DNA from: Olsenella sp. An285
GTDB lineage: Bacteria; Actinomycetota; Coriobacteriia; Coriobacteriales; Atopobiaceae
Assembly: GCF_002159625.1 (NCBI RefSeq)
Contig: NZ_NFIZ01000015.1
Span: 1 to 55,161, forward strand
Length of the DNA stretch: 55,161 nt
Direction: 5' to 3'
The notes under the pieces are model-generated. The model was not told the origin of the DNA and searched no databases. It worked only from the letters and a program-made list of their open reading frames with translations. This document shows, piece after piece, positions 1 to 55,161 of this stretch; positions within the stretch are counted from its first letter, which is position 1, and every line of letters begins with the position of its first letter. The position numbers were made by a program, and so were the translations under genes.

Positions 1-220
1 CCCCCCCCCGCTCGCTATTTCGGAGGCGTCGGCCGGAGACCGACGGGGGCATCCAAACATATGAGGACGTCATATTTCTAAAGTTAGATTTAGTTTACTT
101 TTTACAAAACTACGACATTGTTGTCACAGAATATACAACGCAGCGCTCCATCACGCCCGACGCAAGCGAAACTCGGGGGCGTGGGATGACCCCGGAAGGT
201 TACGGCCCCGGGGTCCTTTT
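1..220. other. Left-edge non-coding stretch
   Basis: No gene is visible. The first nine bases are all C and are followed by AT-richer sequence. The right part holds the first copy of the 54-bp repeat and terminator hairpin described separately. Confidence 0.5.
159..220 (+). terminator. Repeated hairpin plus T-run, copy 1
   Basis: The arms GACCCCGG (188-195) and CCGGGGTC (about 208-215) enclose a short loop and are followed by CTTTTTT, so the intrinsic-terminator polarity is the plus strand. It ends exactly at the stop codon of the minus-strand lipoprotein gene. Bases 159-212 recur without change at 639-692. Confidence 0.6.
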
Positions 221-574
221 TTAGCGCAGCTTGCAGTCGTCGACGTAGATCAAGCTGTCGGAGATAACGTCGTCAAGCTTTCCCTCTATCGTGACCCTGC
301 CATGCAGGTCATCGAGCGTGTCCTCGTCTATGTCCCTGAACATACAGCTCGCCGTGCTGTCTCCGTCAACGAGCCATACTATTGTCATGTCCGTGTCGTC
401 AGACTGGTATGGGTCTCCGTCCACTCGACCGGTTATGACCAGATTGACGCTCGCGTCAGTCGGGAACTCCTTGCACTCCTTGACGACGGTCTCGACGCTG
501 CCCTCCACCGTTTTGGCGCACCCCGCGAGCGCGAGCACGGCCACCAGAGCCGCTGCCGCGATTCCCTTCTTCAC
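221..574 (-). CDS. Small secreted lipoprotein, OB-fold-like
   Basis: This predicted lipoprotein has 117 residues. The N-terminus has a KK charge pair, a hydrophobic stretch and the lipobox LAGC (Cys about residue 19), so it should be lipidated and anchored to the membrane. The mature part ends in a conserved DDC and has the alternating V-x-G pattern seen in tRNA_anti-like OB-fold lipoproteins; that family call is inference. The GTG start is chosen because AAGGAGG lies four bases upstream. It is paralogous to the next lipoprotein: signal-peptide DNA and downstream hairpin are nearly identical, so the pair arose by tandem duplication. Function unknown. Confidence 0.75.
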   Translation of the reverse strand: MKKGIAAAALVAVLALAGCAKTVEGSVETVVKECKEFPTDASVNLVITGRVDGDPYQSDDTDMTIVWLVDGDSTASCMFRDIDEDTLDDLHGRVTIEGKLDDVISDSLIYVDDCKLR

Positions 575-638
575 TTCTCCTCCTTACGTCGAATCCCTAA
601 AGAGTCTGAGCCTTCTCTCCGACGGACAAATCGCCTCT

Positions 639-700
639 GACGCAAGCGAAACTCGGGGGCGTGGGATGACCCCGGAAGGTTACGGCCCCGGGATCTTTTT
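639..700 (+). terminator. Repeated hairpin plus T-run, copy 2
   Basis: Second copy of the 54-bp element (639-692), again ending at the stop of a minus-strand lipoprotein gene. One base of the right arm differs (CCGGGATC), which leaves a G-U pair if read on the minus strand. The T-run CTTTTTT follows on the plus strand. Confidence 0.5.
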
Positions 701-1158
701 TAGTCGAACTTTATCTCGCAGTCTCTGATTATTGAGTACATCTTTCCGTAGTCCTTGCCGCTGCTCGTGCCGACTATCGTTACCCTTCTCGTTGGACTTG
801 CTGACGTGCTGCTGGCAATGAGGTCGTTAAGCTCGTCATCCGTCTCATGGAAAACGGCCTTGATGTATCCATATTCGTCTTTGACTGTGTCCTGATACAG
901 GTCCAGAGTCGAATGGTCAACGTCGCTTCCGGCGAGAGAGTTTGCCGGTTCGTCGCCGATTATGTAGCCAGTGACCTCAACGGTGAACTCGTCGTCGACT
1001 GATGCCTCCTCTAACGTGCCGACTACCGTGTCAACGCTTCCAGATATGACGTTCTCTTCTGGCTGCGTCTGGGCGCACCCCGCGAGCGCGAGCACGGCCA
1101 CCAGAGCCGCCGTCGAGAAACATATCGCCCCAGCAAGTGAAAGAATCGACCTCTTCAT
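700..1158 (-). CDS. Secreted lipoprotein, paralogue of upstream copy
   Basis: This predicted lipoprotein has 152 residues, a long hydrophobic signal and the lipobox LAGC, followed by AQTQPEEN. Its C-terminus (RDCEIKFD) parallels the DDCKLR end of the neighbouring 117-residue lipoprotein, and about 39 bp of signal-peptide DNA (1072-1110) match 515-553. The mature halves have diverged much more, so the conserved ends look like gene-conversion or duplication scars. An OB-fold is inferred, not proven. The ATG is preceded by GAGGTGACAG. It is divergent from the XRE regulator with 74 bp between starts, so they may share control. Confidence 0.75.
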   Translation of the reverse strand: MKRSILSLAGAICFSTAALVAVLALAGCAQTQPEENVISGSVDTVVGTLEEASVDDEFTVEVTGYIIGDEPANSLAGSDVDHSTLDLYQDTVKDEYGYIKAVFHETDDELNDLIASSTSASPTRRVTIVGTSSGKDYGKMYSIIRDCEIKFD

Positions 1159-1232
1159 CTGCTGTCACCTCGATTTCCAATTGTTGTACATAGTCCGTTG
1201 GCTGAGATGCAACAATAGCCGAACTTGTCACC
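1159..1232. promoter_or_regulatory. Divergent control region, possible XRE operator
   Basis: This 74-bp gap separates the divergent lipoprotein and XRE starts. It contains TTGTTG (1181-1186) and CAACAA about 23 bp later as an inverted pair, plus two TGTCACC repeats near each start. A small autoregulatory XRE protein binding here is inference. Confidence 0.3.
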
Positions 1233-1451
1233 ATGGACATGAGGCTACAGACTTCCTTCGGCGACAGGTGCCGTCAGCTCAGGCGAATGACCGGCCTGAG
1301 TCAGGAGAAGTTTGCCTACCACATCGGCATGGACCGCTCATACTACGCCTCCATAGAGACCGGTACGAGGAACGTGACACTCTCCAGCATGGCCAAGATT
1401 GCCAAGGGGCTGGGCATCACCATGTCAGAGCTACTTGTCGGTGTGGGGTAA
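1233..1451 (+). CDS. Small XRE-family HTH transcriptional regulator
   Basis: This 72-residue protein is a single lambda-repressor-type helix-turn-helix domain: RCRQLRRMTGLSQEKFAYH, then the recognition stretch MDRSYYASIETGTRN and TLSSMAKIAKGLGI. Size and pattern match single-domain XRE regulators, including restriction-modification controller proteins, but no methylase or nuclease gene is adjacent. A DNA-binding role is well supported; the target is not. No clear Shine-Dalgarno precedes the ATG, and a second ATG lies two codons downstream. A bidirectional terminator follows about 190 bp later. Confidence 0.8.
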   Translation: MDMRLQTSFGDRCRQLRRMTGLSQEKFAYHIGMDRSYYASIETGTRNVTLSSMAKIAKGLGITMSELLVGVG

Positions 1452-1470
1452 GAGGATAGGCGGCAACAAT

Positions 1471-1487
1471 ACAACCCTATGGGTTGT
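1471..1487. repeat. Short inverted repeat after XRE gene
   Basis: ACAACCC, TAT, GGGTTGT form a perfect 7-bp inverted repeat just after the XRE stop codon. It has no following T-run, so it is an operator or attenuator candidate only. A second imperfect inverted repeat built on GGTACC lies near 1587-1616. Confidence 0.3.
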
Positions 1488-1644
1488 TCTCAGCTCACCT
1501 ATGACATCAGTCCGATCTGCATAGCCTATGCGTAGCGAGTCTAGCTTCACTCAGCTTATCCGCGAGAGAGTTCTTATCTGGTTTGGTACCGGTTTAGGAA
1601 CAACCTAAGGTACCGACATGCTTTAATTTAAAGTAATAAGTAAA

Positions 1645-1682
1645 AGCAGGTCTGAGGAATAACGCCTCTGACCTGCTATTTT
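1645..1682. terminator. Bidirectional terminator between XRE gene and tRNA-Lys
   Basis: AGCAGGTC (1645-1652) pairs with GACCTGCT (1670-1677), with a second GAGG/CCTC stem inside. ATTTTTCTTT follows on the plus strand and TTTTACTTATT on the minus strand, so it can serve both the XRE gene and the convergent tRNA-Lys. Confidence 0.75.
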
Positions 1683-1686
1683 TCTT

Positions 1687-1762
1687 TGGTGCGCCGTCAG
1701 GGTCTCGAACCCTGGACCTTGGGATTAAAAGTCCCCTGCTCTACCAACTGAGCTAACGGCGC
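1687..1762 (-). tRNA. tRNA-Lys (TTT)
   Basis: A complete cloverleaf reads on the minus strand. The acceptor stem is GCGCCGT/ACGGCGC, the D-arm is AGCTCAGTTGGTAGAGC, the anticodon loop CTTTTAA gives TTT, the T-arm contains GGTTCGAGACC, and CCA is encoded. Confidence 0.97.
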
Positions 1763-1782
1763 GTGAGGTAGATTCTAGCACG

Positions 1783-3063
1783 CTACTCCCAGGCCCATTG
1801 GCCGTTCACGAAGACGGGCGTCTCGGTGCCGTCCGCGGAGACGCCGTAGACGTTGAGATCGTCGGAGCCGATCATGAAGTCCACGTGGGTGCTGCTCTGG
1901 TTGACGCCGCGCTCGAGGAGCTCCTCCTTGCTCAGGCTCACGCCGCCCTCCAGGCACTCGGGAAAGCCCATGCCCAGCGCGAGGTGGCAGCTCGCGTTCT
2001 CGTCGTAGAGCGTGTCAAAGAAGAGGGTGTCGCTCTGGCGGATGGGCGTGTTCTTGGAGACGAGCGCCACCTCTCCCAGCCGGCGGGCTCCCTCGTCCGT
2101 CTCGAGGATGTGACGCAGGACCTCATACCCCTGCTCGGCACCAAAGTCCACCACACGGCCGCCCTCGAATCGCAGCCAGAAGTCGCGGACGACCTGCCCC
2201 GAGCGCACGAGCGGCAGCGCGGAGTGCACCGTGCCCTCCGCGCGCATGCGATCGGGGGAGGTGAAGACCTCCTCGGTGGGGATGTTGGGGAAGAACGTCA
2301 CGCCGTCGCGCGTGCGACCGGCACCGCCGTCCCACACGTGGGCCTCCGGCAGACCCACGGTAAGGTCCGTCCCGTTGGAGGACTCGTAGCGCAGCGCGTC
2401 AAAGCGGTGCGTGTTGAGGAAGCGTTTGGTCTTCACGAAGGAGGCGTTGTGTGTCTCCCAGGAGCTGGCTGGGTCCTCGCCGTCAGCGCGCGCCACCTCA
2501 AGGATGAGCACCCAGAGGCGGTAGAGAGCCTCCGCGGATGAGGCGTCGGGGAACACCTCGCGCGCCCACGCCTCCACGGGCACACCGGCGATGCACCAGG
2601 CGTTGTACCCGAAGTCCATGCCGTCGCGGTAGGCGCGGCACTGGGTGTTGCGGGCCTTGGCGGCAGCGGCGGGCTTGGCGGGGTCTATGCCCCTGAGGTG
2701 GCCGGGATCCGAGCCCTCGAGGAACAGGAACGCCGCGCCGGCCTCGGCGAGGGAGTTGAGCTGCTCGACCTGCCACGAGGGCGTCACCTCGAAGTAGCCG
2801 AGGTCGCAGTTCTCGTACGTGAGGCGGGTCAGGGCGTCGTCATGCCAGATGACCGTCACGTGTCCGGCGCCGCAGCGATAGGCGCAGCGCGTGACGCGAC
2901 GGACAAAGTCAACGGCCTCCACGGGGGCCTGGATCACGAGCTCCTGCCCCTCCTGAAGGGAGACGCCCCTTCTCACCAGAAGGCTGGCATAGAGGTCTAT
3001 CTGGTCGGAGAGGGCCTCAGTGGCGAGACGACACTCCTCGTCGGTCATGGGGAGGGAAGCCAC
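1783..3063 (-). CDS. Aminopeptidase, M29 (AmpS/PepS) family
   Basis: This 426-residue protein is close to the usual length of cytosolic M29 metallo-aminopeptidases, which release N-terminal residues from peptides. Family marks include the GQELVIQAPVEAVDF region near the N-terminus, NGTDLTVGLP, FPNIPTEEVFTSPD (about residues 260-275), and the C-terminal HLALGMGFPE and STHVDFMIG stretches, which carry the expected metal-binding His, Glu and Asp. An upstream in-frame extension exists, but the GTG at 3061-3063 is preceded by AAAGGAGGAG at good spacing and is chosen. It follows tRNA-Gly and its terminator, so it probably has its own promoter. Confidence 0.92.
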   Translation of the reverse strand: MASLPMTDEECRLATEALSDQIDLYASLLVRRGVSLQEGQELVIQAPVEAVDFVRRVTRCAYRCGAGHVTVIWHDDALTRLTYENCDLGYFEVTPSWQVEQLNSLAEAGAAFLFLEGSDPGHLRGIDPAKPAAAAKARNTQCRAYRDGMDFGYNAWCIAGVPVEAWAREVFPDASSAEALYRLWVLILEVARADGEDPASSWETHNASFVKTKRFLNTHRFDALRYESSNGTDLTVGLPEAHVWDGGAGRTRDGVTFFPNIPTEEVFTSPDRMRAEGTVHSALPLVRSGQVVRDFWLRFEGGRVVDFGAEQGYEVLRHILETDEGARRLGEVALVSKNTPIRQSDTLFFDTLYDENASCHLALGMGFPECLEGGVSLSKEELLERGVNQSSTHVDFMIGSDDLNVYGVSADGTETPVFVNGQWAWE

Positions 3064-3114
3064 GGCTCCTCCTTTCGAAAGCTCTCGCGCCGCTCGCTCG
3101 CGGCGTCTTGTCAT

Positions 3115-3140
3115 GGAAAGGGCCCCTTTCGGGGCCCTGG
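3115..3140 (-). terminator. Hairpin downstream of tRNA-Gly
   Basis: GGGCCCC and GGGGCCC with a four-base loop form a very strong stem. On the minus strand it is followed by TTTCC, a weak T-run. It lies between tRNA-Gly and the aminopeptidase start and probably ends the tRNA transcript. Confidence 0.55.
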
Positions 3141-3147
3141 CACGTCC

Positions 3148-3222
3148 TGGAGCGGGCAACGGGACTCGAACCCGCGAATGTCAGCTTGGGAAGCTGATGC
3201 CTTACCACTTGGCGATGCCCGC
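3148..3222 (-). tRNA. tRNA-Gly (CCC)
   Basis: A cloverleaf reads on the minus strand. The acceptor is GCGGGCA/TGCCCGC, the anticodon loop TTCCCAA gives CCC, the T-arm is GGGTTCGAGTCCC, and a T discriminator and CCA are encoded. Confidence 0.96.
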
Positions 3223-3278
3223 GTGCGAGAGCATTCTATCACACAGACGGCCCGCGGCGGCGGCTTACGCAAAGCGCC

Positions 3279-3284
3279 TATAAT
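3279..3284 (+). promoter_or_regulatory. -10 box for bioY
   Basis: TATAAT lies about 50 bp upstream of the bioY ATG. No convincing -35 hexamer is seen at 16-18 bp. Confidence 0.4.
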
Positions 3285-3334
3285 CGCGGGGTCGCATCAC
3301 GGGGCCGCAGGGTCCCTCGGGTGAGGGGAGACCC

Positions 3335-3868
3335 ATGGATCACAGGAAGGTCGCACGCTGCGGGGTCGCCGTCGCGCTGCTCGCTGTCTCGGCGTGCGTC
3401 GCCCTCCCGCTGGGCCCCGTGCCCTTCACCCTCCAGACGCTCGTGGTAGCCATGCTCCCGGTTGCCCTGGGCGGCAGGGACGCGCTGGTCGCCATGGCGT
3501 GCTACCTCGCGTTCGGAGCGCTCGGTCTGCCGGTCTTCTCGGGGATGAGCGGAGGCGCGGCGCACGTGCTCGGTCCCACCGGAGGCTACCTCTGGGGCTT
3601 TCTCGTGGGAACAGCGATGGCCGGTGCCGTCGGGCGCGTGGGGCTCCTGCCCCAAGTCGCGCGTGACTACCTCGGCGCCGCGCTCTCCCTTCTCTCCGTC
3701 TACGCGATAGGCACCGCCCAGCTCTGCCTTGTCATGGGGGTCTCCCCGGCGGCGGCGCTCCTCATGGCCGTCGTCCCGTTCGTGGGACCCGACGTGGCGA
3801 AGCTCCTGGTTGGCGTGGGTGTCGGCCGCAGGGTGCGCGCGGCCCTCGGCGTTCGGGCGGCGGCGTAG
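3335..3868 (+). CDS. bioY: Biotin transporter substrate-binding subunit BioY
   Basis: This 177-residue integral membrane protein has about six hydrophobic segments. BioY is the biotin-specific S-component of ECF-type importers, which work with a shared energising module (EcfA, EcfA', EcfT). The VPFTLQTLVV stretch near residue 25, the GLPVFSGMSGGAAHVLGPTGGYLWGF loop at about 65-90 and the FVGPDVAKL segment near the C-terminus are typical of the family. The ATG follows GAGGGGAG. No ECF ATPase or T-component genes are adjacent, so it presumably uses a general module encoded elsewhere. A single-gene transcript from the -10 box at 3279 is likely. Confidence 0.93.
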   Translation: MDHRKVARCGVAVALLAVSACVALPLGPVPFTLQTLVVAMLPVALGGRDALVAMACYLAFGALGLPVFSGMSGGAAHVLGPTGGYLWGFLVGTAMAGAVGRVGLLPQVARDYLGAALSLLSVYAIGTAQLCLVMGVSPAAALLMAVVPFVGPDVAKLLVGVGVGRRVRAALGVRAAA

Positions 3869-4254
3869 CGCCCTTCTAACCAGGTGGAACGTGTTGTCTT
3901 CGTGATTCCACGGGAGGCCTCCCGGAAGGCTCCCTCTCCGTCCCAAACTCCCATCCGGCAGAAACCCTCCGCGCGCGCGATGCCCCGGAAGCTCTACGTC
4001 AGCTCCGGGGCAGCTGGGCGCCAGTGGGGCGCAAGCGCCGGCGAGTATCGTGGTCCTCCCGCGGAAGAGAGGAGGGCTCATGGAAAGCGAGCTGGCGAGA
4101 AGAACCTGGGGGCTGGAGAGGCGTCCCTCGCGGAGGGAGAGGAGTGCCCCTGCGGCCGGCCTCACAGGAGGGAGTCGACCGAGTGGGGGACGACCGCTTG
4201 CATGCGGCCACGCGGGAAGAGCCCAGGTGCTGGGACTCTGCTGGGAAAAGAAAT
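3869..4254. other. Gene-free interval with strong hairpins, possible structured RNA
   Basis: No credible gene lies here. GCCCCGGA plus AGCT pairs with AGCT plus CCGGGGC around 3980-4011, which may terminate bioY although no T-run follows. Further short inverted repeats (GGGAGG/CCTCCC near 3921, GGCGC/GCGCC near 4020-4050) and purine-rich stretches continue to 4250. I compared it by eye with RNase P RNA, tmRNA, SRP RNA, cobalamin, TPP and T-box cores and found no match. Confidence 0.3.
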
Positions 4255-4286
4255 GACCCCGCGCGCCGGAGGTGGCACGCGGGGTC
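4255..4286 (-). terminator. Terminator of the M28-like gene
   Basis: GACCCCGCG (4255-4263) pairs perfectly with CGCGGGGTC (4278-4286). On the minus strand it is followed by ATTTCTTTTCC, so it acts for the M28-like gene. Confidence 0.75.
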
Positions 4287-4309
4287 GGAATCGCTTGGTC
4301 TGCCGGGCA

Positions 4310-7027
4310 CTACGAGCGGCGGATGGCCTCGGTGACCATCTCTGCCACCAGGGCCGTCTGGTCACCGCTCACGTTCTCCGGGTCGTCCATCGGCGTGTGG
4401 GAGAGGGCGGGGAGGCCGTTCTCGTCCACACCCATGATCGTGAGCGCCCTGAGGGAGGACCTCATAGCCACCCAGGCGTCCGTGGAGGTCCAGCTGAAGT
4501 CCCTCTGGCCCAGCTCCACGTGCACGTCCTTGGCAACGTTGGTGAGGATCCTGCCGAGTCGACGGTCCGCGCGGCGCTTGACGGTGCGACCCTCGTGAGA
4601 GAGAAGGGTGAGGTCGCCCGCGCCAACGCAGTCGAGGTTGATGACAAAGCTGCCGCGAATCTCGCTCCTGTGCTCGGCCAGGAACGAGCGCATGCCCGCA
4701 TGATCGAGCGAGGTGCCACCCAGCGCGACGAACCAGATGTCGTGCGCAATCAGGGCCTCGTCGCCGAGCGCGAGCGCGGCGCCGCGGAGCTCGTCGTCGC
4801 TCGGGGCCCCCTCGTCCTCGCCCACGAGGCGAAGTCCGCTGCGGGTGGCGGCGCCGCCGCGCCAGGTCCCGTCCTCGCCATCGGCGTCATCGGAGCCGAG
4901 CCAGTTGCTCTCGGCGTCGCCCTTGCCGGAGAACATCCCCTTCAGCTTGCCCAGGAACCCGGAGCCCGCGGACTTGCGGTGCTCGGAGGCGAGGGTCTCA
5001 ATGGGCTGGGGGCTGCTGATCACGGGCGCGTCCTCGGTCTCCTCGGGCGCGTCGGAGCGCAGGACCGTCTCAGGAGCGGGCGAGGTCCTTCTCGCAGACG
5101 ACGACGTGGCGGAGGAGTCACCGAGCGGGTCGGTCTCGGCGCCCTCCGGATCCGGGAGGTCAAAGAGGGTCGCCCTGCGGGCAACGTTGGAGACGCTCGG
5201 ACGGAAGGAGGCCTTGCCCCACTCGGGGTCGTCAGGAGCGGACGGTCGCGGACGCTTGGGGGCGGGCTGGTCAATGTCGAGGGTGCTCTCGTCGATTGCG
5301 GTCAGACCGGAGGTGTCCTTCGGACCCACCCCGTGCTCCTCATCGTCCATGACGATGGAGAAGCGGCCGGTGGACATGATGTCCTCACGAGAGACCTCGC
5401 CAGAGGAGAGGGGCCTCATCGGAGCGGTGCCCTCGACGCCCTCCTCATCGGAGATCTCGTCCGTCTGATCGGTCTCGAGCAGCTCCGGCTCGTCAAGGTC
5501 GTCGTCGATGGCCTCGGGCTCGTCGAGGTCGGCGTCAAACGTCTCGGGCTCGTCGAGGTCGGCGTCAAACGTCTCGGGCTCGGGCTCGTTCAGGTCGTCG
5601 TCGATGGCCTCGGACTCCGGAGCGGGAGCGGCGAGAATCTCGTCGATCTCGGCCTCGAACTCGGATGTCTCATCCGGCGTGCCCTCGGGCTCAGTGACGC
5701 GCTCCGCGGGAGCGGGGGCATCGCCCATCGTCCAGCTCTCGAACTCCTCGCTGGTCTCAGGGTCGCGCTCGGAGCTCTGCGCGGCCGCGCGAGCCGCCTC
5801 GGCCGCAGCGCCGCCACGAGAGATCTCCTGAGGCTCCTCGCCGCCGGCGCTGGGGCCGCCGTGCGAGCGAACGAGGGACTGGATGCGCTCCACCGCACTG
5901 TGGGCAAACCCCTTCAGAGACCCAAGCACGCCGGCAAGCGGACCCTCCTCGGCGGTGACAGTGGTGTCGTACTCCTCCTCGGGAGCGACGACGGGCTCGT
6001 CGTCGGTCGGCGAGGCAACGTCCACGAGCGGAAGGCTCGTGGGGCGGAACGAGGGCGCCGGGGCCGGGGCCGGCTCGGGCACGTAGTACTCGATCTCGCA
6101 GGTCTCGGGAAGAATCTGGAGCTCCCTCAGGACCTCCTCGCCGTGGCGCACGCCAACCACCTCAACGGGAGCGGGACGCGCCGCGACGTGCTCGAGGGGC
6201 GCGGAGGAGGGCTCGTCAATCTCGTCAGAAGGCTCCCCGAAGGTCTCCTCGACCTCCTCGAGGTCACGGGACTGCTCGGGCTCGCGCGGCGTCGGGACGA
6301 GTCCGCTGGGGCGGACGTTTTCCATCACGCCCAGGAGAGCCGCCACGCCGGACTTGTTGTCGTTCGCTCCGAGCGTGCAGGAGGACATGCGCTCGTGGAT
6401 GGCGCCTGCCGCCATCACGAGACCCGGAACGCACGCGAGGATTCCGAGAATCCACACGATCACGCGCGCGGGCGCCGGGATGAAGCCCAGGAGCTGCACG
6501 AGGGCGCAGACGGCCGCGGCGTAGGAGCAGGGTGCGGCCGCCTTGACCAGAAGGGGGAGATACGGGGCGAGGGGCGAGGTGTAGAGGAAGTTCTCGCGCG
6601 GGGTGTCGTAGTGGGCGATCACCACGATGCGGCGGCTGCCCTTGGTGACGAGCGGTCCGGCGGCGCGGTGAACGGCGACCACGTTCTGGCTGCGGGCCTG
6701 GGGCCCGAGGGTGAGGGAGGGCTCCCGCCCGAAGAGCCTCATGATCGCAAGTATCGCCGGAATCGCGGCGAGGAGGAGTCCCACGAGGGTCAGCACCAGG
6801 ATTCCAAAGCCGGAGACGAGAACGCCCACGAACGCGACAATCGCGAGGATGGCGGCTCCCAGGCCGGAGAGGGAGGGAGCGTCGAACTCCTCGATGCTCG
6901 GCTCGAGGTTGTGCTGGGACATGAGGGCGGCTATGGTCTCGGCAGCCTGCAGCTCCTCCTGGCTGTTGGCGGGGGCGATGTCGACCCTCTGGTTGAGGTA
7001 GTCGAGATAATCGTGTGTCATGGCCAT
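4310..7027 (-). CDS. M28-peptidase-like membrane protein with large acidic insertion
   Basis: This 905-residue protein has two hydrophobic regions (about residues 45-90 and 150-210). An M28-like fold is split in two: HYDTPRENF (about 130-140) and GANDNKSG (about 230-240) come before, and NLDCVGAG and ALSHTPMDD come near the C-terminus. Between them lie roughly 450-500 residues of low-complexity Asp/Glu/Pro/Ser sequence with a tandem repeat. The positions where M28 enzymes carry the catalytic Glu-Glu pair read ALGGTSLDHAGM, so that pair appears missing although His, Asp, Asp and His ligand positions remain. It may be a degenerate peptidase or scaffold. Start: ATG at 7025-7027, after AAAAGGA. 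It is divergent from the WYL regulators. Confidence 0.8.
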   Translation of the reverse strand: MAMTHDYLDYLNQRVDIAPANSQEELQAAETIAALMSQHNLEPSIEEFDAPSLSGLGAAILAIVAFVGVLVSGFGILVLTLVGLLLAAIPAILAIMRLFGREPSLTLGPQARSQNVVAVHRAAGPLVTKGSRRIVVIAHYDTPRENFLYTSPLAPYLPLLVKAAAPCSYAAAVCALVQLLGFIPAPARVIVWILGILACVPGLVMAAGAIHERMSSCTLGANDNKSGVAALLGVMENVRPSGLVPTPREPEQSRDLEEVEETFGEPSDEIDEPSSAPLEHVAARPAPVEVVGVRHGEEVLRELQILPETCEIEYYVPEPAPAPAPSFRPTSLPLVDVASPTDDEPVVAPEEEYDTTVTAEEGPLAGVLGSLKGFAHSAVERIQSLVRSHGGPSAGGEEPQEISRGGAAAEAARAAAQSSERDPETSEEFESWTMGDAPAPAERVTEPEGTPDETSEFEAEIDEILAAPAPESEAIDDDLNEPEPETFDADLDEPETFDADLDEPEAIDDDLDEPELLETDQTDEISDEEGVEGTAPMRPLSSGEVSREDIMSTGRFSIVMDDEEHGVGPKDTSGLTAIDESTLDIDQPAPKRPRPSAPDDPEWGKASFRPSVSNVARRATLFDLPDPEGAETDPLGDSSATSSSARRTSPAPETVLRSDAPEETEDAPVISSPQPIETLASEHRKSAGSGFLGKLKGMFSGKGDAESNWLGSDDADGEDGTWRGGAATRSGLRLVGEDEGAPSDDELRGAALALGDEALIAHDIWFVALGGTSLDHAGMRSFLAEHRSEIRGSFVINLDCVGAGDLTLLSHEGRTVKRRADRRLGRILTNVAKDVHVELGQRDFSWTSTDAWVAMRSSLRALTIMGVDENGLPALSHTPMDDPENVSGDQTALVAEMVTEAIRRS
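5491..5580 (-). repeat. Tandem 30-bp repeat inside the acidic insertion
   Basis: Bases 5521-5550 and 5551-5580 are identical 30-mers, and 5491-5520 is a partial copy. They encode repeated acidic units ending DADLDEPE, which suggests in-frame repeat expansion. Confidence 0.8.
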
Positions 7028-7196
7028 GGTGGCGTCCTTTTGAAGAGTCTCGCGGGCCTTCGTTTGATGTGCATACAATTTAGAGAGTATACGTCTTGTC
7101 CCCTGTACTCGGCTAAAAATGACGCAGATGCCCCACCTGCCGGGGCGAGCGGGACGAAACGTGCGGAACGTCGGAGGCGGGAGAGGAGACGCGCAG

Positions 7197-8156
7197 GTGA
7201 GAATCACGAAGGACGACGACAGGGCCCGCAGGATCTGCTCGCTCGCGCTCGCGTTCATGAACGCCCACGCGCCCGTCCCCTCGTCCGAGATTGCCCGTCG
7301 CTTCTACCCGGAGCTCTCCGCGGACAGCTTCAGGAGGGCCTTCGCACGAGATCGCGTTCTTCTCGCCGCGTGCGGCGTGCGCGTGTGCGAGGGCCCGCGC
7401 GGAACGGAGTCCAGCTGGGTAGCGGACGCGGGACGCTCCTTCGCAGGCGAGGTCGAGCTCGGCCCCGCCGACGCGGCTATCCTCGAAATCGCATGTCAAC
7501 CCCTACTTGAGGACCCTGAGTTCCCCTTTGCGGGAGACCTGAGGTTCGCACTCGCCAAGCTCACGCGCACCTTTGCCTACTCCACCCCGCTTCCCTCGGG
7601 GGAACCCCGGGAGGAGGCACGCGTCGAGACCTCGATCAAGGACGCCCTGGTGCGTGGCCGCGGCCTCGCCGTCACGTACACGGACGCCGCCGGGAGGACC
7701 TCGGAGCGCAGACTCGCGCCCTACGGCATCTTCGGCCTCAGGGGCGCCACGTACCTCGTTGCGGCGCGGCTGGACGGATCCCGCGACGACGAGACTCCGA
7801 GGACCTATCGCACGGATCGCATCTCCTCGTGCGAGGTGCTCGAGGACGTCGCCGTGACCGCGCCCGAGGACTTCTTGGTCGCAGACTGGAAACGCCTGCC
7901 GTTCCAGCTGGGACCAATCATCGGGAGGGCGTCGTTCAGGGTCCCGCGCGAGCGCGAGGGAGACCTGAGGAGGGCCTCCGGGGGAAGGGGAACCCTTCAG
8001 GAGAGGGGCGGAGGGCTCGTGTGGGACGTTGACTTCAGCGACGCCCTCGCAGCCGCCAGCTGGGCCGTCTCGCAGGGAATGGAGCCACTCTCCCCGGAGC
8101 CCGTCGTTAGTGCCGCCAAGAAACTTCTGAAGGGAGCTGCTCACGATGCCTCGTAG
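7197..8156 (+). CDS. WYL-domain transcriptional regulator (first of pair)
   Basis: This 319-residue protein has an N-terminal winged-helix part (about residues 5-70, EIARRFYP...SFRRAFARDR), a WYL ligand-binding domain around 140-230 (ERRLAPYGIFGLRGATYLVAA) and a C-terminal WCX-like extension. The pairing with the next gene resembles PafB/PafC, the heterodimeric DNA-damage activators of actinobacteria. The layout supports that comparison, but orthology is inference because no proteasome or Pup genes are adjacent. The GTG start is chosen because GAGGAG lies eight bases upstream. The stop overlaps the next gene by 11 bp, so the two are translationally coupled. Confidence 0.85.
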   Translation: MRITKDDDRARRICSLALAFMNAHAPVPSSEIARRFYPELSADSFRRAFARDRVLLAACGVRVCEGPRGTESSWVADAGRSFAGEVELGPADAAILEIACQPLLEDPEFPFAGDLRFALAKLTRTFAYSTPLPSGEPREEARVETSIKDALVRGRGLAVTYTDAAGRTSERRLAPYGIFGLRGATYLVAARLDGSRDDETPRTYRTDRISSCEVLEDVAVTAPEDFLVADWKRLPFQLGPIIGRASFRVPREREGDLRRASGGRGTLQERGGGLVWDVDFSDALAAASWAVSQGMEPLSPEPVVSAAKKLLKGAAHDAS

Positions 8157-9081
8157 CCGCTCAGCCGCCGGTCGTCGCGGCGCCCTCGACGAGTCTCGCG
8201 GGCTCGTCACGCTCGTCTCCAGCCTGAGCGAGGCGGGAGACGCCCTCAACGTGGACGCCGTCTCCACGCGACTCGGCGTCTCGCGCGAGCGCGCGAGGAA
8301 GCTCCTATCCCTCGTCATGAGCGCGGACACGGGAGAGGCGGCGGGCCTTCCCCTCATCGAAGACGACGAGGACGAAATCTCCCTCCTCAGGGACACCGGG
8401 ACGCGGGGGCGAGCCCTCAGGCTCACGCGCGCGGAGGCGCTCGCGCTCGTTGCCGCGCTCGACAGGATAGGGGTCGAGCGCGACGACCCGGCGAGGAAAT
8501 CCATCGAGCGAGCCCTCTTCGACGCCCCCGTTGGGGAGGACACCGTAAGAAGGCTCGTTGCGGCACGCGACGAGACGTCGGGGGACGCCCTTCTCGCCTG
8601 CGCGGAGGCCATCTACGGGCGGCACGCCGTGTCCTTTGGCTATCGCGGCGCCGCCGACTCAAAGACGGCGAGAAGAACCGTCCTGCCGCGGGACCTGCGC
8701 AGCGAGGAGGACTCGTGGTACCTCGACGGCTGGGACCTCGCCCGCGGAGCCGAGAGGACCTTCAGGCTCGACAGGATGTCCGACGTCAAGGTTGAGGATG
8801 CGCCCGCTCCCGCCGGCGTTGACGGGCGGGGTGGGGCGGAAACCGCCCGCGAGGTGCGCGTCACCTTCCGCGACGAACGCTTCCTCTCCCTGCTCCCCTG
8901 GCACGGGCTCGTGGTCGAGGGCAGGGACGAGGACGGGTCCGTAAGGACGCGGACGGCCTACTACGGGGGCGAGTGGCTCGTGAGGATGCTCGCCGCCTGC
9001 GGCGGCACTGCCGTCACAGATGACGCGGAGCTCGCCAGCCGCGTCCGGGACTACGCCAGAACGCGGCTTGCGGAGGGCTAG
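8146..9081 (+). CDS. WYL-domain transcriptional regulator (second of pair)
   Basis: This 311-residue protein has an N-terminal HTH (VDAVSTRLGVSRERARKLLSLV, about 36-60), a central WYL domain (around 165-215, with RRTVLPRDLRSEEDSWYLDGWD in place of the canonical WYL strand) and a C-terminal WCX region (VRVTFRDERFLSLLPWHG). It begins inside the end of the preceding WYL gene, an arrangement seen for PafC after PafB. The product likely forms a heterodimer that senses single-stranded DNA or another ligand; that is known for PafBC and only inferred here. It is convergent with the exonuclease-helicase gene, leaving 11 bp. Confidence 0.85.
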   Translation: MPRSRSAAGRRGALDESRGLVTLVSSLSEAGDALNVDAVSTRLGVSRERARKLLSLVMSADTGEAAGLPLIEDDEDEISLLRDTGTRGRALRLTRAEALALVAALDRIGVERDDPARKSIERALFDAPVGEDTVRRLVAARDETSGDALLACAEAIYGRHAVSFGYRGAADSKTARRTVLPRDLRSEEDSWYLDGWDLARGAERTFRLDRMSDVKVEDAPAPAGVDGRGGAETAREVRVTFRDERFLSLLPWHGLVVEGRDEDGSVRTRTAYYGGEWLVRMLAACGGTAVTDDAELASRVRDYARTRLAEG

Positions 9082-9092
9082 GAGCCGCGAGA

Positions 9093-12032
9093 CTACTCGT
9101 GCCCCGCGCGCCACATCCCTATGAACCTGCCGACGTTTGCCGCCTCGAGCCTGGTGACGCTGCCCGAGGGGAGCGACCCTATGAAGAGCCTGCCATAGCC
9201 CTTCGTCGTGAGCCGCGAGTCGGCGAGGACGAGCACCCCCGTGTCCGTGGACGAGCGTATGAGGCGGCCCGCCGCCTGCTTGACGGAGATGACCGCCTCG
9301 GGAAGCGAGTACTTCCACCAGGCGCGGTCCTCGCGCAGGTCGCGCTCTCGGACGAGCGGGTCGTTGGGGCTCGCAAAGGGCAGCTTGGGGATGACCACGC
9401 ACCTGAGCGTGTCGCCCGTGGCGTCGAAGCCCTCCCAGAAGGAGCGAAGGGCCATGAGCGAGAGCTCGCGGTCCTCCAGGAACCGCTGGCGGAGCCTTCG
9501 CGGGGAGCTCCCGCGCTCCTGGCACGCCACGTCCAGCCCCACGGCCGCAAGACGGGGGCGCAGGGACTCGTAGGCGCGCTCCATGTCCCTCCTGTTGGTG
9601 AAGAGGGTGAGGACCGAGCCTCCCATGGCAACGTGCACGTCGTAGAGCAGGTCCTCGAGGGAGGGCAGGTAGGCGCGGTCGTTGGGCGCGGGAAGGTCGC
9701 GCGCCACGATCACGGACATGTGGGAGTCGAAGTCAAAGCTCGACTCGAGCCGCACGTCGCGGTGGCTCCCCGGTCCCAGCGTGTCAAGGCCGACGGCATG
9801 GTCGAAGTGCGAGAAGTCATCTCCCACGGCTATGGTCGCGGAGGTGAAGACGACGCTCTCCATCTCGGGGAGCCACCGCTGCGCGAGGTCCGCGCCCACG
9901 TCGATCTTCTCGGCGACGAGCTTCTCCGAGGCGATCCTCCTGCGGGAGCGGGACAGCTGGGCGGAGTAGACGTACGAGGGGTCAGCTCCCTCGCAGATCA
10001 GGCGTATCCCGGCGAAGAGATCCCTCAGGAAGCGCGCGGACTCCCCGAGGTCGCTCGCCAGCTGGGGCGCCTCCTGGGAGAGCGCCTCGCCCGCGTCGGC
10101 CAGCTGGCGGACCGCCTGGTCGAGGGCGTCCGCGGCGGCCTGCCCGGCGTCGGAAACCGCCTGCCACTCGGACGTCCCCCTCACGTCCTCCCCTATCCAG
10201 AGCGTGACGGCGTCGTACCCGCCGTCCCCGCGCGCGACGGAGCCGAGCTCGTGCACGGCGACAAAGAGGTCGGCCACGCAGACCGAGGCACGGGACACAC
10301 AGGAGGCCGCCTTTGCCAGGAGCCCCGTGAGGAGCGTAGAGCCGTCGAGCGGCATGACCTGCACCATGAGGTTGTGCAGGACGCCGGTGGACGCACCGCC
10401 GAGGAGCTCGAAGGCGGCGCGCGCCTCCTCGCCGGACACCTCCACCGCCCACTGGCGGCGGGCCTCCGCCTCGAAGCCGTGGGCCTCGTCCACCACCCAG
10501 TGGCGTATGGGCGGCAAGATCTTGCCCTCGGACACGACGTTGCGCAGGAGCAGGGAGTGGTTGGTCACCACCACGTCCGAGCACGCGGCGCGGCGGCGGG
10601 CGCCGTGCAGGGGGCACTCGTTGGGGAAGTACGGACACCTGGTGCGCAGGCACTCCCCCGGGGTCGTAGTGAGCATTTGCCGGGGAACGTAGCGCCAGCG
10701 TATGCCAAGGGCGTCGACGTCCCCGTCCGGCGACTGGCAGCAGTACGCGTAGGTCACCGCGATGGCCGTGAGCATGTCGCAGGCCACGGCGTTGTCGGAC
10801 CGACCGTCGTGAGGCACGGCGGCGAGCGGCAGCTCCTCAGAGGCCGCGCGGTCAAGGCGGTGCAGGCAGGGGTAGTGGTCGTACCCCTTGAGGCTCATGA
10901 ACGTGAGGCCACCCGGAAGCGCGGCGGCGAGGGCGGGGAGCTCGTGGGAGACGAGCTGGTCCGTGAGCGCGTTGGTCTTGGTGGCGACGCCCACGGTGAC
11001 GCCGTTTCTTCTCGCAAAGAGCGCCATGGGAAGGAGGTAGGCGATGGACTTGCCCACGCCGGTCCCGGCCTCTATCGCGCGATGGGTGGACGTGGCGAGG
11101 GCCTCGGTCACCTCACGCGCCATGGCGATCTGCTCGGGCCGGCGCTCCGCGCGCTCGTACATGCGGGGCACCACACCATCGGGCGCAAACCCCGCCTCGA
11201 CCTCCTCGATCGAGGGGGCGACGGTTCCGTCGAGCTCGCCGGCGTCCGCGCGCTGCTCGCCGCGCGCCTCCCTCGCGAGCGCGGCCCTCACGGCCTTGAG
11301 CGAGAAGGGCGCGGTGCCGGCGTCCCCCATGGTGCCCAGGTACGAGAAGATCGGCCGCAGGGGCCAGGTGACCTCCTCGTGCATGGCCGCGAGCAGGGAG
11401 AGCAGGCCGGACGGCAGGTCGGAGAGGGCCGTGAGGAGAATCCTCCAGAGGCCGCACAGGGCGTCCACGTCGTCCCCGGCGCGGTGCGTGACGGACGCGC
11501 ACCCGAAGGCCTCCGCCATGTCCGCGAGGCGGTGCGTGGAGAGCCTGGGCAACGCCACCCGGGAGAGCGAGAGCGTGTCTATCCACGTGTTCGAGACCTC
11601 GGCCCCGCCGGGGACGGCCTCGACGAAGGTCCTGTCGAAGGTCGCGTTGTGCGCGAGCACCGGCGCCCCTCCGACGAAGTCCGCCAGCGCCGCCACGGCG
11701 TCCCGGGCGGACGGAGCGTCGGTCACGTCGGCGTTGGTGATTCCCGTGAGTCTCTGGATCTCGGGCGGGATGGGCCCGCTGGGGTGGACGAAGGTCTCGA
11801 AGCGATCGACCACCTCCCGGCCCACGAGCCGTGCCGCGGAGATCTCTATGAGGCTGCAGTCCTTGAAGGAGAGGCCAGTGGTCTCGGTGTCGAGGACCAC
11901 GACCCCGTCCTCCAGGGGGCCGAAGTCACGCGCGAGGGCTCGCTCGGCAAGGGTCAGGTACCGCTCGCGGACCTCGTCCGGCGTGCCGGGGAGAATGAGG
12001 TCGGCGAGGGTGGTGGAGTCGCTCCTTCCCAT
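9093..12032 (-). CDS. dinG: DnaQ-type exonuclease fused to DinG-family helicase
   Basis: This 979-residue protein has an N-terminal 3'-5' exonuclease with all three motifs (VVLDTETTG at about 45-53, LAHNATFDRTF at about 125, THRAGDDVDAL at about 180). The C-terminal XPD/DinG helicase has EAGTGVGKS (Walker A), a cysteine set (HYPCLH, GECLRTRC, NECPLHG) fitting the 4Fe-4S domain, VVDEAH (motif II), TSATI, and the AGRLIRS motif VI. Such fusions are well known in Firmicutes and some Actinobacteria and act in DNA repair and in resolving unusual structures. It lies 3 bp after ddl, so the two are co-transcribed. All catalytic motifs look intact. Confidence 0.93.
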   Translation of the reverse strand: MGRSDSTTLADLILPGTPDEVRERYLTLAERALARDFGPLEDGVVVLDTETTGLSFKDCSLIEISAARLVGREVVDRFETFVHPSGPIPPEIQRLTGITNADVTDAPSARDAVAALADFVGGAPVLAHNATFDRTFVEAVPGGAEVSNTWIDTLSLSRVALPRLSTHRLADMAEAFGCASVTHRAGDDVDALCGLWRILLTALSDLPSGLLSLLAAMHEEVTWPLRPIFSYLGTMGDAGTAPFSLKAVRAALAREARGEQRADAGELDGTVAPSIEEVEAGFAPDGVVPRMYERAERRPEQIAMAREVTEALATSTHRAIEAGTGVGKSIAYLLPMALFARRNGVTVGVATKTNALTDQLVSHELPALAAALPGGLTFMSLKGYDHYPCLHRLDRAASEELPLAAVPHDGRSDNAVACDMLTAIAVTYAYCCQSPDGDVDALGIRWRYVPRQMLTTTPGECLRTRCPYFPNECPLHGARRRAACSDVVVTNHSLLLRNVVSEGKILPPIRHWVVDEAHGFEAEARRQWAVEVSGEEARAAFELLGGASTGVLHNLMVQVMPLDGSTLLTGLLAKAASCVSRASVCVADLFVAVHELGSVARGDGGYDAVTLWIGEDVRGTSEWQAVSDAGQAAADALDQAVRQLADAGEALSQEAPQLASDLGESARFLRDLFAGIRLICEGADPSYVYSAQLSRSRRRIASEKLVAEKIDVGADLAQRWLPEMESVVFTSATIAVGDDFSHFDHAVGLDTLGPGSHRDVRLESSFDFDSHMSVIVARDLPAPNDRAYLPSLEDLLYDVHVAMGGSVLTLFTNRRDMERAYESLRPRLAAVGLDVACQERGSSPRRLRQRFLEDRELSLMALRSFWEGFDATGDTLRCVVIPKLPFASPNDPLVRERDLREDRAWWKYSLPEAVISVKQAAGRLIRSSTDTGVLVLADSRLTTKGYGRLFIGSLPSGSVTRLEAANVGRFIGMWRAGHE

Positions 12033-12035
12033 GTG

Positions 12036-13004
12036 CTAGCCGCGTCCCCCCCTAGGCTCGAGGGCGAGCTCGACGAACGTCGCGCAGAGCTCGGGAAACT
12101 CGATGCCGCCGTGGCGCGCAGAATCCGGCAGGAGGCTCTGGGCGGTCATGCCGGGGATGGTGTTGGTCTCCAGGATGACGGGCTCTCCGCTAGAGGTGAC
12201 GATGAAGTCGCTGCGCGAGCACCCGCGGCAGCCGAGGGCGCGGTGGGCGCGCAGAGCGAGCTCCTGGGCCTTTGCGTAGACGCCGGGCTCCAGGCGCGCG
12301 GGGATGACGTGATGCATGGCAGAGGGCTCGTACTTGACCTTGAGGTCGTAGAACTCCGCGCCGGTCACGATCTCCACCACGGGGAGGGCACGCGGCTCGT
12401 CGTTGCCCACCACGGGCACGGTGATCTCCATGCCCTCGACGCACTCCTCCACGAGCACGCGGCCGCCGCCCTCGCCGGCGCGGGCGATGGCGTCGTTGAG
12501 TGCCGAGGCCTCGGTCACGCGCGAGACGCCGTACGAGGACCCGTTGGCGGCCGGCTTGACAAAGATGGGCAGTCCCAGCTCGGCAACGAGCGCGTCCACC
12601 TGCTCGTCGCTCAGGACGGTGCCTGCGGCGAGGTCCACGCCCCGCGGCGCGCGGATGCCCGCCGCCGCGTAGACGGCCTTGGAGACCTCCTTCTCCGTTC
12701 CCACCGCAGAGGCGGAGACGCCGGAGAAGCAGTAGGGGATGTGGAGAATCTCGAGGAAGCCCTGGATGCAGCCGTCCTCGCCGTACCTGCCGTGAAGCGC
12801 CGGGAAGACCACGTCGTAGCCCCCGTCGAGCAGGTGCGCGAGAAAGTCACGCGCGGCGAGGTCGAGCAGGTCGACCTTGGCAAATCCCGCCTCGATGAGC
12901 GCCGCCTGGCACTCCCTGCCAGATGAGAGCGAGACGTCGCGCTCGTCCGACCACCCGCCGCACACAACGGCAACTCGCTTGCTCAGCAACTCTTGTCTGT
13001 CCAT
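12036..13004 (-). CDS. ddl: D-alanine--D-alanine ligase
   Basis: This 322-residue ATP-grasp enzyme is of normal length. It joins two D-alanines for the peptidoglycan pentapeptide in the cytosol. Motifs are VVCGGWSDERDVSLSSG at the N-terminus, HGRYGEDGCIQGFLE, the ATP-grasp loop KPAANGSSYGVS (about 150-161), EECVEGMEITVPV, and the metal-binding ETNTIPGMT. The omega-loop Lys-Tyr (VKYEPS) is retained, which points to D-Ala-D-Ala rather than D-Ala-D-lactate specificity. The ATG is chosen because GGAGGAG lies five bases upstream. It is first in an operon with the exonuclease-helicase and divergent from rlmN. Confidence 0.96.
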   Translation of the reverse strand: MDRQELLSKRVAVVCGGWSDERDVSLSSGRECQAALIEAGFAKVDLLDLAARDFLAHLLDGGYDVVFPALHGRYGEDGCIQGFLEILHIPYCFSGVSASAVGTEKEVSKAVYAAAGIRAPRGVDLAAGTVLSDEQVDALVAELGLPIFVKPAANGSSYGVSRVTEASALNDAIARAGEGGGRVLVEECVEGMEITVPVVGNDEPRALPVVEIVTGAEFYDLKVKYEPSAMHHVIPARLEPGVYAKAQELALRAHRALGCRGCSRSDFIVTSSGEPVILETNTIPGMTAQSLLPDSARHGGIEFPELCATFVELALEPRGGRG

Positions 13005-13106
13005 CAAAGCTCCTCCGGCGGGCGTGGCCCGTACGCTAGACTCTTCCTTGGGGTTTCCCGCTCTTGAGGATACTCCACCAGACCGCCCACGAATCCGGGA
13101 GACGCA

Positions 13107-14156
13107 ATGGCATCTGACAGCACAGAGAAGCGCGACCTCCACACGCTCACGCGTGGCGAGCTCATGGACCTCCTCTCCGAGCTCGGGCAGCCCAAGTTCA
13201 GGGCCAAGCAGGTCGAGGAGTGGGTCTGGGAGAAGAACGCTCAGTCCTTCGACGAGATGACCAACCTCCCCAAGGCGCTGCGCGAGGAACTCGCGTCTCG
13301 CGTGACGCTTGGCGGCGTCGAGGAGGTGGCACGCCAGGTCTCCCTCGACGGCAGCCGCAAGTACCTCCTGCGCTACCCCGACGGCGTGGCCGTCGAGTGC
13401 GTGGGTATGCCCAGCGGCAACCGCCTCTCCGTCTGCGCGTCCACGCAGGCGGGCTGCGCCATGGGGTGCGCCTTCTGCGCGACGGGCGCGGCCGGCCTCA
13501 CGCGCTCGCTCACGGAGTCCGAGATATACGAGCAGGTCATGCACGTGCGCGACGACTTCAACACTCGCGTCACGAGCGTGGTCCTCATGGGACAGGGCGA
13601 GCCCTTCATGAACTACGACGCCACGCTCGGTGCCCTGAGGAGGCTCAACTCGGAGGAGGGCGCCGGCATCGGCGCGCGCCACCTCACGGTCTCCACCTGC
13701 GGCGTCATCCCGCAGATCATGAGGTTCGCCAACGAGCCCGAGCAGTTCACCCTCGCCGTGTCCCTCCACTCCGCCGTGCAGCGGACGAGAAACGCCCTCA
13801 TGCCGGGCGTGCGCAAGTACTCCCTCATCAACCTCTACAACGCCATGGGTGAGTACGTCAACAAGACGGGACGGCGTCCCACGTACGAGTACGCCCTCAT
13901 CGGCGGCGTCAACGACACGGACAACGAGCTCCAGGCCCTCTGCGACTTCTGCGAGGGGACGCTCGCGCACGTGAACCTCATCCAGCTCAACGAGGTCGAG
14001 GGGTCGAAGTTCCGCCCCTCGACGGACCTCCGGGCGCAGGACTTCGTCCGCAGGCTCGCGTCCGTTGGCGTGGAGGCCACGGTAAGAAACTCCCGCGGGA
14101 GCGACATAGACGCAGCCTGCGGACAGCTCAAGCAGCGTGCGCTGCGCGGACGCTAG
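13107..14156 (+). CDS. rlmN: 23S rRNA/tRNA adenine-C2 methyltransferase RlmN
   Basis: This 349-residue radical-SAM enzyme methylates A2503 of 23S rRNA and A37 of some tRNAs. The iron-sulfur motif CAMGCAFC is at about residues 118-125. The GQGEPFMNYD and LAVSLHS stretches and the C-terminal catalytic Cys in SDIDAACGQL are present. A first catalytic cysteine is expected in the same C-terminal region. Length and motif order match RlmN rather than the resistance enzyme Cfr, and the tRNA/rRNA dual role is family knowledge. It is transcribed alone, divergent from ddl, and followed by a strong terminator. Confidence 0.96.
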   Translation: MASDSTEKRDLHTLTRGELMDLLSELGQPKFRAKQVEEWVWEKNAQSFDEMTNLPKALREELASRVTLGGVEEVARQVSLDGSRKYLLRYPDGVAVECVGMPSGNRLSVCASTQAGCAMGCAFCATGAAGLTRSLTESEIYEQVMHVRDDFNTRVTSVVLMGQGEPFMNYDATLGALRRLNSEEGAGIGARHLTVSTCGVIPQIMRFANEPEQFTLAVSLHSAVQRTRNALMPGVRKYSLINLYNAMGEYVNKTGRRPTYEYALIGGVNDTDNELQALCDFCEGTLAHVNLIQLNEVEGSKFRPSTDLRAQDFVRRLASVGVEATVRNSRGSDIDAACGQLKQRALRGR

Positions 14157-14187
14157 CGATACGCAAAACCCACGACCCGTACGTGTT

Positions 14188-14227
14188 CGACCCCGGCAAG
14201 CAGCCCCTGCTCGCCGGGGTCGTTCCT
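14188..14227 (+). terminator. Terminator of rlmN
   Basis: CGACCCCGGC (14188-14197) pairs with GCCGGGGTCG (14213-14222) over a 15-base loop and is followed by TTCCT. Confidence 0.7.
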
Positions 14228-14333
14228 ACGTAACACTCACAGTCTGTCTTTTCCGAGCTTGCCGTCTGCTGAAAAATGAAACTTAATCAGACTATGAGTG
14301 TTATGTTGCCGTGCGCCGTCCGGGAGCCGCGCC

Positions 14334-14576
14334 CTACAGGCCCAGTGCCTCCCACTGAGCCTCCGTCGCACGGCGGTTGGGAAGGTCCTCCGGCCGCACG
14401 CGGGCGGCGTCGCCGGGCGACAGCGCATCCTCGATCCTGTAGTACGCGTCCCTCACGCTCCTCGCGGCAGAGCAGAGCTGCTCCCTCGCCTCCTCGGAGA
14501 GGCCAAAGCGGTACACGGCAACAGCCACCGCGGTCAGCGCGGCGCCGGCAAGGAGATACGACCTGACTCTTTTCAT
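14334..14576 (-). CDS. Small single-pass membrane protein after parB
   Basis: This 80-residue protein of unknown function has one N-terminal hydrophobic segment (about residues 6-22, YLLAGAALTAVAVAVYRFG). A predicted amphipathic helix rich in Glu and Arg follows (EEAREQLCSAARSVRDAYYRIED). It starts immediately after the parB stop, so it is the last gene of the parA-parB operon. Its tail (DLPNRRATEAQWEALGL) has no motif I recognise. The operon position suggests a link to chromosome segregation or the membrane near the origin, but that is only contextual. Confidence 0.65.
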   Translation of the reverse strand: MKRVRSYLLAGAALTAVAVAVYRFGLSEEAREQLCSAARSVRDAYYRIEDALSPGDAARVRPEDLPNRRATEAQWEALGL

Positions 14577-15443
14577 CTACGACCACGTCCCCGGACCGGC
14601 AAGAAGGTCGACGATATGCCCGAGCTCCTCCTCAGAGGAGAACTCGATCTCTATCTTGTTCTTGCCCCTCACGTTCTTGACCCTCACGTTCGTATCCAGC
14701 GCAAGCCTCATCTGGCGCGCGGCGCGCTTGAAACTCTGCGGCTGCGGGGCGCGCGTGCGAGAATCTGCGTCCTGACTGACAGAAAACAACGGTGCGAGAC
14801 GTTCTGTCTGTCTCACCGACAGCTGCTCCTCCACGACCTTCCTGGCAAGGGCCACCCTTCCGTCCTCGCTCGGCACCGCAAGGATCGCACGTGCGTGGCC
14901 CGCGGTGATCCTCCCGTCCTCCACGAGCCCCTGCACCTCGCCCGGCAGGTCGAGGAGCCTGAGCGTGTTCGTGATGGTGGAGCGTGACTTGGAGAGAATT
15001 CGCGCGAGCTCCTCCTGCGTCAGGTCCTTCTCGTCGATGAGCTGACGATACCCGCGCGCCTCCTCGAGCGGAGTGAGGTCGGATCGCTGCAGGTTCTCAA
15101 TGAGGGCCAGCTTGAGGACGTCATCGTCCGAGATCTCGCGAATGACCACGGGAACCTCGGTGAGGCCGGCGGCCTTCGCCGCCTGGTATCGGCGCTCCCC
15201 GGCGACGATCTCGTAGCCGTCACCCTGCTTGCGCACGAGAATCGGCTGGAGAACGCCGTGCTGCCTGATGGAGTCAGTGAGCTCGGCGAGCTCGTCCTCC
15301 CGGAAGGTCTTCCTCGGCTGCCCGCTGTTGGGACGGATGTCCTTGATGGGAAGGACCGAGTCCGGCCTCATCCCCGCTGTCTCGGCGTCGGCCTCCCCCA
15401 CGAGCAGGCCGAGACCCTTGCCGAGTCCCGTCTTCCTAGCCAC
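14577..15443 (-). CDS. parB: Chromosome-partitioning protein ParB (Spo0J)
   Basis: This 288-residue parS-binding CTPase spreads on DNA and recruits SMC. The N-terminal ParB/Srx domain holds the CTP-binding GERRYQAAK (about 79-87) and the ENLQRSDLTPLEEA motif (about 110-123). The central HTH is EELARILSKSRSTITNTLRLLDLP (about 140-165), and a C-terminal dimerisation region follows. A Leu/Gly-rich start (MARKTGLGKGLGLLVG) matches the ParA-stimulating N-terminus of chromosomal ParBs. It overlaps parA by 8 bp. Two perfect parS sites lie about 0.9-1.0 kb upstream of its start. Confidence 0.97.
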   Translation of the reverse strand: MARKTGLGKGLGLLVGEADAETAGMRPDSVLPIKDIRPNSGQPRKTFREDELAELTDSIRQHGVLQPILVRKQGDGYEIVAGERRYQAAKAAGLTEVPVVIREISDDDVLKLALIENLQRSDLTPLEEARGYRQLIDEKDLTQEELARILSKSRSTITNTLRLLDLPGEVQGLVEDGRITAGHARAILAVPSEDGRVALARKVVEEQLSVRQTERLAPLFSVSQDADSRTRAPQPQSFKRAARQMRLALDTNVRVKNVRGKNKIEIEFSSEEELGHIVDLLAGPGTWS

Positions 15444-16236
15444 GGGCGACGACCTCCTTCGCGAGCTTCGCGTATGCGAGCGCGCCCTTGCTCACCCTCG
15501 CATACTGGTTTATCGGCAGGCCGTGACTCGGGGACTCGGAGATCTTCACGTTCCTGGGAATCACGGTCTTGAAGACCTTGTTCCCAAAGTAGTTCCTGAC
15601 CTCGTCCACGACCTCCTTGGAGAGCGTCGTCCTGCTGTCGAACATGGTCATCACGACGCCAAAGATCTCGAGCTCGGGGTTCATGCGCCTCTTCACCATC
15701 TGCATGGACTCAAGGAGCTTGGCGACGCCCTCTAGCGCGTAGTACTCGCACTGGATGGGAATCATGAGTGAGCTGGCAGCGACGAGCGCGTTGATCGTGA
15801 GGAGTCCCAGCGACGGCGGGCAGTCGATGAAGACGTAGTCGAACTCGTCCTTCACCTTGGTGACCACCTCCTTGAGGATGGTCTCGCGCGCCATCTCGGA
15901 GACGAGCTCGATCTCCGCCGTCGCAAGCTGAATCGTGGCGGGGATTATGTAGACGCCCTTCTGGCACGTGGGGAGAATGGCCTCCTCGATTGGGAAGTCG
16001 TGCAGGATCACGTCATAGATGTCGTGCTCCAGTCCCTCCTTCTCGACGCCAAAGCCGCTCGACGTGTTGCCCTGCGGGTCAAAGTCGATCACGAGAACCT
16101 TCTTCTTGCTCTCGCCGAGGTATGCCGCGAGGTTCACGACCGTCGTCGACTTCCCCACGCCGCCCTTCTGGTTGATGACGGCGATCACCTTGCTGTCACG
16201 CTGTGGAAGACCCCTCTTTGCCTCTTTGTAGTCCAT
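15436..16236 (-). CDS. parA: Chromosome-partitioning ATPase ParA (Soj)
   Basis: This 266-residue deviant-Walker ATPase drives origin segregation with ParB. The motifs are NQKGGVGKSTT (about 23-33, including the signature lysine), DFDPQGN (switch I), and FIDCPPSLG (Walker B, about 135). Length is typical of the chromosomal Soj class without the DNA-binding N-terminal domain of plasmid ParAs. In Bacillus, Soj also regulates DnaA, which is relevant because dnaA lies nearby; that role here is inference. It is co-transcribed with parB. Confidence 0.97.
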   Translation of the reverse strand: MDYKEAKRGLPQRDSKVIAVINQKGGVGKSTTVVNLAAYLGESKKKVLVIDFDPQGNTSSGFGVEKEGLEHDIYDVILHDFPIEEAILPTCQKGVYIIPATIQLATAEIELVSEMARETILKEVVTKVKDEFDYVFIDCPPSLGLLTINALVAASSLMIPIQCEYYALEGVAKLLESMQMVKRRMNPELEIFGVVMTMFDSRTTLSKEVVDEVRNYFGNKVFKTVIPRNVKISESPSHGLPINQYARVSKGALAYAKLAKEVVARG

Positions 16237-16302
16237 CTAAGCCTCCGTCTGCTGCGTGCGAGGTCGTCTGTTCCCTAGCAATCTTACGGGATGGGCGGGA
16301 CA

Positions 16303-16318
16303 GGTTTCACGTGAAACG
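16303..16318. promoter_or_regulatory. parS site 1
   Basis: The 14-bp core GTTTCACGTGAAAC is a perfect match to the near-universal ParB-binding palindrome. It lies in the gap between parA and rsmG. Confidence 0.95.
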
Positions 16319-16353
16319 TCTCCTGCAAAACGGCCGAGAAGAACCACGGGCCG

Positions 16354-17091
16354 TCAGGCCCCCAGAGGCTCCTTCTTTGCCAGTCCGGTCCTTCTCGGCA
16401 GCTTGACCCTGGGCTTCGCCACCTTCTCGTAGATGAGAATCTCCCTATGCCCGAGGTCGTTGGGAAGCTCGAAGGTTTCACGTGAAACATGGGTCATCCC
16501 ACAGATCTTAGCTGCCCTCAGAGATGCATCGAGCTCCTCCGCGCTCGGACGGCCCTTCTCCAGCACGAGCCTCCCGTGCATGCGCAGGAGCGGGGCGGCG
16601 TACTCGATGAGGACGTTCGACTGGGCTACGGCGCGGGCGAAGACGTAGTCCTGCCTCCCCAGGTACTCGGGAGCAATCTCCTCCGCGCGGACGTGGAGCG
16701 CACGTGCGCGGTCCAGTCCGAGCTCCCCTATGAACTCGTTGACGGCGGTCGCCTTCTTGCCAACGGAGTCGACCAGGAGCGCCGTCGCACACGTCATGAC
16801 GGCCAGCGGGATGCCCGGATACCCGGCTCCCGTTCCCAGGTCGACGAAACATGAGGACTCGGAGAGCTCAACCTCTGGGCAGGCCAGCGGGAGCAGCGAG
16901 TCGACCACGTGAAGCAGGAGGGCCTCCTGGGGAGAGGTGATGCGCGTGAGGTTGACCACCTTGTTCTTCTCGATGACGAGGGAGAGGTGACGAAGGAGAA
17001 GCGATGCCCTGCGCTCGTCGCACTCGATGCCGTACGCACCCAGATGGTCGATGAGCTCCGCCGACATGGCCTCCAGGTTCTGAGCTTCCAT
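16354..17091 (-). CDS. rsmG: 16S rRNA G527 methyltransferase RsmG (GidB)
   Basis: This 245-residue SAM-dependent enzyme methylates N7 of G527 in 16S rRNA. The motif I stretch CFVDLGTGAGYPGIPLA (about 80-96) and HVVDSLLPL are typical of the family, and loss-of-function alleles are known to give low-level streptomycin resistance. The start is placed at ATG 17089-17091 because AGGAGG lies just upstream; an earlier in-frame ATG lacks one. A parS site lies inside the 3' third of the gene, coding for part of THVSRETFE. Its place between jag and parA is classical. Confidence 0.95.
   Translation of the reverse strand: MEAQNLEAMSAELIDHLGAYGIECDERRASLLLRHLSLVIEKNKVVNLTRITSPQEALLLHVVDSLLPLACPEVELSESSCFVDLGTGAGYPGIPLAVMTCATALLVDSVGKKATAVNEFIGELGLDRARALHVRAEEIAPEYLGRQDYVFARAVAQSNVLIEYAAPLLRMHGRLVLEKGRPSAEELDASLRAAKICGMTHVSRETFELPNDLGHREILIYEKVAKPRVKLPRRTGLAKKEPLGA
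16474..16489. promoter_or_regulatory. parS site 2, inside rsmG
   Basis: A second perfect GTTTCACGTGAAAC core lies 171 bp from the first, within the rsmG reading frame. The next base gives the ACAT end, close to the full 16-bp consensus. Confidence 0.95.
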
Positions 17092-17191
17092 CTGTCCCTC
17101 CTGACAAAAAACCACGCATCAAAAGAAATTGTCACAGAAAAGGGGAGGACGCTCAACACGCCCTCCCCATGAGTTCGTCTGCTGTCGCCGA

Positions 17192-17761
17192 CTAGACGGC
17201 GGTGATGACGACGTGACGGTCGGGCTCCTCGCCCTCGGAGTGGGTCACCACACCGTCGTCGTTGAGGAGCGCGAGGTGAACGAGCCTGCGCTCGTAGGCG
17301 TTCATCGGCGCGAGGGTGACCTTGCCGTGACGCTTCTTGGCGCGCTCCGCGGAGGAGCGGGCGATGTCCTCGAGCTTGCGCTTGCGGCGGCTCTTGTACC
17401 CCTCAATGTCCACGACGATGGGGTAGTAGAACTTGATGCGGCTGCTCATGAGGGAGGTGAGGACCATCTGCAGGGCGTCGAGCGTACGGCCGTGACGACC
17501 GATGAGAACGGCGAGGTCGCCGCCGTTGACGTCGAGGATGAGCTCCCCGTTGTCACCGTCGTACTCGTCAATGGAGCTCGACGTCTCGCCAAAGAGCTCG
17601 AGGATCCCCTTGAGATAGCCGACGGCAAGGTCGGCGATCTTGTCCATCTCGTCATCGGCGAGCTGCTCGCCGGCCTCAAAGCGCTCTCGGATGGAAGAGA
17701 ACTCATCCTGCTCGGTGTCCCCCGAGGTCGTCTCGGGGCTTACCAGGACGTCATCCTCCAT
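17192..17761 (-). CDS. khpB: RNA-binding protein KhpB/Jag
   Basis: This 189-residue protein has an acidic N-terminal linker and then a KH domain carrying the GxxG-type loop in LIGRHGRTLDALQ (about 92-104). A C-terminal R3H domain contains NAYERRLVHLAL (about 155-166). KhpB, with partner KhpA, binds RNA and influences cell elongation and division in Gram-positive bacteria. The start is placed at the ATG preceded by AGGGAGG, six codons inside the longest frame. The order yidC-jag-rsmG is the standard one near the origin. The classical Jag_N domain appears absent or diverged. Confidence 0.9.
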   Translation of the reverse strand: MEDDVLVSPETTSGDTEQDEFSSIRERFEAGEQLADDEMDKIADLAVGYLKGILELFGETSSSIDEYDGDNGELILDVNGGDLAVLIGRHGRTLDALQMVLTSLMSSRIKFYYPIVVDIEGYKSRRKRKLEDIARSSAERAKKRHGKVTLAPMNAYERRLVHLALLNDDGVVTHSEGEEPDRHVVITAV

Positions 17762-17826
17762 GCCTACCTCCCTAAACAACAGACATCTAACTGATTACAA
17801 GAACGAACATAAGGTGAAGGGGGTTA

Positions 17827-18585
17827 CTAGCCCTTCTTGTGCGGACGCGGCTTCTTCTCCTTGCGCACCACGTCGACCTCGACGGGCCTGTTGGCCGCCT
17901 CGGCCTCGGCCTCCACCTTGGCCTTCTCCATGACGCGCTGGGTGATGACCTTCTGCTGGATGACCTGCCAGAGAGACGAGGTCACGTAGTAGAGCAGGAC
18001 GGCGGCGGGCACGCTCCAGCCGAACCACAGCATCATGAGGGCCATGACACCGCCCATGATCATCGTCTGGCTCCTCTGGGCCTCGTTCTGCGTGGAGACG
18101 TTCATGACCATGGGGACGAACGTGAGCACGCCGAAGAGGATGTCAAAGAGGATGTAGGGCAGCGCCGCCTGGAAGCCGCTCGCCTCGAGGACGGTGGCGG
18201 CGGACTGGGCGATGGACGGAAGGATGCCGAAGAAGCTCGCATCCACCGGCACCTGGCGCGCCACCGTGAAGAGGCCAAAGAAGACCGGCATCTGAAGGAA
18301 GATCGGCAGGCAGCCGCCGAGCGGGTTGAACTTCATCTCGGCGTAGACCTTGCGAAGCTCCTCCGCCTGGCGCTCGGGGTCGTCCGCGTAACGGTCCTGA
18401 ATCTCCTGGAGCTTGGGCTGCATCACCTGCATGCGCGCCGTCGACTTGGTCGAGTGCGCCATGAGGGGCGTGAGCAGGAGCCTGATGATGACCGTCAGGA
18501 TGATGACGGCAAGGCCCCAGTCGCCGACGAACCCCTCGATGCCCGCGAGCACCTGCGCCAGAAAGTTAATAAACCAGTCCCACAT
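17827..18585 (-). CDS. yidC: Membrane protein insertase YidC
   Basis: This 252-residue protein is of the short Gram-positive type, without the large periplasmic domain. It inserts proteins into the membrane alone or with SecYEG. It has a first transmembrane segment near the N-terminus (about 5-25), the conserved TPLMAHSTKSTARMQ start of the cytoplasmic loop, NPLGGCLPIFLQMPVFFGLF (about 95-115), and further hydrophobic segments. A Lys/Arg-rich tail ends PHKKG and may contact the ribosome. The start at MWDWF is supported by GGAGGAACC immediately upstream. It is co-transcribed with yidD and rnpA. Confidence 0.95.
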   Translation of the reverse strand: MWDWFINFLAQVLAGIEGFVGDWGLAVIILTVIIRLLLTPLMAHSTKSTARMQVMQPKLQEIQDRYADDPERQAEELRKVYAEMKFNPLGGCLPIFLQMPVFFGLFTVARQVPVDASFFGILPSIAQSAATVLEASGFQAALPYILFDILFGVLTFVPMVMNVSTQNEAQRSQTMIMGGVMALMMLWFGWSVPAAVLLYYVTSSLWQVIQQKVITQRVMEKAKVEAEAEAANRPVEVDVVRKEKKPRPHKKG

Positions 18586-18604
18586 GGTTCCTCCGCTCCG
18601 TCCC

Positions 18605-18829
18605 TCAGGGGACGGGATCGTATCCACCTGCGTGCAAGGGGTGACACCTCAGAATCCTGCGAACCGCCAAGAGGGTCCCGCGCGCGGCGCCGTACCGGCC
18701 TATCGCCCTGAGCGCATATTCCGAGCAGGTCGGTATGTATATGCATCGGGCGCCGAAGAGCGGGGAGATCCTCCTCTGATAGAAGCGAATGGCCGCCATC
18801 GCCGCCCGTGAGGCGACGCCGCCGGCCAT
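18605..18829 (-). CDS. yidD: Membrane insertion efficiency factor YidD
   Basis: This 74-residue protein belongs to a small family associated with YidC-dependent insertion. It carries the diagnostic [20 protein letters not shown] and [13 protein letters not shown] motifs, plus the C-terminal [14 protein letters not shown] stretch. Its stop is followed 19 bp later by yidC, and its start abuts the rnpA stop. This gives the conserved order rpmH-rnpA-yidD-yidC. Confidence 0.95.
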
Positions 18830-19147
18830 CTAGATTCCCGCCCTGCCGAGAAGCTTCCTCAGCGACGAGGCCACGAGCTCGGGAGAGCTGTCGTGCGTCT
18901 GCGTCGTCGAGAAGAGAATTACGTCACAGCCGTCAACAGGAAGAGAGCACAGGCGCGCCGCCTCGCGGAGGACGCGCTTGCACCTGTTCCTGAAGACGGC
19001 GTTGCCGAGTCTCTTTGCCGCTACGAAGGCAACCCTGCCCGGGGTACCCTCGTGCGGTGCCACGCGGATGCGCAGGAGGGCGTCGTTGTAGCGCCTCCCG
19101 CGCGAGAAGACCCTCTCAAAATCACGCTTGGATTTGATGGTCTCCAT
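18830..19147 (-). CDS. rnpA: Ribonuclease P protein component
   Basis: This 105-residue basic protein is the RNase P cofactor that helps the catalytic RNA process tRNA 5' ends. It has the family signature AFVAAKRLGNAVFRNRCKRVLREA (about 42-65, the RNR motif) and an N-terminal KSKRDFERVFSRGRR. It starts ten bases after the rpmH stop and ends directly before yidD. Confidence 0.96.
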   Translation of the reverse strand: METIKSKRDFERVFSRGRRYNDALLRIRVAPHEGTPGRVAFVAAKRLGNAVFRNRCKRVLREAARLCSLPVDGCDVILFSTTQTHDSSPELVASSLRKLLGRAGI

Positions 19148-19156
19148 GAGCCCTTG

Positions 19157-19291
19157 CTAGACGGTGAGACGCTTGCGACCCTTGGCACGACGACGGGCCA
19201 GGACGGCGCGGCCGCCCTTGGTGGCCATGCGGGCACGGAAGCCGTGCGTGGTGGCGCGCTTGCGCTTGTTGGGCTGATACGTACGCTTCAT
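19157..19291 (-). CDS. rpmH: 50S ribosomal protein L34
   Basis: This 44-residue, very basic protein begins [18 protein letters not shown] and ends GRKRLTV, as in nearly all L34 proteins. It is first of the minus-strand run and marks the strand switch at the origin. An in-frame extension upstream is rejected because the conserved N-terminus begins at this ATG. Confidence 0.98.
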
Positions 19292-19617
19292 AGCTATTCC
19301 TCCCGGTTGGGTATGAACGTCCTTTAGAGCAATAAGCTCAGAGATTGTAAGCATCTTGCCGCTGACCTGTCAATTTTTCCTCATAAGAATCACCCCAAAA
19401 ACCTGTGCTTCTTCGTTCGCGGCGCTGAAATCATTTGAATCCAACTTTCCATATACGTGAAAGATGCGTTCCGAATGCTATGATTTTCTGGCACCGTTCA
19501 ATGCGATGCACCTGTTTTCGACATGTTTTTGTCGTCTGTTGAAAACTTTCTTTCACAACGAATTCTCACTGAAAAGTTTTCTTCATCTGTTCAGCGAGTG
19601 TAGAAAAGGGGGTCGCG
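19292..19617. other. Divergent region left of the origin, with DnaA-box-like 9-mers
   Basis: This AT-richer gap lies between rpmH and the ATPase gene. It carries TTTTCGACA at 19515-19523 and its near-mirror TGTTGAAAA at 19537-19545. The same two 9-mer types recur before dnaA and between dnaA and dnaN. Promoters for both directions must lie here, but no consensus -35/-10 pair stands out. Confidence 0.45.
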
Positions 19618-20610
19618 GTGCCGAGGGACTTCTATCCCTTCGTGGAGGAGGGGGGCGACGAGGCCCCCGGGCAGCTCGAAGTCTCCCACCCGGCCCGCGT
19701 GGCCGTCTACGACGACGCGGCGGCGGCGCCGAGGGTCGTGGTCGTGGAGCCCAAGGGCGTGCGCGAGTACCTCGAGGAGATAACGGCCACCGTGAGCTCC
19801 CTCTCGCGCGAGCAGGGCGGGTCCATCCCCTTCATGGTCATCCGCGAGATAGTGGAGAACTTCGTCCACGCCTACTTCCAGGCGCCCACCATCAGCATCC
19901 TCGACGGCGGCAACACGATCCGCTTCTCCGACCAGGGACCCGGCATACGCGAGAAGGACCTCGCGCTCGAGTACGGCACCTCCTCGGCGACGGAGGAGAT
20001 GAAGCGCTACATCCGCGGCGTGGGGAGCGGACTTCCCTACGTGCAGCAATATATGGAGGGCAAGGGCGGGAGCCTCTCCGTCGAGGACAACATCTCGGGC
20101 GGCACCGTGGTTACCATCTCCACGCGCCCGGCTGACGAGGCGCCCGTGCGCTCCGAGGCGGCCGCGCCGGCGGCCCAGCCCCAGCAGCGGGCCCCGTGGC
20201 CGCAGCCCCAGCAGGCGCCGTACGGCTGGGGGCAGCCCGCGGCGGTGGCGCAGCCCTGGCAGCAGGCGGCCGCGCAGCCGTGGCCGCAGGCGCCCCAGCA
20301 GCAGGCGCCCCAGCAGCAGGTGCCCTACCAGGCGCAGCCGGGCGCGTGGGGAGCGCCCGCCCAGGCAGCCCAGCCGCCCGCGGCGCCAGCCTTCCCGCAG
20401 GTCAGCCTCAGCGAGCGCGGCCGCCTGGCACTCCTGCTCTCGCTCGAGCGGGGGAGCGTGGGTCCCACCGACCTCGTCCAGGCCTACGGATCGTCGGCCG
20501 CCACGTGGTCGCGCGAGCTCTCCTCCCTCGCCGCACTGGGCGCCGTCCTCAAGGCGGGCCAGAAGTATCGTCCCACCGAGTACGGGAGGGCGCTCGGCGG
20601 GCTTCTCTGA
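19618..20610 (+). CDS. GHKL-type ATPase with Pro/Gln linker and C-terminal winged helix
   Basis: This 330-residue protein is not a known replication factor. Residues about 45-165 form a GHKL ATPase: N-box EIVENFVHA, G1 box DQGPGI, then GVGSGLPYVQQYME and GGTVVTI. There is no HisKA dimerisation helix or receiver domain, so it resembles SpoIIAB/RsbW-type ATPases rather than a standard sensor kinase. About 80 residues rich in Pro, Gln and Ala follow. The C-terminus (about 260-330, RLALLLSLERGSVGPTDLVQ...KYRPTEYGRALGGLL) looks like a winged helix. GTG start. It lies 56 bp before dnaA, with DnaA-box-like sites on both sides. A regulator of initiation or of dnaA expression is inference. Confidence 0.75.
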   Translation: MPRDFYPFVEEGGDEAPGQLEVSHPARVAVYDDAAAAPRVVVVEPKGVREYLEEITATVSSLSREQGGSIPFMVIREIVENFVHAYFQAPTISILDGGNTIRFSDQGPGIREKDLALEYGTSSATEEMKRYIRGVGSGLPYVQQYMEGKGGSLSVEDNISGGTVVTISTRPADEAPVRSEAAAPAAQPQQRAPWPQPQQAPYGWGQPAAVAQPWQQAAAQPWPQAPQQQAPQQQVPYQAQPGAWGAPAQAAQPPAAPAFPQVSLSERGRLALLLSLERGSVGPTDLVQAYGSSAATWSRELSSLAALGAVLKAGQKYRPTEYGRALGGLL

Positions 20611-20666
20611 TGCCGGGTTATCAACAATCGCTATACTAGGTCCCGCTGTTTTCAACAAACGAGAAT
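20611..20666 (+). promoter_or_regulatory. dnaA upstream region with DnaA-box-like sites
   Basis: TTATCAACA at 20618-20626 is one mismatch from the classical box, and TTTTCAACA lies at 20649-20657. A -10-like TATACT lies between them at 20632-20637. DnaA could therefore occlude its own promoter, as in other bacteria. Confidence 0.55.
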
Positions 20667-22238
20667 GTGGGACCCATGGAACTCTCCCTCGAATCAGACG
20701 CCGAGGCCCTGTGGCAGGACACGCTCGACCTTCTCGCCGCCCAGGCGAAGGTGCCCGAGTCCGTGCTCGCCATGCTCCGCAACTGCACCCCCACGAGCAT
20801 GGAGGGCGGGGTCATGCGGCTCGAGACCCCCATGCGCCTCGTGCTCAAGACCGTCTCCAAGAACGCCGCCGTGGTCGAGGAGTGCCTCACGCAGGCCGCC
20901 TTCGAGCCCATGAGGCTCGAGGTGAGCTTTGCTCCGGGGGCGGCCGCGGCCCCGAGGGCCCAGTCCCCGAGCTCGAGCATGTCGCGCGAGGAGGTGGCCG
21001 CCTGGACGGCCGAGACCTCGCAGGTCGCGGCGCCGGTAGCGCCAGCGCCGCGGAGCATCGTCGAGGACACCTGGGACGAGCGACGCGCTGACGCGCGCGA
21101 CGAGGAGCTCCGCCGCCGGCGCGAGAGGAACCCCCTCGTGGAGGACATATCCCCGGCGACCTCCAAGCTCACCTTCGAGCGCTTCGTCCGCGGAGACGAG
21201 AACGACATCGCCTACCAGGCCGCCCTCCAGGTGGCCAACGGCATGAACAGCACGTACAACCCCCTCTTCATCTACGGGAAGAGCGGCCTGGGCAAGACGC
21301 ACCTGCTGCGCGCCGTCCAGAACTACATCGCCCGCAACGACCCGTCGCGCCTCTGCGTCTACCGTGACGCCTCGACCTTCATCACCGAGTACACCGAGGC
21401 CATGCGCCACTCGGAGCGCTCCGCCGCCTCCGTCCTGCGACAGAACTACGCGGACATCGACGTCCTCATCATCGACGACATCCAGAAGATGGCGGGCAAG
21501 GCCGGCACCGTCGGCTTCTTCTTCGACACCTTCAACGAGCTCGTGAGCAACGGCAAGCAGATCGTGCTCGCGGCCGACCGCACGCCGGCCCAGCTGGGCA
21601 TGGGCAAGGACGGCTTCGACGAGCGCGTGACGAGCCGCCTGGGCTCGGGCTTCACCACGCCCATCCAGGTGCCGAGCTACGAGCTCAAGCTCCGCCTCAT
21701 AGAGACCTTCTGCGAGCGCATGCGCGAGGACGCGGAGCGGGAGAACGTGCCCGCCCTCTCCGGCACCATCCCGCCCGAGGCCGTGAGCTACATGGCCGAG
21801 CTCGCCGGGACCAACATCCGCCTCATCGAGGGCTACTGCCAGCGCTGCCTCTTCGCCGCGACGTCCGCCGAGGGGCGCGGCTCGGAGATCTCGCGCGAGG
21901 AGATAGCCTCGCTCGCGCGCGAGTGCTGGCCGAGCACCATGAGGACGGTCTCCATAGAGGACGTGCAGAAGGCCGTCGAGAAGTACTACGACATAGACCA
22001 CGCGAGCCTCGTGGGCAACAAGCGGCACAAGGGACTCATGGAGGCGCGGCACGTGGCCATCTGGCTCTCGCGCGAGCTCTGCGACCGCACGCTCGCCGAC
22101 ATCGGCCAGCACTTCGGCGGGCGCAGCCACGCCACGGTCATGCACAGCATCAGCGTGGTGGACGAGGCCAAGCGCGACGACAAGGTCTTCTACGACCGCC
22201 TCACGCAGATCCGCGACTCCATCACGGGGAACTCGTGA
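20667..22238 (+). CDS. dnaA: Chromosomal replication initiator DnaA
   Basis: This 523-residue initiator has a domain I with EALWQDTLDLLAAQ, a variable linker, an AAA+ domain with YGKSGLGKTH (Walker A, about 210) and VLIIDDIQ (Walker B), and a C-terminal DNA-binding domain. In the recognition helix the usual FGGRDHTTV reads FGGRSHATV: two positions that contact the DnaA box in E. coli (Asp433 and Thr435) are Ser and Ala. This fits the altered 9-mers around the gene. The start is uncertain between GTG 20667 and ATG 20676; neither has a strong Shine-Dalgarno. Confidence 0.96.
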   Translation: MGPMELSLESDAEALWQDTLDLLAAQAKVPESVLAMLRNCTPTSMEGGVMRLETPMRLVLKTVSKNAAVVEECLTQAAFEPMRLEVSFAPGAAAAPRAQSPSSSMSREEVAAWTAETSQVAAPVAPAPRSIVEDTWDERRADARDEELRRRRERNPLVEDISPATSKLTFERFVRGDENDIAYQAALQVANGMNSTYNPLFIYGKSGLGKTHLLRAVQNYIARNDPSRLCVYRDASTFITEYTEAMRHSERSAASVLRQNYADIDVLIIDDIQKMAGKAGTVGFFFDTFNELVSNGKQIVLAADRTPAQLGMGKDGFDERVTSRLGSGFTTPIQVPSYELKLRLIETFCERMREDAERENVPALSGTIPPEAVSYMAELAGTNIRLIEGYCQRCLFAATSAEGRGSEISREEIASLARECWPSTMRTVSIEDVQKAVEKYYDIDHASLVGNKRHKGLMEARHVAIWLSRELCDRTLADIGQHFGGRSHATVMHSISVVDEAKRDDKVFYDRLTQIRDSITGNS

Positions 22239-22474
22239 GTGTAGAGAACCCTGTCGAGAGCGTGTGGCAACGCGGAGAAAAGCGGCCGATCGTTGTAGAG
22301 AGACTTTTCGACAGACCCGGAGGTGTTGACGGATGTTGATTGTGACGCGCTCGCCGGAGCAGAAGACGCACCCGCTCTCACCTCGTTCTTCTCGTGGTTT
22401 TTGACTTTTCGACAGACCCTATTACTACTGCTGTTCCTATATATCTATCTAAGTACAAAGAGAAAGGGCCGCAC
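22239..22474. other. oriC: Probable oriC, dnaA-dnaN intergenic region
   Basis: TTTTCGACA occurs twice (22305-22313 and 22406-22414), and a weaker inverted TGTCGAGAG lies at 22252-22260. An AT-rich run follows at about 22415-22465 (TATTACTACTGC, TATATATCTATC) and could be the unwinding element. Position between dnaA and dnaN next to the strand switch is the classical origin site. The exact origin cannot be proven by reading. Confidence 0.6.
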
Positions 22475-23575
22475 ATGAAGTTCACCGTCAGCCAGTCCTC
22501 CCTCATGAAGGCCCTCGCCGTGGTGGCCAAGGGGATGGGCACCAACTCCACGCTCCCCATCCTCGCGGGCGTCTACGTCCGCGCGCAGGAGGGCACGCTC
22601 GAGTTCCAGACGAACAACCTCACCATCTCCATCCGCCACCTCATCCCCGCGAACGTGGAGGAGCCGGGCGAGACCGTGATCTCCGGCAAGGTCATCACCA
22701 ACATCGTGAAGACCCTGCCCGACGCCGCCGTCACCTTCGAGGGGTCCGACCGCACCCTCATGGTCTCCTGCGACAAGTCCACCTTCCGTCTCAACACGCT
22801 GAACCCCGCCGATTGGCCCGCCTTCCCGGACCTCACTCCCGACCGTACGATCGAGCTCCCGACCGAGCTCCTCTCGCGCATGGTGGACAAGGTCTACAAG
22901 GTGACCTCCAAGGAGACCTCCCGCCCCATCCTCCAGGGCATCCTGCTCACCGTCGAGGACAACACCATCCGCCTGGTTGCCACGGACTCCTTCCGCCTTG
23001 CCGTGTGTGACTCCTCCACGGAGGCCCCGGCGGGCGAGCGCTTCCGCGCCATCGTGGGCGGCTCGGTCTTCCACGACGTCCTCACCATGCCCTCCTCGTC
23101 CGACACCATCCAAATTGGCACCACGGAGAGCCAGGTGGTCTTCACCTTTGGCAACACGACCTTCGTGGCGCGCCGCATCGAGGGCAACTTCCCGGACTAC
23201 AAGCAGCTCCTGCCGCCCAGCTGCGCCACGGCGGTGACGCTCGACGTCGCGGAGTTCTCCGCGGCGCTCAAGCGCGTCTCCGTGATCGCGCTCCAGAACG
23301 CCTCCGTGCGCTTTGACATCGACGCGGCGGCGGGCCTCATGCGCCTCTCCGCGAGCTCTCCCGAGCAGGGCGAGTCCTCCGAGCTCCTCCCCGTTCAGGT
23401 GGAGGGCCAGGACCTCTCCATCGCACTCAACTACCACTACGTGTTCGACTGCGTGAACGCGGTCTCCGGTGCCGACGCCATGCGCCTCGAGCTCCAGGGC
23501 TCCGTGCAGCCGGGCATCTTCAAGTGCAACGGCAAGGTGAACTACCTCTACCTGCTCATGCCCGTCCGCCTCTAG
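22475..23575 (+). CDS. dnaN: DNA polymerase III beta sliding clamp
   Basis: This 366-residue clamp has three repeated domains beginning MKFTVSQSSLMKALAVV, and encircles DNA to tether polymerase. The family hallmarks LPILAGVYV, KETSRPILQGILL and the C-terminal YLLMPVRL are present. The start at MKFTV is the family norm; an in-frame extension through the AT-rich oriC tail is rejected. recF follows 12 bp later. Confidence 0.98.
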   Translation: MKFTVSQSSLMKALAVVAKGMGTNSTLPILAGVYVRAQEGTLEFQTNNLTISIRHLIPANVEEPGETVISGKVITNIVKTLPDAAVTFEGSDRTLMVSCDKSTFRLNTLNPADWPAFPDLTPDRTIELPTELLSRMVDKVYKVTSKETSRPILQGILLTVEDNTIRLVATDSFRLAVCDSSTEAPAGERFRAIVGGSVFHDVLTMPSSSDTIQIGTTESQVVFTFGNTTFVARRIEGNFPDYKQLLPPSCATAVTLDVAEFSAALKRVSVIALQNASVRFDIDAAAGLMRLSASSPEQGESSELLPVQVEGQDLSIALNYHYVFDCVNAVSGADAMRLELQGSVQPGIFKCNGKVNYLYLLMPVRL

Positions 23576-23587
23576 GCCGGGGGACTC

Positions 23588-24679
23588 GTGGGACTACTGG
23601 TAAGGGAGCTCTCGCTCGCCGACTTCCGCAGCTTCGAGCGCCTGACGGTCGCCCCCTCGGAGGGGGTGACCGTGCTCGTGGGGCCCAACGCCGCGGGAAA
23701 GACCAACACGGTGGAGGCGCTGCAGCTCGTCACGGCGGGCCGCTCGTTCAGGCGCCCGCGCCCGCGCGACCTCGTGCGCGAGGGGGCCTCCTCGGCGCGC
23801 GCCGCCGCCCGCCTCGAGGGCGACGGCCGCGTGGTGGACGTACGCTGCGACGTCGTGGACGGCAGGAGGCAGTTCTCCCGCAACGGCAAGCGCTGCCAGG
23901 CCGCCGACCTGCCGGAGTCCCTCATGAGCGTGCTCTTCACGCCCGATGACCTCGACCTCGTGAAGCGCGGCGCCTCCCACAGAAGAGACGAGCTCGACGA
24001 CTTCGGCCGCCAGGCAAACCGCGGCTACGCCAACGTGCTCTCCGCGTACACCCGCGCGATCGAGCAGAGGAACCGCCTGCTCAAGGACCCCATGGTGGAC
24101 CCCTCGCTCCTGGACGCGTGGGACGCCTCGGTGTCGCTGGGCGGCGCCACGCTCCTCGAGGCGCGCCTCAGGCTCTGGGGACGCCTTGCCGAGAAGGTGA
24201 GCGCGGTCTACGCCGAGGTCTCCGGCGGCGAGGAGCTCGCCTGCTCCTACGGCTGCACCCTCGGCGACGAGGCACTCGGCCTCGACCGGGACGACCTGCG
24301 CGAGCTCTTTGCGGCGGCCCTCGCCGAGCGCCGAGAGGAGGACCTGCGCCGCCAGCAGACCTGCGTGGGGCCCCACCGCGACGACGTGACCTTTCTCATA
24401 GGGGGAAGGGACGCCCGCTCCTTTGGCTCCCAGGGGCAGCAGCGCTCCGTTGCGCTGGCCCTCAAGATGGCAGAGGTGGAGCTCGCAGCGGAGATCCTGG
24501 GCTCGACGCCGCTCCTTTTGCTCGACGACGTCATGAGCGAGCTCGACGACACGCGCCGCGACGCCGTCGTGAGGTTCGTGGGGCGCGGCATCCAGACCGT
24601 CATCACCACGACGAACCTCGGGTACTTCTCGCCCGACCTCCTGGACGACGCGGAGGTGGTGAGCTTTGGCGAGAGATGA
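23588..24679 (+). CDS. recF: DNA replication and repair protein RecF
   Basis: This 363-residue SMC-like ATPase loads RecA at gaps through RecOR. Walker A is GPNAAGKTN (about 33-41), the signature region is GSQGQQRSVALALKMAE (about 283-300), and Walker B is LLLLDDVMSELD. The GTG start follows a GGGGGA stretch. It overlaps the next gene by 14 bp in the order dnaA-dnaN-recF-dciA-gyrB, which is typical of actinobacteria. Confidence 0.97.
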   Translation: MGLLVRELSLADFRSFERLTVAPSEGVTVLVGPNAAGKTNTVEALQLVTAGRSFRRPRPRDLVREGASSARAAARLEGDGRVVDVRCDVVDGRRQFSRNGKRCQAADLPESLMSVLFTPDDLDLVKRGASHRRDELDDFGRQANRGYANVLSAYTRAIEQRNRLLKDPMVDPSLLDAWDASVSLGGATLLEARLRLWGRLAEKVSAVYAEVSGGEELACSYGCTLGDEALGLDRDDLRELFAAALAERREEDLRRQQTCVGPHRDDVTFLIGGRDARSFGSQGQQRSVALALKMAEVELAAEILGSTPLLLLDDVMSELDDTRRDAVVRFVGRGIQTVITTTNLGYFSPDLLDDAEVVSFGER

Positions 24680-25202
24680 GATTTCCGCCGAGGTGGCCCG
24701 CCGCGAGGCCGGGACGTCCTCGATCGCAGACGTGTTCTCGGGCGTGGTGGTGCCGCCCGCGGGCGCGGGCCACGACGTCACCCGCGCCTGGTACGCCGCC
24801 AACGGCGACATCGAGCGAGCCCACACCACGGGCACCTTCGTGCGCGAGCCCCGCCGCGGCGAGGTGGGGCCCGTGCTCGTGGTCTACGTGGACACCAAGG
24901 CGCGCGTCACGGACTTCTCGGCCAACAGCGAGGTCTACCTCGCGCGTCTTGCCAACGCGGGCCACCCCTTCTGCAAGGTGGAGTTTCGCCTGAGCAGGTA
25001 TCCCCGCCGCCCGCCCGCGCCGGGGGGCGAGAAGAACGTCTCTCCCGCAACCGCCACGGCCGCCGCCGCCCCGCGCCGGGCCCTCACGCCCCGCGAGCGA
25101 GACGAGATCGAGTCCCTCTGCTCGAACCTCCCGGCCTCCCTGCGCGCGACCGTCTCCCGTGCCATGAGTGCCTCGTATGAGGCTGATTGCGGCGAACGGT
25201 AG
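24666..25202 (+). CDS. dciA: DUF721/DciA-like protein, likely helicase-loading factor
   Basis: This 178-residue protein carries a central DUF721 core (GPVLVVYVDTKARVTDFSANSEVYLARLANAG, about 65-100). DciA is the DnaB loader or operator in bacteria that lack DnaC/DnaI, and its genes often follow recF. The N-terminal 40 residues and the Ala/Pro-rich stretch around 110-140 are poorly conserved. The TTG start is preceded by GGAGG about nine bases upstream and overlaps recF. No DnaC/DnaI homologue is seen in this window, which fits DciA as loader, but absence from one window proves nothing. Confidence 0.8.
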   Translation: MARDEISAEVARREAGTSSIADVFSGVVVPPAGAGHDVTRAWYAANGDIERAHTTGTFVREPRRGEVGPVLVVYVDTKARVTDFSANSEVYLARLANAGHPFCKVEFRLSRYPRRPPAPGGEKNVSPATATAAAAPRRALTPRERDEIESLCSNLPASLRATVSRAMSASYEADCGER

Positions 25203-25363
25203 CAACCACCGCTGAAATCGTGAAGCTCGTCTCAAACGGCCTCTGAGGGGCCGTTGAAGCGTTATCATTCGATTACATGGCCATTTGTATGGCCAGGTTC
25301 ATACAAACAGACACCTGTGAGAGGGTCCCGCGCGCCGCGGGCCCTGCGGGAGAGGATGTGCGC

Positions 25364-27400
<2,037 letters not shown>

Positions 27401-27437
27401 CCTGGCTTTCCCTGGCACCGAATCTTGCCGCTCAATC

Positions 27438-27475
27438 GGCGGCCGCCGCACGTTAGGCGTGCGGCCGCCTCTTTC
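27438..27475 (+). terminator. Hairpin between gyrB and gyrA
   Basis: GGCGGCCGC and GCGGCCGCC form a strong stem around a CGCACG/CGTGCG inner stem, followed by TCTTTC. A second small hairpin, ACCAGAG/CTCTGGT, lies near 27513-27530. gyrA may therefore have its own promoter in this 197-bp gap. Confidence 0.55.
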
Positions 27476-27597
27476 ACGGCAATCTCCGGCACCAGGAAAA
27501 CCCAGGCCCAGACCAGAGTCTTCTCTGGTTGTGGCGGATTCGGTTTGAACAGCCGAGAAGAACGACAGGTTTCACCACGATCCATTAGGAGAAGAAC

Positions 27598-30369
<2,772 letters not shown>

Positions 30370-30380
30370 CTGCCCGACAG

Positions 30381-30420
30381 TGCGGCCCGCGAGCGACGTG
30401 CTCGCGGGCCGCATCCTTGT
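30381..30420 (+). terminator. Terminator of gyrA
   Basis: The 14-bp arms at 30381-30394 and 30400-30413 (TGCGGCCCGCGAGC and its complement) leave a five-base loop, followed by TCCTTGTT. Confidence 0.8.
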
Positions 30421-30479
30421 TGACAGATTGCTCAGGGCCAACTGTCAAGTTGACAGATTGCTCGGGGCCAACTGTCAAG
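30420..30479. repeat. Two tandem copies of a 30-bp inverted-repeat element
   Basis: 30420-30449 and 30450-30479 differ by one base. Each begins TTGACAG and ends CTGTCAAG, so each can fold on itself. Related single copies lie at 34275-34305 and, inverted, at 37582-37612. Confidence 0.85.
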
Positions 30480-30481
30480 TT

Positions 30482-30609
30482 CCGTTTTGGAGGTTTCCGG
30501 ACGAAACCTCGCAACACAATGTCCGCCCGCGCCCAAGACCCGCGCTAGAAGCGGCTGTCTTGGGCGCGGGCGGACGATTTCAGCCGGAAGAGCGTCCGGG
30601 AACTCCCAG
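30482..30609. repeat. Dispersed ~128-bp hairpin element, copy 1
   Basis: A perfect 19-bp inverted repeat (30521-30539 with 30557-30575) sits in the middle, flanked by TTTCCGGACG and CGTCCGGGA. The same architecture and much of the sequence recur at 46249-46378 after purD. It lies between convergent gyrA and the nuclease-family gene. Confidence 0.7.
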
Positions 30610-30633
30610 AACCGCCCACCAAAGCGGCTGGCG

Positions 30634-31170
30634 CTACTCCTCGTCCTTCTCGCCGGGCGCGACGTTGAAGTCCTCGGGCGAGAGGCTCTCCACGAAATCG
30701 TGGAACTTCGCCATCTCGCGGTTCTCCTCGTCCTTCTCGACGGAGCGGAAGTCCGGGAGGGCGGCCGTGGAGAGCACGGACTCGTCGGCGAAGACGGGGA
30801 TTCCCTCGCGCACGGCGAGGGCCAGGGCATCCGAGGGGCGAGCGTCAAGGTAGACGTGCTCGCCGTCCATGCGCACGAGGTCGATCTGCGCGAAGAAGGT
30901 CGTGCCCTGGACGGAGGTGATGCGCACCGCGGCGCAGTGCCCGCCGAGGGAGTCGATGGCGGAGGCGAGCAGGTCGTGCGTCATGGGCCGGCCGCCCTGG
31001 CGCGGGCTCACGCCCATGGTGATGGCCGTGGCCTCTACGCTGCCTATGCGAATCGGCAGCTCGCGCGGGGTGTCATGCACGTGCTCCTCGTGGGTGCGAA
31101 GAACCACGAGCGAGGTGAGGGGACCCCCTCCGACAACGACGCTCTTGATGTCCATCTTGCGAAGCGACAA
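30634..31170 (-). CDS. Bifunctional nuclease family protein (DUF151)
   Basis: This 178-residue protein has the BFN/DUF151 fold: LPIRIGSVEATAI near residue 40, RPMTHDLLASAIDSLGG, then TTFFAQIDL and VYLDARPSDALALAVREG (about 110-130), the most conserved block. Plant members were reported to cleave RNA and DNA; bacterial roles are poorly defined. The C-terminus is acidic and variable. The TTG at 31168-31170 is preferred because GGGAG lies five bases upstream; the ATG five codons later has no site in range. It is convergent with gyrA and divergent from tRNA-Ile. Confidence 0.85.
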   Translation of the reverse strand: MSLRKMDIKSVVVGGGPLTSLVVLRTHEEHVHDTPRELPIRIGSVEATAITMGVSPRQGGRPMTHDLLASAIDSLGGHCAAVRITSVQGTTFFAQIDLVRMDGEHVYLDARPSDALALAVREGIPVFADESVLSTAALPDFRSVEKDEENREMAKFHDFVESLSPEDFNVAPGEKDEE

Positions 31171-31273
31171 ACGAACTCCCTTCTCTTGCTCGCATATCCT
31201 ACCCAATTCCAGGCATATGAGAACTCCGATGAGAGATATTGGGAGCGATTGGAAAGAAACTGCAAAAAAGTTG

Positions 31274-31302
31274 TTGACCAACCCTGGATAGGTGTGTAGT
31301 AT
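31274..31302 (+). promoter_or_regulatory. Promoter of the tRNA-Ile/tRNA-Ala pair
   Basis: TTGACC (31274-31279) and TAGTAT (31297-31302) are separated by 17 bp, and tRNA-Ile begins 14 bp downstream. Confidence 0.55.
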
Positions 31303-31315
31303 ATCTCCTTGCGTT

Positions 31316-31392
31316 GGGCCTGTAGCTCAGTTGGTCAGAGCGTCCGGCTGATAACCGGGAGGTCACAAGTTCGAACCTTGTCAGGCCCACCA
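31316..31392 (+). tRNA. tRNA-Ile (GAT)
   Basis: Acceptor GGGCCTG/CAGGCCC, anticodon loop CTGATAA giving GAT, T-arm AGTTCGAACCT, CCA encoded. Placement with tRNA-Ala behind gyrA is a conserved actinobacterial arrangement; no rRNA genes are near. Confidence 0.97.
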
Positions 31393-31475
31393 CTTCCTGA
31401 CAATAGTCGCCCCAGCGTTAGCCGAGTCGCCGCTGGGGCGATTATTATATTCCGACGCACTGCGTCAGCCCAGAA

Positions 31476-31551
31476 GGGGACGTAGCTCAGCTGGGAGAGC
31501 GCGGGCTTTGCAAGCCTGAGGCCGTGGGTTCGAGCCCCATCGTCTCCACCA
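31476..31551 (+). tRNA. tRNA-Ala (TGC)
   Basis: Acceptor GGGGACG/CGTCTCC with one G-U pair, anticodon loop TTTGCAA giving TGC, T-arm GGGTTCGAGCCCC, CCA encoded. Confidence 0.97.
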
Positions 31552-31561
31552 CGCACTTTTT

Positions 31562-31592
31562 GGCCGGGGCCTCCATGGTCCCGGCCTTTTCT
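31562..31592 (+). terminator. Terminator after tRNA-Ala
   Basis: GGCCGGG (31562-31568) pairs with CCCGGCC (31580-31586), followed by TTTTCTT. Confidence 0.75.
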
Positions 31593-31870
31593 TGACAGGG
31601 GGACAGTCCCTTTGTCATGTTATGCGCCCCGCGTGAAAGGGTATGCACACCCAGCCCGTAGGGTATGTGCACATCCCGAGCCGCCCGTCCTTCTCGCCTA
31701 TGTGTCTGATCTGCGGTTTCACGAGAAGGACCTCGAGGCGGATCGTACATACCTGGTGTGCGCAGTGTGCACACCCTCCCATGGGCGTCGAGGGGGTCGC
31801 CGCGGTACCCCGCGCTCGCTCCCCCGGCTGCGGTATCATCGCAGCAGACAGGCTATGCGAGGGGGATGAT
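31593..31870. promoter_or_regulatory. Gap with repeated TGTGCACA-type palindromes
   Basis: No convincing gene is present. Three related palindromes occur: GGGTATGCACACCC (31639-31652), GGGTATGTGCACATCCC (31661-31677) and GTGTGCACAC (31765-31774, followed by CCTCCC). They could be operators for the following small gene. Sense is uncertain. Confidence 0.35.
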
Positions 31871-32293
31871 ATGACCGATAAGAACGAGCGGCGCGACGGG
31901 GTCTCGCCGGAGACCGACGAGCTGGCGAGCGAGCTCATGGGCGCCGCCTTCGACCTCCTTGCCTCGGGCGAGCCCTTCGAGGTCCTCCTGGCCGTGCAGG
32001 ACGCCTCCGGCGCCGTCCAGAGCTACGAGTTCGAGGACGACGGCCCCGAGGCCTGCCTCGACGGCGCGCGCGAGCGCGTGCGGGCCAGCGAGGGCGCCGT
32101 TCGCTACGCCATCGCCTACGAGGGCGCCGTGGAGGACGAGGACGGCACGTACGCCGACGCGGTGCTCCTGGAGTTTGGCGAGCGCGGCTACCGCACGTAC
32201 TCCGCCTACTCCCTCTTCGAGGGCCGCGGGACGGGCGATGGTTTCACGTGGAGCGACCCCGCCCCCGCGGGCGAGATGGAGCCCCTGCTGTAG
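31871..32293 (+). CDS. Uncharacterised acidic protein
   Basis: This 140-residue protein is acidic and Ala/Glu-rich, with no signal peptide or membrane segment. No motif I know is visible; a central pattern (EVLLAVQDASGAVQSYEFEDD, then VRYAIAYEGAVEDEDG and ADAVLLEFGERG) suggests alternating strands of one small alpha/beta domain. The ATG is chosen because GAGGGGGATGAT precedes it; an upstream in-frame frame runs through the palindromic repeats and is rejected. It is followed by typA, which has its own -10 box. Confidence 0.6.
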   Translation: MTDKNERRDGVSPETDELASELMGAAFDLLASGEPFEVLLAVQDASGAVQSYEFEDDGPEACLDGARERVRASEGAVRYAIAYEGAVEDEDGTYADAVLLEFGERGYRTYSAYSLFEGRGTGDGFTWSDPAPAGEMEPLL

Positions 32294-32376
32294 GCTTCTT
32301 CTCGCCAAGGCTTGTAGAAGACGTGAGATGACCTCCGTGAGCTGGGGATAGGCCCCGCTTTTGTCCGTCTGCGCTG

Positions 32377-32382
32377 TATAAT
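32377..32382 (+). promoter_or_regulatory. -10 box for typA
   Basis: A perfect TATAAT lies about 47 bp before the typA start. No good -35 hexamer is seen. Confidence 0.4.
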
Positions 32383-32428
32383 GCACCGGTTGCCGAATAG
32401 TTCGGCACAACGAGAGCGAGAGGGACCT

Positions 32429-34267
<1,839 letters not shown>

Positions 34268-34274
34268 CGGACAA

Positions 34275-34305
34275 CTTGACAGTTTGCTCATGTCTAACTG
34301 TCACG
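34275..34305. repeat. 31-bp inverted-repeat element, typA copy
   Basis: It begins CTTGACAGTTTGCTCA and ends AACTGTCACG, and matches the tandem copies after gyrA and the inverted copy at 37582-37612. Confidence 0.8.
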
Positions 34306-34309
34306 TCAT

Positions 34310-34351
34310 AAGAGCGGCCGAGAAGAACGTTCTTCTCGGCCGCTCTTTATG
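34310..34351 (+). terminator. Terminator of typA, 38-bp perfect palindrome
   Basis: The 19-bp arms 34310-34328 and 34329-34347 meet without a loop (AAGAGCGGCCGAGAAGAAC and its complement), followed by TAT. Confidence 0.7.
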
Positions 34352-34572
34352 GCAAAGGGGACAGGGTGGTTTGTCAGGTTCTGGAGATGGTGTTGCCTCT
34401 GAAGGCCCCGGCCAATGATGCGTAGCCACCATTCGTTTCCGTCTCGATTGCCGGACCTGGCAGGCGGCCGACTCCGAATATCTTTGGGCTCGAGAGACGC
34501 ATGAGTCGCGTCTTCAGTCGGGAAGGTTCCCGGCACACTTCCCCTGATACGATTCCTCCAACATAAACAGAA
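34352..34572. other. Gene-free interval before hicAB
   Basis: I see no gene, RNA or strong hairpin in this interval. GGGGACAG-type intergenic sequence lies near 34355-34385. Confidence 0.4.
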
Positions 34573-34620
34573 ATCAGTTCATAGTTTTAAATATAAACTG
34601 ATGTATAGTTAGGAGGAAGA
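34573..34620 (+). promoter_or_regulatory. hicAB promoter/operator and Shine-Dalgarno
   Basis: ATCAGTT (34573-34579) and AACTGAT (34596-34602) form an inverted repeat in a markedly AT-rich patch, as expected for an autorepressed toxin-antitoxin promoter. TAGGAGGAAGAC directly precedes the TTG start of the toxin. Confidence 0.5.
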
Positions 34621-34621
34621 C

Positions 34622-34810
34622 TTGGAACCTCCGACCGCACGCGAGGTCATTGCAAGGCTGCTCAGGGAGGGATATGTCCTCGTGGGGTGTGCGGGCGACC
34701 ATAGAAAGCTCACCGACGGCACCCACGTGGTAATTGTCCCCGGAAAACTGGGAGCGCATCTGAGGCCGGGGACCTGGGCGAGCGTTCGCCGTCAGGCAGG
34801 ATGGAGGTAG
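34622..34810 (+). CDS. hicA: HicA-family toxin
   Basis: This 62-residue protein fits HicA, an mRNA interferase with a dsRBD-like fold. The catalytic His lies in AGDHRKL (family form GSHRxF), and the later LRPGTWASVRRQAGW matches the conserved GT..ILKQAG end. The TTG start is accepted because AGGAGGA lies seven bases upstream. The overlapping-type organisation with hicB, one base downstream, gives a standard HicAB module. The neighbouring AT-rich operator supports autoregulation. Confidence 0.85.
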   Translation: MEPPTAREVIARLLREGYVLVGCAGDHRKLTDGTHVVIVPGKLGAHLRPGTWASVRRQAGWR

Positions 34811-34811
34811 C

Positions 34812-35258
34812 ATGCGACGCTGCTACGAGGCAGTTCTCGAGAGGGACGCTGACGGATGGACGGTCAGGTTCCCTCAGCTCGGGGATTTCGTGACGTTTGG
34901 AAAGACTCGTGAGGAGGCGCTCGACGAGGCGTCCGACCTTCTCAGGCTCATACTTGCCGAGCGCGTGGAGAAGGGTGACGAGCTCCCCTCTCAGGAACAT
35001 GTGGTGGAGTGCGTCTCGGTATCTGTGGAAGTGAGTCTCGAGGATGCGGAGAGGACCCACTTCATGACGCAGCGCGAGGCGGCGGATCTCCTTGGGGTCT
35101 CTCCCTCGAGAGTGTCCGCCCTCGTGTCCTCCGGCCGCCTGACCTCGAGGCGCTTTGAGGGAAGAAACCTCGTCTCCGTCCAGTCGGTCAACGCCTATCT
35201 GGCCAGCCCGCGAAAGTCCGGGAGGCCGCGCAAGGGGAATTACCTGGCGTTTGCGTGA
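34812..35258 (+). CDS. hicB: HicB-family antitoxin with C-terminal HTH
   Basis: This 148-residue protein has an N-terminal HicB ferredoxin-like domain (AVLERDADGWTVRFPQL, FGKTREEALDEASDLLRLIL). A C-terminal MerR/excisionase-type helix-turn-helix follows (MTQREAADLLGVSPSRVSALV, GRLTSRRFEGRNLVSVQSVNAYL, about 88-135). It should neutralise HicA and repress the operon. The HTH type differs from the ribbon-helix-helix or XRE ends of the best-studied HicBs, but such fusions are known. It starts one base after the toxin stop. Confidence 0.82.
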   Translation: MRRCYEAVLERDADGWTVRFPQLGDFVTFGKTREEALDEASDLLRLILAERVEKGDELPSQEHVVECVSVSVEVSLEDAERTHFMTQREAADLLGVSPSRVSALVSSGRLTSRRFEGRNLVSVQSVNAYLASPRKSGRPRKGNYLAFA

Positions 35259-35313
35259 TTGCCGCGGCTGGTGACGAAGGGGGACGGGGTTCTGACAGGG
35301 GGGCTGGCAACGG

Positions 35314-36087
35314 CTACTTCCTCGGCGGCGTGACGTTGTGGACGGGGCGGTCCTTCTCGTACTTGCTCGTGCGCCAGCGAGTCACGCGCACGTAGCGGCC
35401 CACGCGACGCATGGGGGCGGCCACGCGCGGGCCGAGGTCGACGTCTGCCGGGGTCTGCACGTTGTAGCGCAGGGACCAGCGCCTGAGCCCCATGGTCACG
35501 ACGATGCACAGCAGCGCGCCCCAGAACTTGTTCATGGAGCCCAGCACCACGGCGCACCAGTACGCCGCGCTTCCGGCGAACGCGCACAGGGCGTACAGGT
35601 TCGACTTCTGGAAGATTCGCGGCACCTCCCCGAGAAAGACGTCGCGCAGCATGCCGCCGCCCACGCCGGTCATGATGCCCATGAGCATGCAGGACGCGGG
35701 GAGAAAGCCGTGCACGAGCGCCTTGTCGGTGCCCACGAGCGCGAAGAGCGCCACGGCCGTGATGTCCAGCCACTCCAGGAGGTTTCCCGCGCGGTCGAGC
35801 GGCTGCGGGAAGAGGAAGGCCACGAGTCCCGTGGCCACGCTCGCGGGGATGGCGAACGGGGAGTCGAGCATGTAGACGCTGCCCACCTGCATCATGACGT
35901 CGCGGATGAGGCCGCCGCCCAGCCCGCAGAGAAGGGCGAGCCCGACGAAGCCGACCGCGTCGAGATGGCGCGACCGGGCCACCATGACGCCGCCCGCCGA
36001 GCCCACGACCACGGACGCGAGGTCGATCCACGTGGGGAGTGATACCGCCATGAGCTCGGGGCTGTAGGTGGTGAAGAGTTCTGGCAC
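35314..36087 (-). CDS. TRIC-type channel / UPF0126 membrane protein
   Basis: This 257-residue protein of the YadS/YicG family has about seven transmembrane segments formed by two repeats. Each repeat carries the conserved glycine-rich motif: GLGGGLIRDV (about 55-64) and GVGGGMLRDVFLGE (about 140-153). Bacterial relatives include trimeric cation channels, and YicG was linked to glycine uptake in E. coli; substrate here is unknown. The tail after residue 215 is basic and cytosolic. It is probably monocistronic, divergent from the tRNA-Ser pair. Confidence 0.85.
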   Translation of the reverse strand: MPELFTTYSPELMAVSLPTWIDLASVVVGSAGGVMVARSRHLDAVGFVGLALLCGLGGGLIRDVMMQVGSVYMLDSPFAIPASVATGLVAFLFPQPLDRAGNLLEWLDITAVALFALVGTDKALVHGFLPASCMLMGIMTGVGGGMLRDVFLGEVPRIFQKSNLYALCAFAGSAAYWCAVVLGSMNKFWGALLCIVVTMGLRRWSLRYNVQTPADVDLGPRVAAPMRRVGRYVRVTRWRTSKYEKDRPVHNVTPPRK

Positions 36088-36176
36088 AGGGGCTCCTTGC
36101 GTGCGTGCGGGCAGGTCCGTTCATTGTTGCGCACTGGGGCAAAAAGGGACAGTCCCTATTCCTCTAGAAAAGTGCT

Positions 36177-36204
36177 TTGAAACTCGCTCGAGATACGCTA
36201 TACT
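36177..36204 (+). promoter_or_regulatory. Promoter of the tRNA-Ser pair
   Basis: TTGAAA (36177-36182) and TATACT (36199-36204) are separated by 16 bp, and the first tRNA begins 19 bp later. Confidence 0.6.
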
Positions 36205-36222
36205 GACCGCTGCACCAAACAA

Positions 36223-36313
36223 GGAGAGTTGTCCGAGTGGCCGAAGGAGCACGATTGGAAATCGTGTAGGCGCCTAAAGCGTCTCCAGGGTTCAAATCCC
36301 TGACTCTCCGCCA
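36223..36313 (+). tRNA. tRNA-Ser (GGA)
   Basis: This class II tRNA has acceptor GGAGAGT/ACTCTCC, anticodon GGA in ATTGGAAAT, a long variable arm (TAGGCGCCTAAAGCGTCTC), and CCA encoded. Confidence 0.96.
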
Positions 36314-36352
36314 GAACTTTCCGTGGCGCCTTCGGGCGCCACGTCACCCTTC

Positions 36353-36442
36353 GGAGGGGTGGCAGAGTGGTTGAATGCGGCGGTCTCGAAAACCGTTTAC
36401 CCCTTCGGGGGTACGAGGGTTCGAATCCCTCCTCCTCCGCCA
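36353..36442 (+). tRNA. tRNA-Ser (CGA)
   Basis: This class II tRNA has anticodon CGA in TCTCGAAAA, a long variable arm with CCCCTTCGGGGG, T-arm GGGTTCGAATCCC, and CCA encoded. A hairpin GTGGCGCC/GGCGCCAC (36323-36342) separates it from the previous tRNA. Confidence 0.96.
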
Positions 36443-36455
36443 TCTGATCCAGAAG

Positions 36456-36480
36456 ACCGGTCCGGAAGGGCCGGTTTTTT
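36456..36480 (+). terminator. Terminator after the tRNA-Ser pair
   Basis: ACCGG and CCGGT arms around TCCGGAAGGG are followed by six T. Confidence 0.75.
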
Positions 36481-36582
36481 CATGTCGCGGAGGGTCTGCC
36501 GACAGATACGTTGGGGTACGCTACCCGTTAGCAGCCCGTCAGCGGGTGCCCCGGAGCCGAAACAACCAGAGGAAGGACGCCC

Positions 36583-37599
36583 ATGGTCGCCGAGGAAGAA
36601 CTCGAGGGATTCCGCAGAGACCGCTACTTCGCGCGCTCCTGGGCCCTGCTCACCCGGCACGCCGGCTGGATCAAGCCCGTCCTTCTCCTCACGGTGGCGC
36701 TCCTCGTGCCCCTGGTGGGATGGTTTGGCGTCATGGGCTACGCGCTCGAGTGGGCCCGCCTCACCGCGTGGGGCGTGAACGCGGCCCCCAAGCAGCGGGG
36801 CGTGCGCGTGGGCGAGTGCATCGCCAGCGGCGCGCGTGCGTTCGCGGTCCTTCTGCTGTGGAGCGTGGTCGCCGGCATCGTCGTGGGCCTGCTCTCCGCG
36901 CTGCCGCTGGTGGGCGGCATCGTGGCCGCCGCGTGGGCCGTTCTCAGCCTCTTCTTTGGCGTCGTGGTCATGGCGGCGGAGCTCCGCGCGACCATCTACC
37001 GCAGGATCGTGCCCGGCCTCAGGGTGAGCGCGGTCTGGCAGATGGTGAGGCACGACCCCATGGGCCTTCTGAGGGTCTTTGGCATGGTTGCGGTGGGTGG
37101 CGTGCTCATGGGCCTCGTGAGCTCCATCGTGGCGTTCTCCGCGCTCGCCAGCATCCTTCCCACGCTCCTCTACTACGTGGCCTACCTCGGCGAGTACTCG
37201 CAGTTCATGAGCGATGCGGCCCTTGCGTCCGGCGTGGTCGCCTTCGTGTTCGAGGCTCTGGCGGCCATGGGTCCGGTACTGATAGTCCTTCTCCTGCTCG
37301 ACGGCTTCATGGGCGTGATCACGCTCCTGCTGGGCTACACGGGGGTGGCGCTGTGGATGCGCCAGTTCAACGTTCCCGCGTGGCGAGCGGACGAGGACCC
37401 GCTTCCGCCCTTCGTCTCCGACCCGCGCGACCCGGCGCCGGACTCCCCCGCGGGAAACTCCTGGCAGACCGGGGAGGCCTGCCCGGAGCCCGAGCCCGTC
37501 AGCGCCTCTGGTCCCGTGCAGGAGGAGGGCGGCGCGCAGGCCGAGAAGGACGAGGGCCCGTCGCTCCCTCCCGTCGCCGGGCATGACAGTTTGACCTGA
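36583..37599 (+). CDS. Polytopic membrane protein, DUF4013-like
   Basis: This 338-residue protein has about six hydrophobic segments between residues 30 and 270. A cytoplasmic Pro/Glu-rich tail follows. The repeated pattern (WARLTAWGVNAAPKQRGVRVGECIASGARAF and the paired GLV/LLL helices) resembles DUF4013 membrane proteins of unknown role; the family call is tentative. The stop codon lies inside an inverted copy of the 31-bp repeat, so the last residues (GHDSLT) are encoded by the element. The ATG follows AGAGGAAGGA. Confidence 0.7.
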   Translation: MVAEEELEGFRRDRYFARSWALLTRHAGWIKPVLLLTVALLVPLVGWFGVMGYALEWARLTAWGVNAAPKQRGVRVGECIASGARAFAVLLLWSVVAGIVVGLLSALPLVGGIVAAAWAVLSLFFGVVVMAAELRATIYRRIVPGLRVSAVWQMVRHDPMGLLRVFGMVAVGGVLMGLVSSIVAFSALASILPTLLYYVAYLGEYSQFMSDAALASGVVAFVFEALAAMGPVLIVLLLLDGFMGVITLLLGYTGVALWMRQFNVPAWRADEDPLPPFVSDPRDPAPDSPAGNSWQTGEACPEPEPVSASGPVQEEGGAQAEKDEGPSLPPVAGHDSLT

Positions 37600-37612
37600 G
37601 CAAACTGTCAAG
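37582..37612. repeat. 31-bp inverted-repeat element, inverted copy at a gene end
   Basis: TGACAGTTTG (37584-37593) and CAAACTGTCA (37601-37610) are perfect 10-bp arms around ACCTGAG. The TGA of the loop is the stop codon of the preceding gene. Confidence 0.85.
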
Positions 37613-37880
37613 TGTGGAGACCTTGCGCCGGCCGGGCTCGTCTGTCGCGAGCGTCCTGTTTGTCTCGGCGCCCCTCACCTCCCGCGAGGCAGAGTGTCGG
37701 GAAGAGCCGCGTAAGCTCCGGCGCAGCTGCGCGTAACCTCCCTTGGGTATGCTCCTTGCAGGGGTTTCGTGGAGGAGCGCGGCTGCGACGGCGGTCTGTG
37801 CTATGATGCTTCGCCGAACCTTTCCTGCTCCGGGCGTGCCTTCATGTCCCGGGGCCATTAGCCCAGAGGAGGTGAACCAC
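37613..37880 (+). promoter_or_regulatory. rpsF leader region
   Basis: A -10-like TATGAT lies at about 37802-37807. Between it and the rpsF start, CTCCGGG pairs with CCCGGGG around a loop, just before the Shine-Dalgarno AGAGGAGG. rpsF leaders in many bacteria bind the S6:S18 complex; whether this hairpin is such a site is not shown. Confidence 0.35.
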
Positions 37881-38168
37881 ATGAAGGCCTACGAACTGCT
37901 GTATTTTGTCGACCCCACGTGCAACGAGGAGACCCGCGCCGGCGTTATGAAGCGCATCGAGGTTGCCCTTGGCGATGGCACCGTCGACACGGTCGAGGAC
38001 TGGGGCAAGCGCAAGCTCGCCTTTGAGGTCGACGACCTGACGGAGGGCGACTACACCCTCATCAACTTCCACGCAGATCCCACCGTGATCGCCGAGCTCG
38101 ACCGAGTTCTGCGCATCAACGACGCCGTCAAGCGTCACATGGTCGTCCGTCGCCCGGACAAGGACTAG
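37881..38168 (+). CDS. rpsF: 30S ribosomal protein S6
   Basis: This 95-residue primary 16S rRNA-binding protein pairs with S18. It has the N-terminal YELLYFVDP, the VEDWGKRKLAFEVDD motif and the C-terminal INDAVKRHMVVR, as in the family. AGAGGAGG precedes the ATG. It leads the rpsF-ssb-rpsR-rplI operon. Confidence 0.98.
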   Translation: MKAYELLYFVDPTCNEETRAGVMKRIEVALGDGTVDTVEDWGKRKLAFEVDDLTEGDYTLINFHADPTVIAELDRVLRINDAVKRHMVVRRPDKD

Positions 38169-38216
38169 CTTTGGAAGTGCGGGCCCCTGCGCCCGCGGAT
38201 GAGAGGGAGTGAGATC

Positions 38217-38726
38217 GTGAGCATCAACAGGGTCAACATCTCGGGCAACCTCACCAGGGACCCCGAGCTCAGGGCAACCGCGAGCGGGTCGCAGATCCTC
38301 TCCTTCGGCGTTGCCGTGAATGACCGTCGTCGCAACCCGCAGACCGGTGAGTGGGAGGACTACCCCAACTTCGTCGACTGCGTGGTCTTTGGCGCACGTG
38401 CCGAACCGCTCTCCCGCTTCCTCTCTAAGGGAGCGAAGGTTGCCGTAGAGGGCAAGCTCCGCTACAGCTCCTGGGAGACGAAGGACGGCCAGCGCCGCAG
38501 CAAGCTCGAGGTCGTCGTGGACGAGGTCGAGTTCCTCAGCTCGAGGAACCAGCAGGCCCCCGCGGGCGCCTACCAGGCGCCGCAGCAGGGCTACCAGCAG
38601 CCCGCCTACGGCGCGCCCGTAGCTGCCGCCCCGGCCCCCATGGCCGCGGCCCCGCAGCCGAGCTACCAGGCGCCCGTCCAGACCCCGCCGTCGAACGAAG
38701 TCTACGACGAGGACATCCCGTTCTAA
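38217..38726 (+). CDS. ssb: Single-stranded DNA-binding protein
   Basis: This 169-residue protein has an N-terminal OB fold (NRVNISGNLTRDPELRATASG, then WEDYPNFVDCVVFGARAE), a Pro/Gln/Ala-rich linker (about 110-155) and the acidic tip DEDIPF that recruits partner proteins. It protects single-stranded DNA during replication. The GTG start is preceded by GAGGGAG; an ATG six codons upstream lacks conserved residues. It is embedded between rpsF and rpsR as usual. Confidence 0.97.
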   Translation: MSINRVNISGNLTRDPELRATASGSQILSFGVAVNDRRRNPQTGEWEDYPNFVDCVVFGARAEPLSRFLSKGAKVAVEGKLRYSSWETKDGQRRSKLEVVVDEVEFLSSRNQQAPAGAYQAPQQGYQQPAYGAPVAAAPAPMAAAPQPSYQAPVQTPPSNEVYDEDIPF

Positions 38727-38768
38727 TCACCGGCGGCGCTCGCGCCGCCAACAGAAAGGCAACAAGAC

Positions 38769-39041
38769 ATGGCTCAGCAGAAGCAGGATTTTCAGCGCCA
38801 GCCGCGTCGCAAGTACTGCCAGTTCTGCAAGGAGGAGACCGAGTACATCGACTACAAGGATGTGCAGCTTCTCCGCAAGTTCATGACCGACCGCGGCAAG
38901 ATCAAGCCGCGCCGCGTCACTGGCGCCTGCACGCAGCACCAGCACGACATCGCGCTTGCCATCAAGCGCGCCCGCGAGATGGCGCTTTTGCCCTACACCG
39001 TCCCCGTGGTCTCCAGCCGCGGCGGCCGCAACCGCGGCTAG
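38769..39041 (+). CDS. rpsR: 30S ribosomal protein S18
   Basis: This 90-residue protein has the family core [20 protein letters not shown] and [29 protein letters not shown]. The N-terminus includes CQFCKEE, and the retained CxxC plus CTQHQH suggests a zinc-type S18 (CXXC...C), which is inference. AGAAAGGCAACAAG precedes the ATG. Confidence 0.97.
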
Positions 39042-39065
39042 GGCGAGCTGACACGTGAGTAGAGC

Positions 39066-40115
39066 GTGCGCGCGATGAGTGATCTGCCCAACGGCTCCGC
39101 CATCAACGGGAGCAAGATCGTTCCCGTCGGCCCCAGGGCCGAGAAGAACGAGGGGCGCCCCGCCCTTCCCGTTCTCGGCGCCGTACTCGTCTGCGCGCTC
39201 GGCGGCTACGTGGCAACCACCTCCCTCGCCTTCGTGGCTCCCGCGATCGTGGCGTTCGGGCTCGTCTCGTGTGCCCCGCGCGGTCTTCTGAGGGAGATGC
39301 TCCCGGGTCTTCTGGCGGCGCTCGCCGTCTCCGCGGCCCTTGGTGCGCCCTCCGGGACGGTTGCCGTTGCGGACTGTGCCATCGTGTGCGCCGTGTCCTT
39401 CGCGGTGGCGCTGGCGATGGTGAGGGGAAGGCTCACGCCCGGTGCCTCGTGCATCGTGATGGCGGCCCTCACGGCCGCGCATCTTGGCGTCGATGCCCTC
39501 GCGGCGTCCATGGGCGGAACCACGCTCGTGGAGTCGGTCTCCCAGATCCTGGCGTACGTGCGCCAGCAGGTCGTGGAGATCAACCCGTCCGCAGCCGCCC
39601 AGGTCGACTCGACGGTCGCCGTGCTCGAGGTGATGTGGCCGTCCGGCTACGTCGTGGCCGCACTGGCCGAGGGCATCATGGCCCAGCTCGGGGCATGGCT
39701 CGCCGCAGCCGGCAGGCCGGAGGTCTCCCGCCCGCGCCTCGCGGACTTCGACCTCCCCCTCTGGACCGTGGCCGCGCTCGTGGTCTCGGTCGCGGGGCTC
39801 GCCGTGGCGCTCACCGTTCCCGCCGCGCCGGACGCCGTCCTCATGGTCTCGGCCAACCTGGTCATGGCCCTGAGGTTCGCGCTCCTGGCACAGGGGATGG
39901 GCGTTCTCTCCTGGTTTCTCGAGGAGAAGAACGTGGGCGCCCTCGGACGCATCCTCGCCGCGGTCGCGGGGCTCTACTTGGAAGCGCAGTTCATCGTAGT
40001 GTCCATCGTGGGGCTCGTGGACGTCTGGGCAAACTTCCGCCACCTCGTTCGTGGCGGGCAGCCGGGACCCACGGGCAACGCGGAGCAAGACAAGGAGCCG
40101 GCGAACGCCGGCTGA
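39066..40115 (+). CDS. Membrane protein, DUF2232-like
   Basis: This 349-residue protein has about eight hydrophobic segments between residues 35 and 320. DUF2232 (YybS-type) membrane proteins are commonly found between rpsR and rplI in Gram-positive bacteria, and both position and topology support that. Function is unknown. The start is GTG 39066 or ATG 39075; neither has a strong Shine-Dalgarno, so coupling to rpsR is possible. The tail is hydrophilic (GPTGNAEQDKEPANAG). Confidence 0.75.
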   Translation: MRAMSDLPNGSAINGSKIVPVGPRAEKNEGRPALPVLGAVLVCALGGYVATTSLAFVAPAIVAFGLVSCAPRGLLREMLPGLLAALAVSAALGAPSGTVAVADCAIVCAVSFAVALAMVRGRLTPGASCIVMAALTAAHLGVDALAASMGGTTLVESVSQILAYVRQQVVEINPSAAAQVDSTVAVLEVMWPSGYVVAALAEGIMAQLGAWLAAAGRPEVSRPRLADFDLPLWTVAALVVSVAGLAVALTVPAAPDAVLMVSANLVMALRFALLAQGMGVLSWFLEEKNVGALGRILAAVAGLYLEAQFIVVSIVGLVDVWANFRHLVRGGQPGPTGNAEQDKEPANAG

Positions 40116-40130
40116 CCGAAGGAGTATCCC

Positions 40131-40652
40131 ATGAAAGTCATCCTCTTGGGTGAGCTTCGGGGCAAGGGCGGCGAGGGCGACATCGTAGACGTCGCCCAGG
40201 GCTTCGCGGAGAACTACCTGTTCCCCAACAAGATCGCCCAGCCCGCCACCCCGGGCAACATCAAGCAGCTCGAGGAGCGTCGTCACAACATCGAGAAGCG
40301 CGAGGCCGAGCGCATCGCCGCCGCCGAGGCCACCAAGGCCGCTCTCGACGGCAAGTCCGTGACCGTCGACGCCAAGATCGGCGAGGAGGGCCAGCTCTTC
40401 GGCTCCGTCACCCCCGCCCAGATCGCCGACGCCGTCAAGGCCCAGCTCGGCATCGAGGTCGACCGCAAGCGCGTCGGCCGCGGCAACAACATCAAGACCT
40501 CCGGCAAGCACGTCGTTGAGGTCAACCTCTACCGCGAGATCACGGCCGTCGTCAACGTGCTCGTTGGCGTGACCGAGGAGACCGCCGTCGAGGAGGCCGC
40601 CGAGCCCGAGCCCGAGGTCGTGGTCGAGGAGACCACCGAGGTCGCCGAGTAG
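40131..40652 (+). CDS. rplI: 50S ribosomal protein L9 with acidic tail
   Basis: This 173-residue protein has the N-terminal rRNA-binding domain (MKVILLGELRGKGGEGDIVDV, NYLFPNKIA), a long connecting helix and the C-terminal domain (LFGSVTPAQIADA, EVDRKRV). About 25 extra residues at the end are almost all Glu, Val and Ala (EEAAEPEPEVVVEETTEVAE), beyond the usual ~148-150. AAGGAGTATCCC precedes the ATG. Confidence 0.96.
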   Translation: MKVILLGELRGKGGEGDIVDVAQGFAENYLFPNKIAQPATPGNIKQLEERRHNIEKREAERIAAAEATKAALDGKSVTVDAKIGEEGQLFGSVTPAQIADAVKAQLGIEVDRKRVGRGNNIKTSGKHVVEVNLYREITAVVNVLVGVTEETAVEEAAEPEPEVVVEETTEVAE

Positions 40653-40717
40653 TTTTCAACGTACCTGTCCCTGAACTGGGGGTTTCTACAATAACCGCAG
40701 GTCAGAGAAGTGTAATG

Positions 40718-40760
40718 AGGTGCCCCTGACGAGATTGATTCGTCAGGGGCACCTTCTTCT
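40718..40760 (+). terminator. Terminator after rplI
   Basis: The 15-bp arms 40718-40732 (AGGTGCCCCTGACGA) and 40740-40754 pair perfectly and are followed by TCTTCT. Confidence 0.8.
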
Positions 40761-41113
40761 ATAGAGATTCAAACTAGGTAATCTACCTGCGGTTTTGTAA
40801 CTGGTATCAGATTCTCGACCCTGTGTCGCACGTGTGTTTGGGGTCTCAAGAGACCGCGAGTTGATGTTGAAAACCCGACGTTTCCGCAGAAGATAAATTT
40901 GTTGAAAACGTCGAAAAGGAAGAAATCCCCGGTCAGGCGCCGTCTATTCTTAACACAAGCCAAAAAGAGGAAACGGCCTCAAAAATGACCCCTTGACAAG
41001 TCCCGGCCAGACGTTTTGGGCCTTCACCGTCCTTCTCGGCCCCTCCGCGCCGAGCCCGCGGGCGGCGGGCGCGTGCCATAATTGCCCCACAGGAACGCGT
41101 GCGAGGAGATACC
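40761..41113. promoter_or_regulatory. dnaB upstream gap with DnaA-box-like 9-mers
   Basis: No gene is present. TGTTGAAAA occurs at 40865-40873 and 40900-40908, and CGTCGAAAA at 40909-40917. CGACGTTT (40876-40883) and AAACGTCG (40906-40913) form an inverted repeat. A -10-like CATAAT lies at 41077-41082. The 9-mers match those near dnaA, so DnaA control of dnaB is possible. Confidence 0.4.
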
Positions 41114-42502
41114 GTGGCACAGAGCAGCTATGACGTGAACCCCACGAGGATGACGGCCAACGAGAACGCTGTCATGCCGCAGGACCCCGAGGCCGAGGCC
41201 TCCGTCCTCTCGGCGATGATGGTCTCCTCCGAGGCCCTTCAGGAGTGCCTCATCGAGCTCGAGCCGGAGGACTTCTACTTCCCCTCCAACCGCACGGTCT
41301 ACGTGGCCATGCGCGAGATGTTCGACAAGAACATGCCCATCGACACCATCTCCCTGGCGGACTACCTCAAGTCCACGGGAGAGCTCGAGCGCGTGGGCGG
41401 GCGCAGCTTCCTTTTGGGCCTGGGCAACAACTCGCTTGCGCTCGTGGGCTGGCGCCGCCACGTGGAGATGCTCCACCGAGACACCACCCTGCGCAAGATG
41501 ATCAGCGCCTCGGCGCAGATCACCGCGCTCGCCTACGACGCCCCCGAGGACACCAAGGAGGTCGTGGACCGTGCCGAGCGCATGCTTCTGGACGTCACCA
41601 ACCGCGACGTCCACAAGAACGAGCAGTCGCTCGAGGAGATCATGGCGGACCTCTACGAGGAGCTCGGCCAGAACGCCGCCAACCACGAGGGGCCCCTTGG
41701 CGTCATGACCGGCTTCCCCAGGATCGACGAGTGCCTCCTAGGCCTGCGCCCCGGACAGATGGTGGTCATCGGCGCCCGCCCGGGCGTGGGCAAGACCTCC
41801 TTCGCCCTCAACCTCATGACCAACGCCGCCTTCAACGGCGCGAGCGTGGCCATGTTCTCCCTCGAGATGTCCAAGGTGGAGATCGCGCAGCGTCTCCTTG
41901 CCGCCAACGCGCGCGTGGGCCTGCAGGAGATCCGCTCCGCCCGCATCAGGAACGAGCAGTGGCCGCAGATCCTCCAGGCCACCAACGACCTCTCCCAGCT
42001 GGACATCATGATCGACGACACCCCCGGCACCACGGTGACGGAGATTCGCGCCAAGGCCCGGCGCATCCTGCGTGGCAAGAAGCTCGGCCTCGTGATCATC
42101 GACTACCTGCAGCTCATCTCCCCGCCCTCCGGCGGCCACCGCGCGGACAGCCGCGCCACCGAGGTCTCCGAGATGAGCCGCGGCATCAAGATCATGGCCA
42201 AGGACCTGGAGGTTCCGGTGGTGGCGCTCTCGCAGCTCAACCGTACCGTCGAGAACCGCACGGGCAAGCGCCCCCAGCTCTCCGACCTGCGCGAGTCCGG
42301 CTCCATCGAGCAGGACGCGGACATCGTCGCCCTGCTGGACCGCTCCATGAACGAGGACGAGGCCGCGCGCGACGACCGCCCGGACATGAACGAGACCACG
42401 TTCATCATCGCCAAGAACCGCTCCGGCGCCCTCGCGGACATCCCGCTCACCTTCCTCCCCGGCTCGACCAAGTTCGTCGAGGTGGACACCTTCCACGACT
42501 AG
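41114..42502 (+). CDS. dnaB: Replicative DNA helicase DnaB
   Basis: This 462-residue hexameric 5'-3' helicase has the N-terminal DnaB domain (PQDPEAEASVLSAMM), a linker and the RecA-like domain with Walker A GARPGVGKTS (about 215), FSLEMSK, and Walker B VIIDYLQLI. DRSMNEDE and the C-terminal GSTKFVE-type end are family features. No intein is present. The GTG start is preceded by GAGGAGATACC. The likely loader in this organism is the DciA-like protein after recF. Confidence 0.97.
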   Translation: MAQSSYDVNPTRMTANENAVMPQDPEAEASVLSAMMVSSEALQECLIELEPEDFYFPSNRTVYVAMREMFDKNMPIDTISLADYLKSTGELERVGGRSFLLGLGNNSLALVGWRRHVEMLHRDTTLRKMISASAQITALAYDAPEDTKEVVDRAERMLLDVTNRDVHKNEQSLEEIMADLYEELGQNAANHEGPLGVMTGFPRIDECLLGLRPGQMVVIGARPGVGKTSFALNLMTNAAFNGASVAMFSLEMSKVEIAQRLLAANARVGLQEIRSARIRNEQWPQILQATNDLSQLDIMIDDTPGTTVTEIRAKARRILRGKKLGLVIIDYLQLISPPSGGHRADSRATEVSEMSRGIKIMAKDLEVPVVALSQLNRTVENRTGKRPQLSDLRESGSIEQDADIVALLDRSMNEDEAARDDRPDMNETTFIIAKNRSGALADIPLTFLPGSTKFVEVDTFHD

Positions 42503-42508
42503 CGGCCT

Positions 42509-42586
42509 TGACCCAAATAGGGACAGGACACTTTTGGGACATCATCCGGATGATGTCCCAAAAGTGTCCTGTCCCTATTTGGGTCA
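42509..42586. repeat. 78-bp perfect palindrome after dnaB
   Basis: The 39-base arms meet at CC/GG (42547/42548) with no loop and no mismatch. It starts TGACCCAAATAGGGACAGGA and ends with the complement. It probably terminates dnaB but is far longer than a normal terminator. The GGGACAG core also occurs singly at several intergenic places here. Confidence 0.9.
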
Positions 42587-42609
42587 CCCCGGCATTCGGA
42601 CCCTTGCCG

Positions 42610-42615
42610 TATAAT
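42610..42615 (+). promoter_or_regulatory. -10 box for purA
   Basis: A perfect TATAAT lies 37 bp before the purA ATG. A -35 hexamer would fall inside the right end of the palindrome and is not consensus. Confidence 0.45.
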
Positions 42616-42651
42616 GAACTCCGTATGCGAAACTCGACGAGAGGGACTTAC

Positions 42652-43932
42652 ATGTCGGCATCAGTGCTCGTGGGTACTCAGTGGGGCGACGAGGGCAAGG
42701 GCAAGGTCACTGACCTCATCTCCGGCGACTTCGACGTGGTCTGCCGCTACGCCGGCGGCGCAAACGCCGGCCACACCGTCATCGCCAACGGCAAGAAGCT
42801 CGCGCTTCACCAGGTTCCCTCCGGCGTCATGTACGAGGGCACCTACCCCGTGATCGGCAACGGCTGCATCGTTGACCCGGAGATCCTCCTCCAGGAGATC
42901 GACATGCTTGCCGAGCAGGGCATCTCCGCCGATCGCCTCAAGATCTCCGGCAACGCGCACATCGTCATGCCCTACCACAAGGACCTCGACGGCGCGCACG
43001 AGAAGAAGCTCGGCAAGAACCTCATCGGCACCACCAAGCGCGGCGTTGGTCCCTGCTACATGGACAAGATGAACCGCACCGGCCTGCGCATCCAGGACAT
43101 GCTGGACGAGAAGATCTTCCGCGAGAAGCTCGAGAGCGCCCTGGCCTACACCAACCCCATCCTCGAGAAGGTCTACGAGCTGCCCACCTACACCGTCGAG
43201 CAGATCTGCGAGACCTACCTCCCGTATGCGAGCCGCATCCGCCCGTACATCGTCGAGAGCTCGCTCTTCCTCAACGAGCAGCTCGAGGGCGGCAAGAGCG
43301 TGCTCTTCGAGGGCGCCCAGGCCACGATGCTCGACATCGACCACGGCACCTACCCCTTCGTGACCAGCTCCAACTGCACGGCCGGCGGCGCCGTCACCGG
43401 CTCGGGCGTGGGCCCCACCAACATCGACCGCGTCCTCGGCGTGGCCAAGGCCTACCTCACGCGCGTGGGCTCCGGCCCCTTCCCCACCGAGCTCTTCGAC
43501 GAGATCGGCGACAAGCTCGGCGAGGTGGGCCACGAGTACGGCGTGACCACCGGGCGCAAGCGCCGCTGCGGCTGGTACGACGCTGTGGTGGTCAACTACG
43601 CCGCCCGCGTGAACGGCCTCACGGACCTCGCCATCACCAAGCTCGACGTCCTGGGCTGCCTGGACGAGATCAAGGTCTGCGTGGCCTACGAGTGCGACGG
43701 CATCGAATACCACACCGTGCCCGAGCACCAGAGCGTCTTCTATCACGCCAAGCCGGTCTACGAGACCCTACCCGGCTGGAACTGCGACATCTCCGGCGTC
43801 CGCAACTTCTACCAGCTCCCGCGCGAGGCCAAGGACTACATCGACTTCCTCGAGCAGCTGGCTGGCGTCCGCGTGTCCATCATCACGGTGGGCCCGGACC
43901 GCGAGCAGACCATCGACCGCTACTGGCACTAG
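42652..43932 (+). CDS. purA: Adenylosuccinate synthetase
   Basis: This 426-residue enzyme joins aspartate to IMP with GTP, the first step to AMP. It has the N-terminal WGDEGKGK P-loop (about 11-18), GGANAGHTV, TKRGVGPCYMDK, LFEGAQATMLDIDHGTYPFVTSSN and the GRKRRCGWYD motif (about 304-313). Length is normal. CGAGAGGGA precedes the ATG. It is followed after 17 bp by a DegV-like gene. Confidence 0.98.
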   Translation: MSASVLVGTQWGDEGKGKVTDLISGDFDVVCRYAGGANAGHTVIANGKKLALHQVPSGVMYEGTYPVIGNGCIVDPEILLQEIDMLAEQGISADRLKISGNAHIVMPYHKDLDGAHEKKLGKNLIGTTKRGVGPCYMDKMNRTGLRIQDMLDEKIFREKLESALAYTNPILEKVYELPTYTVEQICETYLPYASRIRPYIVESSLFLNEQLEGGKSVLFEGAQATMLDIDHGTYPFVTSSNCTAGGAVTGSGVGPTNIDRVLGVAKAYLTRVGSGPFPTELFDEIGDKLGEVGHEYGVTTGRKRRCGWYDAVVVNYAARVNGLTDLAITKLDVLGCLDEIKVCVAYECDGIEYHTVPEHQSVFYHAKPVYETLPGWNCDISGVRNFYQLPREAKDYIDFLEQLAGVRVSIITVGPDREQTIDRYWH

Positions 43933-43949
43933 CGTCGAACGGGCGCCCC

Positions 43950-44846
43950 GTGCTCGATCGTGACTTCGCCATCGTGTGCGACCGCGGGTGTGACCTGCCG
44001 CCGCTCTACATAGAGCGCACGCAGGCCACGCTCGTGGGCGCCGTCGCGCAGACGCTGGGCACCCCGCTCTCCGCCGACGAGCTCACGCAGGAGTTCGTGG
44101 ACGCGTACCGCGGGCTCGCCCGCAAGGGCCGCGAGCACATCGTCTCCGTCCACTCCTGCGCGGCGTTCTCGCCCGAGGTCCTGTGCGCGCGGGAGGCGGC
44201 CGCTGCCGTCTCCGACGTGGCGGACGTGCGCGTGGTGGACAGCGGATCGGCCTCCGCGGCAACTGGCATGGTCCTCTTCAGGCTCGCCTGCCACTGGGCG
44301 GACGGCGCTTCCTTCGAGGATGCCGTGTCCATGGCGGAGGACCTCTCGCGCCACGTGCGCCTGCTCGTCATCCCCGCGGCCACCTCGCGCTTTGGCCGCC
44401 GCCGCGCGCACCGCGGCCGCATCGGCCTCATCGGCCGCGCCACGTCCTCGCTGCGCGTCCGCATCTCCGGCGAGCGCTCCCTTCTCCTGGTCTCCGGCGG
44501 TGAGGTCACCCAGCTCGCCCGCTCCGCCGACCTCGCGGACCTCACGGGACGCCTGGCGCACGCCATGAGCTCCGTCTCCGCCTGCGAGGGGCCGCTCGTC
44601 TACGCCTGCGTGGAGACCGGCAGCAGGCGCGCCCTGCGGGCGCTCCAGAAGCCGCTCGACACCAACGAGTTCGAGGCCACGAACCTCGGCACCCTGCGCG
44701 CCACGCCGCCCGTGGAGGAGGTCATAGGCGCAGGAGCCGTGGGTGTTGCCCTGGCGGCCTCCCGCGACTACTGGAGAGACACTGCCGAGAAGAACCAGGA
44801 CCCGTCAGACGCCTCCCGGGCGCAGGGCCCGCTCAGAACGTCATGA
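43950..44846 (+). CDS. Divergent DegV-family protein
   Basis: This 298-residue protein is assigned to the DegV fold from FAIVCDRGCDLP at the N-terminus, VRVVDSGSASAATGMVLFRLA near 90-110, and a C-terminal GAGAVGVAL. DegV (FakB) proteins bind fatty acids for phosphorylation by FakA. The usual DSTxDLP reads DRGCDLP, and the LSGTYQSA motif reads FSPEVLCA, so ligand binding may differ. The GTG start is provisional: no clear Shine-Dalgarno precedes it. It sits between purA and purD. Confidence 0.65.
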   Translation: MLDRDFAIVCDRGCDLPPLYIERTQATLVGAVAQTLGTPLSADELTQEFVDAYRGLARKGREHIVSVHSCAAFSPEVLCAREAAAAVSDVADVRVVDSGSASAATGMVLFRLACHWADGASFEDAVSMAEDLSRHVRLLVIPAATSRFGRRRAHRGRIGLIGRATSSLRVRISGERSLLLVSGGEVTQLARSADLADLTGRLAHAMSSVSACEGPLVYACVETGSRRALRALQKPLDTNEFEATNLGTLRATPPVEEVIGAGAVGVALAASRDYWRDTAEKNQDPSDASRAQGPLRTS

Positions 44847-44898
44847 GAAGTCGACCGGGCTCCCCCGGCCCGGCCGTCCCCAGAGGAGGTAGTTCATC

Positions 44899-46182
44899 AT
44901 GAGCAACACCAAGGTCGACATCCTGCTTCTTGGCTCCGGCGGGCGCGAGCACGCGCTTCTCGTCAAGCTCGCCGAGTCCCCGCGCGCGGGCAGGCTCTAC
45001 GTCGCGCCCGGCAACGGCGGCATGAACGCCATGGCCGAGTCCGTGGAGCTCGACGCCGAGTCCCCCGTCGCCGTGGCGGACTGGGCGCGCGAGCACGGCA
45101 TCGGCCTCGTGGTGATCGGCCCGGAGGCCCCGCTCGTGGCCGGCGTGGCGGACGCCGTGCGCTCCGCGGGCATCCCCTGCTTCGGCCCCAACGGCGACGC
45201 CGCCCAGATGGAGGGCTCCAAGAAGTTCGCCAAGCAGGTCATGGCGCGCGCCGGCGTTCCCACGGCTGCCTACCGCAGCTTCACGGACGAGGAGACCTGC
45301 GAGGCCTACGTGCGCCAGGTGGGCGCCCCCATCGTGATCAAGGCCGACGGCCTGGCCGCCGGCAAGGGCGTCATCGTTGCCAAGACGCTCGACGAGGCGC
45401 TCGAGGGCGTCCACGAGTGCTTCTCCGGCGTCTTTGGCGAGGCCGGCGCCACCGTGGTGGTGGAGGAGACCCTCGAGGGACCCGAGTGCTCGCTGCTGGC
45501 CCTCACGGACGGCAAGACCGTGGTGCCGCTCGCCACCGCGCAGGACCACAAGCGCGCCCTGGACGGCGACAAGGGCCCCAACACGGGCGGCATGGGCGTC
45601 TACTCCCCCGTTCCCGAGCACCTCGTCTCCGCGGACGAGCTGGCGGCCATGGTGGACGTCGAGGAGCGCGTGGTGGCCGAGCTCGCCTCCGAGGGCATCA
45701 CCTACTCCGGCTGCCTCTACGGCGGCTTCATGCTCACCCAGGACGGTCCCAAGGTCCTGGAGTTCAACGCCCGCTTTGGCGACCCGGAGACCCAGGTGGT
45801 CCTGCCGCGCATGAAGGCGGACCTCGTGGACGTGTTCCTGGCCTGCGACAACGGCACCCTCACGCAGGACATGGTCTCCTGGGACGACGACTGGGCGGTC
45901 TCCGTGGTCCTCACCTCTGCGGGCTACCCCGGCAGCTACGAGAAGGGCAAGGTCATCACGGGCATCGAGAAGGCCGAGGAGATGGAGGGCGTGACCGTCT
46001 ACCACGCCGGTACCGCCCTCTCCGACGGCAAGCTCGTCACGGTCGGAGGCCGCGTGCTTGACGTCACCGCCGTGGCCCCCACCTTCGAGGAGGCCCGCGC
46101 CAAGGCCTACGCCGCCTGCGAGCTCATCGACTTCGAGGGCAAGACGTTCCGCACTGACATCGGCCTGCGTGCGGTCAAATAG
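44899..46182 (+). CDS. purD: Phosphoribosylamine--glycine ligase
   Basis: This 427-residue ATP-grasp enzyme makes GAR in purine synthesis. Motifs are LLLGSGGREHAL at the N-terminus, APGNGGM, IGPEAPLVAG, GADGLAAGKGV-type (here KADGLAAGKGVIV, about 155), ATAQDHKR, NTGGMG and FNARFGDPETQ. Length is normal. GAGGAGGTAG precedes the ATG. It is separated from purA by the DegV-like gene, in one likely operon. Confidence 0.97.
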   Translation: MSNTKVDILLLGSGGREHALLVKLAESPRAGRLYVAPGNGGMNAMAESVELDAESPVAVADWAREHGIGLVVIGPEAPLVAGVADAVRSAGIPCFGPNGDAAQMEGSKKFAKQVMARAGVPTAAYRSFTDEETCEAYVRQVGAPIVIKADGLAAGKGVIVAKTLDEALEGVHECFSGVFGEAGATVVVEETLEGPECSLLALTDGKTVVPLATAQDHKRALDGDKGPNTGGMGVYSPVPEHLVSADELAAMVDVEERVVAELASEGITYSGCLYGGFMLTQDGPKVLEFNARFGDPETQVVLPRMKADLVDVFLACDNGTLTQDMVSWDDDWAVSVVLTSAGYPGSYEKGKVITGIEKAEEMEGVTVYHAGTALSDGKLVTVGGRVLDVTAVAPTFEEARAKAYAACELIDFEGKTFRTDIGLRAVK

Positions 46183-46248
46183 CCTGAGGCTCTGAGAGGC
46201 CGTCTGAGGCGCCGTTTGTGCGCCGCTGGATACGAGGTCGAATGGTCT

Positions 46249-46378
46249 CGCTTTTGGGCGTCTCCGGACGTTCTGTGAGGTCAAATTGTCCGGGAGCACC
46301 CAAGACCTATGACCATCCGTTTGGTCTTGGGCGCTTCCGGACGCTTTGTGATTCCAGACCGTCCGGAATCGCCCCATA
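46249..46378. repeat. Dispersed ~130-bp hairpin element, copy 2
   Basis: It has the same layout as 30482-30609: TCTCCGGACG, then GTCCGGGAGC with CCCAAGACC, a loop, and GGTCTTGGGCGCTTCCGGAC, ending CGTCCGGAATCGCCCCA. The inner arms (20 bp, two mismatches) fold into a long hairpin. It lies just behind purD. Confidence 0.7.
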
Positions 46379-46390
46379 CCAACAAGTGAG

Positions 46391-46435
46391 GCCGCGGGGC
46401 CGCTCCATAAAGGGGCGGCCCCGCGGGCGTTGTTT
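46391..46435 (+). terminator. Terminator behind purD
   Basis: CGCGGGGCCGC (46393-46403) pairs with GCGGCCCCGCG (46415-46425), followed by GGCGTTGTTT. Confidence 0.65.
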
Positions 46436-46455
46436 GGTGCATGTTCACTATGAGT

Positions 46456-46469
46456 GATGGTCGACCATC
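46456..46469. repeat. 14-bp palindrome
   Basis: GATGGTCGACCATC is a perfect palindrome with a TGGTCGA half-site that recurs several times to 49.2 kb. Confidence 0.5.
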
Positions 46470-46503
46470 GAATAGTACCAGCTAAATACCGATAAAAACG
46501 AAC

Positions 46504-47010
46504 CTACTCTGACCCAGCGCCCAAGAGCTTGGTCGCAAACACACTGCGCTTCCACCACGGCAGGGCAGACATCGCCTGCTGACGCTCGGCGATGCCGGCC
46601 ACGCGGTCGGCGAGGCGCGCGGCACGGTCGTTGGCTGCAGCGAGCTGGTCCCTCAGCTCTCCCAGTTCGCGCTCACGCGACGCGCGCAGCTCCGCAAGCT
46701 CGGAGACAAGGCGGTCGTTCTGCTCCTTGAGGTCAGCGATGCGTCCGTTAAGAGCGGAGATCACGGAGTCGCGCGTATCGGGCGTGATTGCGGGCACGGC
46801 CTCCTCGGGCACCGGGCCAGGGGTGGTGCGAAGCGGGATGTTCTTGCCCAGGGCGTCGGCCAGGGCTGAGACGGCAAAGTCATCGAGCACGTCCGTCTTC
46901 CCGACGCGCTTCACGTGTTCGGGGGCGAGCCCCAGCCTTTCGATGTAGTTCACGACCGTCTGCTTGGCCACGCCAAGCTGATCTGCGACTTCCCTCTTTG
47001 TTACTGCCAT
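46504..47010 (-). CDS. HTH plus coiled-coil DNA-binding protein
   Basis: This 168-residue protein has an N-terminal helix-turn-helix (TKREVADQLGVAKQTVVNYIERLG, about 4-27), a linker, a long coiled coil (about 80-145: RIADLKEQNDRLVSELAELRASRERELGELRDQLAAANDRAARLADRV) and a tail SALPWWKRSVFATKLLG. This order resembles DUF536/KfrA-type proteins of plasmids and mobile DNA. A role in local DNA organisation or plasmid-type replication control is inference. The neighbourhood is decayed accessory sequence. Confidence 0.7.
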   Translation of the reverse strand: MAVTKREVADQLGVAKQTVVNYIERLGLAPEHVKRVGKTDVLDDFAVSALADALGKNIPLRTTPGPVPEEAVPAITPDTRDSVISALNGRIADLKEQNDRLVSELAELRASRERELGELRDQLAAANDRAARLADRVAGIAERQQAMSALPWWKRSVFATKLLGAGSE

Positions 47011-47205
47011 GGATGCTCCAGACGTGTTTGGTAGCGCAGGTGATGCATGTTCGATTGCTCAAACGCAATTATAAGTAGTTACGTCGGAATATTCGAGTGT
47101 CAACACCTATGTTCATCTTCTGGTGTGCAATGTGGTCGAAGATATGGTTGATATCGACAAGGACCAATCATCTGGGCATTCAGACAACCCTCAAGTTCAA
47201 CTCAA

Positions 47206-47436
47206 ATGTCTGTGAGCAGAGAAGAACTGAGGCAATCTGTTCAGCCTCAGCAGTGCGTTTACAGTCAGAGATGCGTTGCCGCAAAAGCCCATCTGTTCGA
47301 CAACATTGCATACGACATCGAATACCTCACCAAAGAAGAAGGCAACGACACGATGCATTGCGTATCCCTATGATGGATGCAGGAGTTGCGTCAGGAGATC
47401 ATGCGCGACGGAAAGGTTCTCTATGAGGTAGTTTGA
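47206..47436 (+). pseudogene. Remnant of MNT-type nucleotidyltransferase antitoxin
   Basis: The frame from ATG 47206 gives an N-terminus like MSVSREELRQSVQP, which resembles MNT antitoxins, and then DIEYLTKEEGND, which resembles their DLEVLTxxxLND part. The whole GSxARGxxxxxSDxD catalytic region between these is absent, so an internal deletion is likely. A TGA follows at about 47373. In another frame, LRQEIMRDGKVLYEVV ends the gene at 47434-47436. I read this as a deleted and frameshifted remnant. The neighbour is the partner usually found behind it. Confidence 0.55.
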
Positions 47437-47830
47437 TAGCTACGACTCCGCATTAGAAACGCTTAAGCTGACTCCAAACCATGACCTCGAGAACGTATTT
47501 GTGCAGAGCGGAATCATCGATAAGTTCTCTCTTCAATTTGAGCTTGGTTGGAAGCTCTTCAAGGCGTTGCTGTCATATGAGGGGGACGCGACCGCTGTGA
47601 TGGGGTCCCCGCGAGACATCATAAAGGCCGCAGTCTGCTATCACGAGTTCCTGGATGAGGAGACGTGGCACTCCATGCTCAGAGACCGCAACAACACTGC
47701 ATACATATACGACCAACAACTAGCAAAACAGCTGGTAGATATGACTATTCGTCGATACATCCCTGAGTTTGGTCGACTAAGAGACGGTGTGGTTGGTCGA
47801 TACGGGGAGCTTCTGGAAAGCCTGAGATAG
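47423..47830 (+). pseudogene. Nucleotidyltransferase substrate-binding (HI0074-like) protein with early stop
   Basis: Codons from ATG 47423 read Met, Arg, TAG, then FDSYDSALETLKL..., the expected start of an HI0074-like helical protein. A stop at codon 3 separates it. The rest (SLQFELGWKLFKALLSYEG, SPRDIIKAAVCYHEF, DEETWHSMLRDRNNTAYIYD) is intact to 47830 and matches the family well. Translation could only restart at GTG 47501, losing the first helix. With the damaged upstream gene this was once a MNT/HEPN-like pair. The stop should be confirmed by reads. Confidence 0.6.
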
Positions 47831-47903
47831 GCCAACAATCTCTCCTTGGGCTAGAGTAGTCCCACGGCGCCGCCGGCGCACAGTCAAGAACCAGGAGGAC
47901 CAC

Positions 47904-48674
47904 ATGTCCGACGAAAACGACAAGATCACCGCCCATGATGTAACAGAGCCCACCCGAGAGGACCTCGACTATGCCGTGGACGATATCCGCGACTCCGTAG
48001 CGGCCTTCACCTATGACGGAGACCGTGCCAGTCAAGACCATCTTTCTGGAGCTCCGGAGGAACGTGACCTTGTTCTTGGCGATGACGACCCGCGTGATGT
48101 GGCGCTCGCGGAGCGTCCCCTCACCGAGGACGTCGCCTGGACTGGTCGCATATTCAACGTTGACCGACTACGTGTTCAGTTGCCCGATGGTCGCAACGCC
48201 ATCCGCGACGTCGTACGTCACCCCGGTGCCGTAGCAGTGGTCGCCCTCACGGACGAGGGCCGCATCTGCCTCGTTCGTCAGTACCGCACAGCGCTTGGTC
48301 GCGTGACGGTGGAGATTCCGGCTGGAAAGCTCTCCCCTGGCGAGGATCCGCTCGAGTGCGCCAGTCGCGAGCTCCTTGAGGAGACCGGCATGGAGGCCGA
48401 GAAGATCGCCTACCTGACCACCATCGCCAGCTCCGCGGGCTTCTGCGACGAGCTCATCCATATTTACATGGCCACGGGCCTCAGCTTCTCCAAATCCAGC
48501 CCTGATACTGACGAGTTCATCAACGTGGATCTCGTCGAGGTTGGCGAGCTCGTGGACGCGGTTCTGGACGGACGCATCGAGGATGCCAAGACCGTCGTTG
48601 GTGCCCTTCTCTGTGACGCCATCTCTCGTCGTCTCATGGATTCAGCTGAGGATTCCGAGGTCGAGACAGAGTAG
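47904..48674 (+). CDS. NUDIX hydrolase, ADP-ribose pyrophosphatase-like
   Basis: This 256-residue protein has an acidic N-terminal region of about 75 residues without known motif. A NUDIX domain like those of ADP-ribose pyrophosphatases follows. The NUDIX box matches GX5EX7REUXEEXGU (GKLSPGEDPLECASRELLEETGMEAE, about 146-171), preceded by VRQYRTALGRVTVEIPAG. It likely hydrolyses ADP-ribose or related nucleotide diphosphates in the cytosol. AGGAGGACCAC precedes the ATG. It looks healthy compared with the decayed genes on both sides. Confidence 0.9.
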   Translation: MSDENDKITAHDVTEPTREDLDYAVDDIRDSVAAFTYDGDRASQDHLSGAPEERDLVLGDDDPRDVALAERPLTEDVAWTGRIFNVDRLRVQLPDGRNAIRDVVRHPGAVAVVALTDEGRICLVRQYRTALGRVTVEIPAGKLSPGEDPLECASRELLEETGMEAEKIAYLTTIASSAGFCDELIHIYMATGLSFSKSSPDTDEFINVDLVEVGELVDAVLDGRIEDAKTVVGALLCDAISRRLMDSAEDSEVETE

Positions 48675-48702
48675 CCAAGGTATACAACCAACGTTGTTCG
48701 AA

Positions 48703-48733
48703 TTGGGCGGTCGACCAACAATCGACCGCCCAA
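48703..48733 (+). terminator. Hairpin behind the NUDIX gene
   Basis: TTGGGCGGTCGA (48703-48714) pairs perfectly with TCGACCGCCCAA (48722-48733). Only a weak CTTGT follows. Confidence 0.5.
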
Positions 48734-49385
48734 CTTGTAGTGATGTATTCGAATATGGAAAGACGCCTACGTGGTCGAAGACCAAGAGCGATACGTTGAA
48801 AAACACTAACAAAAATGCAGGTAGAAGCTGACTAAATCATAATGAGAACGTAGTTAGAAGTGAGAATAAGGCGACAGACGCTTTGTACGATTGTTGGCGA
48901 TATGGCCGACTCTATAGGCGTAAGACTCAGCAAGTTTGGTCGGCAAGGGGGTGGCTCCTGTTCTGATTAGAGTGGCCGGGCAACGTGGAAACGCATCTTA
49001 TATTTGAGAGCGAGAACCAGAAGATTCATTGGCCAAACTATCGAGAAGAACGACAATGCGGCGGCTCGTCACGAGTGCATTCAAAGATATGTCGATATGA
49101 TGGAGACAAGCTCTTACGTGTCTAAAGATGTTGGTGTGGATGCTGATTGAGCCATCCCCGAAGACTTGGTCGATGTGAGAGGGCTATATATAAGTTTTCC
49201 GATTAGATATCGTGTCTGACCGAAGAGATTCCCATGTGAATGGCATGGCCGATTTTAGCCTTCTTCCAGAAGGTTTGGATCGAACAAGATGAGTCCCTCG
49301 CGAACATAACGCTTATCTTTGATATATGGGGGAGGTATAATACTGGTGTTTACCAGCAGAAACGTTTCTTCAGCTTCGTTTCTTC
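48734..49385. other. Decayed accessory sequence
   Basis: No intact gene is present. The base composition is more AT-rich than the rest. In one frame from about 49049 a peptide-like stretch starting AARHECIQRYVDMMETSSYV runs to a TGA at about 49148 and seems to continue after it, which suggests a broken gene of unknown family. A -10-like TATAAT lies at 49336-49341, before the pilin gene. Confidence 0.4.
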
Positions 49386-51077
49386 TTGCGTCAGGGTGAT
49401 GAGTTCACGTTCCAGGTGACTCCGGTCGAGGGCGCCCCGTTGCCCAGTGGCGTGGACGCCAGTGGCACGATTACCATCAGGCCTTCCTCTGGCGGCTCGG
49501 CCAACATCGATTTCGGCTCCATCAAGATAGACCACGCCGGAACCTACGAGTACACAATCGCTGAGATTGAGGACTCGATTCCTGGAATCAAGTACGACAC
49601 GCATACGGAGACGGTTGTCTTTGATGTAACCGACAATGGCGAGGGTGGCTATATCGTTAGCTACCAGGGTGAGCCTGTTTGGGAGAACAAGTACGAGGCT
49701 AAGTTCGTCGTGATTGGTGACAACGAGGCCGACCTCCAGGTGACCAAGAGCGTCACCGGCGCTGGCGCCCTGTCTGAGTTCGAGTTCAAGCTCCAGCTCA
49801 CGACCAACAACGCCGACGGCGTTCAGGGTCTCGATGCTGACAACTCCATCACCAAGAAGACCTCTGGCCTAACTGGCACCCAGGGCACCGATACCGTCGA
49901 CTTTGGTGATCTCACGTTTACCAAGCCTGGCGACTACGTGTTCACGGTGACCGAGACCACCACGACCTCTGCGGAGGGCTGGACCTACGACAACGCGCCC
50001 AAGACCATCACGGTTCACGTGGCGGATCCCGGCGACGGCCAGCTTGACGCGACGGTCGAGGGCAACAACCCGATCGTCACCAACAAGTACGACGAGCCCT
50101 ACATCCCGCCCACGCCCACCCCGGACGAGACCGACCCCTCCAAGCCCGATCTCGACGTCGACAAGACCCTCACGGGCCACGACATGGTCGCCGGCGAGTT
50201 CAGCTTCACCATCACTGCCACCGGTGACAACGCCGACCACGTGAGCCCCAAGACGCTCACGGGCACCAACGATGCCTCCGGCAACGTGTCCTTCTCGGGC
50301 GACGGCTTCATCTTCGACGAGGCCGGTGAGTACACCTTCACCGTCTCCGAGGTCCTGCCGCAGGACGACGACCCGGAGACCCCGGGCGTCCAGCACAACG
50401 GCGTGACCTATGACGAGACCACGTACGCCATCACCGCCAAGGTGACCAAGGGTGCGGGCAACAAGCTCGTTGCCACGTGGGATCTCGGTTCCGCGGCTGG
50501 CGGCGTGACCTTCGCCAACACCTACGAGCCGGACGAGACGGCCAGCGTCTCTCTGGGCGCCACCAAGGTCCTCAACGGTCGCGACCTCGTGGCCGGCGAG
50601 TTCACCTTCGAGCTCGTCGACGGCCAGGGCAACGTCGTGGCAACCGCCACCAACGCTGCCGACGGCTCCGTGATCTTCTCGTCCATCGAGTTCACCGAGG
50701 CCGGCACGTACACCTACCTCATTCGCGAGGTGGCCGGCAGCCTGGCCAACGTGACCTACGACACGGCCACGCACACCGCCACCGTCACGGTGACGGACAA
50801 CGGCGACGGAACGCTCACGGCAACCGTCCTCTACGACGGCTCCGGCGCGCTCCCGGTCTTCACGAACACCTACAAGGTGCCCGAGGAGCCCGGCGAGCCC
50901 GATAAGCCCGGCAAGCCCACCGAGCCCACGAAGCCCTCCAAGCCCGAGGAGCCGCAGAAGCCGGCTACCCCGGACACCGGAGACCACACCAACGCCGCGG
51001 CCCCGGTGGCCCTGGCCCTGAGCGGTGTCGCCCTCGTGGCCGGCGCCTACATCCTCAGGGTTCGCAGGAACCGCTAG
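49386..51077 (+). CDS. Pilin/adhesin with isopeptide domains, lacking signal peptide
   Basis: This 563-residue surface-protein sequence has four Spy0128-like pilin isopeptide domains. Domains 2-4 begin with the Lys strand (VTKSVTGAG, VDKTLTGHD, ATKVLNGRD) and each domain ends with its Asn strand (ENKYE, TNKYD, FANTYE, FTNTYK). A Pro/Lys-rich wall-spanning stretch, a sortase-type motif (ATPDTGD in place of LPxTG), a hydrophobic segment and a basic end (RVRRNR) follow. The N-terminus starts within domain 1 at a weak TTG with no signal peptide, and a stop lies just upstream. Probably a 5'-truncated, non-secreted remnant. No sortase gene is adjacent. Confidence 0.75.
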   Translation: MRQGDEFTFQVTPVEGAPLPSGVDASGTITIRPSSGGSANIDFGSIKIDHAGTYEYTIAEIEDSIPGIKYDTHTETVVFDVTDNGEGGYIVSYQGEPVWENKYEAKFVVIGDNEADLQVTKSVTGAGALSEFEFKLQLTTNNADGVQGLDADNSITKKTSGLTGTQGTDTVDFGDLTFTKPGDYVFTVTETTTTSAEGWTYDNAPKTITVHVADPGDGQLDATVEGNNPIVTNKYDEPYIPPTPTPDETDPSKPDLDVDKTLTGHDMVAGEFSFTITATGDNADHVSPKTLTGTNDASGNVSFSGDGFIFDEAGEYTFTVSEVLPQDDDPETPGVQHNGVTYDETTYAITAKVTKGAGNKLVATWDLGSAAGGVTFANTYEPDETASVSLGATKVLNGRDLVAGEFTFELVDGQGNVVATATNAADGSVIFSSIEFTEAGTYTYLIREVAGSLANVTYDTATHTATVTVTDNGDGTLTATVLYDGSGALPVFTNTYKVPEEPGEPDKPGKPTEPTKPSKPEEPQKPATPDTGDHTNAAAPVALALSGVALVAGAYILRVRRNR

Positions 51078-51097
51078 CGGGACACGAGAGACCATCG

Positions 51098-51132
51098 CCG
51101 GCCGGCACCCCAACCAGGTGCCGGCCGGCTTC
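51098..51132 (+). terminator. Hairpin after the pilin gene
   Basis: CCGGCCGGCACC (51098-51109) pairs perfectly with GGTGCCGGCCGG (51117-51128), followed by CTTCC. Confidence 0.55.
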
Positions 51133-51153
51133 CATCGAAGAGAGGTGACGCAC

Positions 51154-51414
51154 ATGCCGCGCACGGCGCGCAAAGCGGGGGACGGGCCAAGGCGCCTCAC
51201 CAAGACCGAGATCGCCATTCTCGCCTACGTTGGCGAGCACGAGGGCGAGGGGTGCTCCAAGAGCGCCATCGCCGAGTCCCTCGGCCGCAACGTCAAGACC
51301 ATAGACCGCCTCGTCTCCGCCCTGCGCGCGGACGGCCTCCTGGTCGTGGAGCCTCGCTGGGCCGAGAACGGCGGCCAGCTGGCTAGCTGCTATCGCCTCG
51401 CGCGCGCCAAGTAG
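51154..51414 (+). CDS. Small winged-helix DNA-binding protein
   Basis: This 86-residue protein begins MPRTARKAGDGPRRLTKTE. It has a winged-helix pattern: AILAYVGEHEGEGCSKSAIAESLGRNVKTIDRLVSALRADGLLVVEPRW, which is MarR/IclR-like in its helix-turn-helix and wing. It is short, with no ligand domain. AGAGAGGTGACG precedes the ATG. It lies alone between two terminators, so it has its own transcript or reads from upstream. Confidence 0.75.
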   Translation: MPRTARKAGDGPRRLTKTEIAILAYVGEHEGEGCSKSAIAESLGRNVKTIDRLVSALRADGLLVVEPRWAENGGQLASCYRLARAK

Positions 51415-51438
51415 CGCAGCGCGAAAGCCCCTCATCGA

Positions 51439-51480
51439 CGCCCCGACGGCCACCCCCGCCGTCGGGGCGTCGTTCTTCTC
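51439..51480 (+). terminator. Terminator after the winged-helix gene
   Basis: CGCCCCGACGGC (51439-51450) pairs with GCCGTCGGGGCG (51458-51469), followed by TCGTTCTTCT. Confidence 0.75.
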
Positions 51481-51565
51481 GCCGCGCGCCGACGGTGCTA
51501 CCCTAGTTCCCGCTGAAAACCTGACAGAATACCCTGTCCCCTTTGTCATAACGGAGTTTCGCCAC

Positions 51566-53320
51566 ATGTTCCACCGCTTCCTCGGCTACTACAAGGGCCA
51601 GCTGCACCTCTTTGTCATAGACATCATCGCCGCCATCACGGTTGCCGGCATCGACCTCGCGTTCCCGCAGATCCTGCGCTCGCTCACGGGCGGCCTCTTC
51701 ACCCAGGGCTCGGACGCCATCATGGGCGCGCTGGCGTACCTCGCCGTGGGATTGGTGTGCATGTATGCGATTCGCTTTGCGTGCCGCTACTTCGTGATCT
51801 TCTGGGGCCACGTGATGGGCGCCCGCATGGAGAGCCGCATGCGCGAGGACCTCTTTGACGCCTATGAGCGCATGAGCTTCAACTTCTTCGACCACAACAA
51901 GTCCGGCGACCTCATGAGCCGCCTGGTCTCCGACCTCTTTGACATCTCCGAGGCCGCGCACCACGGCCCCGAGTTCATCCTCATTGGCATCGTGGAGGTC
52001 ACGGGCTCGTTCATCATCCTCTCCACCATCAACCTGCCGCTCACGGGCGTGCTCGCGCTCATCGCGGTTCTTCTCGTCCTCTACAACATCTACGCCAACA
52101 TGCGCATGCGCGAGGTCTACACGGAGAACCGCGTGCGCATCTCCGGCGTGAACAGCCGCCTGGAGGACTCCCTCGCTGGCGTGCGCGTGGTCAAGAGCTT
52201 TGCCGCGGAGGACGTGGAGCGCGCGAAGTTCCGCCGCTCCAACAACGCCTACCTGGACTCCAAGACGCGCATGTACCGCGCCATGGGGCGCTACCAGGCG
52301 GCCATCGCCGTCATGATGGGCGCACTCAACACGGCCGTGGTGGTCTTTGGCGGCTGGCTCATCGCCCAGGGGCAGATGCAGGCCATCGACCTTGCCACCT
52401 ACGCGCTCTACATCTCGCTCTTCACGGCGCCCATCACCTCCATCCTGGACTTCACGGAGACCTTCCAGAAGGCCATCGCGGGCTTCCGCCGCTTCTGCGA
52501 GGTGCTGGACACCCTGCCGGACATCCAGGACGCGCCGGACGCCAGGCCCATCCGTGTGACCAAGGGCGCCATCAGCTATCGCGACGTGCACTTTGCGTAC
52601 AAGAACGCGGACGGCACCGCGGAGGACGAGGTCATCGGCGGCCTCACGCTGGACATCGCGCCCGGGGAGACCATCGCGCTGGTGGGCCCCTCCGGCGGCG
52701 GCAAGTCCACCACGTGCTCGCTCCTGCCGCGCTTCTACGACGTTGACTCCGGCTCCATCACCATCGACGGGCAGGACGTGCGCTCGGTCACGCAGCGGAG
52801 CCTGCGCGAGGCCATCGGCCTGGTGCAGCAGGACGTCTACCTCTTTGACGGCACCATCGCGGAGAACATCGCCTACGGCAGCCCGGACGCCACGATGGAC
52901 GAGATCCGCGAGGCCGCGCGCCGCGCCAACATCGCGGACTTTGTCGAGAGCCTGCCGGACGGCTACGAGACCGAGGTGGGCGAGCGCGGCAGCCACCTCT
53001 CCGGCGGCCAGAAGCAGCGCGTGGCCATCGCCCGCGTGTTCCTCAAGAACCCGCCCATCCTCATCTTTGACGAGGCCACCTCGGCCCTGGACAACGAGTC
53101 CGAGCAGGCGGTCCAGGAGTCCCTGGCCGAGCTCGCCCGTGGGCGCACCACGCTCGTGATCGCACACAGGCTCTCCACCATCAAGAACGCTGACGAAATT
53201 GTCACCATGGAGCACGGGCGCGTCTCCGAGCGCGGAACGCACGACGAGCTCCTTGCCCGCGGCGGCACCTACGCGCGCTACTACGAGATGCAGTTCACGG
53301 ACGGCGGCCTGGGCGCCTAG
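51566..53320 (+). CDS. ABC exporter, fused membrane and ATPase domains
   Basis: This 584-residue half-transporter has six transmembrane segments (about residues 15-300) followed by an ATPase domain. It has GPSGGGKST (Walker A, about 375), Q-loop VQQDVYLFDGTI, LSGGQKQRVAIARV, Walker B ILIFDEATSALD and switch His IAHRLST. It works as a homodimer or with a partner, but no second half-transporter gene is adjacent. Substrate is unknown; lipid, peptide and drug exporters share this layout. GAGTTTCGCCAC before the ATG is only a weak Shine-Dalgarno. Confidence 0.93.
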   Translation: MFHRFLGYYKGQLHLFVIDIIAAITVAGIDLAFPQILRSLTGGLFTQGSDAIMGALAYLAVGLVCMYAIRFACRYFVIFWGHVMGARMESRMREDLFDAYERMSFNFFDHNKSGDLMSRLVSDLFDISEAAHHGPEFILIGIVEVTGSFIILSTINLPLTGVLALIAVLLVLYNIYANMRMREVYTENRVRISGVNSRLEDSLAGVRVVKSFAAEDVERAKFRRSNNAYLDSKTRMYRAMGRYQAAIAVMMGALNTAVVVFGGWLIAQGQMQAIDLATYALYISLFTAPITSILDFTETFQKAIAGFRRFCEVLDTLPDIQDAPDARPIRVTKGAISYRDVHFAYKNADGTAEDEVIGGLTLDIAPGETIALVGPSGGGKSTTCSLLPRFYDVDSGSITIDGQDVRSVTQRSLREAIGLVQQDVYLFDGTIAENIAYGSPDATMDEIREAARRANIADFVESLPDGYETEVGERGSHLSGGQKQRVAIARVFLKNPPILIFDEATSALDNESEQAVQESLAELARGRTTLVIAHRLSTIKNADEIVTMEHGRVSERGTHDELLARGGTYARYYEMQFTDGGLGA

Positions 53321-53452
53321 CGTCAGCTGCGTGAAGGGCTCCTGTTGCGCGGCCCGCGGCGGCTACGCGCCGGGGCCGATTGCGTATACTTGCTGTACAA
53401 ACGTAGCGGGGCGCGGCTGGTCCGCAGGCCCCTTGGTGAGGAAAAGAGAGAG

Positions 53453-54250
53453 ATGGCTAGGAAAGGCGATATCGCGCGCGTCCAGAAGGGCGCCCTCACG
53501 GCCGACGAGGCCGAGGCCCTGTTTGCGACCGTCGACCACACCGGCCACTCCGACGAGGAGCGCGCCCGTCGCCAGCGCGCGCACCGCAGGGAGAAGGGCG
53601 TCTCCCTCGACATCGACCCCCTCTCCGAGGAAGACCCCTCCGGCTCCAACGTGGGCAAGGTCATCACCCGCACCGCCGTCTCCTTTGTCGTCGTCTTCCT
53701 CGTTGCCGTGGTGGTGGGGCAGATTGGATTTGGCCTCATCCGCCGCTCCAACACCGCGGACCTCACCCAGTCCGTCACGGTGCGCACCGTGGCCTCCGCC
53801 CTGCGCGGCGGCGTGGAGTGGGGCAACGGCTTCACGCAGTTCCCCGAGGACTTCTCCGTCCAGGAAGCGGACGAGAACACCGGCCGCGTTGAGGTCACCG
53901 TCACGGACACCAGCTCGGAGAACGCGCTCGAGTGCTTTGCGGGCTCCGGCGTCCAGTCCCAGGCCTTTGCCGTGAACTGCCTGCTCAACCCCAACATCAA
54001 CACCGTGGTCTACCACGTGAACGTCCACATGGACGACCAGGGCAACATCGAGCGCTCGACCCTCTTTGGCTTCCTCAAGCCCACGGGCGACGTCACCTCG
54101 TACATCACCTACGTCTGGACCAAGACCCAGTCGGCCGACGGCGTGCAGTTCTCCCTGCACATCACGGGCCTGGACGACTCCATCCAGCAGGAGCTTCGCG
54201 ACAAGATCACGACCTCCTTCACCCCGGTCCAGATTCTGGGCGGCAACTAA
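53453..54250 (+). CDS. Single-pass membrane protein of unknown function
   Basis: This 265-residue protein has an N-terminal cytosolic part rich in charge (EERARRQRAHRREKG), one transmembrane helix (about residues 68-88, TAVSFVVVFLVAVVVGQIGFGL) and an extracellular domain of about 170 residues with two Cys (NALECFAG, AVNCLLN). The extracellular part has no motif I recognise. GAGGAAAAGAGAG precedes the ATG. A -10-like TATACT lies about 65 bp upstream. Confidence 0.75.
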   Translation: MARKGDIARVQKGALTADEAEALFATVDHTGHSDEERARRQRAHRREKGVSLDIDPLSEEDPSGSNVGKVITRTAVSFVVVFLVAVVVGQIGFGLIRRSNTADLTQSVTVRTVASALRGGVEWGNGFTQFPEDFSVQEADENTGRVEVTVTDTSSENALECFAGSGVQSQAFAVNCLLNPNINTVVYHVNVHMDDQGNIERSTLFGFLKPTGDVTSYITYVWTKTQSADGVQFSLHITGLDDSIQQELRDKITTSFTPVQILGGN

Positions 54251-54358
54251 AGGTTTAGCCCCACGAATCATATGCTGCCTTTGGGCAGCTCGTGGCACTC
54301 GCAGAGCCCAATGCGTGATAACGTTAGCCTCATGGCTGGATGCTGAAAGGGGACTGGC

Positions 54359-55161
54359 GTGAAGTGCAAGAAGTGCGGTGAAGAGCTGCCCGAGAATGCC
54401 CGGTTCTGCCCGGGGTGCGGCTCGCCCGTTGAGGGAGTGCCGGCTCCCAAGAAGCTCGAGGAGCCCCTCGCCCCGCTCGCGGGCGGTGCGGTGCCCCTCG
54501 TTCCCGTTGGCCCGCCGCCGCGCGCGGGTCGACCCTCCGCGCGCATAGCGCGCTCCTACGGCTCTCATGGCGGCCAGGCCGGCCAGCGTCCTTCTCGCTA
54601 CTCCGCGTCGAGCCGCTACGGCATCTCGCACATCTTTGGTCATCGCGAGGAGGAGCCCGCTGCCGAGCACGAGGAGCAGCAGGCTCAGCAGCAGGCTCAG
54701 GAGCAGGCCGTCGAGCCCGTCGCCCAGCCTCGCCGCGAGGAAGAGACCGAGAAGAACGTCCGTCGCGCGACGGAGCCGGAGGCCGAGGCCACGCCGAGCG
54801 CCGTCGCGGAGGCGGAGCCCGCCGAGGTTGTCGAGCAGGCAGACGTCCCGCAGGAGCCGGAGGCCGTCGCCGAGCCCGAGGTAGAGGCCGCTGCCGACGC
54901 GGCCGCAGAGGCTGAGCCGGAGGCGGACGTCGCCCCCGAGCCCTCTGAGCCCGCCGCCGAGAAGCCCGCCGAGCCGGTCGAGGACGCCACTGACGTCGCA
55001 CCTGAACCCGCGGAGGAGCCCGCCGTCAAGGCACCCGCCCCGGAGCCGCGGCACGCCGCCCACGCGGCGCCCCAGCCCGCCGCCGAGGACGCCGCTAACG
55101 AGGAGGATTCCGAGTACGACGACCTCGACGCCGAGAAGACCGGCCGCCTGCGCCCCATCCC
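54359..55161 (+). CDS. Zinc-ribbon protein with acidic low-complexity region (partial)
   Basis: The gene starts at GTG 54359 (AAAGGGG upstream) and is open at the window edge, giving 267 codons so far. Residues 1-25 are a zinc ribbon: CKKCGEELPENARFCPGCGSP. A basic/aromatic stretch (SRYSASSRYGISHIFGH) is followed by a long run of Glu, Ala, Pro and Gln with no fold visible. Zinc-ribbon plus disordered region plus, often, a membrane domain further on is a common layout; the end is missing here. Function unknown. Confidence 0.75.
   Translation, partial: MKCKKCGEELPENARFCPGCGSPVEGVPAPKKLEEPLAPLAGGAVPLVPVGPPPRAGRPSARIARSYGSHGGQAGQRPSRYSASSRYGISHIFGHREEEPAAEHEEQQAQQQAQEQAVEPVAQPRREEETEKNVRRATEPEAEATPSAVAEAEPAEVVEQADVPQEPEAVAEPEVEAAADAAAEAEPEADVAPEPSEPAAEKPAEPVEDATDVAPEPAEEPAVKAPAPEPRHAAHAAPQPAAEDAANEEDSEYDDLDAEKTGRLRPI

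Follow-up and report, generated by a model that had tools for sequence, protein, structure and literature searches.

Covariation of DnaA residue 433 with the sixth base of candidate DnaA boxes in Atopobiaceae

The dnaA locus of Olsenella sp. An285

The window (the whole stretch of DNA analysed, 55,161 nucleotides from Olsenella sp. An285) is one contig of a 2.41-Mb genome in 33 contigs and includes the gene order rpmH-like ORF, HATPase-domain ORF, dnaA, dnaN, and recF-like ORF. We take the minus-strand ORF at 19157–19354 to be rpmH-like. The HATPase-domain ORF, located between it and dnaA, has a long Pro/Gln/Ala-rich stretch. The features of the region are as follows:

19515..19523, plus strand: DnaA-box-like TTTTCGACA, upstream of dnaA in the gap separating the rpmH-like and HATPase-domain ORFs
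19537..19545, minus strand: DnaA-box-like TTTTCAACA, from a pattern search
19599..19607, minus strand: DnaA-box-like TTTTCTACA, from a pattern search; absent from the list in the first-pass annotation
19618..20610: HATPase-domain ORF (Pfam HATPase domain)
20618..20626, plus strand: DnaA-box-like TTATCAACA, just upstream of dnaA
20649..20657, plus strand: DnaA-box-like TTTTCAACA, just upstream of dnaA
20676..22238, plus strand: dnaA (replication initiator), ATG at 20676, in-frame GTG at 20667, stop at 22236–22238
22113..22139, plus strand: recognition-helix motif FGGRSHATV, from the sequence and the alignment to E. coli 1J1V
22305..22313, plus strand: DnaA-box-like TTTTCGACA, from a pattern search
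22406..22414, plus strand: trio-proximal DnaA-box-like TTTTCGACA, 4 nt before the trios
22419..22433, plus strand: DnaA-trio-like array CTA TTA CTA CTG CTG (complement, 3'-GAT-5' repeats), from the sequence and similar arrays in relatives
22475..23575, plus strand: dnaN (sliding clamp), which fixes the origin gene order

A Pfam search with the window DnaA, translated from the GTG at 20667, revealed an AAA+ domain (PF00308, Bac_DnaA; E 4.8e-47, 160.6 bits, cut-off 23) and a C-terminal helix-turn-helix domain (PF08299, Bac_DnaA_C; E 4.5e-22, 78.3 bits, cut-off 31.5). The helix-turn-helix could be aligned to 1J1V, in which the Ser codon at 22125–22127 corresponds to E. coli Asp433 and the Ala codon at 22131–22133 to Thr435; the presence of FGGRSHATV in place of FGGRDHTTV, described in the first-pass annotation, was confirmed. 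The numbering D433/H434/T435 is that of a passage of PMC7561715. According to passages of PMC5742627 and PMC5043019, respectively, the recognition helix (434–451) reads 5'-TnCACA-3', and residues 432–435 are among the base-specific ones. Domain IV of the window DnaA is 98% identical to its counterpart in an uncultured member of the Atopobiaceae, followed by those of Olsenella and Thermophilibacter, both of which are classified in the Atopobiaceae, Coriobacteriales, Coriobacteriia.

Pattern searches reproduced all the box positions reported earlier, namely TTTTCGACA at 19515, 22305 and 22406, TTTTCAACA at 19537 and 20649, and TTATCAACA at 20618. The pattern TTTTCRACA has 7 matches in the window, while 100 dinucleotide shuffles averaged 0.17 matches and never exceeded 2. 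The whole-genome count, which had been suggested as a possible refutation, revealed a concentration at the origin: 5 of 17 matches lie within 19515–22414, the 3 kb around dnaA. The pattern read backwards has 5 matches genome-wide. With base 6 left free (TTWTCNACA), a hand count of the genome gave 34 sites (A13 G14 C5 T2). None of the 7 TTWTCNACA sites at 19515–22414 has the C of the canonical TTWTNCACA box at base 6; the other fixed columns, TTWT..ACA, agree with the canonical box, these being columns that the search pattern fixes and that were freed singly in one comparison.

The layout at 22406–22433, a candidate box a few nucleotides before an array of 3'-GAT-5' trios, appears to be that of a basal unwinding region. 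Two tandem boxes precede the trios (22395–22414); the distance between their starts seems to be about 8 nt in Atopobiaceae (f1) and in f2, and about 9 nt in f3 and in other orders, as judged by eye in some rows. The boxes at 20618 and 20649, which are 31 nt apart, flank TATACT just upstream of dnaA. Paired boxes occur upstream of dnaA in 3 relatives (G170, G188 and G195) at 31, 32 and 30 nt, respectively, a spacing that would be as expected for dnaA self-repression. GC skew was rejected as proof of the origin, since it was weak and mixed both in the window profile and in twenty samples of 20 kb taken from the complete chromosome of a relative (L451–L470); the origin was therefore placed by dnaA–dnaN and the trio-like repeats instead. 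The third codon positions of the 4 genes checked have more C than G, and this excess may cause the local negative skew.

Residue 433 and base 6 across Coriobacteriia

We compared 273 Coriobacteriia genomes, leaving out rows L175–L180 (duplicates) and L254 (G242, with a stop inside the domain); one earlier filtering left out the duplicates plus L077 and L172. Residue 433 is Ser, Thr, Lys or Val in 133/133 Atopobiaceae genomes and Asp (117) or Asn (23) in all 140 genomes of the other families. By residue, there are 117 genomes with Asp (65 genera), 90 with Ser, 37 with Thr, 5 with Lys, 23 with Asn, and 1 with Val. The altered helix and altered boxes first described in this one genome were seen in all 133 Atopobiaceae genomes analysed. 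A large clade of f3, a sister family that is probably Coriobacteriaceae, has Asn433 plus further unusual helix residues (FGNRNHSTVSTSYKKV; clade f3.g33, rows L260, L261–L276 and L280).

A scan of genome contigs for the peptide IGx[HKR]FGGR[STK]H gave 147 stretches, 126 of them from relatives; the 80 listed of these 126 had Olsenella-, Thermophilibacter-, Atopobi-, Coriobacteri- or broader actinobacterial titles, including one “bacterium OL-1”. In the best 30 loci of a phylum search, Ser/Thr/Lys was found in 10 Atopobiaceae loci and Asp in 11 others, with no motif detected in 9. These two scans would be compatible with Ser/Thr/Lys433 in other phyla as well.

Exact TTWTCNACA sites were scanned in the 400 nt downstream of dnaA in the 273 genomes, and the trio-proximal box was compared separately, one per genome. 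The base 6 counts are as follows:

Asp433: downstream of dnaA, A40 C54 G2 T2; trio-proximal, C36 A19 G2 T1
Ser433: downstream of dnaA, A23 C10 G43 T30; trio-proximal, G40 T23 A12 C2
Thr433: downstream of dnaA, A3 C2 G11 T6; trio-proximal, A12 T10 G1
Lys433: downstream of dnaA, A2 T3; trio-proximal, A3 G1 T1
Asn433: downstream of dnaA, A25 C1 G1; trio-proximal, G3 A1
Val433: downstream of dnaA, T1; trio-proximal, T1
Ser/Thr/Lys433 pooled: trio-proximal, G42 T34 A27 C2

Dinucleotide shuffles of 253 genomes gave at most 1.4 sites per residue/base cell. The exact C total for Asp433 is 54 with 117 genomes, 53 with 114 genomes, and 52 when end sites are skipped. C occupies base 6 in 12/133 downstream sites of the Ser/Thr/Lys433 genomes and is still tolerated with Ser433 (10/106 boxes). 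Weighting by genus gave frequencies of A.345, C.595, G.023 and T.037 for Asp (36 genera with a site) versus A.211, C.123, G.363 and T.303 for Ser/Thr/Lys (25 genera). The mean G+T fraction is 0.060 in the 36 Asp genera and 0.667 in the 25 Ser/Thr/Lys genera (Mann–Whitney p 3e-9), and the C fraction differs as well (p 1e-4), both p values being uncorrected for the relatedness of the genera. When one column was freed at a time, the majority base was equal in the Asp and Ser/Thr/Lys classes at the other 8 positions, which points to column 6 as the one whose allowed bases changed.

The trio-proximal box was defined by its position 3–6 nt ahead of trio-like repeats of the CTATTACTACTACTG type, with base 6 kept out of the scoring. 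A counterpart above threshold was found in 168/253 genomes; this set predates rows L261–L280 and so includes only 4 Asn433 genomes. The exceptions are 3 Asp433 genomes with G or T (G120, G024 and G311) and 2 Ser433 genomes with C (G281 and G098). In the window's genus, the variants of this box include TTTTCGACA, TTTTCTACA, TTTTTGACA, and TTATCCACA. Compared with Asp genomes, the Ser/Thr/Lys genomes are stricter at positions 1–3 and 9 and looser at position 5.

The alignment of DnaA domain IV and origin 9-mers proposed in the first-pass annotation therefore bears out, in 273 genomes, that protein and box covary and that the sixth column is the one involved. The loss of C at base 6 also stood. 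The proposed switch from C to G/A did not, because Asp433 genomes also use A (A40 versus C54), so that A is no signature, and T was gained as well. The signature of the altered helix is the gain of G and T and the loss of C, and base 6 in Ser/Thr/Lys433 genomes is a relaxed set (A/G/T) rather than a switch to one base.

Boxes upstream of dnaB, and the number of independent changes

A second cluster of candidate boxes, also missing from the first-pass list, lies upstream of a helicase gene, and TTTTCRACA matches its sites at 40865 and 40900:

40865..40873, minus strand: DnaA-box-like TTTTCAACA, upstream of the dnaB-like ORF
40900..40908, minus strand: DnaA-box-like TTTTCAACA, upstream of the dnaB-like ORF, 35 nt from the 40865 site
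40909..40917, minus strand: DnaA-box-like TTTTCGACG (one mismatch), 9 nt from the 40900 site
41099..42502, plus strand: dnaB-like replicative helicase ORF, alternative GTG start at 41114; named by reading the translation

In the window's genus, 31 genomes matched and the dnaB start could be located in 27/30 loci. The 500 nt upstream contain exact sites in 23 of the 27 loci, with base 6 counts of A37 G8 T1 C0; with one mismatch allowed, the 27 loci gave A47 G37 T26 C0. For f3, the comparison used 30 loci from a search of 59 genomes. In the f3 cluster, the successive distances are about 33, 9 and about 39 nt, similar to those in the window's genus. The 18 Asp433 loci of f3 gave C27 A11 T1 at exact sites, and 17 of them have sites at one mismatch (L435 has none). 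Among the 12 Asn433 loci of f3, 2 have the cluster (G225 and G094; exact A3 G1 over the class), it was not found in 9, and L444 was too short to scan. Nine genomes of the f3.g33 clade with the unusual helix were scanned upstream of dnaB, and the box cluster was not found.

The base 6 pattern at dnaB agrees with that at the dnaA locus. The cluster (40865–40917 in the window; L391–L420 and L421–L440 in relatives) suggests that DnaA either regulates the helicase gene or is titrated there. In 4 genomes of the window's genus (G000, G170, G188 and G195), with origin and dnaB sites assigned by hand, C occurs at 1/36 origin and dnaB sites versus 26/108 sites elsewhere (Fisher p 0.0029). C is therefore rare at these loci yet commoner elsewhere in the same genomes, and the base composition of the genome as a whole does not account for its scarcity there.

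Several other helix residues were considered as the cause. The first-pass annotation had tied changes at Asp433 and Thr435 together to the box; residue 433 does track base 6, but residue 435 alone does not, in the few genomes that separate the two. Ser433 with Thr435 (SHT; 5 genomes of one genus) has G5 at base 6, and Asp433 with Ala435 (DHA; 4 genomes) has A2 C2, and residue 435 was rejected on these small numbers. Residue 423 also differs in Atopobiaceae, being Ala in 115/132 Ser/Thr/Lys genomes. The 6 genomes with Asp433 and Ala423 have A3 C1, and T and G are still present in Ser/Thr/Lys433 genomes with another residue at 423, which would weakly separate 423 from 433 as the driver. Within the Ser/Thr/Lys class, genomes with Lys438 and Met438 are alike (mostly G/T/A). 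Residues 423, 438 and 439 were rejected on these comparisons, again on small numbers.

In a DnaA tree from which the last 62 residues were left out (271/273 proteins, 258 with both traits), there are 6 changes between Asp and non-Asp, and 4 pairs lie on branches with support. On average, 3.3 of these 4 pairs show the box changing in the same direction as the residue and 0.0 show the opposite; the sign test (median p 0.25) falls short of significance because the independent changes are few. Under a two-class coding, the unexpected class comprises 24/105 Asp and 11/153 non-Asp genomes, the coding being a crude one (G and T together no fewer than C, with one mismatch permitted). The f3 Asn433 genomes are the main replicate, but not a clean one. 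Near-identical f3 profiles were merged leaving out three one-mismatch words (22 Asn433 genomes to 6 profiles, 34 Asp433 genomes to 32); with one mismatch allowed, the merged profiles gave A17 G10 T2 C5 for Asn433 and C66 A53 T7 G8 for Asp433. Asn433 genomes outside f3.g33 are mixed at one mismatch: G378 has A5 G1, G080 has A2 C2, and G282 (f2) has A1 C1 T1. Most other Asn433 genomes belong to a single clade whose helix has additional changes. Because the dnaB locus was sampled in these same families, it does not count as a separate evolutionary event.

A proposed reading of base 6 by residue 433

We consider it likely that Atopobiaceae DnaA, with Ser, Thr or Lys instead of Asp at position 433, uses boxes that differ at base 6 and that residue 433 reads this base. 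Base 6 is A or C with Asp433; G, T or A with Ser/Thr/Lys433, with C disfavoured; and A, then G, with Asn433. The association between base and residue points to a contact of residue 433 with base 6, and the TTTTCRACA-like candidate sites are presumably bound by DnaA. It looks as though a start signal that is almost universal is read differently here through a natural change of one residue.

In the major groove, A and C expose an amino group; an acceptor is exposed by G, T and A but not by C. Asp is a hydrogen-bond acceptor only; Ser, Thr, Lys and Asn can donate. Asp433 would need an amino group and hence A or C, while Ser, Thr, Lys or Asn at 433 could form hydrogen bonds to the acceptors on G, T and A. 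C has no acceptor on that strand and would be disfavoured with donor residues. This chemistry matches the sets seen in the genomes (A/C; A then G; G/T/A). On this mechanism, domain IV of the Ser433 DnaA of Olsenella and Thermophilibacter would favour TTTTCGACA and TTTTCTACA over TTTTCCACA.

The same pattern could have arisen if the loss of Asp433 simply ended the reading of base 6 and the boxes then drifted without any new preference. The trio-proximal boxes of the window's genus, in which base 6 varies (G, T and C) and most other columns hold, are what such drift would leave behind. Drift in GC-rich genomes should, however, give C about as often, whereas C is found at 12/133 sites downstream of dnaA and at 0/46 exact and 0/110 one-mismatch sites upstream of dnaB, and it reaches 26/108 elsewhere against 1/36 at the origin and dnaB in the same 4 genomes. 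C that is scarce at dnaA and dnaB and commoner elsewhere argues for its avoidance, and we regard drift without a new preference as unlikely. The view that an origin-binding protein other than DnaA owns the TTTTCRACA-like sites draws on the fact that their assignment to DnaA was made from sequence. This is highly improbable: the trio-proximal site, 3–6 nt ahead of a DnaA-trio-like array, occupies the position of the TTATCCACA-like boxes in Asp433 relatives; the remaining box columns are shared; and the sites upstream of dnaA and dnaB are similarly spaced in relatives.

Helix and boxes might instead have changed once, at the base of the Atopobiaceae, with no causal link or through a residue such as 423. 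All 133 Atopobiaceae genomes are non-Asp, as one main event would give (6 Asp/non-Asp changes overall), and residue 423 differs in this family too. On the other hand, the f3 Asn433 genomes also have less C and more G, the Asn433 genomes G225 and G094 have G or A at dnaB where related Asp433 genomes mostly have C, and column 6 is the one with changed allowed bases; shared ancestry alone is accordingly quite unlikely. Returning to the reading of base 6 by residue 433, we lean modestly towards a general code (Asp, A/C; Asn, A/G; Ser/Thr/Lys, anything but C) that would hold wherever residue 433 varies and under which the Atopobiaceae boxes at the origin, dnaA and dnaB would be poor sites for a standard DnaA. 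Under such a code, the chromosome origin, the dnaA promoter region and the dnaB upstream region of one family would run on such boxes.

The window DnaA has the same PF00308 plus PF08299 architecture as the canonical systems of E. coli, B. subtilis and M. tuberculosis with the TTWTNCACA box. It also resembles them in having a box beside trio-like repeats in the dnaA–dnaN gap and boxes upstream of dnaA; it differs in Ser rather than Asp at 433 and in A/G/T at base 6. All the high-affinity nine-letter boxes in table 1 of the review PMC4285127 have C at position 6. In Epsilonproteobacteria, as described in PMC5043019, the beginning of the DnaA recognition helix and the box core (5'-TTCAC-3') have likewise both changed throughout the class. 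There, however, the special base is T5, positions 435 and 438–439 are named as the variable ones, and the 433–434 pair is called highly conserved. T5 occurs in 7/105 trio-proximal Ser/Thr/Lys boxes, and the window's box has C5. PMC5043019 also reports that A is tolerated in place of C6, and that there was no binding to a box carrying G6 and A5 (data not shown there); both statements are in line with the pattern of the Asp433 genomes. In Thermotoga maritima, according to passages of PMC7561715 and PMC4285127, DnaA likewise has altered recognition residues and an altered site, but the 12-letter boxes differ widely in length and sequence (AAACCTACCACC), whereas Atopobiaceae keep nine letters and mainly one column moves.

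A link between residue 433 and base 6 was not found in the titles and abstract openings of a limited open-licence literature. In the open-licence literature, no DnaA boxes of Olsenella were found, and the one paper that mentions both DnaA boxes and Coriobacteri deals with other organisms in its relevant passages. A changed helix together with a changed box was already known from Epsilonproteobacteria and Thermotoga, and the variant that involves residue 433 and base 6 appears to be new.

The DnaA box is among the most conserved bacterial signals, and its family-wide rewriting, linked to a single reading residue, is a natural specificity experiment that offers a route to initiator–origin pairs without cross-talk. 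The finding suggests that searches with the standard box would undercount sites in Atopobiaceae, and that a protein–DNA contact, even an essential one, can shift at numerous positions within a single genome.
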